This document shows, in pieces, positions 1-44,890 of a stretch of 44,890 bases of DNA. The stretch comes from Sphaerochaeta sp. Phil3. Lineage in GTDB: Bacteria > Spirochaetota > Spirochaetia > Sphaerochaetales > Sphaerochaetaceae. The notes beneath the pieces were generated by a model. That model searched no databases and had not been told where the DNA came from. It worked only from the letters and a program-made list of their open reading frames with translations. Location: the NCBI GenBank assembly GCA_001940825.1, contig MSGT01000047.1:1-44890 (forward strand). The letters are read 5' to 3'. The position numbers and the translations under genes were made by a program. The first letter of the stretch is position 1. The number at the start of each line of letters is the position of its first letter.

Positions 1-122
1 CCCCCAACTTTCCGTGAAGAACCTTTCATTTTAGGCTCTCTTTTGTGCATATCCAAATGTACCTGCATGAAACGAGGTCTCAAAACAAAAGAGGCTCAAG
101 GATATCGGTCTTGGAGGATTCT

Positions 123-1292
123 TTACTTCCTCTTGGATTTGTAGATGTCTATGAGATTCTGATATCGGCCTAGGATGGTGTCCATGAGAGGTCCGTCCCA
201 TGGGATAGGTATGGTGTCGTATGCCACCCCCCCCATTTTGGACTTCTCAGATTCAGGCAGAGCAAGGAATTGCTTTATCTTTTCGCAAATGCTCTCGTTG
301 GTGTCCTTTCCAAGTACGCCGTTTATGCCGTCCTGTATCACCTCTGCGGCGCAGGAGCCTTCCACTACGAGGCCTGGCGTTCTCTGGGCTGCCGCTTCCC
401 TAAGAACCATTGGTGCGTTGTCGTATATGGATGGGAAGAGGAAGAGGTCCGCCATGCTGTAGAGGCAGTCCAAGGTCTCGAAGTCCTGTAGATGTCCAGT
501 CATGATTAGGTTTTGTGTTATGTTGCATTTCTGAGCTAGGTCCCTGACTCCTTTTTCATCAGGGCCTTGGCCTGCCATGACGAGCTGGAAGTCTATGCCT
601 TGCTGCTTCAAGAGACCGCAGGACTCTACGACGCGCTTCAGATTCTTCTTCCAGTTTATCTGTCCAACGAACAGTATCATTGGCTTGTCGTCATTTATTC
701 CGTACTTCGCCCGCACTTCCGGAACCTTCTCCACGTTGAGGACTCTCTTGTTGGTGCCGTTGGGCATAACGACGACCTTGCCTTTGTATCCATATTCTCT
801 GAGTGTCTCTCCTGTTCCCTCGGATACAGCCCACACTTCATCGCAGTGGCTGTAGAAATCGGCCACCATCTTGGCTCCCACCTTTGCTACGGACTTCATC
901 TTCGTCACTTCAAGGATGTCGTCGTAGAACTTCGTGTGGAAGGAACCTACGACTGGGATTCCTTTGCGTTTTGCATAATGTATTCCAATGTTCCCTGCAA
1001 ATGCCGGACCATGTACATGGCATATATCAAGATTCACTTGCTTCATTCTTGTCACGAAGTGTCTGTCGAACGTCTTGAGTCCTATCCTGTATGGGAGTTT
1101 GTGGGACATCTTGAATGAGATGAAGTCCACTATTTCATACGGATACTGGCCCCTGTAGCCTGCATCGTACATAGGTGCTATGACATATACTTCGTTGCCT
1201 CTTGCAGACATGGTCTCTGCATAGGCCTTCATGACTCTTCCAACACCATCGAATACGGGTATGAAGGATTCTCCAAATTGTCCAATTTTCAT
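123..1292 (-). CDS. GT4-type glycosyltransferase
   Basis: A 389-residue cytosolic glycosyltransferase of the GT-B fold, GT4-like group. It would transfer a sugar from a nucleotide-sugar donor to a lipid or glycan acceptor. The N-terminus (MKIGQFGESFIP) and the following VGRVMKAYAETMSARGNEV segment match the acceptor-side Rossmann domain. The C-terminal half carries the donor-domain signatures ILFVGQINWKKN near the middle and, towards the end, LFLFPSIYDNAPMVLREA, which corresponds to the family's E-x7-E region. The ATG is at 1290-1292. It is the last gene of the minus-strand cluster, 40 bp behind the membrane protein gene. The acceptor is not deducible; a diacylglycerol glycolipid or cell-envelope glycan is possible. 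Family is secure, substrate unknown. Confidence 0.9.
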   Translation of the reverse strand: MKIGQFGESFIPVFDGVGRVMKAYAETMSARGNEVYVIAPMYDAGYRGQYPYEIVDFISFKMSHKLPYRIGLKTFDRHFVTRMKQVNLDICHVHGPAFAGNIGIHYAKRKGIPVVGSFHTKFYDDILEVTKMKSVAKVGAKMVADFYSHCDEVWAVSEGTGETLREYGYKGKVVVMPNGTNKRVLNVEKVPEVRAKYGINDDKPMILFVGQINWKKNLKRVVESCGLLKQQGIDFQLVMAGQGPDEKGVRDLAQKCNITQNLIMTGHLQDFETLDCLYSMADLFLFPSIYDNAPMVLREAAAQRTPGLVVEGSCAAEVIQDGINGVLGKDTNESICEKIKQFLALPESEKSKMGGVAYDTIPIPWDGPLMDTILGRYQNLIDIYKSKRK

Positions 1293-1332
1293 ATTCTCTC
1301 CAAAACTGCAACCTTGCGGGAGTCTCCAATGA

Positions 1333-2073
1333 CTACAGTCTTATGGTGTTCCTTGTCAATACGATCGTATTGATTAGGCAACCGGCCACGAACAGGCTAG
1401 TACCAATGAGATTGGAGTACGAGATGTTGAAGAAGTAGGTTGCGAAGATGCTTGCATCCAGAATCACGGAAGCAAGAAGCCTAACGGTTCCGGCTCCAGG
1501 AGCCTCTGTGAAGAGGAGCAGTATATTGACGACAGCGGCGACTGCGCTGAGTATTGTAAATATCCAAAACGAGGGGTTCATCCTCCAAAGGTTCTCGAAC
1601 GAAAGCGGTGCCGGAAGAAGAAGCCCCATGAAAAGCGCACCTGCAAGGCCTATCCAGGAGTAGAGAGAGACTGCGCCGTATTCGTTGTTCTGGAAATAGA
1701 GCCCTGATCCTATTAGGGAGAGCAGCATGGCCATGACCGCGAATATGGATATCCTTGAGAGCACCATAAGCGACATTAGGCTTATCCCTGTGAGGTTCGC
1801 AAAGTCATTGAACACCCTTATCTCTGCAAGCGATGCTGAGAAAAGGAAGCATACCATGAAGATATTCTCAGGACTGCCTCCAGACAGGCAGCTTCTGTAG
1901 TAGCTTATCGTGAACACGAGAAGCATACCTATTCTGGCCACGGATTGTATGAACGGAAGCTCCTGCCATATGTCCTGTGCAAGAAAGAAGCCTCTTGCTG
2001 CTATTGCTCCACACACACCCATCATGATGATCTGAACTATGAGGATAAGAATCTTCAGTAATTTGCTTCTCAT
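1333..2073 (-). CDS. Polytopic membrane protein, function unknown
   Basis: A 246-residue protein I do not recognise. About seven hydrophobic stretches run along it, starting with a membrane segment directly after the basic MRSKLLK N-terminus, so it should be an integral inner-membrane protein without a soluble domain. No catalytic motif is visible. Its ribosome binding site lies in a 14-bp tandem duplication (2077-2103) that also covers the stop codon of the upstream symporter gene. It sits between the symporter and the glycosyltransferase on the same strand with short gaps, so it is probably cotranscribed and may act in envelope metabolism, but that is only context. Confidence 0.75.
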   Translation of the reverse strand: MRSKLLKILILIVQIIMMGVCGAIAARGFFLAQDIWQELPFIQSVARIGMLLVFTISYYRSCLSGGSPENIFMVCFLFSASLAEIRVFNDFANLTGISLMSLMVLSRISIFAVMAMLLSLIGSGLYFQNNEYGAVSLYSWIGLAGALFMGLLLPAPLSFENLWRMNPSFWIFTILSAVAAVVNILLLFTEAPGAGTVRLLASVILDASIFATYFFNISYSNLIGTSLFVAGCLINTIVLTRNTIRL

Positions 2074-2076
2074 GGT

Positions 2077-2103
2077 GTTGTATCCTTATTGTTGTATCCT
2101 TAT
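2077..2103. repeat. Tandem 14-bp duplication over stop codon and RBS
   Basis: GTTGTATCCTTAT occurs at 2077-2089 and again at 2091-2103, a 14-bp period. Read on the minus strand, each copy contains an AAGGA ribosome binding sequence. The copy nearest the symporter gene also contains its TAA stop codon. The duplication therefore gives the downstream membrane protein gene two Shine-Dalgarno sequences. Confidence 0.8.
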
Positions 2104-3380
2104 ACGGTGTCCTCTTCGACTATGTTGCAGTCCGCGTTGAGGTTGCAGGCCGTGAAGCTCGTGCCAAGGCCTGAGAGCATCGTATCGAACAGCAGGGCGA
2201 TTCCGTTTACAAGTGGAAGCATCCCAATCAAGGATGCTGTGCCGTTGGAGACGTCCGCCCCTATGAGGCCAAGTGCGCAGGATGCACAGAACAGCACTTC
2301 ATATCCTGCATGGAGGCTGCTTGCGAAGCTTACGGCTGTACATGCAAGTGCTATGGTTATGGTCTGGGTTGCAGACGGCATGGTTCCGCTTGCCGCCAAT
2401 ACAAGGGCGCATGAACAAAGCGTACCCATCATTGCACTGCCGCCCTTGGTCAGGACGTTGTGTATTGGAAGCGATGTGGAGACCACGTTCTTGCGAATCC
2501 CCAGGTTTATCCTGCAGTCAGTGTAGAGTGCAGGAAGTGCAAACAGATTGTTCACTGAGAAGAACGCTGCTGTGGCTGCTGAAAGAAGCCTGATGATTTG
2601 TCTGTAGGGGTTTCTCTTGAATCCCGTTGCAATGGCGTATATCAGTGGAACGACTATCAAAAACGTTCCAAACCCTATGATGCAGAGCATCGTTATGAAA
2701 CGCCATGAAGCGAAGACCGTCCCGTTGAGCCATAGTGTCTCGAACCATGTCCCTGCAATGAAGAAAACGGCGATCCACAGGACTCTGGCGGTTTGTCTTG
2801 CAAGTCTGAACATTGCTTCGCTCATTGAGTTGAGCACCTGGTATGCAGGGCGCATCACTTCGCTTGTGGGTCTTGTAGCATAACCCATGACCAAGGCAAG
2901 AAACATCACAGGCAACAGGCTGTCGCTTGATTTCACAAGGTTGAGAAATGCATTCGTGGAAAGCGGATTCGCAAGGACGAGTCTGCTTGACGTAAGCTCT
3001 GAGAAAGCATTGAACAGGGACGAATCCTGCATTGCGCTTATTGCGGTGGCACCTGATGCAGTGGACTGCTCTATGGGGAAGGCTGCTGGTACCAGCCTGA
3101 AGAGAAGCGCCGCAGAAACTGTCATGACAACGGTTGTCAGAAGGCTCCAGAAAAAGGAAGACAGCCAAACGAAGCCGTTTCCACCTTTCTTCCTTGCAAG
3201 GGACGAGGTTCCTGCCGTCATTGCGAAGAAAACCAAAGGGAACACGATGAACACACCCATCTTTGAGACGATGGATGCCATGAAATTCACGGATGAGTAG
3301 AAAAAGGAGCTTTCTTTGAACGTCACCTGAAAGGCGAGTCCCATTGCAGCTGCAGCCAGATATGTCAACCAAGTCTTCAT
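2100..3380 (-). CDS. Sodium/proton:dicarboxylate symporter family (SDF) protein
   Basis: A secondary transporter of the DAACS/SDF family (PF00375), which moves dicarboxylates or amino acids with Na+ or H+ across the inner membrane. With the start chosen at 3380 (MKTWLTYLAAAAMG) it has about 426 residues, the normal family length. The reading frame extends upstream to 3476, but that part overlaps the amylase gene and is not hydrophobic. The C-terminal half holds the family hairpin and unwound-helix region (NLFALPALYTDCRINLG, then a serine-rich loop) and ends with a substrate-site-like segment, FDTMLSGLGTSFTACNLNAD. The exact substrate is unknown. It follows the amylase gene with a 34-bp gap and no strong Shine-Dalgarno sequence. 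Confidence 0.82.
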   Translation of the reverse strand: MKTWLTYLAAAAMGLAFQVTFKESSFFYSSVNFMASIVSKMGVFIVFPLVFFAMTAGTSSLARKKGGNGFVWLSSFFWSLLTTVVMTVSAALLFRLVPAAFPIEQSTASGATAISAMQDSSLFNAFSELTSSRLVLANPLSTNAFLNLVKSSDSLLPVMFLALVMGYATRPTSEVMRPAYQVLNSMSEAMFRLARQTARVLWIAVFFIAGTWFETLWLNGTVFASWRFITMLCIIGFGTFLIVVPLIYAIATGFKRNPYRQIIRLLSAATAAFFSVNNLFALPALYTDCRINLGIRKNVVSTSLPIHNVLTKGGSAMMGTLCSCALVLAASGTMPSATQTITIALACTAVSFASSLHAGYEVLFCASCALGLIGADVSNGTASLIGMLPLVNGIALLFDTMLSGLGTSFTACNLNADCNIVEEDTV

Positions 3381-3414
3381 ATTCTGGATTATATTTCCAA
3401 CTTGTTGCAGTTGT

Positions 3415-6400
3415 CTAGCAGTGTGTCCCCTCCATGAGATTGTCCAGCCTATACTGCGCCTGATTGCTGCGGTCAAGCCATTTCCTCAGTTCCTTTTCGC
3501 TCTCCTTCGTACATTCGTCCGCATCCACACCTTTGTCTGCTCCTTTGTCCATGCATTGCATGGCCTGTGACAGGACGGTGAGGTACATGCACTCCTGGAA
3601 CGCTTCGCCTCTGTACCAGCGCACCCCTTGGTATTCGTTGCATCCAATGAGCATCTGGAAGGTCTTGTTGCACAAAAGCTCCTCCATTTCCTTGGGTTTG
3701 GAGGCATTTAGTATGGCGCACCGGAAAGCAACGGACGGCTGTACTCCAAAGAGTCTGTCCAGCTGAAGCGTGCGGGCTATCTCGAAGGATTCTGCAAGCC
3801 CTGTGCCATCGGGGTTTATGAATGGCATTTCAAGTAAGGCTGCTGATACCACGGTTGCAAGCATGTCGTCAAGGATGAGGTTTGCGTTCTGGAATGGTTT
3901 TCTTCTGCAGATGGCTTCGAGCGTGTTGACCATGTCGAGTATGACCTGCGCTTTCATGCGTCTTGGGTGAAGGCCTATCTTCTCGAACAGGCCTGTCAGC
4001 TCGTCCATATAGGTGTAGCATGTTCCAAGGGTCTGCATTATGCCTTTCTTGTTGGCGCTTGTGGAGGTTCCGTTGAGGATGGTCCTGAGATCCTTTGCGA
4101 ACTTCTGGCTTCTGATTGGATCCACCGCCTCGAAGAACGGTCCAAGGTAGAGAATTTGCATTTCATGCTCTATGCTCTCCATGCCACGGCTACCCATCTT
4201 TTCGTAGAGCTTCTGGTATATCCCGTCTATATCCTCAATCTCATAGATGTTCGTGACGACCATGGTCTCGTAGCCGTTGAGCGATACCTTTAGGCCTTCC
4301 TCGTACAGCTTCACAGAAGGCATTATGCGGTACAGCCCATCGTTGAAGTTCCTGTATATCACATAGCGCCTCACACCCCTCGTAAGCCTTAGGCTCTTTG
4401 CAAGCGACACCGTTTCAAGGCTTTTCTCCTCGCCGTTTCGCACCAGCTTGGGGGCCGATTCCGTTATGGTTCCGTCCACGTGGTCGTATTGGTTGTTGTA
4501 CAGGACAAGCGCCATTTGGTTGTCGTCGCCGTTCACATACGCAAAGACCGATTCCGCCGTGCTTCCGTCTTCGCGGTGTGCATCAAAGAGCTGGAAGTTC
4601 TTGGATTCTGAGAAGAGCCTTCGCATCTTGAGAAGAGGGAATATCCTTCTTCTATGCTCGGCTATGAGCCTTTCGTCTGGCTTTTCGTCCCAGTAGGCCC
4701 TTTGGTATTCCATGCCGTACTTCTCTCTGAAGCCCTCTATCTGTCCGTGTCCGAACATTGGCAGACCCGGCATGGTTGAAAGCAGTGTGCATGCTCCAAA
4801 ATACTTGTCCGTATCGCCGAACTGGGCTATTGCAGTGTCTTCGTCGGGGTTGTTCATGAAGTTCACATAGCGTTTGAGGATTTCAGGGTCGAACGCAATG
4901 GTGGACTTTATCATTTCCCTGTACTTTGCGTTGTCCTGGTTCTTTATCATGTGCATGAAGGCACTGTTGTAGACCCTGTGCATTCCAAGAGTCCTGACGA
5001 AATAGCTTTCCATCATCCAGAATGCTTCCGCTATTAGCAGGGTGTCAGGTAGCTCCTGTGATATCCTGTCCACGACCTCGCGCCAGAATTCGTTGGGAAT
5101 CCTTCTGTTGAACTCCTCGTCCGTCATTTCGTATGGAATCCTTCCTGCAATGTCACCGCCCGTGCCTGGTTTTGGATACCACAGCCTTTGGATGTGGCGC
5201 TTTGCAAGAGTCATTGCGGCATCGAAACGTATGACGGGGAAGTTCCTTGCAACTTCAAGAATCTGCTGAATGACGGCCTCTCTTGTGGTTGGGTTGAGGA
5301 AATCGAGCTGTGCAGTGTCGTTCCAAGGCATTGTTGTACCATCGTTGCCATGGAATATATACGAAGTCTCGCCTGTGCGGCGGTCAACCCTGCGGAACGT
5401 GACGGCGGCATCCGTCCTGTCGTAGTAGTGGTCCTCTATCCTTATGTCTATGTCTGGGTTGTCCGACAGGTTTGGGCCGTTGTACGTGTAGGATGGAAAC
5501 GGTGGGTATGACTGCTGGATGAAGTAGTCGCTGTGCTCCATCATCCAGTCGCTGTCTATTCCAGTATGGTTTGGAACCATGTCGCTTGCAAGTCTAATGC
5601 CACGCTCCCAACACCTCTTCTTGAGGTCGTACAATGACTGCCATCCTCCAATGCGGGAGGAGATTTCATATCCTTTGAGGGAATAGGCTGACGACTCTGC
5701 ATCAGGATTGCCGCACAGCACCTTTATCTTCTTGGATGCAGGGCTTCTCTCCCAAAGTCCAATGAGCCACAGTGCCGTGAAGCCGCTGTCGCGCAGGTAG
5801 TCCAGCTCCTCATCTGGAATCTGGTCAAGGCGGGATATGTCCCTTTCGTATTTCTTTGACAGCTGGTCTAGCCACACCAGAGTGCTCTTTGCCATCATGA
5901 CCACGTTTGGCATCCAGTTCTTGTCCGGAGTGAACCTTTCAAAGTCCTGGTCCTCGTCTTTGAAGCTTGGGATCTCCATTGGGCCTGGTCCCAGTCCCAT
6001 GGGGTGTGGTTTCGTCTCCTCCCTCAAATAGTCTTTGGCCTTTAGAAGGAGTGTGTTCAGCTCTTCTGGAAGCAGCATATCCCAGTGCTCCGTTATGTAC
6101 TCCATTTGCTTCATGAGCGAGTCCGGGAACAGGCGGGACGGCATTGTGAGGAACGAAAAGAGATCGTCCGAGTCCATGTTCTCAATGAACGATGTCCCTT
6201 TGAGGTAGCTTCCCATCATTCCTGTAAGGGCTTTCGTTCCTTGGGGGAACACCATTGTGCTTTGGTCGAACATGTTGCCAGTAGCCGTGAGGAATGCCGG
6301 GTTGGATTCGAACACCTGATGCACGAAGAACGCCCTTGCCGTTTCGTCCAAGCCGTCGAAGCGCTGATCCGTGAGCTTTGTGGGGAACATCCTGTTGTAG

Positions 6401-6702
6401 AAGCCCAGAACCTCCTTGCAGGCTTCGTTCTTCTGGGCAAGAACCTGGATGCGGGAGAAGGGGTCTGAGTCCGTGCCTTTGAGGTATGCCGATATCACGG
6501 TTTGGTATATGAGGTGCAGTACGGCGCATATATGCACGTTGGCCGCAGACAGCGGCCTGTCGTGGCTTTCGTTGTATATGTGCGTGAGCTCCTGCGCCTG
6601 CCTGTACATGACGCCTATCTTGCTTGATGTCTCGAATACCGGACTCTCGTATGACATCTCTATTCTGCTTGGCTCTGAAATCCTCAAATCCCTGTTCTTC
6701 AT
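3415..6702 (-). CDS. Large GH13 alpha-amylase family protein with extra N- and C-terminal domains
   Basis: A 1095-residue glycoside hydrolase family 13 protein acting on alpha-glucans or related sugars. The four conserved GH13 regions are present. Region I is DMVPNH (D374, H379). Region II is VIRFDAAM with the nucleophile D494. Region III is LIAEAFW with the acid/base E559. Region IV is FMNNPDED with the third acid D620. About 270 residues of mostly helical sequence precede the barrel and about 300 follow it, roughly twice the usual size. No signal peptide is visible, so it should be cytosolic. The gene starts 7 bp after the pth stop codon and is followed by the symporter gene. Hydrolysis versus transglycosylation cannot be told from the sequence. 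Confidence 0.92.
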   Translation of the reverse strand: MKNRDLRISEPSRIEMSYESPVFETSSKIGVMYRQAQELTHIYNESHDRPLSAANVHICAVLHLIYQTVISAYLKGTDSDPFSRIQVLAQKNEACKEVLGFYNRMFPTKLTDQRFDGLDETARAFFVHQVFESNPAFLTATGNMFDQSTMVFPQGTKALTGMMGSYLKGTSFIENMDSDDLFSFLTMPSRLFPDSLMKQMEYITEHWDMLLPEELNTLLLKAKDYLREETKPHPMGLGPGPMEIPSFKDEDQDFERFTPDKNWMPNVVMMAKSTLVWLDQLSKKYERDISRLDQIPDEELDYLRDSGFTALWLIGLWERSPASKKIKVLCGNPDAESSAYSLKGYEISSRIGGWQSLYDLKKRCWERGIRLASDMVPNHTGIDSDWMMEHSDYFIQQSYPPFPSYTYNGPNLSDNPDIDIRIEDHYYDRTDAAVTFRRVDRRTGETSYIFHGNDGTTMPWNDTAQLDFLNPTTREAVIQQILEVARNFPVIRFDAAMTLAKRHIQRLWYPKPGTGGDIAGRIPYEMTDEEFNRRIPNEFWREVVDRISQELPDTLLIAEAFWMMESYFVRTLGMHRVYNSAFMHMIKNQDNAKYREMIKSTIAFDPEILKRYVNFMNNPDEDTAIAQFGDTDKYFGACTLLSTMPGLPMFGHGQIEGFREKYGMEYQRAYWDEKPDERLIAEHRRRIFPLLKMRRLFSESKNFQLFDAHREDGSTAESVFAYVNGDDNQMALVLYNNQYDHVDGTITESAPKLVRNGEEKSLETVSLAKSLRLTRGVRRYVIYRNFNDGLYRIMPSVKLYEEGLKVSLNGYETMVVTNIYEIEDIDGIYQKLYEKMGSRGMESIEHEMQILYLGPFFEAVDPIRSQKFAKDLRTILNGTSTSANKKGIMQTLGTCYTYMDELTGLFEKIGLHPRRMKAQVILDMVNTLEAICRRKPFQNANLILDDMLATVVSAALLEMPFINPDGTGLAESFEIARTLQLDRLFGVQPSVAFRCAILNASKPKEMEELLCNKTFQMLIGCNEYQGVRWYRGEAFQECMYLTVLSQAMQCMDKGADKGVDADECTKESEKELRKWLDRSNQAQYRLDNLMEGTHC

Positions 6703-6709
6703 ACTTGTA

Positions 6710-7246
6710 TCACCTTGATTGGATTCCGTTCTTGATGAATCCTTCTATCTCCTTGGACGCCTGCTTCAGAACATCTTCCAGCCCCTTCTCCTCCAAAGGA
6801 GAGAAGCGTCCAAGGACGAAATCTGCAACCTGAATGCAGGCAGGAGGTCTTCCAACCCCAAGTCTCAGCCTGCAGAACCTGTCTGTCCCTAGGTGCGTCT
6901 TCACGGACCTGAGTCCGTTGTGACCTCCCATGCCTCCGCCCATTTGGATCTTCACGCTCTTGAACGGCAGTTCTATGTCGTCGTGCACGACAAGCACGTC
7001 CTTGCAGTCTATCCCATAGAACTTGGTGGCTTCCTGTACTGACAATCCGCTTTCGTTCATGAACGTCTGTGGTTTGAGAAGGACCGCATCTCCCTGCTTT
7101 GTGTACTGTGCGTGGAATTTCGTCGTCCAGCTTTGGGTCATGCCTTTGTATGCGGAAAAAGCGTCACATACCATCCAACCTGCGTTGTGTCTTGTGTGAC
7201 GGTACTGCATTCCCGGATTACCTAGAAAGACGATGAGCTTAGGCAT
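6710..7246 (-). CDS. pth: Peptidyl-tRNA hydrolase
   Basis: Releases tRNA from prematurely dropped peptidyl-tRNA in the cytosol. With the start at 7246 (MPKLIVFLGNPG) the protein has 178 residues, close to the usual 180-195. Conserved residues are in the canonical places: N10 in GNPG, H20 in RHTRHNAGW, and the catalytic Asp in VVHDDIELP. The frame is open upstream to 7351, but that part runs over the divergent promoter region and does not resemble the family. It is the first gene of the minus-strand operon that continues with the GH13 gene and is divergent from the DUF4416 gene. Confidence 0.96.
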   Translation of the reverse strand: MPKLIVFLGNPGMQYRHTRHNAGWMVCDAFSAYKGMTQSWTTKFHAQYTKQGDAVLLKPQTFMNESGLSVQEATKFYGIDCKDVLVVHDDIELPFKSVKIQMGGGMGGHNGLRSVKTHLGTDRFCRLRLGVGRPPACIQVADFVLGRFSPLEEKGLEDVLKQASKEIEGFIKNGIQSR

Positions 7247-7282
7247 ATCTAAACTATAATCCTTCCTTTGGCTCAAAGCAAG

Positions 7283-7311
7283 TTGACATTGCAGAGCCTT
7301 GGCAAAATAAT
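7283..7311 (+). promoter_or_regulatory. Sigma70-type promoter for the DUF4416 gene
   Basis: TTGACA at 7283-7288, a 17-bp spacer, then AATAAT at 7306-7311. This is close to consensus at ideal spacing and lies 41 bp before the ATG at 7353. Confidence 0.6.
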
Positions 7312-7352
7312 CAGTTTCAGAGGTATCGGTCTGATACTCCTTGGAGGGCATT

Positions 7353-7898
7353 ATGGCGATTGCAAGACCTTATACGGACTGCGCTTTGGTTATGGGCGTG
7401 CTTTCGAGCGCTGAGGGCGAGCGTGGTCGTATTCTTGCCGTCCTTGAGGATGCCTTTGGTCCCATCCAGCTTGCAAGCCCCACGATGGATTTCTCCTATA
7501 CCGATTACTATGACGGTGAGATGGGTTCACGTCCCGTGAGGTATCTTCTTATGTTCCGCAATCTCGTGGACCCTTCGACCCTTGCTGATATAAAGACGGC
7601 TACCAACGAACTTGAGCTTTCGTTCGCCGTTCCTGCTGGGAGTCCTTCCGGACGCAGGGTTAACCTGGACCCCGGCATACTGTCGCTTTCCAGTTTCATA
7701 CTTGCAACGTGCAAGGACCGTTCGCACCGCATCCCCTTGAAGGACGGAATCTATGCGGAGACGACCCTTATTTACCAGAACAAGGATTTCCAACGCCTTC
7801 CTTGGACGTATGCGGATTACAGCAGCGATGAGGTGCGTTCTGTTCTGCGCTCGTTCCGCAATGAGTACCGCAGGCTGTTGAAGCTGTCCCAATCGTAA
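7353..7898 (+). CDS. DUF4416 family protein
   Basis: A 181-residue protein matching the DUF4416 family as I know it: an N-terminal segment, then MDFSYTDYYDGEMG, RRVNLDPGILS, ATCKDRSHRIPLKDGIYAE and a basic C-terminus. The function is not established; the protein is small, soluble and probably cytosolic. The start ATG at 7353 has GGAGG at 7343-7347 at good spacing. The in-frame TTG further upstream is part of that ribosome binding site. It is divergent from pth. The family is common in spirochaetes and some other anaerobes, which is one of the hints to the host. Confidence 0.88.
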   Translation: MAIARPYTDCALVMGVLSSAEGERGRILAVLEDAFGPIQLASPTMDFSYTDYYDGEMGSRPVRYLLMFRNLVDPSTLADIKTATNELELSFAVPAGSPSGRRVNLDPGILSLSSFILATCKDRSHRIPLKDGIYAETTLIYQNKDFQRLPWTYADYSSDEVRSVLRSFRNEYRRLLKLSQS

Positions 7899-7952
7899 AA
7901 AATTTTTAGAAAACCGTGAATGGAAGTTACAGGTTTCTTTGATTCTTTATGT

Positions 7953-8768
7953 ATGAGACGAAAAAACATTTCTTTCCGGTTCGCTTTTGCTTGTTTCGTA
8001 TGCATCGCCGCTGTCGTTGCGGTGCTTTTCGCAATTGGAGTTCTCTTCCCTTCGTGTTCTGCAGCCTTGTTCGACAGGACCGTGGAACTGGAGATTCCAC
8101 AGCACCCTTGGGAAGCCTGCTCCAACGATGTGGAAATGTGGTACTCCGTCAAATGGTCCTACGGCAACGAGGTGAGAAGCCTCTATGTTCCACCTGGTGA
8201 GCGGAGAGCCTCCATCAAGGTTCCAATAGGGGAGACTGTGTTCATCTGTGCATTTCCTTTGGGTGAGATGCGGCCCTTTGGGGCTGTCGTGACTCCTTTT
8301 GATTCGGATGCCGCTTTCGTAATGAGCCAGGAGGACGGCTACATAGCGGCATTGCTCATGGATGTGGACAGAGACTCGACCAAAGGTATCAACTACAGGG
8401 CCCTGAAGGAGGTCTTGAAGTCCGTTGGACAGGAATCTTCCAGCAGCGTCTCCACTGCGGATTCCGTTGGTGTCCTGGCTTTGGACAAGGTGCGTTTCCT
8501 GCGGGATGTGATGAATGGAGAGCTTTCCCAGTCCTCCGTCGTTTTCATCAAGCCGTTCGATATGCCTCAGTTCGCGATTCCAAATGGAGTGTGGGTGAGT
8601 GAATCGGCTTTGGGTTCGTACTACATAGTGAAGGATTCCATGATGCCGTCCATAAGGCTTAGCGAAGGGGTGCATAGGTTCTACAACCCCTCGACGGATA
8701 GGGAGCTTGTCGTTGTTGTGGACGAGAAGGGGAATACGTTCAGGTATGTGAGGCAGGCTCTTGTGTAG
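7953..8768 (+). CDS. Membrane-anchored hypothetical protein
   Basis: About 271 residues, not recognised. The N-terminus MRRKNISFRF followed by about 24 hydrophobic residues is a signal anchor or uncleaved signal peptide. The remaining 230 residues are soluble, look beta-rich and should face the periplasm. The frame also allows an ATG at 7920 (11 residues more). Neither start has a clear Shine-Dalgarno sequence; I prefer 7953 because the basic residues then lie directly before the membrane segment. It follows the DUF4416 gene by about 50 bp in the same direction, with an AAAAAATTTTT stretch in between, so cotranscription is likely. Confidence 0.7.
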   Translation: MRRKNISFRFAFACFVCIAAVVAVLFAIGVLFPSCSAALFDRTVELEIPQHPWEACSNDVEMWYSVKWSYGNEVRSLYVPPGERRASIKVPIGETVFICAFPLGEMRPFGAVVTPFDSDAAFVMSQEDGYIAALLMDVDRDSTKGINYRALKEVLKSVGQESSSSVSTADSVGVLALDKVRFLRDVMNGELSQSSVVFIKPFDMPQFAIPNGVWVSESALGSYYIVKDSMMPSIRLSEGVHRFYNPSTDRELVVVVDEKGNTFRYVRQALV

Positions 8769-9045
8769 GGGGTTTGCGTTGGGATTTATCTTTGGAAAGC
8801 CGCACTGGGGACTTTGGGGTTGAACTGTTTTGCATCATGTGATTTCATTGGTGGTGAGAGGCGTGGGCAAAGGCATGGACGATTCATGAAAACGTCGATT
8901 TCTACGTTCTTGCAACCATTTGCAACCGCTGGTTGACAAGAAATACAGCGGACTTGGTGGTGGGCAACCATGTCCAAGGCTATCTTGTGGATGTTTTGAT
9001 TCACGAGGAAGCTTCACTGGCTTCCCCATACTAGGAGGTTTGCAC

Positions 9046-10056
9046 ATGATTCTGGCAAACAAGATAATAGCTCTAAGGAAGAAGGCCGGGTGGTCGCAGG
9101 AGGATCTTGCAGACCAGCTGGGGGTTTCACGTCAGTCCGTTTCCAAGTGGGAGGGTGCCCAGTCGATCCCGGACATGGACAAGATAGTCCAGATGAGTCG
9201 TATATTTGGAGTTTCCACCGACTATCTCCTCAAGGACGAACTTTGCGATGAAGACCCAATCGTATCGGTCTCCGAAGAAGGCCGTGATGTCCGCCGCGTT
9301 TCAATGGAGGAGGCTTCCAACTACCTGTCGTTGAGAAGAAGGATGGCACCACGGATGGCTATAGCTACATTCCTTTGCGTGCTGTCACCTGTTCTTCTAA
9401 TGATGCTTGCTGCCCTGAGCGAGGTTCCAGACAGCGGAGTCTCCGAGAACCTTGCCTCCGCAATTGGTCTTTGCACCATGTTTGGCCTTGTTGCGGTAGC
9501 AGTTGGGCTTTTCATATCATGCGGGTCAAGGACAAAGGAGTTCTCTTTTCTGGATGGTGTGGGCTTTGAGACGGAGTATGGCGTCGAAGGGATGTTGAGG
9601 GACAGAATGCGCACATTTGCTCCAACTTATACAAGGCTGTGCATTGCAGGAACGATACTCTGCATCGTTTCAGTCATTCCCATTTTCGTTGCAAGTGGAT
9701 TGGAGGTGGATGACTTCCTTATGGTCCTGTCCGTGTGCTTCATGTTCATCTTGGTAGGCATTGGATGCGTGTGCTTCGTTTATGGAAACACCATAGAGAA
9801 TTCAATGAAAAGGCTTTTGGAGGAGGGTGATTTCTCAAGGGAGTCCAAGAGTGCAAGTCGTGTGACGAGTGCAGTAAGCACAGTCTATTGGCTTGTGGTG
9901 ACGGCCATCTATCTGGCATATTCGTTCTGGCCTGCAACAGATGCCGTCGCCAAGACCCGTTTCAAGGAAAGCTGGCTGGTCTGGCCAGTTGCAGGTGTTC
10001 TCTATGCAGCGGTCATGACGATCGTTTCACTTGTCAGAAAGGACGACAAAGGATGA
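9046..10056 (+). CDS. XRE-family regulator with C-terminal membrane domain
   Basis: A 336-residue protein with an N-terminal Cro/C1-type helix-turn-helix (about residues 5-60). The motif SQEDLADQLGVSRQSVSKWE is typical of XRE regulators, with DYLLKDE at the end of the domain. A linker of about 30 residues is followed by two pairs of membrane segments, roughly residues 95-160 and 200-260, and a further segment at the C-terminus. The protein is thus a DNA-binding regulator tethered to the inner membrane. The start at 9046 is set by TAGGAGG at 9032-9038; the open frame upstream to 8920 is not needed. It lies just before the LytTR/GHKL pair and may sense envelope or peptide stress, but this is inference. 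Confidence 0.85.
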   Translation: MILANKIIALRKKAGWSQEDLADQLGVSRQSVSKWEGAQSIPDMDKIVQMSRIFGVSTDYLLKDELCDEDPIVSVSEEGRDVRRVSMEEASNYLSLRRRMAPRMAIATFLCVLSPVLLMMLAALSEVPDSGVSENLASAIGLCTMFGLVAVAVGLFISCGSRTKEFSFLDGVGFETEYGVEGMLRDRMRTFAPTYTRLCIAGTILCIVSVIPIFVASGLEVDDFLMVLSVCFMFILVGIGCVCFVYGNTIENSMKRLLEEGDFSRESKSASRVTSAVSTVYWLVVTAIYLAYSFWPATDAVAKTRFKESWLVWPVAGVLYAAVMTIVSLVRKDDKG

Positions 10057-10073
10057 CCAAAGAATGACCAAGG
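10038..10073. repeat. 11-bp tandem repeat around the XRE stop codon
   Basis: Units AAAGGACGAC, AAAGGATGACC, AAAGAATGACC and a trailing AAGG follow each other. The gene's TGA stop (10054-10056) lies in the second unit. Confidence 0.65.
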
Positions 10074-10074
10074 T

Positions 10075-10103
10075 TTGTAAAAACAGAGAAATCGGTCTAG
10101 AAT
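10075..10103 (+). promoter_or_regulatory. Sigma70-type promoter for the two-component operon
   Basis: TTGTAA at 10075-10080, a 17-bp spacer, and TAGAAT at 10098-10103. Transcription would start near 10110, giving a leader of about 38 nt before the response regulator. The spacer contains the over-represented octamer ATCGGTCT. Confidence 0.55.
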
Positions 10104-10147
10104 AGGGGGTGCCAAGCTGGCGGGACGACCATTGCAAGGAGGTGAGA

Positions 10148-10846
10148 ATGACGTATAGGGTTGCGATATGCGACGATGACGAAATGGATTCCTCCTATGT
10201 GAAGGCGTGTCTTTGCAGCTGGGCCTCTTCCCGCAAGGCCAATGTCGTTGTGGATGTCTTTCCAAGTGCCGAGTCGTTTTTGTTCAAGAACGATGGAGGT
10301 GGTGGATACGACATCCTTCTCTTGGATATAGAGATGGGTTTGATGGATGGCGTGGAGCTTGCCCGTCGTGTGCGAGCCAATGACAAGGCCGTGCAAATAG
10401 TGTTCATCACGGGCTACAGCGACTACATTTCAGAGGGCTACGATGTGGAGGCTTTGCACTATCTCATGAAGCCTGTGAAAGAATCCAAGCTCTTCGAGGT
10501 CCTTGACAAGGCGGCTTCCAAGGTTCAGGGGAATGCCCGTGTATTGACGTTGGAGCTTGGTGGAGGAATTGTGCGTGTTCCAATCTACGAGGTCCAATAC
10601 CTTGAAGTATATGGAAATTATGTGACGATACACGCGAATCAGGACATTGTTGTAAAGAAGACCCTTGCCGAGTTCGAAAAGGAGCTTGGCGAAGGATTCT
10701 ACAGGATTGGGCGGTCGTACATTGTGAATCTCAAGATGGTAAGACGTGTGACCAAGTCCCAGGTGCTTCTTGCCAACGGAAGGACCCTCTCGATTCCCCG
10801 CGGTGCATACGAGCCTTTGAACAGGGCCATAATCATGCATGGTTGA
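10148..10846 (+). CDS. LytTR-family response regulator
   Basis: A 232-residue AgrA/LytR-type response regulator. The receiver domain spans about residues 1-125, with acidic residues in AICDDDEMDS and the phosphoacceptor D60 in DILLLDIEMG. The LytTR DNA-binding domain covers about residues 135-232 (EVQYLEVYGNYVTIH, then FYRIGRSYIVNLKMV). Such regulators bind two direct repeats spaced by about two helical turns. The start at 10148 is supported by AAGGAGGTGAG directly before it. The kinase gene follows and the ABC exporter genes after it; a matching direct repeat lies upstream of the exporter promoter at 11570-11606. Confidence 0.93.
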   Translation: MTYRVAICDDDEMDSSYVKACLCSWASSRKANVVVDVFPSAESFLFKNDGGGGYDILLLDIEMGLMDGVELARRVRANDKAVQIVFITGYSDYISEGYDVEALHYLMKPVKESKLFEVLDKAASKVQGNARVLTLELGGGIVRVPIYEVQYLEVYGNYVTIHANQDIVVKKTLAEFEKELGEGFYRIGRSYIVNLKMVRRVTKSQVLLANGRTLSIPRGAYEPLNRAIIMHG

Positions 10847-10862
10847 CAGGGGCGAGGTTGTC

Positions 10863-11537
10863 ATGAAGTTCCTTTCACGGCTTTTCAACAGACGAATCGA
10901 TAGGCGCATTGCAGACTACCAGAGCGAGCTCCTTGAGACCCACTATAGGGAAGTTGAGAACATGTATGCCAAGATGCGTGCTTGGAGGCATGACTACCGC
11001 AACCATATACAAGCTTTGAAAGTCCTTGCCTCCAACGGAGACAACGAGGGGCTTAGGGAATACCTTGATAAACTGGATACGGATCTGAACACCGTTGACC
11101 TTGTGGTGAAGACCGGCAACGCCATGGCCGATGCAATCCTCAACAGCAAGATTTCGCTTGCAAAGTCGAAGGGCATAGAGGTCGTGGTGGATGCTCAGAT
11201 TCCAGTGAAGCTCAAGATGTCGGAGATAGACCTGTGCCGCATAATTGGGAACCTTTTCGACAACGCAATAGAGGCAAGCATGGAGCTTCCTGCGGAAAAG
11301 CGCCTCATACGCGTGTACATGGACATGAAGGGAACCCAGCTCTACATTTCTTTCACCAATTTCACGGCGGTTGGAAAGAGGCGCAAGGTAGGAGGCCTTT
11401 TCAAGACGACAAAGGGCGAGGGCCATGGTTTTGGGCTTGTGATCATGGATGCCATTGTGGAGCGTCTTGATGGATACCTTAGCCGCAACTCTGAGGACGG
11501 GGCGTTCACGACTGAAATCCTCATTCCGCAGGTCTGA
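10863..11537 (+). CDS. GHKL sensor histidine kinase, soluble, AgrC-like catalytic part
   Basis: A 224-residue kinase without any membrane segment. The phosphoacceptor is H43 in RAWRHDYRNHIQAL, in the helical dimerisation region typical of AgrC/CitA-type enzymes. The ATP-binding domain follows with an N box (GNLFDNAIEAS) and a G box (GEGHGFGLVIMD). The usual polytopic sensor domain is missing, so the signal must come from another protein or from inside the cell. The ATG at 10863 has GGGGCGAGG in front of it; an in-frame ATG at 10839 overlaps the response-regulator stop codon and is possible. It should phosphorylate the LytTR regulator encoded just upstream. Confidence 0.88.
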   Translation: MKFLSRLFNRRIDRRIADYQSELLETHYREVENMYAKMRAWRHDYRNHIQALKVLASNGDNEGLREYLDKLDTDLNTVDLVVKTGNAMADAILNSKISLAKSKGIEVVVDAQIPVKLKMSEIDLCRIIGNLFDNAIEASMELPAEKRLIRVYMDMKGTQLYISFTNFTAVGKRRKVGGLFKTTKGEGHGFGLVIMDAIVERLDGYLSRNSEDGAFTTEILIPQV

Positions 11538-11569
11538 ACCTGAAGAAAACAGGCCGTTTTGTTGAATGC

Positions 11570-11606
11570 TCTGCATTTCGTCACCAAATTTCTGCGTTTC
11601 ATCACC
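11570..11606 (+). promoter_or_regulatory. Candidate LytTR binding site (21-bp-spaced direct repeat)
   Basis: TCTGCATTTCGTCACC (11570-11585) and TCTGCGTTTCATCACC (11591-11606) match at 14 of 16 positions and are spaced exactly 21 bp. This spacing is the architecture known for AgrA/LytR-type regulators. The site ends just upstream of the -35 region of the exporter promoter. Confidence 0.6.
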
Positions 11607-11631
11607 TTTTTCAACGGATTCTCCATTTGGA

Positions 11632-11640
11632 TGCTACTAT
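11632..11640 (+). promoter_or_regulatory. Extended -10 promoter for the ABC exporter genes
   Basis: TGC followed by TACTAT (11635-11640), an extended -10 element without a good -35. A weak -35 next to an upstream activator site is what an activated promoter would show. A similar TGCTACT element occurs before the 28867 gene and at 37415. Confidence 0.45.
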
Positions 11641-11669
11641 AGGCTTGGAAAGCGTTCCGGGAGGTTCCT

Positions 11670-13499
11670 ATGGAAAAAGATGGAAAGGACAAGAAGCCAA
11701 AGTACAACATGTGGCAGAACAGCGCCTTCATGGTTGGTCTGTCATGGAGGTTCTGCAAAAGCGTAGTCCTTCTACTTGTGGCTGCGGCTGTTTCGTCCGC
11801 AGGTCTCAGCATTGCAGAGGTTCTTGTGTCCCCTGTACTCCTTTCCAAGATAGAGAGCTATGTGCCGTTCTCTGAATTGATAGCCTACATTGCCATGTTC
11901 GTTGGAATTCTAGCTGGGTTGTCTGCAATCAAGGCATATATTGGAGAGAACACTCTTTATGGGAGGATTCAAGTCAGGTCTGGGATAATAGGTCTCTTGG
12001 GGGAGAAGATAGCCAACACGTCCTATCCAAACACACTTGACTCCGACTTCTTCACGCTTCAGGACAAGTCGATGAACGCCTGTTACAGCAATCAGGACTC
12101 GACCGAGGCGGTATGGAAGACCTTGGAAGGACTTCTTTCCAACGTGATCTGCTTTGTCGTGTATCTGCTGCTCCTTTCCAACCTGAACCTGTGGATGGTC
12201 GCCCTTGTCCTTGCAACTACGGTAGCCAGCTACTTTGCACGAAAGAACGCCAACGAGTGGAGCTATAGGCATAGGGAGGAGCTGAACAGGTATGCCAAGA
12301 AGCTCCACTATTTGAGCAATGTCTCAATGGATAGGGTGTTCTCCAAGGACATAAGGCTGTTTGGCCTCAAGGCATGGATAGAGGACCTCTACGCCTGTTC
12401 CAGAAGAGCCCATGTGGCATTCATTGGCAGGCAGGAGATGGTTGGCTTTGGAGCCAACGTCGTTGACATGGTGATGACGTTCCTTAGAAACGCAATAGCC
12501 TATGTGTACCTCATAAAGCTTACGTTGGACCAAGGGCTGCCCGCTTCGCAGTTCCTTTTGTATTTCAGCGTCCTGACTGGCTTCACCCAGTGGATGAACC
12601 TCATACTTTCAGGTCTTTCCACATTGCACAGGCAAAGCCTTGACATTTCTATGGTCCGGGAGTTCCTCGATTGGCCGGAGGTCTTCAAGTTCGAAGAGGG
12701 AAAGCCTCTTTCATCTGTTGCTGGAATGAAGTACGAAATAAGGCTTGATGATGTTTCATTTCGCTACCCCAAGGAGGAGAAACCCATTCTTGAGCATGTG
12801 AACCTTACGATTGCTCCAGACGAGAAGCTTGCAGTCGTAGGTCTCAACGGAGCAGGCAAGACGACGCTTGTAAAGATCATATGCGGTCTTTTGGATCCAA
12901 CCAATGGACGGGTTCTTCTCAACGGCGAGGACATAAGGCAGTACAACCGTAGCGACTACTACAGGATGTTCAGCGCGGTGTTCCAGGATTTCTCCGTCGT
13001 TGACGTAAGCGTTAGGCAGAACGTGGCGCAGTGCACAGAGGGCATCGACGATGAAAAGGTTTGGAGATGCCTTGATGATGCAGGTCTTACGGACAAGGTC
13101 AAATCCCTTCCAAGAGGGTTGGATACTCCTGTTGGACGAAGCATATACGAGGACGGCGTAGAGTTCTCCGGTGGACAGACGCAACGTCTCATGTTGGCGA
13201 GGGCTTTGTACAAGGATGCACCAATTGTGATATTGGACGAACCTACGGCGGCCTTGGACCCAATTGCAGAGAGCGAGATATACCAGAAATACAGCGACAT
13301 GACAAATGGAAAGCCTTCCATATTCATCTCGCATAGGCTCTCATCTACAAGGTTCTGCGACAGAATCCTATTCGTTGCAGACGGTGGGATAAAGGAAGAA
13401 GGTACCCACGACGAGCTTCTTGCAAAGGGCGGGGAGTATTCGAAGCTCTTTGAGGTGCAGAGCAAATACTACAGAAAGGAGGTTGAGGATGAACAATAA
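11670..13499 (+). CDS. ABC exporter half-transporter (permease-ATPase), subunit 1
   Basis: 609 residues: an N-terminal membrane domain with about six helices (residues about 25-320), then an ATPase domain. Walker A is GLNGAGKTT with K397, the signature is EFSGGQTQR, Walker B is IVILDEPTAALDP, and the switch His lies in ISHRLSST. The start has GGGAGG at good spacing. The stop codon lies 11 bp inside the next half-transporter gene, so the two are translationally coupled and probably form a heterodimer. Exporters of this type linked to LytTR systems often handle peptides or lipids. No cysteine-protease domain is present and no substrate peptide gene is obvious nearby. Confidence 0.92.
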   Translation: MEKDGKDKKPKYNMWQNSAFMVGLSWRFCKSVVLLLVAAAVSSAGLSIAEVLVSPVLLSKIESYVPFSELIAYIAMFVGILAGLSAIKAYIGENTLYGRIQVRSGIIGLLGEKIANTSYPNTLDSDFFTLQDKSMNACYSNQDSTEAVWKTLEGLLSNVICFVVYLLLLSNLNLWMVALVLATTVASYFARKNANEWSYRHREELNRYAKKLHYLSNVSMDRVFSKDIRLFGLKAWIEDLYACSRRAHVAFIGRQEMVGFGANVVDMVMTFLRNAIAYVYLIKLTLDQGLPASQFLLYFSVLTGFTQWMNLILSGLSTLHRQSLDISMVREFLDWPEVFKFEEGKPLSSVAGMKYEIRLDDVSFRYPKEEKPILEHVNLTIAPDEKLAVVGLNGAGKTTLVKIICGLLDPTNGRVLLNGEDIRQYNRSDYYRMFSAVFQDFSVVDVSVRQNVAQCTEGIDDEKVWRCLDDAGLTDKVKSLPRGLDTPVGRSIYEDGVEFSGGQTQRLMLARALYKDAPIVILDEPTAALDPIAESEIYQKYSDMTNGKPSIFISHRLSSTRFCDRILFVADGGIKEEGTHDELLAKGGEYSKLFEVQSKYYRKEVEDEQ

Positions 13500-15399
13500 G
13501 AAGGAAAAAGGAACCAAAACATCTTTTCCAAAGGCTATGAAGAACACTCTCAGGGCATGGAAAGTGCTGTGGAAGGCCTGTCCCCAAAGGTTCATATATG
13601 CAGTCGTCTACGGAATCATAGACTCTGCGACCCCATATGTTGCAATATGGTTCTCAGCCCAGTTCATAAACGAGCTTGCCGGGGCAAGGGATCCCCATAC
13701 GCTGTGGATGTGGGTGATATGGATTCTCTCTTCAAGTGCCGTGCTGTTCCTCCTGTCCAGTTTCTTCCAGCATCTGTATCAGAAGTATTCGTATGGAACC
13801 ATTCTGGATGTCTACAAGATATTCCAGGACAAGTTCCTTGACATGGATTTCGTGGATGTGGACAGCCAAAGGGTATACGACATCAAGAGCCAGATAGAGC
13901 AGGACTCCAACTTCAGAGGCTTTGGTCTCTTCATGGCGATGCATTCATTCGACAGCCTCATATGGATTATATCCAAGATTGCGGGTGGCATAGGTCTTTC
14001 AATATCCCTTTTCACTTCAAAGGTCACGAATCCTTCGTTTGTGGTTCTAGACAACCCCTTTGTGTGCATTGGACTGTTCGCTTTGCTCCTTGGCCTTTCT
14101 CTTCTGTCGTCCGGCTGTTCTAACAAGGCCATAGGGTATCTTAACAGAAACAACGATGCGGGGAAGTTCGAAAACAGGAAGTTCTCCTTCTATTTCAAGC
14201 TCGTTGAGGACAAGCATCGTGCTTTGGACAGTAGAATCTATGGGCAGGAAAGGTCTTTCAGGTCGTTCTTCTGCAGCGACGACGACCCGTTCAGAGTGAA
14301 CGGATACTTTGCAAAGCTTGCAAAGGGGCCCATGGGTGCGTTCCAAGCATTGTCCGCGGTGATATCAAGGCTTCTTCTTGGTGGGATATACCTGCTCGTG
14401 TGCGCCAAGGCCTGGGGAGGAGCGTTTGGAGTGGGTTCGGTGACGCAGTACGTTGGAGCCAGCACTGCGCTGTTTGCAGGGATATCGGAATTGATCGAGC
14501 AGCTTGGGCTTGCAAGGGCGAACAGCCAGTACTTGGATGTGGTGTTTTCGTTGCTGGACATTCCAAACGACATGTATCAGGGAAGCCTTACCACTGAAAA
14601 GCGTGCGGATCGCAGGTACAATGTTGAGTTCAGGGATGTGTCGTTCAAGTATCCAGGCAGCGAGAGGTTTGCACTGCGCCATGTGAACATGAAGTTCCAG
14701 GTTGGCAAGCGTTTGGCTGTCGTAGGCATGAACGGAAGCGGCAAGACGACCTTCATAAAGCTGCTATGCAGGTTGTACGACCCCACCGAGGGCGAAATCC
14801 TACTCAACGGCATAGACATTCGCAAGTATCGCTATGACGAATACATGGACCTCTTCTCCGTGGTGTTCCAGGACTTCAAGCTATTCGCACTGCCCCTTGG
14901 CCAGAACGTGGCTTCCTGCGAGAAATACGACAGCGCACGTGCGACCGACTGCTTGGAGAAGGCCGGCTTTGGCGACAGACTCTCCTCCTTGCCAAAAGGC
15001 CTTGACACCTATCTCTACAAGAAAATGGAGACCGATGGCATTGATGTCTCGGGCGGAGAGGCTCAGAAGATAGCAACTGCACGTGCTTTGTACAAGGACT
15101 CGCCGTTCATAATCCTCGACGAACCAACCGCCGCTTTGGATCCAATCGCGGAGGCGGAGATCTACTCCAAGTTCAATGGAATCGTAGGAGACAAGACCGC
15201 TGTGTACATAAGCCACAGGCTGTCCTCATGCAGGTTCTGCGATGAGATTGCTGTGTTCGACAACGGGCAGGTCGTGCAGTACGGTTCCCATGACGAGCTT
15301 GTGGGTCGTTGTGGCAAGTATCAGGAGCTGTGGAACGCACAGGCCCAGTACTATGCCAAGAAAGAAGTTCCTGTGGAAGGCGGCGTAGAGGCCGTGTGA
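13489..15399 (+). CDS. ABC exporter half-transporter (permease-ATPase), subunit 2
   Basis: 636 residues with the start at 13489 (MNNKKEKGTK), set by AAAGGAGGTTGAGG directly before it and overlapping the preceding gene by 11 bp. The membrane domain covers about residues 30-350. The ATPase domain has Walker A GMNGSGKTT (K419), the signature VSGGEAQK, Walker B FIILDEPTAALDP and ISHRLSS. Both partners keep a glutamate after Walker B, so both sites look catalytically competent. It is the last gene of the two-component/exporter cluster; a hairpin with a T run lies about 200 bp downstream. Confidence 0.92.
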   Translation: MNNKKEKGTKTSFPKAMKNTLRAWKVLWKACPQRFIYAVVYGIIDSATPYVAIWFSAQFINELAGARDPHTLWMWVIWILSSSAVLFLLSSFFQHLYQKYSYGTILDVYKIFQDKFLDMDFVDVDSQRVYDIKSQIEQDSNFRGFGLFMAMHSFDSLIWIISKIAGGIGLSISLFTSKVTNPSFVVLDNPFVCIGLFALLLGLSLLSSGCSNKAIGYLNRNNDAGKFENRKFSFYFKLVEDKHRALDSRIYGQERSFRSFFCSDDDPFRVNGYFAKLAKGPMGAFQALSAVISRLLLGGIYLLVCAKAWGGAFGVGSVTQYVGASTALFAGISELIEQLGLARANSQYLDVVFSLLDIPNDMYQGSLTTEKRADRRYNVEFRDVSFKYPGSERFALRHVNMKFQVGKRLAVVGMNGSGKTTFIKLLCRLYDPTEGEILLNGIDIRKYRYDEYMDLFSVVFQDFKLFALPLGQNVASCEKYDSARATDCLEKAGFGDRLSSLPKGLDTYLYKKMETDGIDVSGGEAQKIATARALYKDSPFIILDEPTAALDPIAEAEIYSKFNGIVGDKTAVYISHRLSSCRFCDEIAVFDNGQVVQYGSHDELVGRCGKYQELWNAQAQYYAKKEVPVEGGVEAV

Positions 15400-15599
15400 G
15401 TGGATTGGGATTGCTTGTTTTGTGGTCGCTTTGAGGCCTTGCATTATGGCAATGTCCATATTGTATACCCTTATCAGTAAAAGGCATTTCCAACATTTCT
15501 GCATGGATGGTACTGTAGCAGCATCCAAAGGGGTGGAAGCCTGGGTGGTTTGCCCCTGTTTTTGAAAAGATGTCTACTCTTTTCGTTTTGTTCTATCGG
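15400..15599. other. Long 3' region after the exporter operon, no gene seen
   Basis: About 200 bp without a credible coding frame before the terminator. It contains a promoter-like TGGTACTGT (about 15505-15513) and a GGGG/CCCC pairing followed by five T (about 15530-15561). It could be a long 3' UTR or encode a small RNA ending at the 15.6-kb terminator; neither is proven. Confidence 0.35.
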
Positions 15600-15639
15600 G
15601 CGGTCTGTGTCTTGGAGTTTCCAACACAGCCGCTTTTTT
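15600..15639 (+). terminator. Rho-independent terminator
   Basis: A ten-pair stem with one bulged T (GCGG-CTGTGT against ACACAG-CCGC) and a four-pair inner stem (TGGA/TCCA), followed by six T at 15634-15639. It probably ends transcripts of the exporter operon or of a small RNA started after it. Confidence 0.75.
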
Positions 15640-15648
15640 GTTTGCCGT

Positions 15649-15738
15649 ACTTACTAAGCTTATCAAACTCACAAAACCCACCAAACTTACCTCTCTCACG
15701 ATACTCTCCACACTTACCATGCTCACCATCGCTACAAA
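15649..15738 (+). repeat. Degenerate 9-bp tandem array, left arm
   Basis: Ten successive nonamers with consensus ACTYACCAA (for example ACTTACTAA, GCTTATCAA, ACTCACAAA, ACCCACCAA, ACTTACCAT, GCTCACCAT). There is no open frame or gene over it. Its complement pattern recurs at 15772-15834. Confidence 0.75.
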
Positions 15739-15771
15739 CTCCTCACAATTTCAGCGGGGAATTAAAGCGTA

Positions 15772-15834
15772 TTAGTGGGAGTCGTAGGCGTAGTGGGAGT
15801 AGTAGGTGTAGTGGGTGTAGTGAGCATAGTGGTG
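15772..15834 (-). repeat. Degenerate 9-bp tandem array, right arm (inverted)
   Basis: Seven nonamers with consensus GTAGTGGGN (TTAGTGGGA, GTCGTAGGC, GTAGTGGGA, GTAGTAGGT, GTAGTGGGT, GTAGTGAGC, ATAGTGGTG). Reverse-complemented, this is the same NCYYACYAN pattern as the left arm, so the two could form a long imperfect hairpin around a loop of about 33 nt. Confidence 0.75.
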
Positions 15835-15896
15835 GCTTGTGGCCTCCAATGTGATGTTTCATGTTCTTGTGGAAAGAAGCCATTTTAAGGTGTACA

Positions 15897-17111
15897 ATGT
15901 GCTCTATGCGCTACGAAGACATGGAATACGAGAACTTCAAGAACATACTTGGAGCCATGGACGAATTGGGGTCGCCCTCACGAGCCATGATAGCCAAGCA
16001 CCTTTCTCTAAGCCGCACAACGGTGTCGAACATGACCGCTGTCATGATAGAAAAAAACATACTAGAGGAGGGGAAGACCAAACTCAACGAAGCCTCAAGG
16101 GGAAGGCCTGGGTCTCCTTTGAGCTACTGCAACGACACGTGGTTTGCATTGGGTGCGGCCTTTTATTCCGCAAGTTGGAACTTTGTGATCTGCAACCTGT
16201 CAGGGCGCATGGTGGAGGAGTACACGCTTCCTTTGGAGGAGGTGACTCCAAAGGAGTTGGTCTCCAAACTTCTGCAGGGCATAGAATACATGCTCCAAAG
16301 GGTTCCTGGGAAACTGATTCCGGGAATAGGGATTGGAGCTCCAGGAGTCGTGGATTCAGAGAACGGTGCCATACTTTGGGCATACGACCTAAATTGGCAT
16401 CATTCAACGGATATCAAAAGGGCGGTCAAGGCTCGTTTTGGCCTTGAGGCCTATTGTCTGAACCGCTATACCCTTGCAGGTCTTGCCGAATTCAAATACG
16501 CCAACCCCGAGGGCGAGCGCAACATGGTCTATGTAGGCCTTGGGTCAGGCATACGAAGTGCAATATTCGTCAACGGCAAACTCATGGAAGGTGCGAGCTA
16601 CAGCGCAGGACGACTTGGACACATCCCTCTCGACCCCCACGGGCCGTTGTGCGAATGCGGAAAACGCGGTTGCCTGCTGGCCTTGGCCAACGAAAAGGCC
16701 CTTTCCCACCACGCCAAGGCATTCCTGACCCTTCCGGAATACAGAGACTCATCCCTACACCGCATACCTTCCTACACGGTGGCTGACATAATTGCTCAGG
16801 CCGATGCCGGTGATCCCTGCTCGTTGAAGGCCATGGACATGATTGTGGAGCCGATAATAACGGCCATTTCGATACTCGTAGACATAATCAACCCCAAAAA
16901 AATCGTTCTTGGCGGCCCAATAGGCTATTCTTCGTCATATCTTGCCCAACGTGTACGAGAGGCTGCAAATAGGATTGCCGCAGAGACGCCGTACCGTGTC
17001 ATGACCATAGAGCAGGGCAAGCTCAAAGACAACGGCTCCGCCTTGGGGGCAGCTGCGCTTGTCTTGGACAAGAAGTGCGACTTGCTGTACACAGAGCTTA
17101 AAAAAGCCTAA
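15897..17111 (+). CDS. ROK-family transcriptional repressor
   Basis: About 404 residues in the NagC/XylR mould. An N-terminal winged helix-turn-helix (about residues 10-65, containing AMIAKHLSLSRTTVSNMTAV) is joined to a ROK sugar-kinase-like domain. The ROK domain shows GIGIGAPGVVDS and the zinc-binding CECGKRGC. The kinase-type catalytic segment has drifted, as is usual in regulators (YVGLGSGIRSAIF). The start is uncertain: ATG 15897 has AAGG in front of it, ATG 15906 and 15861 are also in frame. The gene lies directly upstream of the dehydrogenase-Tct operon and probably regulates it in response to a sugar-like ligand; inverted repeats downstream at 17143 and 17198 are candidate operators. 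Confidence 0.88.
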   Translation: MCSMRYEDMEYENFKNILGAMDELGSPSRAMIAKHLSLSRTTVSNMTAVMIEKNILEEGKTKLNEASRGRPGSPLSYCNDTWFALGAAFYSASWNFVICNLSGRMVEEYTLPLEEVTPKELVSKLLQGIEYMLQRVPGKLIPGIGIGAPGVVDSENGAILWAYDLNWHHSTDIKRAVKARFGLEAYCLNRYTLAGLAEFKYANPEGERNMVYVGLGSGIRSAIFVNGKLMEGASYSAGRLGHIPLDPHGPLCECGKRGCLLALANEKALSHHAKAFLTLPEYRDSSLHRIPSYTVADIIAQADAGDPCSLKAMDMIVEPIITAISILVDIINPKKIVLGGPIGYSSSYLAQRVREAANRIAAETPYRVMTIEQGKLKDNGSALGAAALVLDKKCDLLYTELKKA

Positions 17112-17142
17112 CCTTCTTGGTCTTTTGTTTGTCTACTGTGTT

Positions 17143-17176
17143 TTGCATGAAAACGGGTAAAATGTCTTTTATGCAA
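17143..17176. promoter_or_regulatory. Inverted repeat downstream of the ROK gene
   Basis: TTGCATGAAAA (17143-17153) and TTTTATGCAA (17167-17176) pair over ten positions with one bulged G. It may be an operator or a transcript-end hairpin; there is no clean T run after it. Confidence 0.4.
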
Positions 17177-17197
17177 TAAAGGTTTGGTGATTCATGG

Positions 17198-17224
17198 CTC
17201 GAATCAATTCCATATTGAATCGAG
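17198..17224. promoter_or_regulatory. 27-bp near-perfect inverted repeat
   Basis: CTCGAATCAAT (17198-17208) and ATTGAATCGAG (17214-17224) pair at ten of eleven positions around a 5-bp centre. The length and symmetry fit a dimeric regulator site, possibly for the adjacent ROK protein; a terminator is less likely because only a short AATTTT follows. Confidence 0.5.
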
Positions 17225-17390
17225 GAATTTTCAAAACCGCTTCATTCTCCTTGTCTCTGCCCTGTGTGGCTGGAAAGCCGCCTTTGTGAGGCTGTTGGTC
17301 CCGTTCTCTGTGGTTTACAAGGCCGTTGGGGCTTACTGGATCTACGGGGTCGTTGGGACGCTTGAAGACTGCTGAATCATCACTACCCCA
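17225..17390. other. Non-coding spacer
   Basis: Between the inverted repeat and the decamer array I see no gene. A short open frame crosses it (17184-17375), but it has no good ribosome binding site and runs over the inverted repeat, so I do not call it. Confidence 0.4.
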
Positions 17391-17460
17391 CAGCGTCCTG
17401 CAACGCCCATCAACGCCATACTACGCCATACAGCGCCCATCAACGCCCATCAAGGCTACC
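17391..17460 (-). repeat. 10-bp tandem array, consensus CAACGCCCAT
   Basis: Seven contiguous decamers: CAGCGTCCTG, CAACGCCCAT, CAACGCCATA, CTACGCCATA, CAGCGCCCAT, CAACGCCCAT, CAAGGCTACC. The same decamer family appears in reverse orientation at 43551-43665. Confidence 0.85.
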
Positions 17461-17531
17461 TGTAGACAAAATGAAGAGACTCCTTGGGTTTGTAAAGACA
17501 TGAATTCGGCAGCATATTGAGAAAAAAGTTT

Positions 17532-17606
17532 TTTGTAAATTTGATTGACAAATAGCCAAAGCCTGTTACACTGTCAGAAAAGGGATTTGTAAATATGATT
17601 GACAAA
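17532..17606 (+). repeat. 21-bp direct repeat over promoter and start codon of the dehydrogenase gene
   Basis: TTTGTAAAT-N-TGATTGACAA plus A at 17532-17552 recurs at 17586-17606 with one mismatch. The second copy contains the real ATG-ATT-GAC-AAA start. The first reads TTG-ATT-GAC-AAA-TAG, and its TTGACA serves as the -35 box of the promoter. Confidence 0.8.
17545..17572 (+). promoter_or_regulatory. Sigma70-type promoter for the dehydrogenase-Tct operon
   Basis: TTGACA at 17545-17550, a 16-bp spacer, and TACACT at 17567-17572, just before the gene start at 17595. The -35 box lies inside the upstream copy of the 21-bp repeat. Confidence 0.6.
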
Positions 17607-18641
17607 ATAGGTTTTGGATCGATAGGCGTTGGTGCAATAGCCAAGACGCATGCGTATGCACTCTCGAAGAGCAGCAAGTGCTATTTCGCCGGTGCTTATG
17701 ACATGAACAAGGAAAGAGTGGAGGCTTTCTGCAAGGAAAACGGCGGAAAGGCCTATGACAAGCTTGAGGATTTCCTGAAAGACGAGAATATCCAGGTGGT
17801 TGTGATCGCAACGCCATCGGGCTTGCATCATGATCTTGCAATTGCAGCCCTCAAGGCCAAGAAGCATGTCATTGTGGAGAAGCCGCTTGAGATCACCGTC
17901 GAGCGCTGCAATGACATAATCGAGGAAGGGAAGAGACAGGGAAGGCTTGTTGGAGGTGTTTTCCAGTCTCGTTTCTACGAGGCTCCAAGGCTTATCAAGA
18001 AGGCGTTGGACGAGGGGCGTTTTGGAAAGCTCACCATGGTGGAGGCTTCCGTCAAGTGGTTCCGCTCGCAGGAGTACTACGATTCAGGTGCTTGGAGAGG
18101 CACATGGGCGATAGACGGCGGTGGTGCTCTCATGAACCAATCCATCCATGCAATAGATCTGCTTTCGTGGTTTGGCGGCGACGTCGAATGCATCAACGGC
18201 TATACGGAGACCATTGCACATGAGCGCATAGAGGTCGAGGACAACGGTGTTGCAATCCTCAAGTTCAAGAACGGCGCCCTTGGTGTCATAGAGGGTTCCA
18301 CAAGCATATACCCTGGTTTCATAAAGAGGCTTGAAGTGTGTGGAACAGAGGGTTCTGCAATCCTTGAGGACGAGTCCCTTGTTGCGTGGAGCTTCAAGAA
18401 CGAGACGGCTGAGGACGAAGAGATAAGAAAGCGTTTTGCAAATGCCAACAGCACAATGGGCGGTGCATCCGATCCAGGTGCAATCAACTACGTTGGTCAT
18501 ATGCTGCAGTTCGAGGATTTTGCTGATGCTGTGCGTAGTGGCGGCAAGCCTTTCGTTACTGGTGAAGAAGCGGCCAAGGCCGTGAAGATAATCAATGGAA
18601 TTTATGAAAGTGTGAAGAAGGGGGCTTCCGTAGCTCTGTAA
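17595..18641 (+). CDS. Gfo/Idh/MocA-family oxidoreductase
   Basis: A 348-residue NAD(P)-dependent dehydrogenase, probably oxidising a sugar, inositol or sugar-derived acid in the cytosol. The N-terminal Rossmann fold shows GSIGVGAIAKTHAYAL and the family signature VEKPLE with K96. The C-terminal alpha/beta domain contains DSGAWRGTWAIDGGGALMNQ, with the family's GG-x-L-x-x-Q-x-x-H pattern. It heads a same-strand operon with tctC, tctB, tctA and an M24 protein, and probably acts on the imported substrate. The start ATG lies in the second copy of a 21-bp direct repeat. Confidence 0.92.
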   Translation: MIDKIGFGSIGVGAIAKTHAYALSKSSKCYFAGAYDMNKERVEAFCKENGGKAYDKLEDFLKDENIQVVVIATPSGLHHDLAIAALKAKKHVIVEKPLEITVERCNDIIEEGKRQGRLVGGVFQSRFYEAPRLIKKALDEGRFGKLTMVEASVKWFRSQEYYDSGAWRGTWAIDGGGALMNQSIHAIDLLSWFGGDVECINGYTETIAHERIEVEDNGVAILKFKNGALGVIEGSTSIYPGFIKRLEVCGTEGSAILEDESLVAWSFKNETAEDEEIRKRFANANSTMGGASDPGAINYVGHMLQFEDFADAVRSGGKPFVTGEEAAKAVKIINGIYESVKKGASVAL

Positions 18642-18686
18642 GGGCTTGGAGGTTCGTCGCGAGCATTTTCGTAGAAGGAGACTGAT

Positions 18687-19652
18687 ATGAAGAAAACTTT
18701 GATGGTTCTGCTCATTGCATTTGTTGCAGTTGCAGGTATTTTTGCACAGGCAGCCGCAGAAGCTGCAGAATTTCCTACAAAGACTGTAGAAGCTACAGTT
18801 GGTTGGTCCGCAGGCGGCGGTGGAGACGTTGTCTTCAGAGCTCTTGCAGCTGTTTTCCCAAAGTACGGAAACGGACAGGCCATGATAATCAAGAACGTTC
18901 CAGGTGCTGCTGGAATCACAGGTGCGATCGAGTTCCTGGATGCTTCAAAGGACGGATATTCGATCATGCATTGGAACAATGCATCCCTTACCAAGACACA
19001 TCTTTCAGATGTTCCTGTAACTGGTGCTGATACCTTCACGCCTGTCTGCCAGATAGTCGCTTCCTACAACTACCTTGTTGTGAATGCGGATTCCCCTTTC
19101 CAGACCCTTCAGGAGTTCGTCGAGTATGCAAAGGCCAATCCAGGAAAGATCACAATGGGCAACGCAGGTGCACAGGGTGGAAACCACATGGCAGCCCTTC
19201 TTTTCGAGGATGCTGCAGGTCTTGAGTTCACACATGTTCCATTCTCAGGCGGCGGCCCGGCCATCACTGGTCTTCTTTCAAACACTGTTGACTGCGTTAT
19301 GGCAAATGCTCCAGAAGGCATCACCAACGTTGAGAACGGTCAGCTCAGAATCCTCGCTGTATTTGCAGAGGAGCGCTACAGCGCATTCCCAGAGGTTCCA
19401 ACCGGTATCGAGTGCGGCGTTGACATTGTCCTTCCACAGTGGAGAGTCGTCGTATGTCCTCCAAACACTCCTGCAGAGATCGTTGAGAAGCTCGCTTCCA
19501 TCATCAAGCAGTGCATCGAGGATCCTCAGTTCGTCGAGCAGATGCAGAGCCAGTGCGTAGAGGTCGTCTACAAGAACCCTGCTGAGACGGACAAGTTCCT
19601 CCACGAGCAGGATGTCATGTACAAGAACCTCGTAGAGGCCAAGGGTTTCTGA
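18687..19652 (+). CDS. tctC: TctC-type periplasmic substrate-binding protein (Bug family)
   Basis: A 321-residue extracytoplasmic solute receptor of a tripartite tricarboxylate transporter. A signal peptide is clear (MKKTLMVLLIAFVAVAGIFA, cleavage probably in the following AQAAAEA). The mature part begins with the family's FPTKTVEATVGWSAGGGGDV, with the glycine-rich substrate loop, and has PGAAGITGAIEF and, near residue 150, GNAGAQGGNH. Such proteins bind carboxylates such as citrate or other organic acids. The gene has GAAGGAG before its ATG and is followed by a stable hairpin (19688-19727), as expected for a receptor needed in excess over the membrane subunits. Confidence 0.93.
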   Translation: MKKTLMVLLIAFVAVAGIFAQAAAEAAEFPTKTVEATVGWSAGGGGDVVFRALAAVFPKYGNGQAMIIKNVPGAAGITGAIEFLDASKDGYSIMHWNNASLTKTHLSDVPVTGADTFTPVCQIVASYNYLVVNADSPFQTLQEFVEYAKANPGKITMGNAGAQGGNHMAALLFEDAAGLEFTHVPFSGGGPAITGLLSNTVDCVMANAPEGITNVENGQLRILAVFAEERYSAFPEVPTGIECGVDIVLPQWRVVVCPPNTPAEIVEKLASIIKQCIEDPQFVEQMQSQCVEVVYKNPAETDKFLHEQDVMYKNLVEAKGF

Positions 19653-19668
19653 TTGGGTTCTTCTGATT
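19647..19668. repeat. Tandem 14-bp duplication over the tctC stop codon
   Basis: TTCTGATT occurs at 19647-19654 and 19661-19668. The stop TGA is in the first copy and repeated in the second. Confidence 0.5.
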
Positions 19669-19687
19669 AGAATGATTTGAAAACAAT

Positions 19688-19727
19688 GGCCGATTGCAGG
19701 GGTTTTATCTGATCTTTGCAGTCGGCC
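19688..19727 (+). promoter_or_regulatory. Intercistronic hairpin between tctC and tctB
   Basis: GGCCGATTGCA (19688-19698) pairs with TGCAGTCGGCC (19717-19727) around an 18-nt loop, with one T-G wobble. There is no T run after it, so it more likely protects the 3' end of tctC mRNA than ends transcription completely. Confidence 0.6.
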
Positions 19728-19811
19728 TATTTGTAGTAGGGCATTGTCTTTGGGTTTTCCTTGAATGGGAAGGTTCAAGGACATCGGTCTTTTTGAATAG
19801 GAGAGTCGAGT

Positions 19812-20309
19812 ATGGAAGAGAAGGACAAGAAGGGCCTTTTCGTGAAGAATACCAAGGTCGCCGCCGATTTCATCATTGCCATCGTTGTGATTGCAATTGC
19901 GGTGGTGTTCCTTGTCGAGGCGCAGAAGCTGCCTACGAAGGCAAAGGGGATCGGCCCCGGCGTGTACCCAACGTTCATAAGCATCCTGCTTCTGTTCCTT
20001 GGTGTTGTGCAGGTCATAAAGTGCGTGCTGCTTGTGAAGGGGATTCCCGTCGTGGATGGTCCAAACGTGGACTGGAAGGGGCTTGCAAGGATTGCCATCA
20101 TGGTTTTGGCGACCTATCTGTTCTACAAGCTTCTCAAGATTGTGGGCTTTCTTATTCTGGCACCTTTGTATTTGTTCTTTGCCATTTGTCTGTTTGGCTA
20201 CAAGAGCAAGGTGAAGGCTGCGATCTTCAGCGTTGTGTTCACCACCGCGGTGTATTTCCTTTTCACCAAGGTCTTCCTGGTGATGCTGCCTGCGGGCATT
20301 TTGGGTTGA
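19812..20309 (+). CDS. tctB: TctB-type small membrane subunit
   Basis: A 165-residue protein with four hydrophobic segments (about residues 15-35, 52-75, 90-115 and 120-155), the size and topology of the small subunit of tripartite tricarboxylate transporters. The family's GPGVYPTFIS motif lies near residue 55. AATAGGAG precedes the ATG. It sits between tctC and tctA in the standard order and would form the inner-membrane complex with TctA. Confidence 0.9.
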   Translation: MEEKDKKGLFVKNTKVAADFIIAIVVIAIAVVFLVEAQKLPTKAKGIGPGVYPTFISILLLFLGVVQVIKCVLLVKGIPVVDGPNVDWKGLARIAIMVLATYLFYKLLKIVGFLILAPLYLFFAICLFGYKSKVKAAIFSVVFTTAVYFLFTKVFLVMLPAGILG

Positions 20310-20319
20310 GGAGGTTGGT

Positions 20320-21843
20320 ATGTTCAGTTATCTAATGCAGGGTTTTGCAAACGTTTTCCAACCTTTTACTTTTCTTTTGGCTTGTTTTGGTACTTTGGTT
20401 GGTGTTGTCATTGGCGCACTTCCTGGTCTTTCCGGTTCCACTGGAATTATTCTGCTGTTGCCGTTGGTCTATAGGCTTGAGGCTTCGCAGGCTCTTATCA
20501 TGCTGTGCGGCTTGTTCTGCGGTTCAATGTATGGCGGTTCGATATCGGCTGTGCTTTTGAACACTCCTGGTACTCCGTCCGCCTCAGCAACGGCTTTGGA
20601 TGGTTATCCTTTGTGTCAGCAGGGCAAGGCGGGAAAGGCTTTGGGCGTGTCCGCTGTGTCGTCGTTCATTGGTGGACTTGTCTCAACGATTTGTCTTATC
20701 CTCATAGCTCCTCAGCTTGCTAAGATTGCTCTCAACTTCAAGCCTGCGGACTATTTTGCGTTGTCTTTCTTTGGTCTGACCATCATGGCCAGTACCGGAA
20801 AGGACCCTATCAAGGGTATCATCTCCGGTATGCTGGGCCTTCTCATTTCAACCATTGGCGTTGACAAGCTCATGGGCATTGACCGATTCACGTTTGGAAC
20901 GTACAAGCTCATGAGAGGAATTCCTTTGCTTTCAGTTCTCATTGGAGTGTTCGCTCTGAGCGAGTTCTTCATGCAGTCTGCAACAAAGGGTGAGGCGGAC
21001 AACAAGCTTGCGGCTCAGAAGATTGGTCGTGTCATACCAACATGGGTGGACTTCAAAGGCTTTGCTTTGTCTGCAATCGTTGGTGCCGTCATTGGTGTCT
21101 TCATTGGAATCATTCCTGGAACAGGTGGATCCATCTCCTGCTTCATCGCATATCAGGTTGCAAAGCGTATGTCCAAGAACAAGGATCAGTTTGGAAACGG
21201 TGCTCTTGAAGGTGTCGCCGCTCCAGAGGCTTCAAACAATGGAACGACAGGCGGTGCCTTCATTCCAATGCTGTGCCTTGGTGTCCCAGGCGACGTAGTT
21301 ACGTCCGTCATGCTTGGAGCCCTCATCCTCATTGGCGTGAAGCCGGGTCCTCAGCTCTTCAACGAGAGCCCTGCAATCGTCTATGCAATCTTTGCGGGTA
21401 TGTTCGTCATCCAGTTCCTCATGCTGGCTGCAGGTATTGGCTGTGCAAAGGTGTCTCCAATGATCCTCAAGATCTCAAGGACTCTCCTTATGCCTATAGT
21501 TGCAATTCTGTGCATGATTGGAGCCTTCTCCAATGCAAACAACGTATTCGATATCCTTCTTGCAATAGTGTTTGGTTTGGTTGGCCTTGCTTTCAAGAAG
21601 TTCGGATACCCCGGAGCGCCACTTGTCCTTGGTCTCATACTTGGTTCAATGGCTGAAGAGAACCTTGACAGAGCTCTCATTCTGTCTGGAAACAACTGGG
21701 GTGTGTTCTTCACAAGTCCAATCAGCTGCATATTCATGATTCTTTCAATTGGCTCCCTTCTTTATGCTCTGTATGCGAACGTGAAGGCTGTCGTCGAGTC
21801 AAGAAAGGCTGCTAAGAATGCTTGCGTGGCTTCTGAGGTCTAA
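20320..21843 (+). CDS. tctA: TctA-type large membrane subunit
   Basis: A 507-residue transporter with about eleven to twelve membrane segments, the substrate-translocating subunit of the tripartite tricarboxylate system. Family signatures are present: GVVIGALPGLSGSTGI near residue 30, the GSMYGGSISAVLLNTPG segment near residue 75, and a second copy of the glycine-rich motif, GIIPGTGGSISCF, in the middle, reflecting internal duplication. A strong GAGGAGG lies before the ATG at 20320, 10 bp after tctB. Its stop codon is part of an 11-bp triple repeat. Confidence 0.95.
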   Translation: MFSYLMQGFANVFQPFTFLLACFGTLVGVVIGALPGLSGSTGIILLLPLVYRLEASQALIMLCGLFCGSMYGGSISAVLLNTPGTPSASATALDGYPLCQQGKAGKALGVSAVSSFIGGLVSTICLILIAPQLAKIALNFKPADYFALSFFGLTIMASTGKDPIKGIISGMLGLLISTIGVDKLMGIDRFTFGTYKLMRGIPLLSVLIGVFALSEFFMQSATKGEADNKLAAQKIGRVIPTWVDFKGFALSAIVGAVIGVFIGIIPGTGGSISCFIAYQVAKRMSKNKDQFGNGALEGVAAPEASNNGTTGGAFIPMLCLGVPGDVVTSVMLGALILIGVKPGPQLFNESPAIVYAIFAGMFVIQFLMLAAGIGCAKVSPMILKISRTLLMPIVAILCMIGAFSNANNVFDILLAIVFGLVGLAFKKFGYPGAPLVLGLILGSMAEENLDRALILSGNNWGVFFTSPISCIFMILSIGSLLYALYANVKAVVESRKAAKNACVASEV

Positions 21844-21867
21844 GAGTGGTCTAAGTGAGGTCTAAGG
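21835..21867. repeat. 11-bp tandem triplication over stop codon and RBS
   Basis: GAGGTCTAAGA, GTGGTCTAAGT and GAGGTCTAAGG follow each other without gaps. The first unit contains the tctA stop TAA; the third supplies the AAGGAG ribosome binding site of the next gene. Confidence 0.8.
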
Positions 21868-21876
21868 AGAGGGTGC

Positions 21877-23049
21877 ATGAACGAGAAATGTGATATGAAA
21901 TGTGATGTGAAATCTGGTATGAATCCTGGTATGAAATCTGATATGAAGTCCGGTTTCGCTGAAGCTGTACGCCATGAATTTGATACCAAGGTTGCCCGTG
22001 TCCGCAGTCTTTTGGCAGCCAAAGGCTTGGATGCCGCCTTCATAAAGAGACAGGACAACTTTGCTTGGCTTACATGCGGTGGTCGCAACTATGTTGGAAT
22101 GGGGGAGGTTGGCAACTGCGGCCTTCTTGTGACTTTGAAAGGACTCTTTGCCATTACCAACAATATAGAGGCTCCGCGCATGGTAGCAGAAGAGCATGTA
22201 GAGGAGCTTGGCTTCGATGTCCGCTATGGCGTATGGCATGACAACGGATTCCAGAACAGGGTTCTGGCTGAGCTTGTACCATCTGGTCGCATTGGGTTCG
22301 ATACCGGTGATCTGGCGGACGGCATAAAGGCTCTGCGCTTTGATTTGACTTCTGAGGAGATCGAGCGCTACGTTGCAATTGGCAATGATGCTTCAAGGGC
22401 TTTGGAAGAGGCCGGCATGGAGATTTCCGTTGGCGACAGCGAGTACGAGATAGCAGGCCTCATCATGGACAAGATGGAGGCCTGCGGTCTTGAGCTCCTT
22501 TCATGCATGGTCGCTGCAGACGAGAGGATATCCCTGTATAGGCATCCTCTTCCGACTTCCAAGAGGGTGAAGGAGAAGGTCCAGATTGGCGGAAACTTCA
22601 GACGCAACGGCCTTGTGGTCTGCATGACTCGCTATGTCTACTTCGTTGAGCCTTCCTCTGAGATCCTCTCCCAGCTGGAGGCCAACCAGATAATAGACTG
22701 CACATACATGGCTGCTTGCAAGCCGGGTGCTACCTATGTCTCAGCCCTTGAAGCTGGCAAGGCTGCATACGAGAAGCTTGGCTATGCCGCCGAGTTCGAC
22801 AAGCACCACCAAGGCGGACCAATTGGATATGCAGGGCGTGACTATAGAGTGGATTTCTCCACTCCAGGAGTCATTTCAGACCATCATGCGTTCTGTTGGA
22901 ATCCTTCGATCACTGGAACGAAGAGCGAGGATACTGTAATATGCACGAAAGACTGTGTGATTCCTGTGTCCCATCCTGTTCTTTTCCCAAAGGTGGAGAT
23001 CGTCGTCGATGGAAAGACGTTCGTTCGTCCTGGAATCCTCGTCAGATAA
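21877..23049 (+). CDS. M24 (aminopeptidase P-like) family protein, probably without metal site
   Basis: A 390-residue protein with the creatinase-type N-terminal domain and the pita-bread C-terminal domain of M24 peptidases. The His-containing segment KHHQGGPIGYAGRD is conserved. Aligned by eye, however, the two metal-binding Asp residues appear replaced (IGGNFRRNGLVVCMTR, D to G and D to C) and the first metal-binding Glu is Asn (WNPSI). It may therefore be a non-peptidase, binding or hydrolysing another substrate. The first 27 residues contain six tetrapeptide repeats encoded by 12-bp units. It is the last gene of the Tct operon, and AAGGAGAGGG precedes the start. Confidence 0.8.
   Translation: MNEKCDMKCDVKSGMNPGMKSDMKSGFAEAVRHEFDTKVARVRSLLAAKGLDAAFIKRQDNFAWLTCGGRNYVGMGEVGNCGLLVTLKGLFAITNNIEAPRMVAEEHVEELGFDVRYGVWHDNGFQNRVLAELVPSGRIGFDTGDLADGIKALRFDLTSEEIERYVAIGNDASRALEEAGMEISVGDSEYEIAGLIMDKMEACGLELLSCMVAADERISLYRHPLPTSKRVKEKVQIGGNFRRNGLVVCMTRYVYFVEPSSEILSQLEANQIIDCTYMAACKPGATYVSALEAGKAAYEKLGYAAEFDKHHQGGPIGYAGRDYRVDFSTPGVISDHHAFCWNPSITGTKSEDTVICTKDCVIPVSHPVLFPKVEIVVDGKTFVRPGILVR
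21886..21957 (+). repeat. 12-bp in-frame tandem repeat in the M24 gene
   Basis: Six units of the AAATCTGATATG type encode KCDM, KCDV, KSGM, NPGM, KSDM and KSGF at residues 4-27. This tail precedes the start of homology to the family. Confidence 0.85.
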
Positions 23050-23066
23050 CCTTGTTGGATAAGGTT
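23048..23066 (+). terminator. Weak hairpin after the M24 gene
   Basis: AACCTT and AAGGTT pair around a 7-nt loop, followed by TTGCAGTTTT. It overlaps the stop codon of the M24 gene and may be a weak terminator of the Tct operon. Confidence 0.35.
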
Positions 23067-23094
23067 TGCAGTTTTGGTGGTTTGATAGTACAAT
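23066..23094 (+). promoter_or_regulatory. Sigma70-type promoter for the BASS transporter
   Basis: TTGCAG at 23066-23071, a 17-bp spacer, and TACAAT at 23089-23094, about 40 bp before the gene start. Confidence 0.5.
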
Positions 23095-23135
23095 CATGCC
23101 TTGATTAACTTGACTGAGTAGAAGAGGGGTTTGGT

Positions 23136-24173
23136 TTGGTTTCATCTGATGATTGCAAAGGGAAGAAGGGTTCTGAGATTTCCGTTGTTCCTTCGAACGC
23201 TGGAAGGCTAGAGCGTTTTCTTGGTTTTTCCAACTCTCTCAACAGGGTTTTGAACAGGATAATGCCCCTTTTGACTCCCTTTGGGGTTTTTCTGGGTCTT
23301 CTGCTAGGTTCCAAGGTCTCTTGGATGAAACCTGCCGTAAACTGGCTTTTTGGGGTCATGACATTCCTTGGCGCAATGAAGATAAGCGCCAAGGAGATGT
23401 TCTCCTCCCTCAAAAAGCCGGTGTTCTTCGTTGCATTTGCCCTTGGTGGCTATGTGCTCATGCCTTTTGTGGCGTTTTTGATTGCAAGTGTGTTCTTTCC
23501 CGGCAACAAGGAGCTTTTATGTGGCTATGTGTTGCTAAGGGCTACGCCTTCTGCGGTGGTCTGCACCATATGGGCGGGAATCTATAGCGGCAACATGGCA
23601 ATTTCCATAGCCATGCTGGTTTTGGACTCCTTCCTATCGCCTTTCATGACGCCTTTGATATTGAAGCTGTACACTGGCGCCTCAGTTGCCATGGACAGCG
23701 TGGGGATGATGAAGTCTTTGTGCTTTATGGTGTTGATTCCTTCGTTGCTTGCACTTGTGTTCAACCATTTCAAGGCGGCTTCCATAAAGAAGGTCTGGAC
23801 TCCTGCAACGAATCCCCTTTCAAAGCTGTTGATGGTGCTCGTCATAATGATAAACACTTCTCAGGTGTCAGAGTCCATCATTGCAAATGCTTCGCTTCAA
23901 TATGTGTCCATTGGTATTGCGAACGCCCTCATGGTCGTGTGCGGGTTTACCATTGGCCTGTTGTGTGCAAAGCTCACGAAGCTTGATCGTAACAGCGTTG
24001 TGTCCGTCACGTTTGCAGTTTCCATGCGAAACATAAGTGCGGCCTTGGTCCTTGCCATATCCTTCATGCCTCCTGCCGCTTCGCTTCCGGTCATCTTTGG
24101 AATAGTCTTCCAGCAGAGCCTCATTGCTCTCATGGGAAACCTTGCGTTTGGGGAGAAACACAAGAGAAAATAA
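23136..24173 (+). CDS. BASS-family (bile acid:sodium symporter-like) transporter
   Basis: A 345-residue inner-membrane transporter with about nine to ten membrane segments, like bacterial BASS proteins that import organic anions or pantoate-like acids with Na+. Typical features are the proline-containing LLRATPSAVVCTIWA segment in the crossing region, around residue 135, and MRNISAALVLAISF in the second repeat. The start is a TTG at 23136 with GAGGGG in front. The first 30 residues are polar and might be an artefact if translation begins further in. It has its own promoter and is separate from the Tct operon. Confidence 0.78.
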   Translation: MVSSDDCKGKKGSEISVVPSNAGRLERFLGFSNSLNRVLNRIMPLLTPFGVFLGLLLGSKVSWMKPAVNWLFGVMTFLGAMKISAKEMFSSLKKPVFFVAFALGGYVLMPFVAFLIASVFFPGNKELLCGYVLLRATPSAVVCTIWAGIYSGNMAISIAMLVLDSFLSPFMTPLILKLYTGASVAMDSVGMMKSLCFMVLIPSLLALVFNHFKAASIKKVWTPATNPLSKLLMVLVIMINTSQVSESIIANASLQYVSIGIANALMVVCGFTIGLLCAKLTKLDRNSVVSVTFAVSMRNISAALVLAISFMPPAASLPVIFGIVFQQSLIALMGNLAFGEKHKRK

Positions 24174-24269
24174 TGGTTCTTCCATAACGTTGGGGTCAAC
24201 TGATAGTCAACTCATCCTGTAGTGTGTGTCACATTGAAGGTTTTTGCTTTTTCCATTAGGCTTAGTCCC

Positions 24270-24791
24270 ATGCGACTTCTTTTCAATTTGGATACAAAGG
24301 ATTACACCAGCACTGAACATGTGTTCTCCCGCCCGTCGGTTCGTGCAATCATAATCAAGGATGGCAAGGTTGGGATGATTCACAGCCTCAAATACGACTA
24401 TTATGCGTTCCCTGGTGGTGGAATAGAGTCGGGAGAGACCCAGCAGGAAGCCCTCATCCGCGAAACCCAAGAGGAGGCTGGTCTTGTCGTCATCCCCCAG
24501 TCCATAAAGGAATACGGCAATGTGCATCGTGTTTCCAAAAGCGACCAAGAGGGTATAGACATCTTCGTGCAGGACAATTTCTACTATCTTTGTGATGTTG
24601 AGCCAAAGGTCGCACGCCAACATTTGGATGCCTATGAAAAGAATGAGCATTACACTTTGGAGTGGATTGCTCCAAAACAGGCCATCGTTGTCAACCGCAC
24701 ACACAATCACGGCCCCCACAGTAAGCCAGTCGCGCTGGAAAGGGAGGCCTTGGTCTTGGAAAGGATCATTGCAGAGGGGCTTCTGTGCTGA
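24270..24791 (+). CDS. Nudix hydrolase
   Basis: About 173 residues with an exact Nudix box, GGIESGETQQEALIRETQEE followed by AGL, matching G-x5-E-x7-REUXEEXGU. Such enzymes cleave nucleoside diphosphates linked to another moiety, using Mg2+ bound by the box glutamates. The substrate is not predictable. I chose ATG 24270 (MRLLFNLD); a GTG at 24222 is also in frame, and neither has a strong Shine-Dalgarno sequence. It converges on feoAB with about 50 bp between them. Confidence 0.9.
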   Translation: MRLLFNLDTKDYTSTEHVFSRPSVRAIIIKDGKVGMIHSLKYDYYAFPGGGIESGETQQEALIRETQEEAGLVVIPQSIKEYGNVHRVSKSDQEGIDIFVQDNFYYLCDVEPKVARQHLDAYEKNEHYTLEWIAPKQAIVVNRTHNHGPHSKPVALEREALVLERIIAEGLLC

Positions 24792-24821
24792 TCGAAAACC
24801 GCCGTTGAACTCGTCTATCCC

Positions 24822-24834
24822 TGCGTATTGTTGG
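24822..24834 (+). repeat. Fourth copy of the TGCGTATTGTTGG repeat, downstream of feoAB
   Basis: Identical to the copies at 27282 and 27316 and in the same orientation. With the preceding C and following A, 15 bp match the 27281 copy, so feoAB is flanked by a direct repeat. Confidence 0.75.
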
Positions 24835-24843
24835 AATGTTGGT

Positions 24844-27195
24844 TCATGCGAACAGCATCCCAACTAGGTGCACAAGCTCTGCGACGATCCATGCAATGGC
24901 GCACTGCAACAGTACGATTTGGAAGGCCCATCGTCTGCCAAGCTCCCTTTTGACCGTTGCAATTGCCGCTACACATGGAGTGTAGAGCAGGGTGAATACC
25001 AAAAACACGAAGGCTGTGAGTGGAGTGAAAAGCGTCTTGAGTGCCGCAGTCGAACCACCAAGGAGAATAGTGAGAGTCGATACAACGCTTTCCTTTGCCG
25101 TAAAGCCTGTAATCAGCGCAGTAGAGATGCGCCAATCTCCAAATCCAAGAGGTTCGAACAATGGAGAGATAAGCGAACCAATCATTGCCAATAGACTGTT
25201 CTCTGGATCGGATACGACATTGAACCTCCAGTCGAACGTCTGGAAGAACCAGATTATGATGGAGGCCAAGAAGATTATCGTGAACGCCTTTGTAACAAAG
25301 TCCTTGGTCTTCTGCCACATGAGCTGCAGGACGGATTTTGGCGTTGGCATCCTGTAGTTTGGGAGTTCCAACACGAAAGGAACAGGGTTTCCTTTGAAGT
25401 TGAATTTCTTGAGTATCAGAGCCACAACGATCCCAACGACAATTCCAATCACATACAAGGATATCATCACCAACGCCTTGTACCTTGTGAAGAACGCAGC
25501 GGTGAAAAGAGCGTAGATTGGAAGCTTTGCAGAGCACGATGCGAACGGAACAAGCAGTATCGTCATCTTCCTGTCCCTGTCGGAAGACAGGGTTCTTGTC
25601 GCCATGATCGCCGGTACGGAACATCCAAAGCCTATGAGCATTGGAACGAAGCTCCTTCCTGAAAGTCCCAGCTTTCTCAAAGCCTTGTCCATGACGAACG
25701 AGATTCTTGCCATGTAGCCGGAATCTTCAAGGATTGAGAGGAAGAAGAACAGCACGAGTATTACAGGCAAAAAGCTGAGTACGCTTCCCACTCCGGTGAA
25801 TATGCCGTCTATTATGAGGGACTGCACTACAGGGTTTATCTGAAGCGTCGCAAGCCCTTTGGCGGTAAGGTCCGTGAACAGTCCAATAAGGTATTCCAAT
25901 CCATTGGAAAGACCTGTGCCAACGGGTCCAAACGTTATGTAGAAGATCGCTGCCATTATGAGAAGGAAGGCCGGGATCGCCGTGTATTTCCCCGTGAGTA
26001 TCTTGTCTGCATTGAGCGAACGCAGCCTTGCCTTTGACTCCTTTGGCTTTACGACCGTAAGCGAGCATACACTTTCAATGAACGAGAACCTTGTGTCTGC
26101 AAGGGCCGCTTCTCTATCAACATCGGCCTCGCTTTCCAATTGCTTTATGATATGGTCCAGCGTCTCCTTTTCGTTCTCGTCAAGGTCCAACTCATCCAGA
26201 ATTGGTCTGTCGTCCTCGATAAGCTTGGAGGCTGCGAACCTCACGGGGATGCCCGCCCTCTGCGCATGGTCCTCTATAAGGTGCATGATTGCATGAAGCG
26301 ACCTATGCACGGCAACCTCTTCCTTGGAGCCGTCTGCATGGCAAAAATCCTGCCTTCCTGGGCCTTCCTTGTAGCGGGCTACATGTATGGCATGTTCTAT
26401 AAGCTCGTCCACGCCCTCGTCCTTTGAGGCCGATATTGGTATGACTGGAACACCAAGTATGGCCTCCAATTTGTTTACGTTTATCGTCCCACCGTTCTCC
26501 CTTACCTCATCCATCATGTTCAATGCAATTACGATGGGGATATTCAGCTCCAAGAGCTGCAAAGTCAGAAAGAGGTTCCTCTCTATGTTCGTTGCATCGA
26601 TTATGTTTATTATGCCATCCGGCTTGTCCTTGAGGAGAAAATCCCGTGTTACAATCTCCTCGCTTGTGAAAGGAGATAGCGAGTATATCCCAGGAAGGTC
26701 AACCACAGTTGCATTTTCGCCTCTTATCCTGCCGTCCTTCCTGTCCACAGTGACGCCTGGGAAGTTCCCAACGTGCTGGTTGGATCCCGTGAGCTGGTTG
26801 AACAAGGTTGTCTTTCCACAGTTTTGGTTCCCTGCAAGTGCAAAGATGACTTCCTTTTGTTCAGGAATCGCCATTTTCTCGTTTGGATCATGGTAGATTC
26901 CCGGTTCACCTATGTGTGGGTGGTCTTCGTACTCGATCCTTTGGTCTCCGCTGCTTGCCTGCTCGTCTGAATCCACTTTTTCTATTGTTATTCTTTTGGC
27001 ATCCTCCACTCTAAGGGTGAGTTCATATCCTCTTACATTGAACTCAAGAGGGTCTCCCATTGGAGCGACCTTTACCAGCGAGAGGGTCGTCTTTGGGGTC
27101 AGCCCCATATCAAGAAAATGATGTCTAAGCTCTCTTTCTGCATCAACGGAGAGGACCTTTGCCCTTTCACCTACTTTAAGCTCGTTCAAAGTCAT
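24844..27195 (-). CDS. feoB: Ferrous iron transporter, FeoA-FeoB fusion
   Basis: A 783-residue inner-membrane Fe2+ importer. Residues 1 to about 75 are a FeoA SH3-like domain (MTLNELKVGERAKVLSV). The FeoB G domain follows with G1 GNQNCGKTT (K128; the usual proline of GNPN is Gln), switch residues in GNFPGVTVDRKDG, G3 DLPGIYSLSP and G4 NMMDE. The C-terminal half has the two Gate regions and about eight to ten membrane helices. The start at 27195 is supported by AAGGTGG on the minus strand; an in-frame start at 27264 would run into the promoter. Single-gene FeoAB fusions occur in several anaerobes. The upstream palindrome at 27253-27269 is a candidate metal-regulator site. Confidence 0.95.
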   Translation of the reverse strand: MTLNELKVGERAKVLSVDAERELRHHFLDMGLTPKTTLSLVKVAPMGDPLEFNVRGYELTLRVEDAKRITIEKVDSDEQASSGDQRIEYEDHPHIGEPGIYHDPNEKMAIPEQKEVIFALAGNQNCGKTTLFNQLTGSNQHVGNFPGVTVDRKDGRIRGENATVVDLPGIYSLSPFTSEEIVTRDFLLKDKPDGIINIIDATNIERNLFLTLQLLELNIPIVIALNMMDEVRENGGTINVNKLEAILGVPVIPISASKDEGVDELIEHAIHVARYKEGPGRQDFCHADGSKEEVAVHRSLHAIMHLIEDHAQRAGIPVRFAASKLIEDDRPILDELDLDENEKETLDHIIKQLESEADVDREAALADTRFSFIESVCSLTVVKPKESKARLRSLNADKILTGKYTAIPAFLLIMAAIFYITFGPVGTGLSNGLEYLIGLFTDLTAKGLATLQINPVVQSLIIDGIFTGVGSVLSFLPVILVLFFFLSILEDSGYMARISFVMDKALRKLGLSGRSFVPMLIGFGCSVPAIMATRTLSSDRDRKMTILLVPFASCSAKLPIYALFTAAFFTRYKALVMISLYVIGIVVGIVVALILKKFNFKGNPVPFVLELPNYRMPTPKSVLQLMWQKTKDFVTKAFTIIFLASIIIWFFQTFDWRFNVVSDPENSLLAMIGSLISPLFEPLGFGDWRISTALITGFTAKESVVSTLTILLGGSTAALKTLFTPLTAFVFLVFTLLYTPCVAAIATVKRELGRRWAFQIVLLQCAIAWIVAELVHLVGMLFA

Positions 27196-27252
27196 TCTTT
27201 TCCACCTTGCCGCACGTTTTTTTATCCTTTGTGAACAATATCCAAACGGGGG

Positions 27253-27269
27253 TCTTCTTTGCAAGAAGA
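27253..27269. promoter_or_regulatory. 17-bp palindrome in the feoAB promoter
   Basis: TCTTCTT and AAGAAGA arms around TGC. On the minus strand it overlaps a possible -35 (TTGCAA), which is followed 18 bp later by TATTGT as a possible -10 for feoAB. This fits an operator for a dimeric repressor; it matches neither the Fur nor the DtxR consensus well. Confidence 0.5.
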
Positions 27270-27281
27270 TTTCTCTATATC

Positions 27282-27361
27282 TGCGTATTGTTGGATTTTA
27301 AGCTTGCTATAAACCTGCGTATTGTTGGGAATTTAGCTGTTGTCAATCTTGCGTATTGTTG
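27282..27361 (+). repeat. Three repeats of TGCGTATTGTTG spaced exactly 34 bp
   Basis: Copies start at 27282, 27316 and 27350; the first two share a thirteenth base. They fill the divergent spacer between feoAB and the ATPase gene. The third overlaps the -35 box of the ATPase promoter. Confidence 0.85.
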
Positions 27362-27377
27362 AAAAGTCCGTTATTAT
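27349..27377 (+). promoter_or_regulatory. Promoter of the DUF4143 ATPase gene
   Basis: TTGCGT at 27349-27354, a 17-bp spacer, and TATTAT at 27372-27377, 20 bp before the start codon. The -35 lies inside the third 34-bp-spaced repeat. Confidence 0.5.
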
Positions 27378-27397
27378 CTCTTTAGAGACAAAGAAGT

Positions 27398-28756
27398 ATG
27401 ATATTCAAAAGAAAGATATATGATAAATTCCTTGCATGGAAGAAGGAATCCAACGGAAAAAAGGCCCTTCTGATAGAAGGGGCCAGACGAATAGGGAAAT
27501 CCACGATAGTGGAGGAATTTGCCAAAAACGAATACAAAAGCTATATCATCATCGATTTTGCGAAAGTTTCAGAAGAGGTCCAAGGTTACTTTTCTTCATA
27601 TCTCGATGATTTGGACACCTTTTATATGTTATTGTCCGTCTACTATGGAGTTAAACTCTACCATAGGGAAAGCGTGATACTTTTCGATGAAGTCCAGCGT
27701 TTTCCCAAGGCGCGGGAATCTATCAAGTACCTTGTTGCCGATGGCAGATACGATTTCATGGAGACGGGTTCTCTGATTTCAATAAAGGAAAACGTCAAAG
27801 ACATAGTAATCCCTTCCGAGGAACGTCATCTTAAAATGTACCCTATGGATTTTGAGGAGTTCTGCTGGGCCTTGGAGGAGACCTCCCTTGTCGAGTACAT
27901 TCACAGATGTTTTGAGGAAAAGACTCCTCTTGAGAGAGGCCTACACGACAAGGCTATGCTTATATTCAAGCAGTACCTACTTGTTGGCGGAATGCCCATG
28001 AGTGTCGTGGCCTTTCTTGAAGGAGAGAAGGACTTTGGCAAGGCCGATGTTGAAAAACGGGACATTTTGGAACTTTATCGTAGCGACATCATGAAGATTA
28101 AGGCCCGATATAGGGCAAAGGTTCTTGCCATATTCGACCAGATTCCAGGATTGCTTTCACGTCATGAGAAGAGGGTTGTATTCAACCGCATAGTTGAAGG
28201 TTCTGTGGCTGAGCAGTATGAAGAGACGTTCTTCTGGCTTAGTGATTCGATGATTGCAAACGAATGCAGAAAAACGAACGACCCTAACATAGGATTGTCT
28301 CTGAATGAATCCGATTCCTTCATAAAGTGCTACATGGGGGATACTGGACTGCTTGTAAGCCATGCATTCGATGAAAACGAATTGATGGAGAACGAAGTGT
28401 ACAAACAGATACTCTCTGGAAAACTAGGGTTGAACGAAGGGATGCTCTATGAGAATGCAATCGCCCAAATGTTGGTTTCCAACGGGCATAGACTATTCTT
28501 CTACACTCATTATGACGCTGAAAAGAAACGAAACGACATAGAGATAGACTTCATAATCTCAAACAACAGCAAGACCCAATATAGAATGTTCCCAATAGAG
28601 GTGAAGTCTTCCCCAAAATACTCGATAGATTCTTTGAATCGCTTCAGAGAAAAATTCAAGAGTCGGATTGGAGGTTGCTTCGTCATACATCCCCGCAACC
28701 TGCAGGAGAAGGACGGCGTCCTGTTCCTTCCTCCCTATATGACCATGTGTTTGTGA
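27398..28756 (+). CDS. AAA-type ATPase with DUF4143 domain
   Basis: A 452-residue protein of the widespread ATP-binding/DUF4143 group. Walker A is GARRIGKSTIVEEF near residue 33, and a Walker B-like SVILFDEVQRFP lies near residue 95. The C-terminal domain includes EIDFIISNN and a PIEVKSS motif, resembling the active site of PD-(D/E)XK nucleases (D-x-n-E-x-K) that ends many DUF4143 proteins. These proteins are numerous in gut bacteria and often linked to mobile or variable regions, but their role is unknown. The gene is divergent from feoAB and followed by two AT-rich genes. Confidence 0.87.
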   Translation: MIFKRKIYDKFLAWKKESNGKKALLIEGARRIGKSTIVEEFAKNEYKSYIIIDFAKVSEEVQGYFSSYLDDLDTFYMLLSVYYGVKLYHRESVILFDEVQRFPKARESIKYLVADGRYDFMETGSLISIKENVKDIVIPSEERHLKMYPMDFEEFCWALEETSLVEYIHRCFEEKTPLERGLHDKAMLIFKQYLLVGGMPMSVVAFLEGEKDFGKADVEKRDILELYRSDIMKIKARYRAKVLAIFDQIPGLLSRHEKRVVFNRIVEGSVAEQYEETFFWLSDSMIANECRKTNDPNIGLSLNESDSFIKCYMGDTGLLVSHAFDENELMENEVYKQILSGKLGLNEGMLYENAIAQMLVSNGHRLFFYTHYDAEKKRNDIEIDFIISNNSKTQYRMFPIEVKSSPKYSIDSLNRFREKFKSRIGGCFVIHPRNLQEKDGVLFLPPYMTMCL

Positions 28757-28866
28757 TTTCCTTTGTTTTTGCGCTTTCTTTGAGATCCTTATTCGTCGGC
28801 TTCTCTTGACGATGTATATAAAAGATCTTGATTGTATGCTACTCTCTCAAAGAGTGGAGGTGGTAT

Positions 28867-29418
28867 ATGAAAAAAGCTCTATTTGTAGTAATCCTTTTAC
28901 TTTTGGCGTTATTTCGCATATTTGCAAATATTGATGCAAAGAACATTAAAACAGTTCAGCCCTACCTCCAGAAATATAAGAAATCTGATAAAGTAGGGAT
29001 TATCACGCTCAATCCTAGTGATTTCTATTCTCTTACCGCACAGCAGATTTATGACTTCATAAGTAAGAATGTTGCAGGGAATAAATCAGGTTGGACCTCT
29101 TTTACTATTTGTTGTTCTGATGGATTCGGACTCCAATTTCCCGGTTGCCAAAGTAGCTACGGGCAATACGGTAGACTTGATGATTGCTACAGAACAGTTG
29201 AACCTGTGGTCGGATGGCTGACAAAGAAAGGGACAACTTTCGGATATAAATCCGATGATGGCAGAATGACAAGTTTTGGATATGTGTATGATAAGAATAC
29301 AAAAACAATCCACTACCCTTGGTGTTCAGCTGTTTCTCAAATTGCAAATAAGAATTTAGAAGTCAAAAAGAGTATTTCAAATATTGATAAAGTTTGTAAA
29401 ATCTGTATGAGTCAATAA
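28867..29418 (+). CDS. Exported cysteine-rich hypothetical protein
   Basis: A 183-residue protein, not recognised. It starts with a signal peptide (MKKALFVVILLLLALFRIFA) and has about eight cysteines in the mature part (CC near the middle, GC, DDC, PWC and a terminal VCKIC), so disulfides in the periplasm or outside are likely. GGAGGTGG precedes the ATG at 28867; the in-frame start at 28828 is not needed. The base composition is clearly richer in AT than the neighbours, which suggests transfer. The next gene, for a barrel-like protein, follows by 23 bp, so the two probably form one unit. Confidence 0.72.
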   Translation: MKKALFVVILLLLALFRIFANIDAKNIKTVQPYLQKYKKSDKVGIITLNPSDFYSLTAQQIYDFISKNVAGNKSGWTSFTICCSDGFGLQFPGCQSSYGQYGRLDDCYRTVEPVVGWLTKKGTTFGYKSDDGRMTSFGYVYDKNTKTIHYPWCSAVSQIANKNLEVKKSISNIDKVCKICMSQ

Positions 29419-29441
29419 TTATTCAACAAGGAGGATGAATT

Positions 29442-30080
29442 GTGCTTAATGATAAAAAGTTGATTTGTATAGTTGTTTTACTCTCTCTGTGCTTATATAT
29501 GTGTTTTGCATATTCTGAATGTTTTGGAGCAATAAACGCAGGCATATCAACGTCAAAAGAAGTTGCTATAAAAGGAAAGGTTGGATATATGTTCTTAACA
29601 GTCAATGGAGAAGCTGTATTTCCTTTAGCTGATAAATTTGAGCAAGTTCGATTGGATAACTGCTTTGGTGTTGGATTAGAAGGAAGACCTGATCCTGTCA
29701 GTATGGGTCTCGCTCTAATGTTTGGGGAAAAACTAGTTGGCATTGACCTTTATTCGTCTGCAGATTTTGAAAAGTTCGTAGTTGGTTCCCATCTTTGGCT
29801 TAATACTGAACTTGGAAGTCATAACGAGTACAATTATGGCGGGGCGAGAGGTGTATATAAAGAATCCTATATGGAAGTAAAAATCGAACTTGAGAGTTCT
29901 TTTAAAATCACATCAAACATCTTAATAACTGGCACCTTCATTGCAGATTGGGGATGGACCTCCTGTTGGGACGAATGGGGCGGAAAACATTGGAAACCTG
30001 GTAGCACAGAAATTGGAAATAGTAAGAAAGATAGTTGGTCTAAAGTAATTGGAACAGCTTCAATAGGCTTTCGCTTCTAA
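29442..30080 (+). CDS. Putative outer-membrane or surface beta-barrel protein
   Basis: A 212-residue protein of unknown function. It begins with GTG after a strong AAGGAGG, has a signal peptide (LICIVVLLSLCLYMCFAYS), and the mature part alternates hydrophobic and polar residues with many Gly and aromatic residues. It ends in IGFRF, with the terminal Phe typical of outer-membrane barrels. No family was recognised. AT-rich like the preceding gene. Together they may form an exported pair, one soluble with disulfides and one in the outer membrane. Confidence 0.65.
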   Translation: MLNDKKLICIVVLLSLCLYMCFAYSECFGAINAGISTSKEVAIKGKVGYMFLTVNGEAVFPLADKFEQVRLDNCFGVGLEGRPDPVSMGLALMFGEKLVGIDLYSSADFEKFVVGSHLWLNTELGSHNEYNYGGARGVYKESYMEVKIELESSFKITSNILITGTFIADWGWTSCWDEWGGKHWKPGSTEIGNSKKDSWSKVIGTASIGFRF

Positions 30081-30196
30081 CCATAGATGATACAAGAAAT
30101 CAGCAGATGTAGCTTATGCAAAAAACTTATTAACTGCGAATTGAAAAAATAAAGTGGAAACGAATTACCCAATAACCACAGGCTTCCATTTCCTGT

Positions 30197-30224
30197 TTGT
30201 CTTTTTCAGCATTGTTTGTATATT
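30197..30224 (+). promoter_or_regulatory. Possible promoter for the tldD-tldE operon
   Basis: TTGTCT at 30197-30202 and TATATT at 30219-30224 with a 16-bp spacer, 40 bp before the tldD start. Confidence 0.4.
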
Positions 30225-30263
30225 CTGAGATGGTGCAGAAAGGCACAAAGGAGAAGTCCATTG

Positions 30264-31601
30264 ATGATTCGTTTTCGCAATGGTTTTTATGCAGATATAA
30301 GGGAAGAGGACAGAAGCCGCACAACCATTTCCTATAAGGCGGGTGTTCTCGATGAAATGAAGACAAGGGTCGAGGTGAGGGCTTTCGTTAGGGTGTATGA
30401 CGGTAGGATGTGGTACTACGCATCAGTGACGGATACATCGAATATCCAAAAGGTTTTGGATGGCCTCTATGATGCCGCTACGGAGAACCGGAATATCCTG
30501 GAGGACCCTGTGGTCAAGCGTTTTGAGAGGAACGTGGATACCGCCATGCATTTCAAGGATTGCTCGGTCAGAGACATCCCTGCAAAGGAGAAGCAGAGGC
30601 TTCTTCTTTCCTACCTTCCTCTTTTGTCTGAGGATTCCTGCATAACCATGCCTGAAGGACGCTATCTTGATAGAAACAGCGTCTTTCATTTCCAATCCAG
30701 CCTTGGAGCTGACATAACATATGATTACCAGACCTGTGGTCTGGCTTTTTCATGCAGCATGGCTGAAGGGGAAAAGAAGTTCTCTGGCCATTGGCAGAAA
30801 GGAGGGGTTCGCTTCGATGAGCTTCAAGGTCTCGAGGATCAGATTCGCAGTGCAATTGCAGAACAGACGAACTTCCTTAGAAACTCCGTTCCTGTCGTGC
30901 CTGGCAAATATCCTGTGGTTCTGTCTCCAGAGGCGGCCGGTGTGTTCGCACACGAATCGTTTGGACATAAGTCGGAGTCCGATTTCATGCTTTCTGACGA
31001 GACAATGCGAAACGAATGGCAGCTTGGCAAAACCGTGGGTTCTCCAATCTTGTCGATTGCTGAATGCGGTTCTGTCCCTGGCTGCGGCTATGTTCCATAC
31101 GACGATGAAGGAACGAAGGCCCGTAAGAACTATCTTATAAAGAATGGGGTACTTGTCGGCCGTCTTCACAACGCACAGACTGCAGCGGCGCTGGAGGAAG
31201 ACACGACTGGCAATGCCAGGGCCATAGACTGTACGTTTGAGCCTATCGTCCGAATGACGACCACCTATATCGAAGGAGGTGATTTGGATTTTGACCAGCT
31301 CATAGCCCCCATAAAGAAAGGGTATTTCATAAAGACGATACGGCATGGCAGTGGAATGAGCACTTTCACGATCGCTCCTAGCCTTGCATACGAGATTGTA
31401 GACGGCAAGCTTGGACGTCCCGTACAGATAAGCGTTCTTACCGGTTCTGTTTTTGAGACTCTTGGTCTGATTGATGGCCTTACGAAGGATGTCCAGTTGC
31501 TTTCGTTCGTTACCGGAGGCTGTGGCAAAATGGAGCAGATGAACCTTCCTGTTGGATTTGGAGGCCCTTACGTAAGGGTGTCCTCAATGAACGTGCAGTG
31601 A
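30264..31601 (+). CDS. tldD: TldD-type metalloprotease subunit
   Basis: About 445 residues, the catalytic half of the TldD/TldE protease that degrades or matures small peptides in the cytosol. The zinc site HESFGH is present at residues 230-235 (HExxxH), followed by KSESD. The C-terminal part has the family's glycine-rich GGCGKMEQMNLPVGFGG, with the conserved Cys. The start at 30264 (MIRFRNGF) has AAAGGAG at a suitable distance; the upstream part of the frame from 30216 is not family-like. The partner gene follows after 24 bp. Confidence 0.92.
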   Translation: MIRFRNGFYADIREEDRSRTTISYKAGVLDEMKTRVEVRAFVRVYDGRMWYYASVTDTSNIQKVLDGLYDAATENRNILEDPVVKRFERNVDTAMHFKDCSVRDIPAKEKQRLLLSYLPLLSEDSCITMPEGRYLDRNSVFHFQSSLGADITYDYQTCGLAFSCSMAEGEKKFSGHWQKGGVRFDELQGLEDQIRSAIAEQTNFLRNSVPVVPGKYPVVLSPEAAGVFAHESFGHKSESDFMLSDETMRNEWQLGKTVGSPILSIAECGSVPGCGYVPYDDEGTKARKNYLIKNGVLVGRLHNAQTAAALEEDTTGNARAIDCTFEPIVRMTTTYIEGGDLDFDQLIAPIKKGYFIKTIRHGSGMSTFTIAPSLAYEIVDGKLGRPVQISVLTGSVFETLGLIDGLTKDVQLLSFVTGGCGKMEQMNLPVGFGGPYVRVSSMNVQ

Positions 31602-31625
31602 TGGTCCAAGGGAAAGAGGTAGAAA

Positions 31626-32858
31626 ATGGATAAAGAGTTTTTGACGAAGACAAGTCGTTCGGTGACTCTCAACGTTACGGCTGGCAAGATAGATAGTTTT
31701 AGGGAAAAAGAGGAGACCACTTCAACGACGAGGATCTATGAAGATGGTTTTATTGGCATTGCAGGCAGCCTTGGGAGGCCTGACGAAGAGACCTTGGAAT
31801 CCAAGGCGAAGGATGCTCTTGAACTTAGGATTCCGTATCCATGCGCTTTGGAAGGAGAGTTGGATGAAGGAACTTTGGAGAGGGTTGTTCGAAACGAAAA
31901 GGAGATAATCCCTGTTCCAAAGTTCATTCCTACAATGCAGTCGTTTCTGGCTCGTCTTGGTTCTGAATGTCCTAGGTTTGCTTTTTCAAACAAAATCAGC
32001 CTAAAGAATGAGGATGCGGAATATCGCAATTCCTGTGGCCGTCATCTTGTGAGTTCGACCGGTAGGCTTTCCATAAATCTGATTGCGCAGAACCGTGGCT
32101 CTGGCAACCTGTTCGATTCGGCCTTTGGATACTCTGGAGACCATTTCGATGAGGATGTCCTCATTGCCAAATTCAAGGAACAGTATGATGCCTTCTACAA
32201 GGACGTGGATCTGGTGTCAGGACGCTATCCTGTGGTCTTCGAGGCATCGGACTTGATGGGTACGTTCCTACAGCAGTTCGTTGGTGAACTGTATGTCGCA
32301 GGGGCATCCCTGTTGAGTGGGAGGCTTGGCCAAGACGTTTTCTCCGAAAAGCTTACGTTCCAGGATGATATGAATCCGTACTCGCATCCTGGTACGTGTT
32401 TCTTTGATGACGAGGGTTGTGTCGCCAAGAATTATAGGCCTACGCTTATAGAGAGGGGTAGGCTTGTGAACCTTCTTACGACAAAGAAGTCTTCGTCTCA
32501 GTTTGGACTTAGCAATCTTGGTACGGCTGTTGCTCCTTGCGATGGCGTCCCTAGCTTGGGTTTCCATGGTTTCTATCTGGAACCTACTGCTGAATCATTG
32601 AGAGAGCTCGTCCCTGGAAAGGCTATATTCGTTGTTCTTGCATCCGGTGGGGACATGACTCCTGATGGACACTTTGCAACTCCCGTTCAGATGTCGTATC
32701 TGATGGAGGATGGTAGGCTTGTGGGGAGGCTTCCTGAACTGAACGTTTCGGGTGATTTCTTCAACCTTCTTGAAAAGGACTACATTGGTGCTTCATGCGG
32801 CGACCCTTTGGACAATAGCCGTATGTGCGCCGTCATGATGGATGTTGCAAGAAGCTGA
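31626..32858 (+). CDS. tldE: TldE/PmbA-type subunit
   Basis: A 410-residue TldE (PmbA) homologue, the non-catalytic partner of TldD. It shares the overall fold (N-terminal KIDSFREKEETTST region, C-terminal GVPSLGFHGFYLEPT and LASGGDMTPDGHF) but, as normal for this half, has no HExxxH zinc motif. AAAGAGG precedes the ATG. The TldD-TldE heterodimer is known to process microcin and CcdA-like substrates in E. coli and RiPP precursors elsewhere. No RiPP precursor was found in this window. Confidence 0.88.
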   Translation: MDKEFLTKTSRSVTLNVTAGKIDSFREKEETTSTTRIYEDGFIGIAGSLGRPDEETLESKAKDALELRIPYPCALEGELDEGTLERVVRNEKEIIPVPKFIPTMQSFLARLGSECPRFAFSNKISLKNEDAEYRNSCGRHLVSSTGRLSINLIAQNRGSGNLFDSAFGYSGDHFDEDVLIAKFKEQYDAFYKDVDLVSGRYPVVFEASDLMGTFLQQFVGELYVAGASLLSGRLGQDVFSEKLTFQDDMNPYSHPGTCFFDDEGCVAKNYRPTLIERGRLVNLLTTKKSSSQFGLSNLGTAVAPCDGVPSLGFHGFYLEPTAESLRELVPGKAIFVVLASGGDMTPDGHFATPVQMSYLMEDGRLVGRLPELNVSGDFFNLLEKDYIGASCGDPLDNSRMCAVMMDVARS

Positions 32859-32923
32859 GCTGATTTGAAGAGTGGTTGTTTTCTCTCGCAAGGTTTCTTG
32901 TGTTTTTGCCTTTTCATGCCTGT
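32859..32923. other. Spacer after tldE, nothing recognised
   Basis: About 65 bp between the stop codon and the first array, with T-rich stretches but no clear hairpin terminator. Confidence 0.4.
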
Positions 32924-32995
32924 CTGGACAGTCTAGACAGACTAGGCGCTCTAGACGTTCTAGCCAATCTAGCCGCTCCTGCCAATCTAAAACGG
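32924..32995 (+). repeat. 9-bp tandem array, consensus CTAGNCNNT
   Basis: Eight nonamers: CTGGACAGT, CTAGACAGA, CTAGGCGCT, CTAGACGTT, CTAGCCAAT, CTAGCCGCT, CCTGCCAAT, CTAAAACGG. Repeated CTAG is notable because this tetramer is usually rare in bacterial DNA. Confidence 0.85.
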
Positions 32996-33010
32996 TCTGG
33001 ATTTTGAGAA

Positions 33011-33090
33011 TTCGGGTCGCTTAGGTATGTTCAGGGGCCATCAGGTACGCTTAGACACTATCATGTACTATCTGGAGCGCTCTGGCTCGT
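33011..33090 (+). repeat. 10-bp tandem array, consensus TCAGGTACGY
   Basis: Eight decamers in strict register: TTCGGGTCGC, TTAGGTATGT, TCAGGGGCCA, TCAGGTACGC, TTAGACACTA, TCATGTACTA, TCTGGAGCGC, TCTGGCTCGT. Confidence 0.75.
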
Positions 33091-33115
33091 CTGAAATTCA
33101 ATGGTCGTCAAGCGT

Positions 33116-33160
33116 CCCCACGGCCTTAGCCGCCTTAACCGCCGCAACGGCTCCAAACAT
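33116..33160 (+). repeat. Short 9-bp array, consensus CTTAACCGC
   Basis: About five nonamers: CCCCACGGC, CTTAGCCGC, CTTAACCGC, CGCAACGGC, TCCAAACAT. It is the third array in this spacer, just before the nitroreductase 3' end. Confidence 0.55.
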
Positions 33161-33210
33161 CATGGGGATGGAAACCTTCACCAAGGCCTTCATTTCTCTT
33201 TTGGCGTGTT

Positions 33211-33717
33211 TCAGACTATATGGACGCGCTTTTCGTCATACTGGTCTCGTGGCTCTGGAAATTGGTCAGGGTGTCCTACGAGGATGATGTTGAGAGGGAT
33301 GTGTTCTTCTGGAAGGCCAAGGGCGATCTTCACGTTCGCAACGGCTTTGTCGTTTGGATATATCCCGCACCAAACGGCACCAAGGCCAATATCGGTTGCT
33401 GCAAGGAGGATGTTTTCAGTTGCTGCGCTACAGTCTTGAACCCAGAAATCGGTAAGGGGTGCTGGCAATGCACGTGACAGGTTTCCGCAAACAACAATAG
33501 CCAAAGGCGCATTCATATTCGTATATTTCGTGGCTTTGTGCAGGTTTTGGAGCGTTGTTTCGCTTTCAATTACATAGAATTCCCAAGGCCTTGCGTTGCA
33601 TGCGCTTGGGCCTGACATGGCTGCGTGCATCAAAATGTCGATGTCCTCTTTGGATACGATTTCCTCTGTGAATTTTCTAACGCTTCTTCTTTTCTGCAAT
33701 GCTTTCAAAAGTTCCAT
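33211..33717 (-). CDS. Nitroreductase-family flavoprotein
   Basis: A 168-residue FMN-dependent oxidoreductase, at the short end for the family. N-terminal RRSVRKF is the usual FMN phosphate-binding segment, MHAAMSGPSACNARPWEF the following conserved region, and GLGAVWCGIYP the C-terminal signature. The physiological substrate is not predictable (quinones, nitro compounds or flavin). The start at 33717 is supported by AGGAGG on the minus strand; the open frame up to 33882 overlaps rsmI and is rejected. It is divergent from rsmI and converges on tldE. Confidence 0.9.
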   Translation of the reverse strand: MELLKALQKRRSVRKFTEEIVSKEDIDILMHAAMSGPSACNARPWEFYVIESETTLQNLHKATKYTNMNAPLAIVVCGNLSRALPAPLTDFWVQDCSAATENILLAATDIGLGAVWCGIYPNDKAVANVKIALGLPEEHIPLNIILVGHPDQFPEPRDQYDEKRVHIV

Positions 33718-33779
33718 CCAAGAACCTCCTGTCGTGGTCTTCAATGCCACCAGAGGATTCTGCGTTCTTTTAAAATTTT

Positions 33780-33792
33780 TTGCAATATGCAA
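33780..33792. promoter_or_regulatory. Palindrome TTGCAATATGCAA before rsmI
   Basis: TTGCA and TGCAA arms around ATA, directly before the AATAAT at 33791-33796. It lies in the spacer shared by the divergent nitroreductase and rsmI genes and could be an operator or part of back-to-back promoters. Confidence 0.4.
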
Positions 33793-33805
33793 TAATCTTG
33801 GCGAT

Positions 33806-34519
33806 ATGAGTACGCTATACATTGTTGGAACGCCAATTGGAAACTTGGACGACATAACGCTTAGAGCAATAAGGACCCTCAAGGAAGTGCCTGTGATAGC
33901 CTGCGAGGATACGCGTCATACGCAGACCATGCTAACGCACCTCGAGATAACAGGAAAACGTCTCATTGCATGCCACGCCCACAATGAAGCGGCTTCCAGC
34001 CATGGTATAGTGAACCTTTTGGACCAAGGTATGGATGTGGCTTATGTAAGCGATGCGGGAACACCTGGTGTGAGCGATCCCGGCAGCAGACTTGTGAGGA
34101 CCGTGAGGGAATCTGGCTACGATGTGGTTCCAATTCCAGGTGCAAGCGCATGCGTTACGCTCATAAGCGCAAGCGGGCTTGCCGGCAAGACATTTACCTT
34201 CGAAGGCTTTCTAAGTCCCAAGAGCGGGCGACGCAAGAACCGCCTCAAGGAGCTCTTGGCGCGCGACGAGGCGTTCATAATCTACGAATCCCCTTTTAGG
34301 GTGGTGAAGCTCTTGGACGAACTTGAGGAACTGTGTCCTGACAGGACCGTCGTTCTTGGACGCGAACTTACAAAAGCCTTTGAGCAGATAGTCAGCGGTA
34401 CCCCTTCGCAGGTCAAGGAAGAGCTAAAGGTGGTGAAGGGGGAGTTCGCACTCTGCATCCTTCCAAGCTCCAACGCGAAGGACGGAGGAGACGAAGATGG
34501 TGGTGGCGAGGAGTTGTGA
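33806..34519 (+). CDS. rsmI: 16S rRNA 2'-O-ribose C1402 methyltransferase
   Basis: A 237-residue tetrapyrrole-methylase-fold enzyme that methylates the ribose of C1402 in 16S rRNA with S-adenosylmethionine. Family motifs: LYIVGTPIGNLDDITLRA at the start, CEDTRHTQTML, SDAGTPGVSDPGSRLV, PGASACVTLISASGL and FEGFLSPKSGRRKNRL. It is shorter than the E. coli enzyme, lacking part of the C-terminal domain, which is common in this family. The start at 33806 fits the family; the frame open upstream from 33596 overlaps the nitroreductase gene. The TrmH-type gene follows after 9 bp. Confidence 0.94.
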   Translation: MSTLYIVGTPIGNLDDITLRAIRTLKEVPVIACEDTRHTQTMLTHLEITGKRLIACHAHNEAASSHGIVNLLDQGMDVAYVSDAGTPGVSDPGSRLVRTVRESGYDVVPIPGASACVTLISASGLAGKTFTFEGFLSPKSGRRKNRLKELLARDEAFIIYESPFRVVKLLDELEELCPDRTVVLGRELTKAFEQIVSGTPSQVKEELKVVKGEFALCILPSSNAKDGGDEDGGGEEL

Positions 34520-34528
34520 CAAAACAGC

Positions 34529-35308
34529 ATGATTACCAAGAAGAAGCTCCTTTCCCTTAAGGACAACACCCGCCTTCGCAAGATCTCCATAATCCTGCAC
34601 GATGCGGCGTTCGAAGTGGCAGCCAGACGTCCTGTGGACATGCAGTACATAAACGACATAATTCCCTTGGCTGGCTTTGGGCCAATAGCTGGTGCAGGCA
34701 TAGCCCATGATGCGGACGTTCTGGAGGGAAAAGGTCTTGCAATAGCCCTTGACGACATGAGCAAGTCAATCCTCGCACGCCTTGGAAGCGAGCCGTCCGA
34801 CTGGGACTTTTGCACTGCGGAAGGCTCTCTTGATGCCAACGCACGTGTCATCCAGGACAAAATCCTCATCCTCGACCGCATTCGCAGTCCCTACAACGTG
34901 GGTGCGATCTTTCGCAGCGCAGACTCCTTTGGCATCCGCCGCATAATCCTCGTGGACGGCACCGCCTCTCCCGAGCACGTGCGCGCCAAACGCACCTCCA
35001 TGGGAACGACTTCCACCGTGGACTGGACATTCATGTCCCAGACCGATGTCGTTGAGTTCCTCAAATCCTACGACCCTTCCAATGTCCTGGCGCTTGAGGT
35101 TGGGGGAGAGGACATAAACGGCTTTGATTTCCCTCCAAGTGGGGTTGCCGTCTTGGGATCCGAGGAATTTGGCATTAGCCCAGCTGTCCTTGCCTGCACC
35201 GGAAGAAGGGTCTCAATCCCAATGGGCGGGAGCAAGGGGTCATTGAACGTATCCGTTGCAGCCGGAATCCTCATGCAGCATTGGTATTTTTCGCCAACTG
35301 AGGCATGA
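34529..35308 (+). CDS. TrmH/SpoU-family RNA 2'-O-methyltransferase
   Basis: A 259-residue SPOUT methyltransferase acting on tRNA or rRNA ribose. The knotted SAM site is clear in three motifs: DRIRSPYNVGAIFRSADSFG (motif 1), VLGSEEFGISP (motif 2) and IPMGGSKGSLNVSVAAGIL (motif 3). About 100 residues precede the SPOUT domain and probably bind RNA. It follows rsmI by 9 bp, so both RNA modification genes are cotranscribed. The exact target nucleotide cannot be read from the sequence. Confidence 0.9.
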   Translation: MITKKKLLSLKDNTRLRKISIILHDAAFEVAARRPVDMQYINDIIPLAGFGPIAGAGIAHDADVLEGKGLAIALDDMSKSILARLGSEPSDWDFCTAEGSLDANARVIQDKILILDRIRSPYNVGAIFRSADSFGIRRIILVDGTASPEHVRAKRTSMGTTSTVDWTFMSQTDVVEFLKSYDPSNVLALEVGGEDINGFDFPPSGVAVLGSEEFGISPAVLACTGRRVSIPMGGSKGSLNVSVAAGILMQHWYFSPTEA

Positions 35309-35370
35309 ATGAGTTTGTCCTTTTGTTGCTTATTGATGTAATTTGTTCTATGTAAATGAATTGAATTGAC

Positions 35371-35387
35371 TTGGCATGTGTTTTGCT
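35371..35387 (+). promoter_or_regulatory. Sigma54 promoter of pspA1
   Basis: TTGGCATGTGTTTTGCT has GG at 35373-35374 and GC at 35385-35386, the exact GG-N10-GC spacing, and matches YTGGCACGRNNNTTGCW except at two positions. It lies about 60 bp before the pspA1 start codon. Confidence 0.85.
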
Positions 35388-35445
35388 ATGTGGTTTGCGT
35401 CCCAAAAGGACATGAAAAGAAAACCAAAGACGTAGGAGAACACAA

Positions 35446-36129
35446 ATGAACACGTTTAAAAGAATCGGTCAGATATTCAGCTCGAATGTAAACCATGCAT
35501 TGGACAAACTTGAGAATCCTTCCAAGATAATCCGCTATTCCATCACCAAAATGGAGGATACCCTTGCCAAGGCAAAGGAGTCTGCAGCCGAGACCCGTTG
35601 CAACATCAAGGGCCGCGAGAAGGCTCTTGAAGAGTACAACGCTGCAACCACACGTTGGGAGATAAGGGCTCAGATGGCTGTAAAGAACGGCAAGGACGAC
35701 CTTGCAAAGGAAGCCATTGCAGAGAAGCAGCGTTCAGCTGCACGTGCCAAGGCTGTAGAGGAGGAGCTTGCAACCCTTAGGAGCATCCAGGCAAGTCAGG
35801 AAGCCCAGATCCAGAAGCTTTCAGAGAAGCTACAGGAGATCAAGGACAAGGAAAGGACGCTTGTCGCCAGAGCGGAACATGCAAAGGAAAGGATTGAGGT
35901 TGAAAAACAGCTAAGCTCCTTTGATTGCAGCGATGCAATCAAGAGGTTCGATGAAATGGAAGAGCGTGTAGAAAACCTTGAGGCTCAGGCGAACATGACA
36001 TCCCTGTCTTATAAGACGGAGAAGGAGTTTTCTTCCATGGAGCAGGATGCCAGCATAGATGCAGAGCTTGCCCAACTCAAGGAGAGGTTCAGTCCTAGTA
36101 GTTCAAAGAATGTTCCTGCTTCAAAGTAA
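35446..36129 (+). CDS. pspA: Phage shock protein A homologue 1
   Basis: A 227-residue PspA/Vipp1 (ESCRT-III-like) protein, almost entirely helical and coiled-coil. The N-terminal amphipathic helix (FKRIGQIFSSNVNHALDKLE) binds stressed inner membrane. The hairpin of two long helices follows (about residues 25-140) and then shorter helices. PspA protects membrane integrity and, in enterobacteria, holds PspF inactive. GTAGGAG precedes the ATG. It is transcribed from its own sigma54 promoter, away from rsmI/trmH, and ends at a terminator shared with the convergent pspF. Confidence 0.92.
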   Translation: MNTFKRIGQIFSSNVNHALDKLENPSKIIRYSITKMEDTLAKAKESAAETRCNIKGREKALEEYNAATTRWEIRAQMAVKNGKDDLAKEAIAEKQRSAARAKAVEEELATLRSIQASQEAQIQKLSEKLQEIKDKERTLVARAEHAKERIEVEKQLSSFDCSDAIKRFDEMEERVENLEAQANMTSLSYKTEKEFSSMEQDASIDAELAQLKERFSPSSSKNVPASK

Positions 36130-36162
36130 GGAGGGCTTACCAATAACTTCAAAAACCAAGAG

Positions 36163-36182
36163 AGCCGGGCAAAAGCCCGGTT
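36163..36182. terminator. Hairpin terminator between pspA1 and pspF
   Basis: CCGGGC and GCCCGG pair around AAAA, with two further pairs at the base; TTCATTTTCT follows on the plus strand. It best terminates pspA1 and may also affect the convergent pspF transcript. Confidence 0.75.
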
Positions 36183-37261
36183 CATTTTCTATGTTTTCTA
36201 TATAAGCCTCTGAACTGGTCGTAGGAGAGTCCCATTAGGGCTGCAGCCTCCTTTTGGTTGCCGTTGGCCTGTTTTAAGGCTCTTTCCAAAAGGTTGCGTT
36301 CGATGGCCTCTTTCGTTTCATTGAGTTTGTTAATTGGTATGCTGTCATAGAAAGAGGACATCATATTTGGGGGTTCGGGGACATCGGTCTTTGGTTGTGT
36401 CGGCGTTTTGGCGGTTTTGGGTGTGCCTTCGTTGCCACCGTTGAATGTAGTGTCGAATGGGTTTTCAAAGGGGTCAAGTTGGATTGTCGTGATGGTGTGG
36501 CCTTTGCTGCGGTAGACGGCCCTTTCTATTGTGTTCTTGAGTTCGCGCACGTTGCCGGGCCAGGTGTATGAAAGCAAGGTTTCCTGCACGTTGCCGCTGA
36601 AGGCCGGTGTCTCAGGCAGTCCGCATTCCATGGCCATGCGTGAGGCGAAATAGTTGGCAAGGATGAGGATGTCTTCGCCTCGTTCCCTAAGGGGTGGAAC
36701 GAAGATGACTTCAAAGCTCAGTCTATCTAGAAGGTCTTCCTTGAATTTGCCCTCGCGACACATCTGCTTTAGGTCTGCGTTGGTGGCTCCAATTATGCGG
36801 ACATCGGTCTCATGGGTGACTGACGAGCCAACCCTTTCGTATGTTCCGTATTCAACGACGCGTAGTATCTTCTCCTGCACCTGCATTGGAATGTTTCCAA
36901 TTTCATCCAGAAAGAGAGTTCCTCCTTGGGCTTCCTCGAAACGGCCTTTCCTTGTTTTTCCAGCCCCCGTGAACGCCCCCTGCTCGTAGCCAAAGAGTTC
37001 GCTTTCAATGAGAGTTGGGGCTAGGGCTGCACAGTTGACGGTCACAAGGTTCTTCTGCCAGCGCTTTGAAAGGTAGTGGAGTCTGCTTGCTGCAAGTTCC
37101 TTTCCGCTTCCACGCTCTCCTATGACAAGTACGCTGCGATCGACCGTTGCGGCATCTGCTATGCGCCTTTGGAAATCCAGGAAAACCTCGGATTCTCCTA
37201 TGTAGTTCTCTGTCTGTCGTTCCATGTGGTAAATAATACCAATATTGGCGGTATTTGCCAA
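36182..37261 (-). CDS. pspF: PspF-type sigma54 activator
   Basis: About 359 residues, an AAA+ enhancer-binding protein without a receiver domain, like E. coli PspF. From the internal ATG at 37225 (MERQTENYIGES) the protein aligns from residue 1 with E. coli PspF: Walker A GERGSGKE at 36-43, GAFTGA at 83-88 for sigma54 contact, Walker B GGTLFLDEIG, and the arginine-finger region. A linker rich in Pro, Thr and Lys precedes a C-terminal FIS-type helix-turn-helix (NQKEAAALMGLSYDQFRGLY). The ATG at 37261 has AAGG before it, the one at 37225 has no Shine-Dalgarno sequence; the real start is unsettled. It is divergent from pspA2, as in enterobacteria. Confidence 0.95.
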   Translation of the reverse strand: MANTANIGIIYHMERQTENYIGESEVFLDFQRRIADAATVDRSVLVIGERGSGKELAASRLHYLSKRWQKNLVTVNCAALAPTLIESELFGYEQGAFTGAGKTRKGRFEEAQGGTLFLDEIGNIPMQVQEKILRVVEYGTYERVGSSVTHETDVRIIGATNADLKQMCREGKFKEDLLDRLSFEVIFVPPLRERGEDILILANYFASRMAMECGLPETPAFSGNVQETLLSYTWPGNVRELKNTIERAVYRSKGHTITTIQLDPFENPFDTTFNGGNEGTPKTAKTPTQPKTDVPEPPNMMSSFYDSIPINKLNETKEAIERNLLERALKQANGNQKEAAALMGLSYDQFRGLYRKHRK

Positions 37262-37318
37262 TTGTTGTTGCCTTGATATGTTGCTTGTGAACTCTTTGCA
37301 ACGAGAAAGGAAATACCA

Positions 37319-37402
37319 AAGTGCACCAAAACGGCCTGTTTTTGGGTTTTTGGTCTACAAATATGCACCAAATTGCGAAAAATCAATGGTTTTGGTGCAC
37401 TT
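37319..37402. promoter_or_regulatory. Candidate PspF binding sites upstream of pspA2
   Basis: AAGTGCACCAAAAC at 37319-37332 recurs as its exact reverse complement at 37389-37402, touching the -24 element. A partial copy, TGCACCAAA, lies at 37364-37372. Their position in the pspF-pspA2 spacer fits enhancer and autoregulatory sites. Confidence 0.65.
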
Positions 37403-37417
37403 GGCATGGAACGTGCT
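37401..37417 (+). promoter_or_regulatory. Sigma54 promoter of pspA2
   Basis: TTGGCATGGAACGTGCT has GG at 37403-37404 and GC at 37415-37416 (GG-N10-GC), about 70 bp before the pspA2 start. An overlapping TGCTACTATACT could act as a sigma70-type extended -10. Confidence 0.85.
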
Positions 37418-37489
37418 ACTATACTGACGTATTGGAAAGAGAATCCTGCGAAAGCGCAGGGAAAACGATAGTGGCAAGGAGATAGAGAC

Positions 37490-38212
37490 ATGGGAGTTTT
37501 TTCAAGGTTCCTGGATATAGTCAATTCCAACATAAACGCACTTCTCGACCAGGCTGAAGACCCAGAGAAGATGATAAAGCTCATGATAAACGAGATGGAG
37601 GACACCATCATAGAGATAAAGTCCAACTGTGCAGCGGCCATTGGCAGCAAGAACACAATGGACAGGAAGGTCAAGGAGCTCGAATCCTTGGTCGATCGTT
37701 GGCAGAACAGGGCGGAGCTTGCGATTGCAAGCGGACGTGACGCCCTTGCACGCGAAGCGCTTCTTGAGAAGAAGAAGCTTTCACAGGAGCTTGCATCTCT
37801 CAAGGAAGAGGCTTCCAAGTACGATGCAACCATTGCCAAGTACAAGGAAGACATCGCAAAGCTTGAGGAGAAGCTTGCAGGTGCAAAGGCCAAGTACCAG
37901 AGCATGAGAGAGGCGAGCCAAAAGGCACAGGCCCAAGCACAGGCTTCCAAAGGGTTCTCCTATAGCACTGGCTATGATGCCGGTACAAGCGGCAAGGCCC
38001 CGGGTGATGGAGGCTACGGCTCAAACGGCTACGGCAACGACGATCCAATGGAGCGTTTCAACAGGATGGAGGAGCGCATCAACAGGATGAACGCAAGAAG
38101 GGAGCAGGACAAGGCTTCCGATGACCTTGACAGCAAGTTCAGGGACCTTGAGGAGCTTGACGAGATACAGAAGGAGCTCGATGCCCTCAAGAAGAAGATG
38201 GAAAACAAATAA
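37490..38212 (+). CDS. pspA: Phage shock protein A homologue 2
   Basis: A 240-residue PspA/Vipp1-type coiled-coil protein, related to the 35.4-kb paralogue but with an inserted Gly/Ser/Tyr-rich, flexible segment at about residues 155-185 (YSTGYDAGTSGKAPGDGGYG) before the last helices. The N-terminal amphipathic helix (FSRFLDIVNSNINALLDQAE) and the AEDPEKMIKLMINEMEDT segment are typical. AAGGAGATAGAG precedes the ATG. It is followed by pspC after 33 bp in the same transcript and driven by a sigma54 promoter next to pspF. Division of labour with pspA1 is unknown. Confidence 0.92.
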   Translation: MGVFSRFLDIVNSNINALLDQAEDPEKMIKLMINEMEDTIIEIKSNCAAAIGSKNTMDRKVKELESLVDRWQNRAELAIASGRDALAREALLEKKKLSQELASLKEEASKYDATIAKYKEDIAKLEEKLAGAKAKYQSMREASQKAQAQAQASKGFSYSTGYDAGTSGKAPGDGGYGSNGYGNDDPMERFNRMEERINRMNARREQDKASDDLDSKFRDLEELDEIQKELDALKKKMENK

Positions 38213-38245
38213 AAGACATATATTTATTGTGAAGGGGTTATAAAA

Positions 38246-38596
38246 ATGGCAACCAAGAGACTTTATAGATCGAAGCATGGTGAAATCTTTGGTGTTTGCA
38301 AGGGCATCGCCCAATGGAGGGACCTCCCGGAAGGTTCCGTCAGGCTTGCGGTTATCATACTTGCATGCTGCACGGCGATCGTGCCCTGTCTTGTGATATA
38401 CTGCATCCTTGGATTCCTTCTTCCCGTAAACCCATACGAGGACGAAGACGACCCAAGGAACTCGAAACACACCTACTACTACAACCCAGAGCCCGATGAC
38501 TTTGTGAATTCCAAATCCGACTCCGATGCCAGCGAGCGCTACGAGCGCAGGAAGAAGGAGAACGAGTGGGATTCCCGCTTCAACTCCGGAAAGTAA
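38246..38596 (+). CDS. pspC: PspC-domain membrane protein
   Basis: A 116-residue PspC protein: N-terminal KRLYRSKHGEIFGVCKGIAQ, then a hydrophobic helix pair (about residues 32-60) ending LGFLLPVNP, and a charged tail of about 50 residues rich in Asp, Glu, Lys and Arg. In enterobacteria PspC (with PspB) senses envelope stress and binds PspA. No PspB is present here, so PspC may work alone with the PspA paralogues. GAAGGGG precedes the ATG. A terminator follows. Confidence 0.9.
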   Translation: MATKRLYRSKHGEIFGVCKGIAQWRDLPEGSVRLAVIILACCTAIVPCLVIYCILGFLLPVNPYEDEDDPRNSKHTYYYNPEPDDFVNSKSDSDASERYERRKKENEWDSRFNSGK

Positions 38597-38635
38597 GCTT
38601 TCTTGTTTAAGTGGTTCCAAACTTCAAATGTTTCC

Positions 38636-38676
38636 AAACGCACCTTGGTTTTTCAACTTGGGTGCGTTTTTTATGC
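38636..38676 (+). terminator. Rho-independent terminator after pspC
   Basis: AAACGCACC (38636-38644) pairs with GGTGCGTTT (38661-38669), followed by a T run to 38672. It ends the pspA2-pspC transcript. Confidence 0.85.
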
Positions 38677-38765
38677 GCCCTGATGCGCCCTGATGCGCCG
38701 GTGGAACGGCAACGGGGCTTACGGGTTGCATGGGCCTCATGGGTCTCATGGGGCGCACGGATTAC
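38671..38765 (+). repeat. 10-bp then 9-bp tandem arrays after pspC
   Basis: Three decamers of the TGATGCGCCC type (38671-38700) are followed by about six nonamers with consensus AYGGGYYTC (38712-38765: ACGGGGCTT, ACGGGTTGC, ATGGGCCTC, ATGGGTCTC, ATGGGGCGC, ACGGATTAC). Confidence 0.8.
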
Positions 38766-38780
38766 GCACGGATTTTGAAG

Positions 38781-38825
38781 ATGTCGGAATAAATCGGCGC
38801 AATGTCGGAATAAATGTCGGAATAA
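38781..38825 (+). repeat. Triple repeat ATGTCGGAATAA
   Basis: Exact 12-bp copies at 38781, 38802 and 38814. A fragment related to it (AATCGGCGCA) lies between the first two. It ends 20 bp before the 3' end of the Lon-type gene. Confidence 0.85.
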
Positions 38826-38844
38826 ACGACCTCTGGCCTGCCAA

Positions 38845-40851
38845 TCAGTTCGCGGGTTTGGAGAGTTCGTAGAGTTTCTTGAGGCGGTCTTCTATTATGC
38901 GGTTGGCGGTGTTTGGAGGGAAGTTCCCCTTGATGTTGCGCTCGCCGCTTGGACGAAGGGTCAGAATCTCCATCCCCTGGTCTATGGACGATATTGGGTA
39001 TATATGGAATCGCCTTTCCTCTATCGCTTTCACGATGCGCTCCGGAAGGATGAGGGATTTCACGTTCTGACGTGGGATTATGACCCCCTGCTTTCCAGAA
39101 AGGCCCATCTTTTCGCAAATGGAGAAGAACCCCTCTATCTTTTCGTTTATACCGCCAACCGGTTGGATGTCGCCAAGCTGGTTCACGGAACCCGTCACTG
39201 CAATGTCCTGACGAACTGGAAGTTCTCCAATTGCAGAAAGCAGGGCGAAAAGCTCTGAGGAGGAGGCGCTGTCGCCATCGACCTCGGCATATGACTGTTC
39301 AAAGCATATTCCGGCATAGATGGAAAGAGGAAAGGTGCGGGCGTACTGCTTGCGAAGATACCCTTCAAGGATGAGAAGCCCCTTGTCGTGGATCTCCCCA
39401 GAAAGGCCAGCTTCGTGCTCTATGTTCACGATGCCCTCGGATCCTGGTGCAACCGACACGGAGATCACCGTTGGAGTTCCAAACGAGGCAAGGCCTCTGT
39501 CCATGACTGCAAGGCCGTTTACGACCCCAACCTTTGTACCGGAGAGGGAGATTATCATCTCTCCATCCTGGATCTCCTTGTTTATACGTTCCTCTGTGAT
39601 TCCGTTGGCAAAGTCGCGTGCGTTCATGGCTTCCTTGACGCAGGACTCATCTATCGAAGGAGCTCCTTTGCGTACTGCCATGTAGTTCGCTTCAAAGGCC
39701 AAATCTCCAATGAAGGATAGCTTTGTCGTGAGTTCCCCGCGCATCTCCGCATACCATGAACTGTAGCGAAGAAGCTCGCATATAGCATCTTCGTTAATGG
39801 GTCTCAAGTTGTTTTTTTCTATTACATCCAAGATGTAGGCTATCGTTCCCTTTATGTTGTCCTTGTTGGCAGGCATGGAGAAATCGAATTCCGCAGATAC
39901 CTTGAAGAGCCTTAGGAACTCATCGTCCGTTTCGCACAGCTTGTCGTATAGAGCATCGCTTCCCACAAGGATTATCTTAACGGGAAGAGAGGAGACGATT
40001 GGTCTTATGAAAAGCTGGTCCTGAGAGTTGTCTCCGCTTACGGTGAAGCTTGAGCTTTCAGCAAAGAGCTTGAGGCTGTCCCATAGCGCCCATAGGGAGT
40101 GCTGTCCTTGGCTTTGGGAAAGGATTTTGTCTGCGCGTACAACGAAGAAGCCTCCAACGGCATCTAGGATTGATCCTCCAGAAAGACTCAGGTGGCAAGG
40201 TGCGTTCTGCTTGGTTATCTGACCAAACATGTTGGCATGGGTTGGGTGATATTCCTCCACAAGAGGTCTTTTTGCCTTCACATCCTTGAGTCCTGCATCT
40301 GCCGCACCGTCATGTACCATGTTTACAAGATACGAAGGGGCATCGCCGTTCTTTCTGTTCAGAGCTGCACGCACCTGCGAAAAGTAGGTTGTAAGGAGAG
40401 GGTTCCCAATGCCTTCCAACGAGTCCTCGAGTTCGCATTCGAGCGCAATGGCTTCGTCCCACATTCCGTCCTTTGCAAGCCCGGAAATCCTTTCCATATG
40501 GGAGGAAAGCAAAGAGCCAAACGGTGATGGCAAAGCAATGAGGAAAGGGGCTTCGTTTCTGTCGAAGTTGCAGGCATATACGAGGTCCAAAGCCACAGAG
40601 CCATCGTTCTCCAACGAAGCTGCAATCTGCCTCACTGCGCTGTGGCGGCCTGTGCCGTCTTCTCCGCTTATGTATATGTTGTAGCCTTTCGTGTTCACGC
40701 TCATTCCCATTCTTAGGGCGCTCAGAGCTCTTGGTTGGCCTACGACTGCACTTTTGCAGCCTTCTTTCCTTACTTCAGAGACCAAGGTCCCAATCATGGA
40801 CCTGTCGTATGAGAACCGTGCTTCGCTGACGGATAGTTCCTCTATGTTCAT
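38845..40851 (-). CDS. Lon-type ATP-dependent protease (LonB-like, AAA_32)
   Basis: A 668-residue protease of the Lon family variant that has an AAA_32-type ATPase region in place of the long N-domain of LonA. A P-loop-like SGEDGTGRHSA lies near residue 60. The C-terminal protease domain has the Ser-Lys dyad: S528 in EVDGDSASSSELF and K571 in GGINEKIEGFF. No membrane segment is visible, so it should be cytosolic. Targets are unknown. It is transcribed towards pspC and is divergent from the Nif3-like gene; the start at 40851 (MNIEELSVSEARF) is the first good ATG. Confidence 0.9.
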   Translation of the reverse strand: MNIEELSVSEARFSYDRSMIGTLVSEVRKEGCKSAVVGQPRALSALRMGMSVNTKGYNIYISGEDGTGRHSAVRQIAASLENDGSVALDLVYACNFDRNEAPFLIALPSPFGSLLSSHMERISGLAKDGMWDEAIALECELEDSLEGIGNPLLTTYFSQVRAALNRKNGDAPSYLVNMVHDGAADAGLKDVKAKRPLVEEYHPTHANMFGQITKQNAPCHLSLSGGSILDAVGGFFVVRADKILSQSQGQHSLWALWDSLKLFAESSSFTVSGDNSQDQLFIRPIVSSLPVKIILVGSDALYDKLCETDDEFLRLFKVSAEFDFSMPANKDNIKGTIAYILDVIEKNNLRPINEDAICELLRYSSWYAEMRGELTTKLSFIGDLAFEANYMAVRKGAPSIDESCVKEAMNARDFANGITEERINKEIQDGEMIISLSGTKVGVVNGLAVMDRGLASFGTPTVISVSVAPGSEGIVNIEHEAGLSGEIHDKGLLILEGYLRKQYARTFPLSIYAGICFEQSYAEVDGDSASSSELFALLSAIGELPVRQDIAVTGSVNQLGDIQPVGGINEKIEGFFSICEKMGLSGKQGVIIPRQNVKSLILPERIVKAIEERRFHIYPISSIDQGMEILTLRPSGERNIKGNFPPNTANRIIEDRLKKLYELSKPAN

Positions 40852-40893
40852 GCCTAGGATTGTAGGTAGTGGAAAAACTCATGTCAATGAACT

Positions 40894-40901
40894 ATTATAA
40901 T
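40894..40901. promoter_or_regulatory. Shared divergent -10 palindrome ATTATAAT
   Basis: TATAAT reads on the plus strand (40896-40901) and on the minus strand (40899-40894). It would serve the Lon-type gene on one side and the Nif3-like gene on the other. The plus-strand copy lies only 7 bp before the ATG at 40909. Confidence 0.5.
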
Positions 40902-40908
40902 CAAAGAT

Positions 40909-41667
40909 ATGAAGTTGAGTGAACTTTCAGACAGACTATCGGGTCTTCTCGATATATCCTCATTTGCAGGGGCGGACATCTCCTTGAACGGGCTGCAGGT
41001 GGGCGATTTGGACTCCAATATAGAAAAGGTCGCCTTTGCCGTGGATGCCAACATGCAAAGCATAGAGCAGGCCATTGCCGCCAAGGCTGATATGCTTTTC
41101 GTGCACCACGGGATGTTCTGGGGAAAGCCAATCGCCGTCACGGGAAGGCATTACGACAAGATAAAGACGCTTCTCGACAACAAGCTGTCCGTCTTTGCAT
41201 GCCATCTTCCCCTGGATGCGCACATGGAGCTTGGCAACAACGCCCAAATGGCCAAATGCCTTGGGATTGCGGACCCAAAGCCCTTCTCCCTATACAAGGG
41301 GGTCTATGTAGGAGTGAAAGGCTCCCTTCCTAGACCGATGTCGGCAAGCCAGATCATCTCGCAGTTGGGTATACGAACCATTCCAAGGACCGTGGTGATA
41401 GGCGATGGAGAAAAGGAGATCAGGAGCATCGGCATAGTGTCTGGTGACGGTGCGTTCGACATGTACGAGGCCTTGCGGGAGGATCTTGATGCTCTCATCA
41501 CAGGGGAGGCCCGGTATTCCACCTACAACGATTGCGTGGAGGCGGGTTTCACGATGCTGTGCCTTGGCCATTACGAGACGGAGACCTTTGGGGTCAATGC
41601 CGTCAAGGAAGTCGTTGCAGGCATGGGACTTGTGACGTGCTTCATAGACACGCAGGTAGAGATCTAG
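40909..41667 (+). CDS. Nif3-like dinuclear metal-centre protein
   Basis: A 252-residue member of the NIF3/YqfO/YbgI family, hexameric proteins with a two-metal site. Ligand-bearing motifs are present: FVHHGMFW, CHLPLDAH and, in the C-terminal part, LGHYETE. The biochemical role is unsettled (GTP cyclohydrolase-like and metal-chaperone roles have been proposed for the family). The ATG at 40909 lacks a Shine-Dalgarno sequence and lies directly after a -10 box, so the mRNA may be leaderless. lspA follows by 9 bp. Confidence 0.9.
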   Translation: MKLSELSDRLSGLLDISSFAGADISLNGLQVGDLDSNIEKVAFAVDANMQSIEQAIAAKADMLFVHHGMFWGKPIAVTGRHYDKIKTLLDNKLSVFACHLPLDAHMELGNNAQMAKCLGIADPKPFSLYKGVYVGVKGSLPRPMSASQIISQLGIRTIPRTVVIGDGEKEIRSIGIVSGDGAFDMYEALREDLDALITGEARYSTYNDCVEAGFTMLCLGHYETETFGVNAVKEVVAGMGLVTCFIDTQVEI

Positions 41668-41676
41668 AGGCATAGC

Positions 41677-42210
41677 ATGGAAGGAAGAAAGAGATTCATG
41701 CCGTTCGTGCTCACAACCTGCATACTTGTGGTTGACCAGGTGACCAAGCTCTTGGTTGTGAAGAACATTCCGCAGGGGACGATTGCAAAGAGGGTCTTTG
41801 GCGATTTTCTGTGGATCTGCCATGTACGCAACACAGGTGCGGCCTTTAGCATGGGAGCCGGAAGCAGCGATTTTGTCAGAATCGTCATGCTGATCGTTCT
41901 GCCTCTTGTCCTTATGGGCGCCATTGCATGGGCGGTTGCTTCAAAGAAGGATTTGTTTACGAATACGCAAAGATGGTTTGCAGCGGGGATCCTTGGCGGC
42001 GGACTTGGAACCATTGCCGACAGGATCTTCAGGTTCGACGAAGGAGTTGTGGATTTCATCAGCGTGAAGTTCTACGGTCTCTTTGGTCTTGAGAGATGGC
42101 CCACCTTCAATGTTAGCGACAGCTGCGTTGTCGTCTTCGTTATACTGTTTGCGCTGTCAGTGCTGTTCTCCGGCAGCGGAAAGGAGTCCATGAAAGGGGG
42201 TTTGAAATGA
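41677..42210 (+). CDS. lspA: Lipoprotein signal peptidase (signal peptidase II)
   Basis: A 177-residue inner-membrane aspartic protease that cuts signal peptides of prolipoproteins after lipidation. Four membrane segments fit the family. The catalytic aspartates lie in GTIADRIFR and FNVSDSCVV; NTGAAFSMGAG is the conserved segment before them. It follows the Nif3-like gene and overlaps the next gene by 4 bp (ATGA), so it is translationally coupled to it. Confidence 0.95.
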   Translation: MEGRKRFMPFVLTTCILVVDQVTKLLVVKNIPQGTIAKRVFGDFLWICHVRNTGAAFSMGAGSSDFVRIVMLIVLPLVLMGAIAWAVASKKDLFTNTQRWFAAGILGGGLGTIADRIFRFDEGVVDFISVKFYGLFGLERWPTFNVSDSCVVVFVILFALSVLFSGSGKESMKGGLK

Positions 42211-42536
42211 ACAACGATGCTCGTAAGAAGAGAAACACCGCAGTTTTCATCACATTGGCTACGATTGGGAACGTCGTTTTGATGATAATCTTCTTTATCC
42301 TTGGATTCACGCTTCTTGGAATGTTCGGCAATCCTGATGATGAGAGCGGCAACATGGTTTGGATAATGCTCATCTTCTTTGCATCCATTGGGCTTTCCTG
42401 GCTTATATATTCCAGATTCGTGAAATGGTACACCAAGAAGGTGGATGCCGATGAAACCTTTGCGCCGTTGTTCTCAAAGAGGAAAGGTTCGTCCGGCGAT
42501 TCTCCAAGCGGTCCAAAGATGAACATGAAGGAATGA
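42207..42536 (+). CDS. Small membrane protein with two transmembrane segments
   Basis: A 109-residue protein with two hydrophobic helices (about residues 10-35 and 50-72), a basic N-terminus and a polar C-terminal tail. I do not recognise a family. Overlap with lspA by ATGA and a ribosome binding site (AAAGGGGG) inside lspA show cotranslation. It may be an accessory envelope protein; this is only from context. Confidence 0.75.
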   Translation: MNNDARKKRNTAVFITLATIGNVVLMIIFFILGFTLLGMFGNPDDESGNMVWIMLIFFASIGLSWLIYSRFVKWYTKKVDADETFAPLFSKRKGSSGDSPSGPKMNMKE

Positions 42537-42551
42537 ATGGAAGGTCGTTGA

Positions 42552-43544
42552 ATGCAGGATCTTGAAAAGTGCATCTGGTTTCCGTTCAGCGATGAACCTC
42601 TTGTCTCCGGTGGAAGGCTTACTCCAACGCTCTGCGACCCGCAGGTCCTTCTTCCAGAGCAGTCGTGCGATGGAAAGTGGCATCTTTTCTACCATACTTG
42701 GCTTGGTCTTCACCATTGTATGTCTTCCAGCGGCATAGCATGGGAGGCCAGCCGTCTCATTGAGCCTCGAGGTCATTCGCCTTTCATTTTCATTGAGAAC
42801 GAGAACTACTATCTTTTGTACGAGAAGCATGACGGCAGTATGCCGTTCATAAACAACCGCACGGGAGAGGGTAAGCACGATTCGTATTCATGCTTTGAGA
42901 TGAAGACCTCTACGGATCTTGTGACATGGAGCAAGCCCCGTCTCATCCTTGACAGCAGGACGATTCCCTTTGCAGGCGACTATCTCAAATACCCCAGGAT
43001 TTCAAGGCCACAGCTTGTGAAGGCCGGCGATGAATACACCCTTTTCTTTGGGGCGTCGCATCTTGTGCTTCCCGATACCAAGCAGAAGGTCTCTCGCTAT
43101 TTTGCCTGCGCCACTTCCCCTGCCGTAAGCGGCCCTTATTCCATGAAGAAGCCTGAGCGTCCGCTTCTTGAGCCAATTCCAGACGACCCTTGGTCCAACC
43201 TTGGCTGTGGAAGCATAAGGGTGGTCCCTTGCGGAGATGTGCTGTATGCCTTCCAGTGCCCGGTGTTCTGGAACCAGGAGAAGAAGCGCACGAGCTCTGT
43301 CATGGTGCTCCTTAGGTCAGAGGACGGATACAACTGGTCACGCTGCGGTTCAAGGCCAATCCTCGTCCCTGCTGACAAAGGGTGGTCGAGTTCCTACATC
43401 ATGGGATGTGATGTCCACTACAAAGCCGATGAAAAGTGCTGGTATTGCTATTTCTCCGCAAGCGGCGAAAAGGAGCTCTTCTTCAAGAAGGAGTCCATTG
43501 GACTATTGCTTGGCAACGTGCCAAACGATGCCTTGAAGGGGTGA
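42552..43544 (+). CDS. GH43-like five-bladed beta-propeller protein
   Basis: A 330-residue protein with the repeated beta-propeller pattern of the GH43/GH32/GH117 group: TLCDPQVLLPEQSCDGKWHL near residue 30, ARG-like SPFIFIENENYYLLYEK, RPQLVKAGDEYTLFF, and GCGSIRVVPCGDVLYAF. Such proteins cleave arabinosides, xylosides or related glycans. No signal peptide is present, so a cytosolic role on imported oligosaccharides is likely. The acidic triad cannot be assigned safely by eye. GGAAGG stands before the ATG. It ends where the 43.6-kb decamer array begins. Confidence 0.75.
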   Translation: MQDLEKCIWFPFSDEPLVSGGRLTPTLCDPQVLLPEQSCDGKWHLFYHTWLGLHHCMSSSGIAWEASRLIEPRGHSPFIFIENENYYLLYEKHDGSMPFINNRTGEGKHDSYSCFEMKTSTDLVTWSKPRLILDSRTIPFAGDYLKYPRISRPQLVKAGDEYTLFFGASHLVLPDTKQKVSRYFACATSPAVSGPYSMKKPERPLLEPIPDDPWSNLGCGSIRVVPCGDVLYAFQCPVFWNQEKKRTSSVMVLLRSEDGYNWSRCGSRPILVPADKGWSSSYIMGCDVHYKADEKCWYCYFSASGEKELFFKKESIGLLLGNVPNDALKG

Positions 43545-43550
43545 TTTGAG

Positions 43551-43670
43551 GCATTGAGGCTTTGAGCGGCTTTGATGGGCGCTGAAGGGCGTTGTATGGC
43601 GGAGTATGGCGCTGAAGGGCGTTGTATGGCGGAGTATGGCGCTGAAGGGCGCTGTGGGACGCTGTAGAAT
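43551..43670 (+). repeat. 10-bp tandem array with 30-bp higher-order unit
   Basis: About eleven decamers with consensus GCTGAAGGGC. A perfect 30-bp block (GCTGAAGGGC, GTTGTATGGC, GGAGTATGGC) occurs at 43581-43610 and 43611-43640, followed by a further GCTGAAGGGC. Reverse-complemented, the units match the array at 17391-17460 (GCCCATCAAC, GCCATACAGC type). Confidence 0.9.
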
Positions 43671-43699
43671 TGATGGAGATGAATGAAGGAGGTTTGTTC

Positions 43700-44890
43700 A
43701 TGACGATTGAAGAGATACTGTCAAAGGAAGAGAGTCAGACATTTGACCGTAAAAGTATCATGATAAAGCCAACAGACCTTTCCGATACAGTGTGTGCGTT
43801 TGCAAATGCGGATGGTGGTGTCATTGTCATAGGTGTTTCCGATAAGCATCGTCGGATTGAAGGAGTTGGCAAATACAAAGGACTTTTGAATGAGATCCTT
43901 AGGGTTCCTGTCGACTTTTGCAATCCTTCGGTTCCTTTGACAACTGAGCTTGTTCCTTGTACAAATTCTGAAGGAGCTTTTGACCATGTTTTGCTAATGC
44001 GTATAGAGGCCAGCTCTCTTCTTCATTCCAATCAGGCTGACGAGGTTTATGTAAGAGTCGGAGATAAAAGTAAGAAACTTGGTTTTCAAGATAGGCTTTC
44101 TCTTTTGTATGCAAAAGGCCTACGTTCCTACGAGGACGAACCCGTCTATAGCGCAACGATTGACGATATTGATTTGGGTTTTGTGAAAGAATATACTTCT
44201 AGAATAGGGTATAGAAAAACTCCTGAAGAATACATCAGACAGAACAACCGATTTGTTACCAAGAAAGGAAATCTCGAACAAGTCTCTGTCGCTGCAATTC
44301 TTCTTTTTGGAAAGAACCCACAAGAGTTTTTCCCTCGTGCAAGAATCAGATTTGTTCGATATGATGGAAACGAACCCAAAGTAGGAAACGATATGAACGT
44401 CATAAAAGACGTTTGTTTTGAAGGGCGCATTCTGGATCAAGTTCGTGATGCAGTGGATTACATAAAAACTCAAATGAAAGAAAGAACATATCTGGGCAAT
44501 GATGGAGTTTTTACTTTCGAAGAAGAGTATGGAGAGTTCGTTCGCACAGAAGTTGTTGTAAACGCTGTAACGCACAGAGACTATGGTATAAAAGGTACTG
44601 ACATTCAAATAAAGATGTTCAATGACAGATTGGAAGTAGACAGTCCGGGAACCTTTGCTGGTATGGTTAGGAAGGATAACATCAGGTATACGCACTTTTC
44701 CAGGAATCCTAAAATTGCAGCTTTCCTTAGAGATTATGGTTATGTGAAGGAATATGGCGAAGGTGTAGACCGTATGTGTCTGGAGTTGGAGGCCTTGGGA
44801 TTGCCAGATCCTGTATTTCACAGCGACACATTCATACTCAAGACGATTATTGAAGGGTATTCTTCCGAAAAGTTGCCGATTGGAGACGAA
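43700..44890 (+). CDS. Schlafen/AlbA_2-type ATP-binding regulator, cut by the window edge
   Basis: At least 397 residues, open to the end of the window with no stop codon. The N-terminal AlbA_2/Schlafen-like domain (about residues 1-125) starts MTIEEILSKEESQTFDRKS and has AFANADGGVIVIGVSDK. The C-terminal GHKL-like part contains EVVVNAVTHRDYG near residue 280 and EYGEGVDRM near residue 353. Such proteins are presumed transcriptional regulators, common in gut bacteria and frequently in variable regions. AAGGAGG precedes the ATG. In the N-terminal motif FDRKS an Asp stands where E is common. Confidence 0.85.
   Translation, partial: MTIEEILSKEESQTFDRKSIMIKPTDLSDTVCAFANADGGVIVIGVSDKHRRIEGVGKYKGLLNEILRVPVDFCNPSVPLTTELVPCTNSEGAFDHVLLMRIEASSLLHSNQADEVYVRVGDKSKKLGFQDRLSLLYAKGLRSYEDEPVYSATIDDIDLGFVKEYTSRIGYRKTPEEYIRQNNRFVTKKGNLEQVSVAAILLFGKNPQEFFPRARIRFVRYDGNEPKVGNDMNVIKDVCFEGRILDQVRDAVDYIKTQMKERTYLGNDGVFTFEEEYGEFVRTEVVVNAVTHRDYGIKGTDIQIKMFNDRLEVDSPGTFAGMVRKDNIRYTHFSRNPKIAAFLRDYGYVKEYGEGVDRMCLELEALGLPDPVFHSDTFILKTIIEGYSSEKLPIGDE

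Follow-up and report, generated by a model that had tools for sequence, protein, structure and literature searches.

Near the end of a 44,890-nt stretch of Sphaerochaeta sp. Phil3 DNA (the window), the spacer between two genes on the same strand is filled by a tandem array of degenerate decamers that carries a 30-bp higher-order repeat of its own. Does this array regulate the gene that it precedes, or is it one copy of something that has spread through the genome?

On the plus strand, 11 in-register units of a GGCG decamer occupy positions 43558–43667 (sequence, TRF and array listing). They are preceded by an irregular 5′ edge with one 8-bp spacing (TTTGAGGCATTGA, 43545–43557, plus strand, from the sequence), and an 8-bp irregular unit, GGCATTGA, lies ahead of the decamers. 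Two identical 30-mers at 43578–43607 and 43608–43637, each composed of GGCGCTGAAG GGCGTTGTAT GGCGGAGTAT, are followed by a partial third copy in which 17 of the next 18 bases match. TRF assigned this higher-order repeat (43578–43655, plus strand) a score of 149, with a period of 30, 2.6 copies and 97% match, and also reported 8.2 copies of period 10 at 43573–43654. Among 40 dinucleotide shuffles of the window the highest TRF score was 67, so the repeat is not a product of chance. The sequence-only reading of this locus, a decamer array with a perfect 30-bp higher-order repeat, is therefore borne out, and the range that it gave, 43551–43670, was correct to within a few bases.

That reading had the array starting within a few bases of a GH43-like stop codon and ending 30 bp before the next gene; the distances are 13 bp from the stop (43544) to the array and 32 bp from its last unit to the ATG at 43700. 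The upstream GH43-like gene (42552–43544, plus strand; ORF and comparison with relatives) is conserved across the genus at 73–76% identity, with a Pfam GH43 match that is sub-threshold (23.9 versus 32.2 bits). Downstream, a Shine–Dalgarno-like AAGGAGG (43686–43692, plus strand, from the sequence) leads into a SLFN_AlbA_2/HATPase_c_4 gene (43700–44890, plus strand; Pfam) that runs beyond the window and is interrupted by an N gap just past the window end. Among named organisms, the flanking gene has its closest relatives in Sphaerochaetaceae and Spirochaetales genomes of rumen and gut origin.

The window array has many counterparts. A search with its DNA gave 18 matches in the 2.36-Mb genome that carries it, that of an uncultured gut member of the Sphaerochaetaceae, and GGCGNNGNNNGGCGNNGNNNGGCG, allowing 2 mismatches at most, occurs 122 times there versus 6 for a reversed control. 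We characterised 22 polar decamer arrays of 4–12 units each on many contigs, a list that is the product of targeted searches and that the real total may exceed. The genome is one incomplete draft of 72 contigs, apparently metagenome-assembled as its relatives are, and many of these contigs end at these repeats. By simple ORF calls, the arrays are tandem, non-coding and located in intergenic spacers. A second GGCG-decamer array in the window (17378–17457, minus strand, 8 units; DNA match and array listing) lies among other short-period modules in a spacer of 480 bp. At lag 10, intergenic autocorrelation sets this genome apart from its genus relatives (z 4.6 versus 0.2), and the lag-10 signal of the window drops to z 2.1 once its two GGCG arrays are removed. 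We set aside an excess at lag 9 as a repeat signal, as it is inseparable from residual coding signal and appears in the relatives too.

Beyond their common core, the arrays share an order of units. They start with a TTTGATG-type first unit followed by GGCGYTGTAT, GGCGGAGTAT, GGCGTTGATG and GGCGTTGTAG, and they close with a final unit, for example GACGCTGTGG or GACGCATCAG. In 19 of 22 arrays a GACG unit is last or next to last, a count that none of 5,000 within-array permutations matched, and the terminal unit of the window array, GACGCTGTAG (43658–43667, plus strand), is this conserved end unit of the family. Units resemble each other nearly as much between arrays (0.60) as within an array (0.64), which argues that ready-made multi-unit arrays were copied and not born independently. 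Most arrays that have GGCGGAGTAT have it once; it is doubled in the window array and in the array on contig C60, both with a 30-bp period, and the 30-bp block is present in these two arrays only. The earlier description of the locus as a miniature of higher-order satellite structure was thus apt, the array belonging to a dispersed decamer family and its 30-bp doubling being found also on C60.

The family is lineage-specific in the comparisons made. None of the 30 relatives searched, of which ten belong to the same genus (several genomes being 63–93% complete), has DNA that matches the window array, and the decamer pattern stays near control level in 138 other genomes of the bacterial family. 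An exact 21-bp pattern has no match in a collection of 84,980 species genomes, from which the own genome was possibly left out. Matches on viral contigs were rejected as family members, all being one unrelated 10-mer simple repeat. Judged by these sequence comparisons, the decamer family is species-specific, absent above chance from the relatives compared. The reading that we favour, and hold to be probable, is that the window array belongs, as one copy among many, to a dispersed, non-coding decamer satellite family specific to this species, that it was shaped by spread and by a 30-bp duplication, and that it is probably a tolerated spacer.

One feature that counts against this reading is the register of the arrays. 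Across arrays, 135 of the 138 core-to-core spacings measure exactly 10 bp, and such a near-perfect register, nearly free of indels although the units have strongly diverged, fits poorly with simple neutral decay, which should break it more often. Between homologous mini-transposons we counted about 0.06 gap openings per substitution. The register, together with the conserved polarity, speaks for a protein-binding or DNA-bending element that would present one GGCG core per helical turn and align a nucleoid or regulatory protein on one face, as does the alternation of GC-rich and AT-rich halves at every turn in the sequence; but sister modules in the same spacers use 9-bp units (TCTAGNCNN), which would lose the helical phase, and the position of the arrays relative to genes is inconsistent, so we regard such an element as unlikely. 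We give no better odds to its extended form, in which the polar arrays would be binding platforms, selection would keep the register and the GACGC end, a dedicated protein would sit at each turn, and the composite 9-/10-mer modules would make up a species-unique, genome-wide intergenic system.

Action through RNA is a further alternative. The G-rich strand could form a long G–U-containing hairpin that changes how stable the flanking transcripts are or how well they are translated, the AlbA_2 transcript in this case. The predicted fold of the window array RNA, at −49.7 kcal/mol, lies at z −6.1 relative to dinucleotide shuffles, versus z −1.5 for the opposite strand. This apparent strength mostly disappears under periodicity-keeping shuffles, in which the same column permutation is applied to all units: the mean fold z is only −0.8 over 20 arrays, with the window array at the 3% level. 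The arrays searched against Rfam gave no match, and their orientation relative to the downstream gene is mixed, with 9 in the same and 12 in the opposite direction by crude ORF calls. A role through RNA accordingly strikes us as quite improbable.

The neighbourhood of the window array in related genomes bears on how it arrived. In all ten genus relatives (10/10), the GH43-like gene adjoins a convergent alpha/beta-hydrolase gene, the match ends lying 6–42 bp apart, whereas in the Phil3 genome these two genes are separated by 1.71 kb that hold the array and the SLFN_AlbA_2 gene. As the flanking genes abut in every one of these relatives, the array and the SLFN_AlbA_2 gene together constitute a lineage-specific 1.71-kb insertion. 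Copy number varies to this extent: no decamer unit is found at the orthologous spacer in the ten relatives, compared with 4–12 per array within the own genome. Arrays on contigs C46 and C41 stand beside genes that we take, from their sequences, to be uxaC-like and pyrG, respectively; relatives have no array there, and the neighbours differ. An insertion of this kind invites the view that array and AlbA_2 gene moved together as a mobile cassette by means of an enzyme of their own, but neither terminal inverted repeats (TIRs) nor a target duplication was recognised at the insertion ends, and the three closest own-genome AlbA_2 paralogues checked have no nearby arrays, making a joint cassette very unlikely.

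The sequence-only reading had further suggested that the array affects expression of the downstream gene. As a general role of the arrays, this tuning finds no support. Of the arrays flanked by genes on both sides, 10 sit in tandem spacers, 6 in convergent and 3 in divergent ones (crude ORF calls), and, as described above, both orientations occur; a search of 43300–43800 gave no sigma-70-like promoter or terminator; and the closest own-genome AlbA_2 paralogue, on contig C45, has no decamer array upstream. Least credible of all the alternatives is that the array works as a phase-variation switch for the AlbA_2 gene or as its copy-number rheostat, since, although the array fills the leader of that gene up to 32 bp before its ATG and slippage could produce 30-bp changes, the region offers no promoter-like site, the paralogue does without an array, and a 30-bp step leaves both the reading frame and the distance from Shine–Dalgarno sequence to ATG unchanged. 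The window array, filling the AlbA_2 leader as it does, may still have a private effect of that one copy. The loss of most of the fold signal under periodicity-keeping shuffles, the mixed spacers and orientations and the lack of a promoter or terminator in the region searched together favour tolerated, spreading spacer DNA, and the window array is probably such DNA and not a regulator.

How satellite copies of this kind could spread is suggested by the company that they keep. Long spacers of the genome hold ordered composites of short-period modules: 9-mers of TCTAGNCNN, a linker AAAACGGTCTAG, TCAGGYACNN 10-mers (40 pattern matches in the genome versus 0 in a control), CTCTGAAACGCTCTAC, sometimes a GGCG array, and then TTCAACGGTCTTCAAGMGCC. 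A GGCG array stands within such a composite on contig C4, in two copies. The window has its own composite of sister modules at 32859–33100 (plus strand; TRF and module comparison), in which TCTAG 9-mers are joined by a fixed linker, AAAACGGTCTGGATTT, to 10-mers of TCAGGTAC; this composite is found at about 20 further places in the genome.

Several composites are bounded by TIRs that start with GGYTCTTCACG. Perfect 8-bp target duplications flank four of the genome's own elements, on C19 (GAAAAATG), C3 (AAAACATT), C46 (TTTTTCTT) and C66 (TAAAAATT), and are missing at four other own TIR pairs examined. The C19 element spans 713 bp (1902–2614 of the C19 fragment), with a TIR pair, GAAAAATG on both sides and a GGCG array inside; it is too short for a transposase gene and has the features of an ISL3-type MITE. 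ISL3 elements have GGYTCTT-like ends and generate 8-bp duplications. A genus relative (G007) carries a 1,421-bp, autonomous-looking ISL3-family element (L222:1501–2921) with matching TIRs and an 8-bp duplication, AAAAAAGA; the tested basis of the ISL3 assignment is the transposase match in this element, which lies above the cut-off for both PF01610 (203 bits) and NF033550 (268 bits). Only two ISL3 transposase matches remain in the own genome, both fragmentary. The C19 TIRs and 8-bp duplication, taken with the transposase element of the relative, indicate that a miniature element of ISL3 type has carried at least one GGCG array with it as it moved.

The C31 and C60 arrays have one recognisable TIR each, and most arrays, the window array included, have no recognisable bounding TIRs. 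For the window array we found no convincing GGYTCTTCACG TIR near 43545–43700, and the array lies outside any TIR-bounded element. At the other end of the window, which is also the contig start, positions 1–23 (minus strand) belong to the TIR sequence GGTTCTTCACGGAAAGTTGGGGG of a miniature element of ISL3 type, at which other contigs end too. Inverted repeats that we had picked out by eye in the flanks of the C35 and C4 arrays were discarded, as 119 of 400 permutations with mismatched flanks reached the observed mean.

For the satellite reading these observations suggest a course of events. Multi-unit segments would have spread into spacers through ISL3-type transposition and other copying or rearrangement, and slippage or unequal exchange would afterwards have added units to the arrays and removed others. 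Basic arrays contain the similar units TTTGATGGGC and GTTGATGGGC 30 bp apart, flanking a pair of the GTTGTATGGC–GGAGTATGGC type. Misalignment between units of the TTTGATGGGC and GTTGATGGGC types, by slippage or unequal exchange, would add exactly 30 bp, and on this comparison of unit orders a recent duplication between like decamers 30 bp apart best accounts for the 30-bp order of the window array. The doubling on C60 has its own third unit, GGCGTTGATG in place of GGCGCTGAAG, so that the doubling occurred twice or was later homogenised.

Repeats of other kinds are also present. Tandem blocks of about 110 bp at L160:2150–2590 and L032:1890–2460, with a hairpin around AGTACTNNNTGTAC and a GACCAAGAA...TTCGCAGG motif, occur in several spacers and have no Rfam match. 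In the window, two divergent genes have between them, at 27265–27397, three copies of TGCGTATTGTTG spaced by about 34 bp, possibly operator sites, and a 12-bp repeat near an ORF start at 21877–21950 would encode a tandem Met-Lys-Xaa-Asp/Gly repeat.

For the decamer family, the unit order, the mini-transposons that carry some of its copies and the empty sites in sister species are all legible, which makes it possible to trace, in a small genome, how a satellite is born, spreads and grows into higher-order repeats. We found no earlier description of the family in the open-licence literature. Two known systems come closest to it. One is that of another spirochaete, Leptospira interrogans, which has dispersed non-coding satellite families said by the authors to be rare in prokaryotes; the families listed there have repeats of 37–69 nt, and short repeats are absent (PMC6749651, 2019). 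Both genomes hold non-coding tandem units in related arrays at many places. Unlike the L. interrogans satellites, with units above 30 nt, the decamer family has a 10-bp unit, with a 30-bp block in two arrays only, a preferred unit order, a terminal unit and one array inside an ISL3-type MITE. The other is the direct repeats of the heptamer TAACTGA in Beggiatoaceae, Cyanobacteria and Bacteroidetes; those of Maribeggiatoa are copies of a near-invariant 7-mer that mostly precede start codons by a few bases (MacGregor 2015, PMC4679880). They too form many short-unit intergenic arrays across one genome, but the decamer is a degenerate 10-mer found in any spacer type and orientation, with no consistent position relative to start codons. 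ISL3-family MITEs resemble the C19 copy in its TIR-bounded element with 8-bp duplication, for which a relative has the matching transposase element, and differ from the window array, which has neither TIR nor target duplication. Finally, VNTR or minisatellite loci, which are used in bacterial typing, are likewise short tandem repeats in spacers for which variation in unit number is expected; unlike such isolated loci, the decamer arrays are a family with a common unit order at 22 places in one genome.
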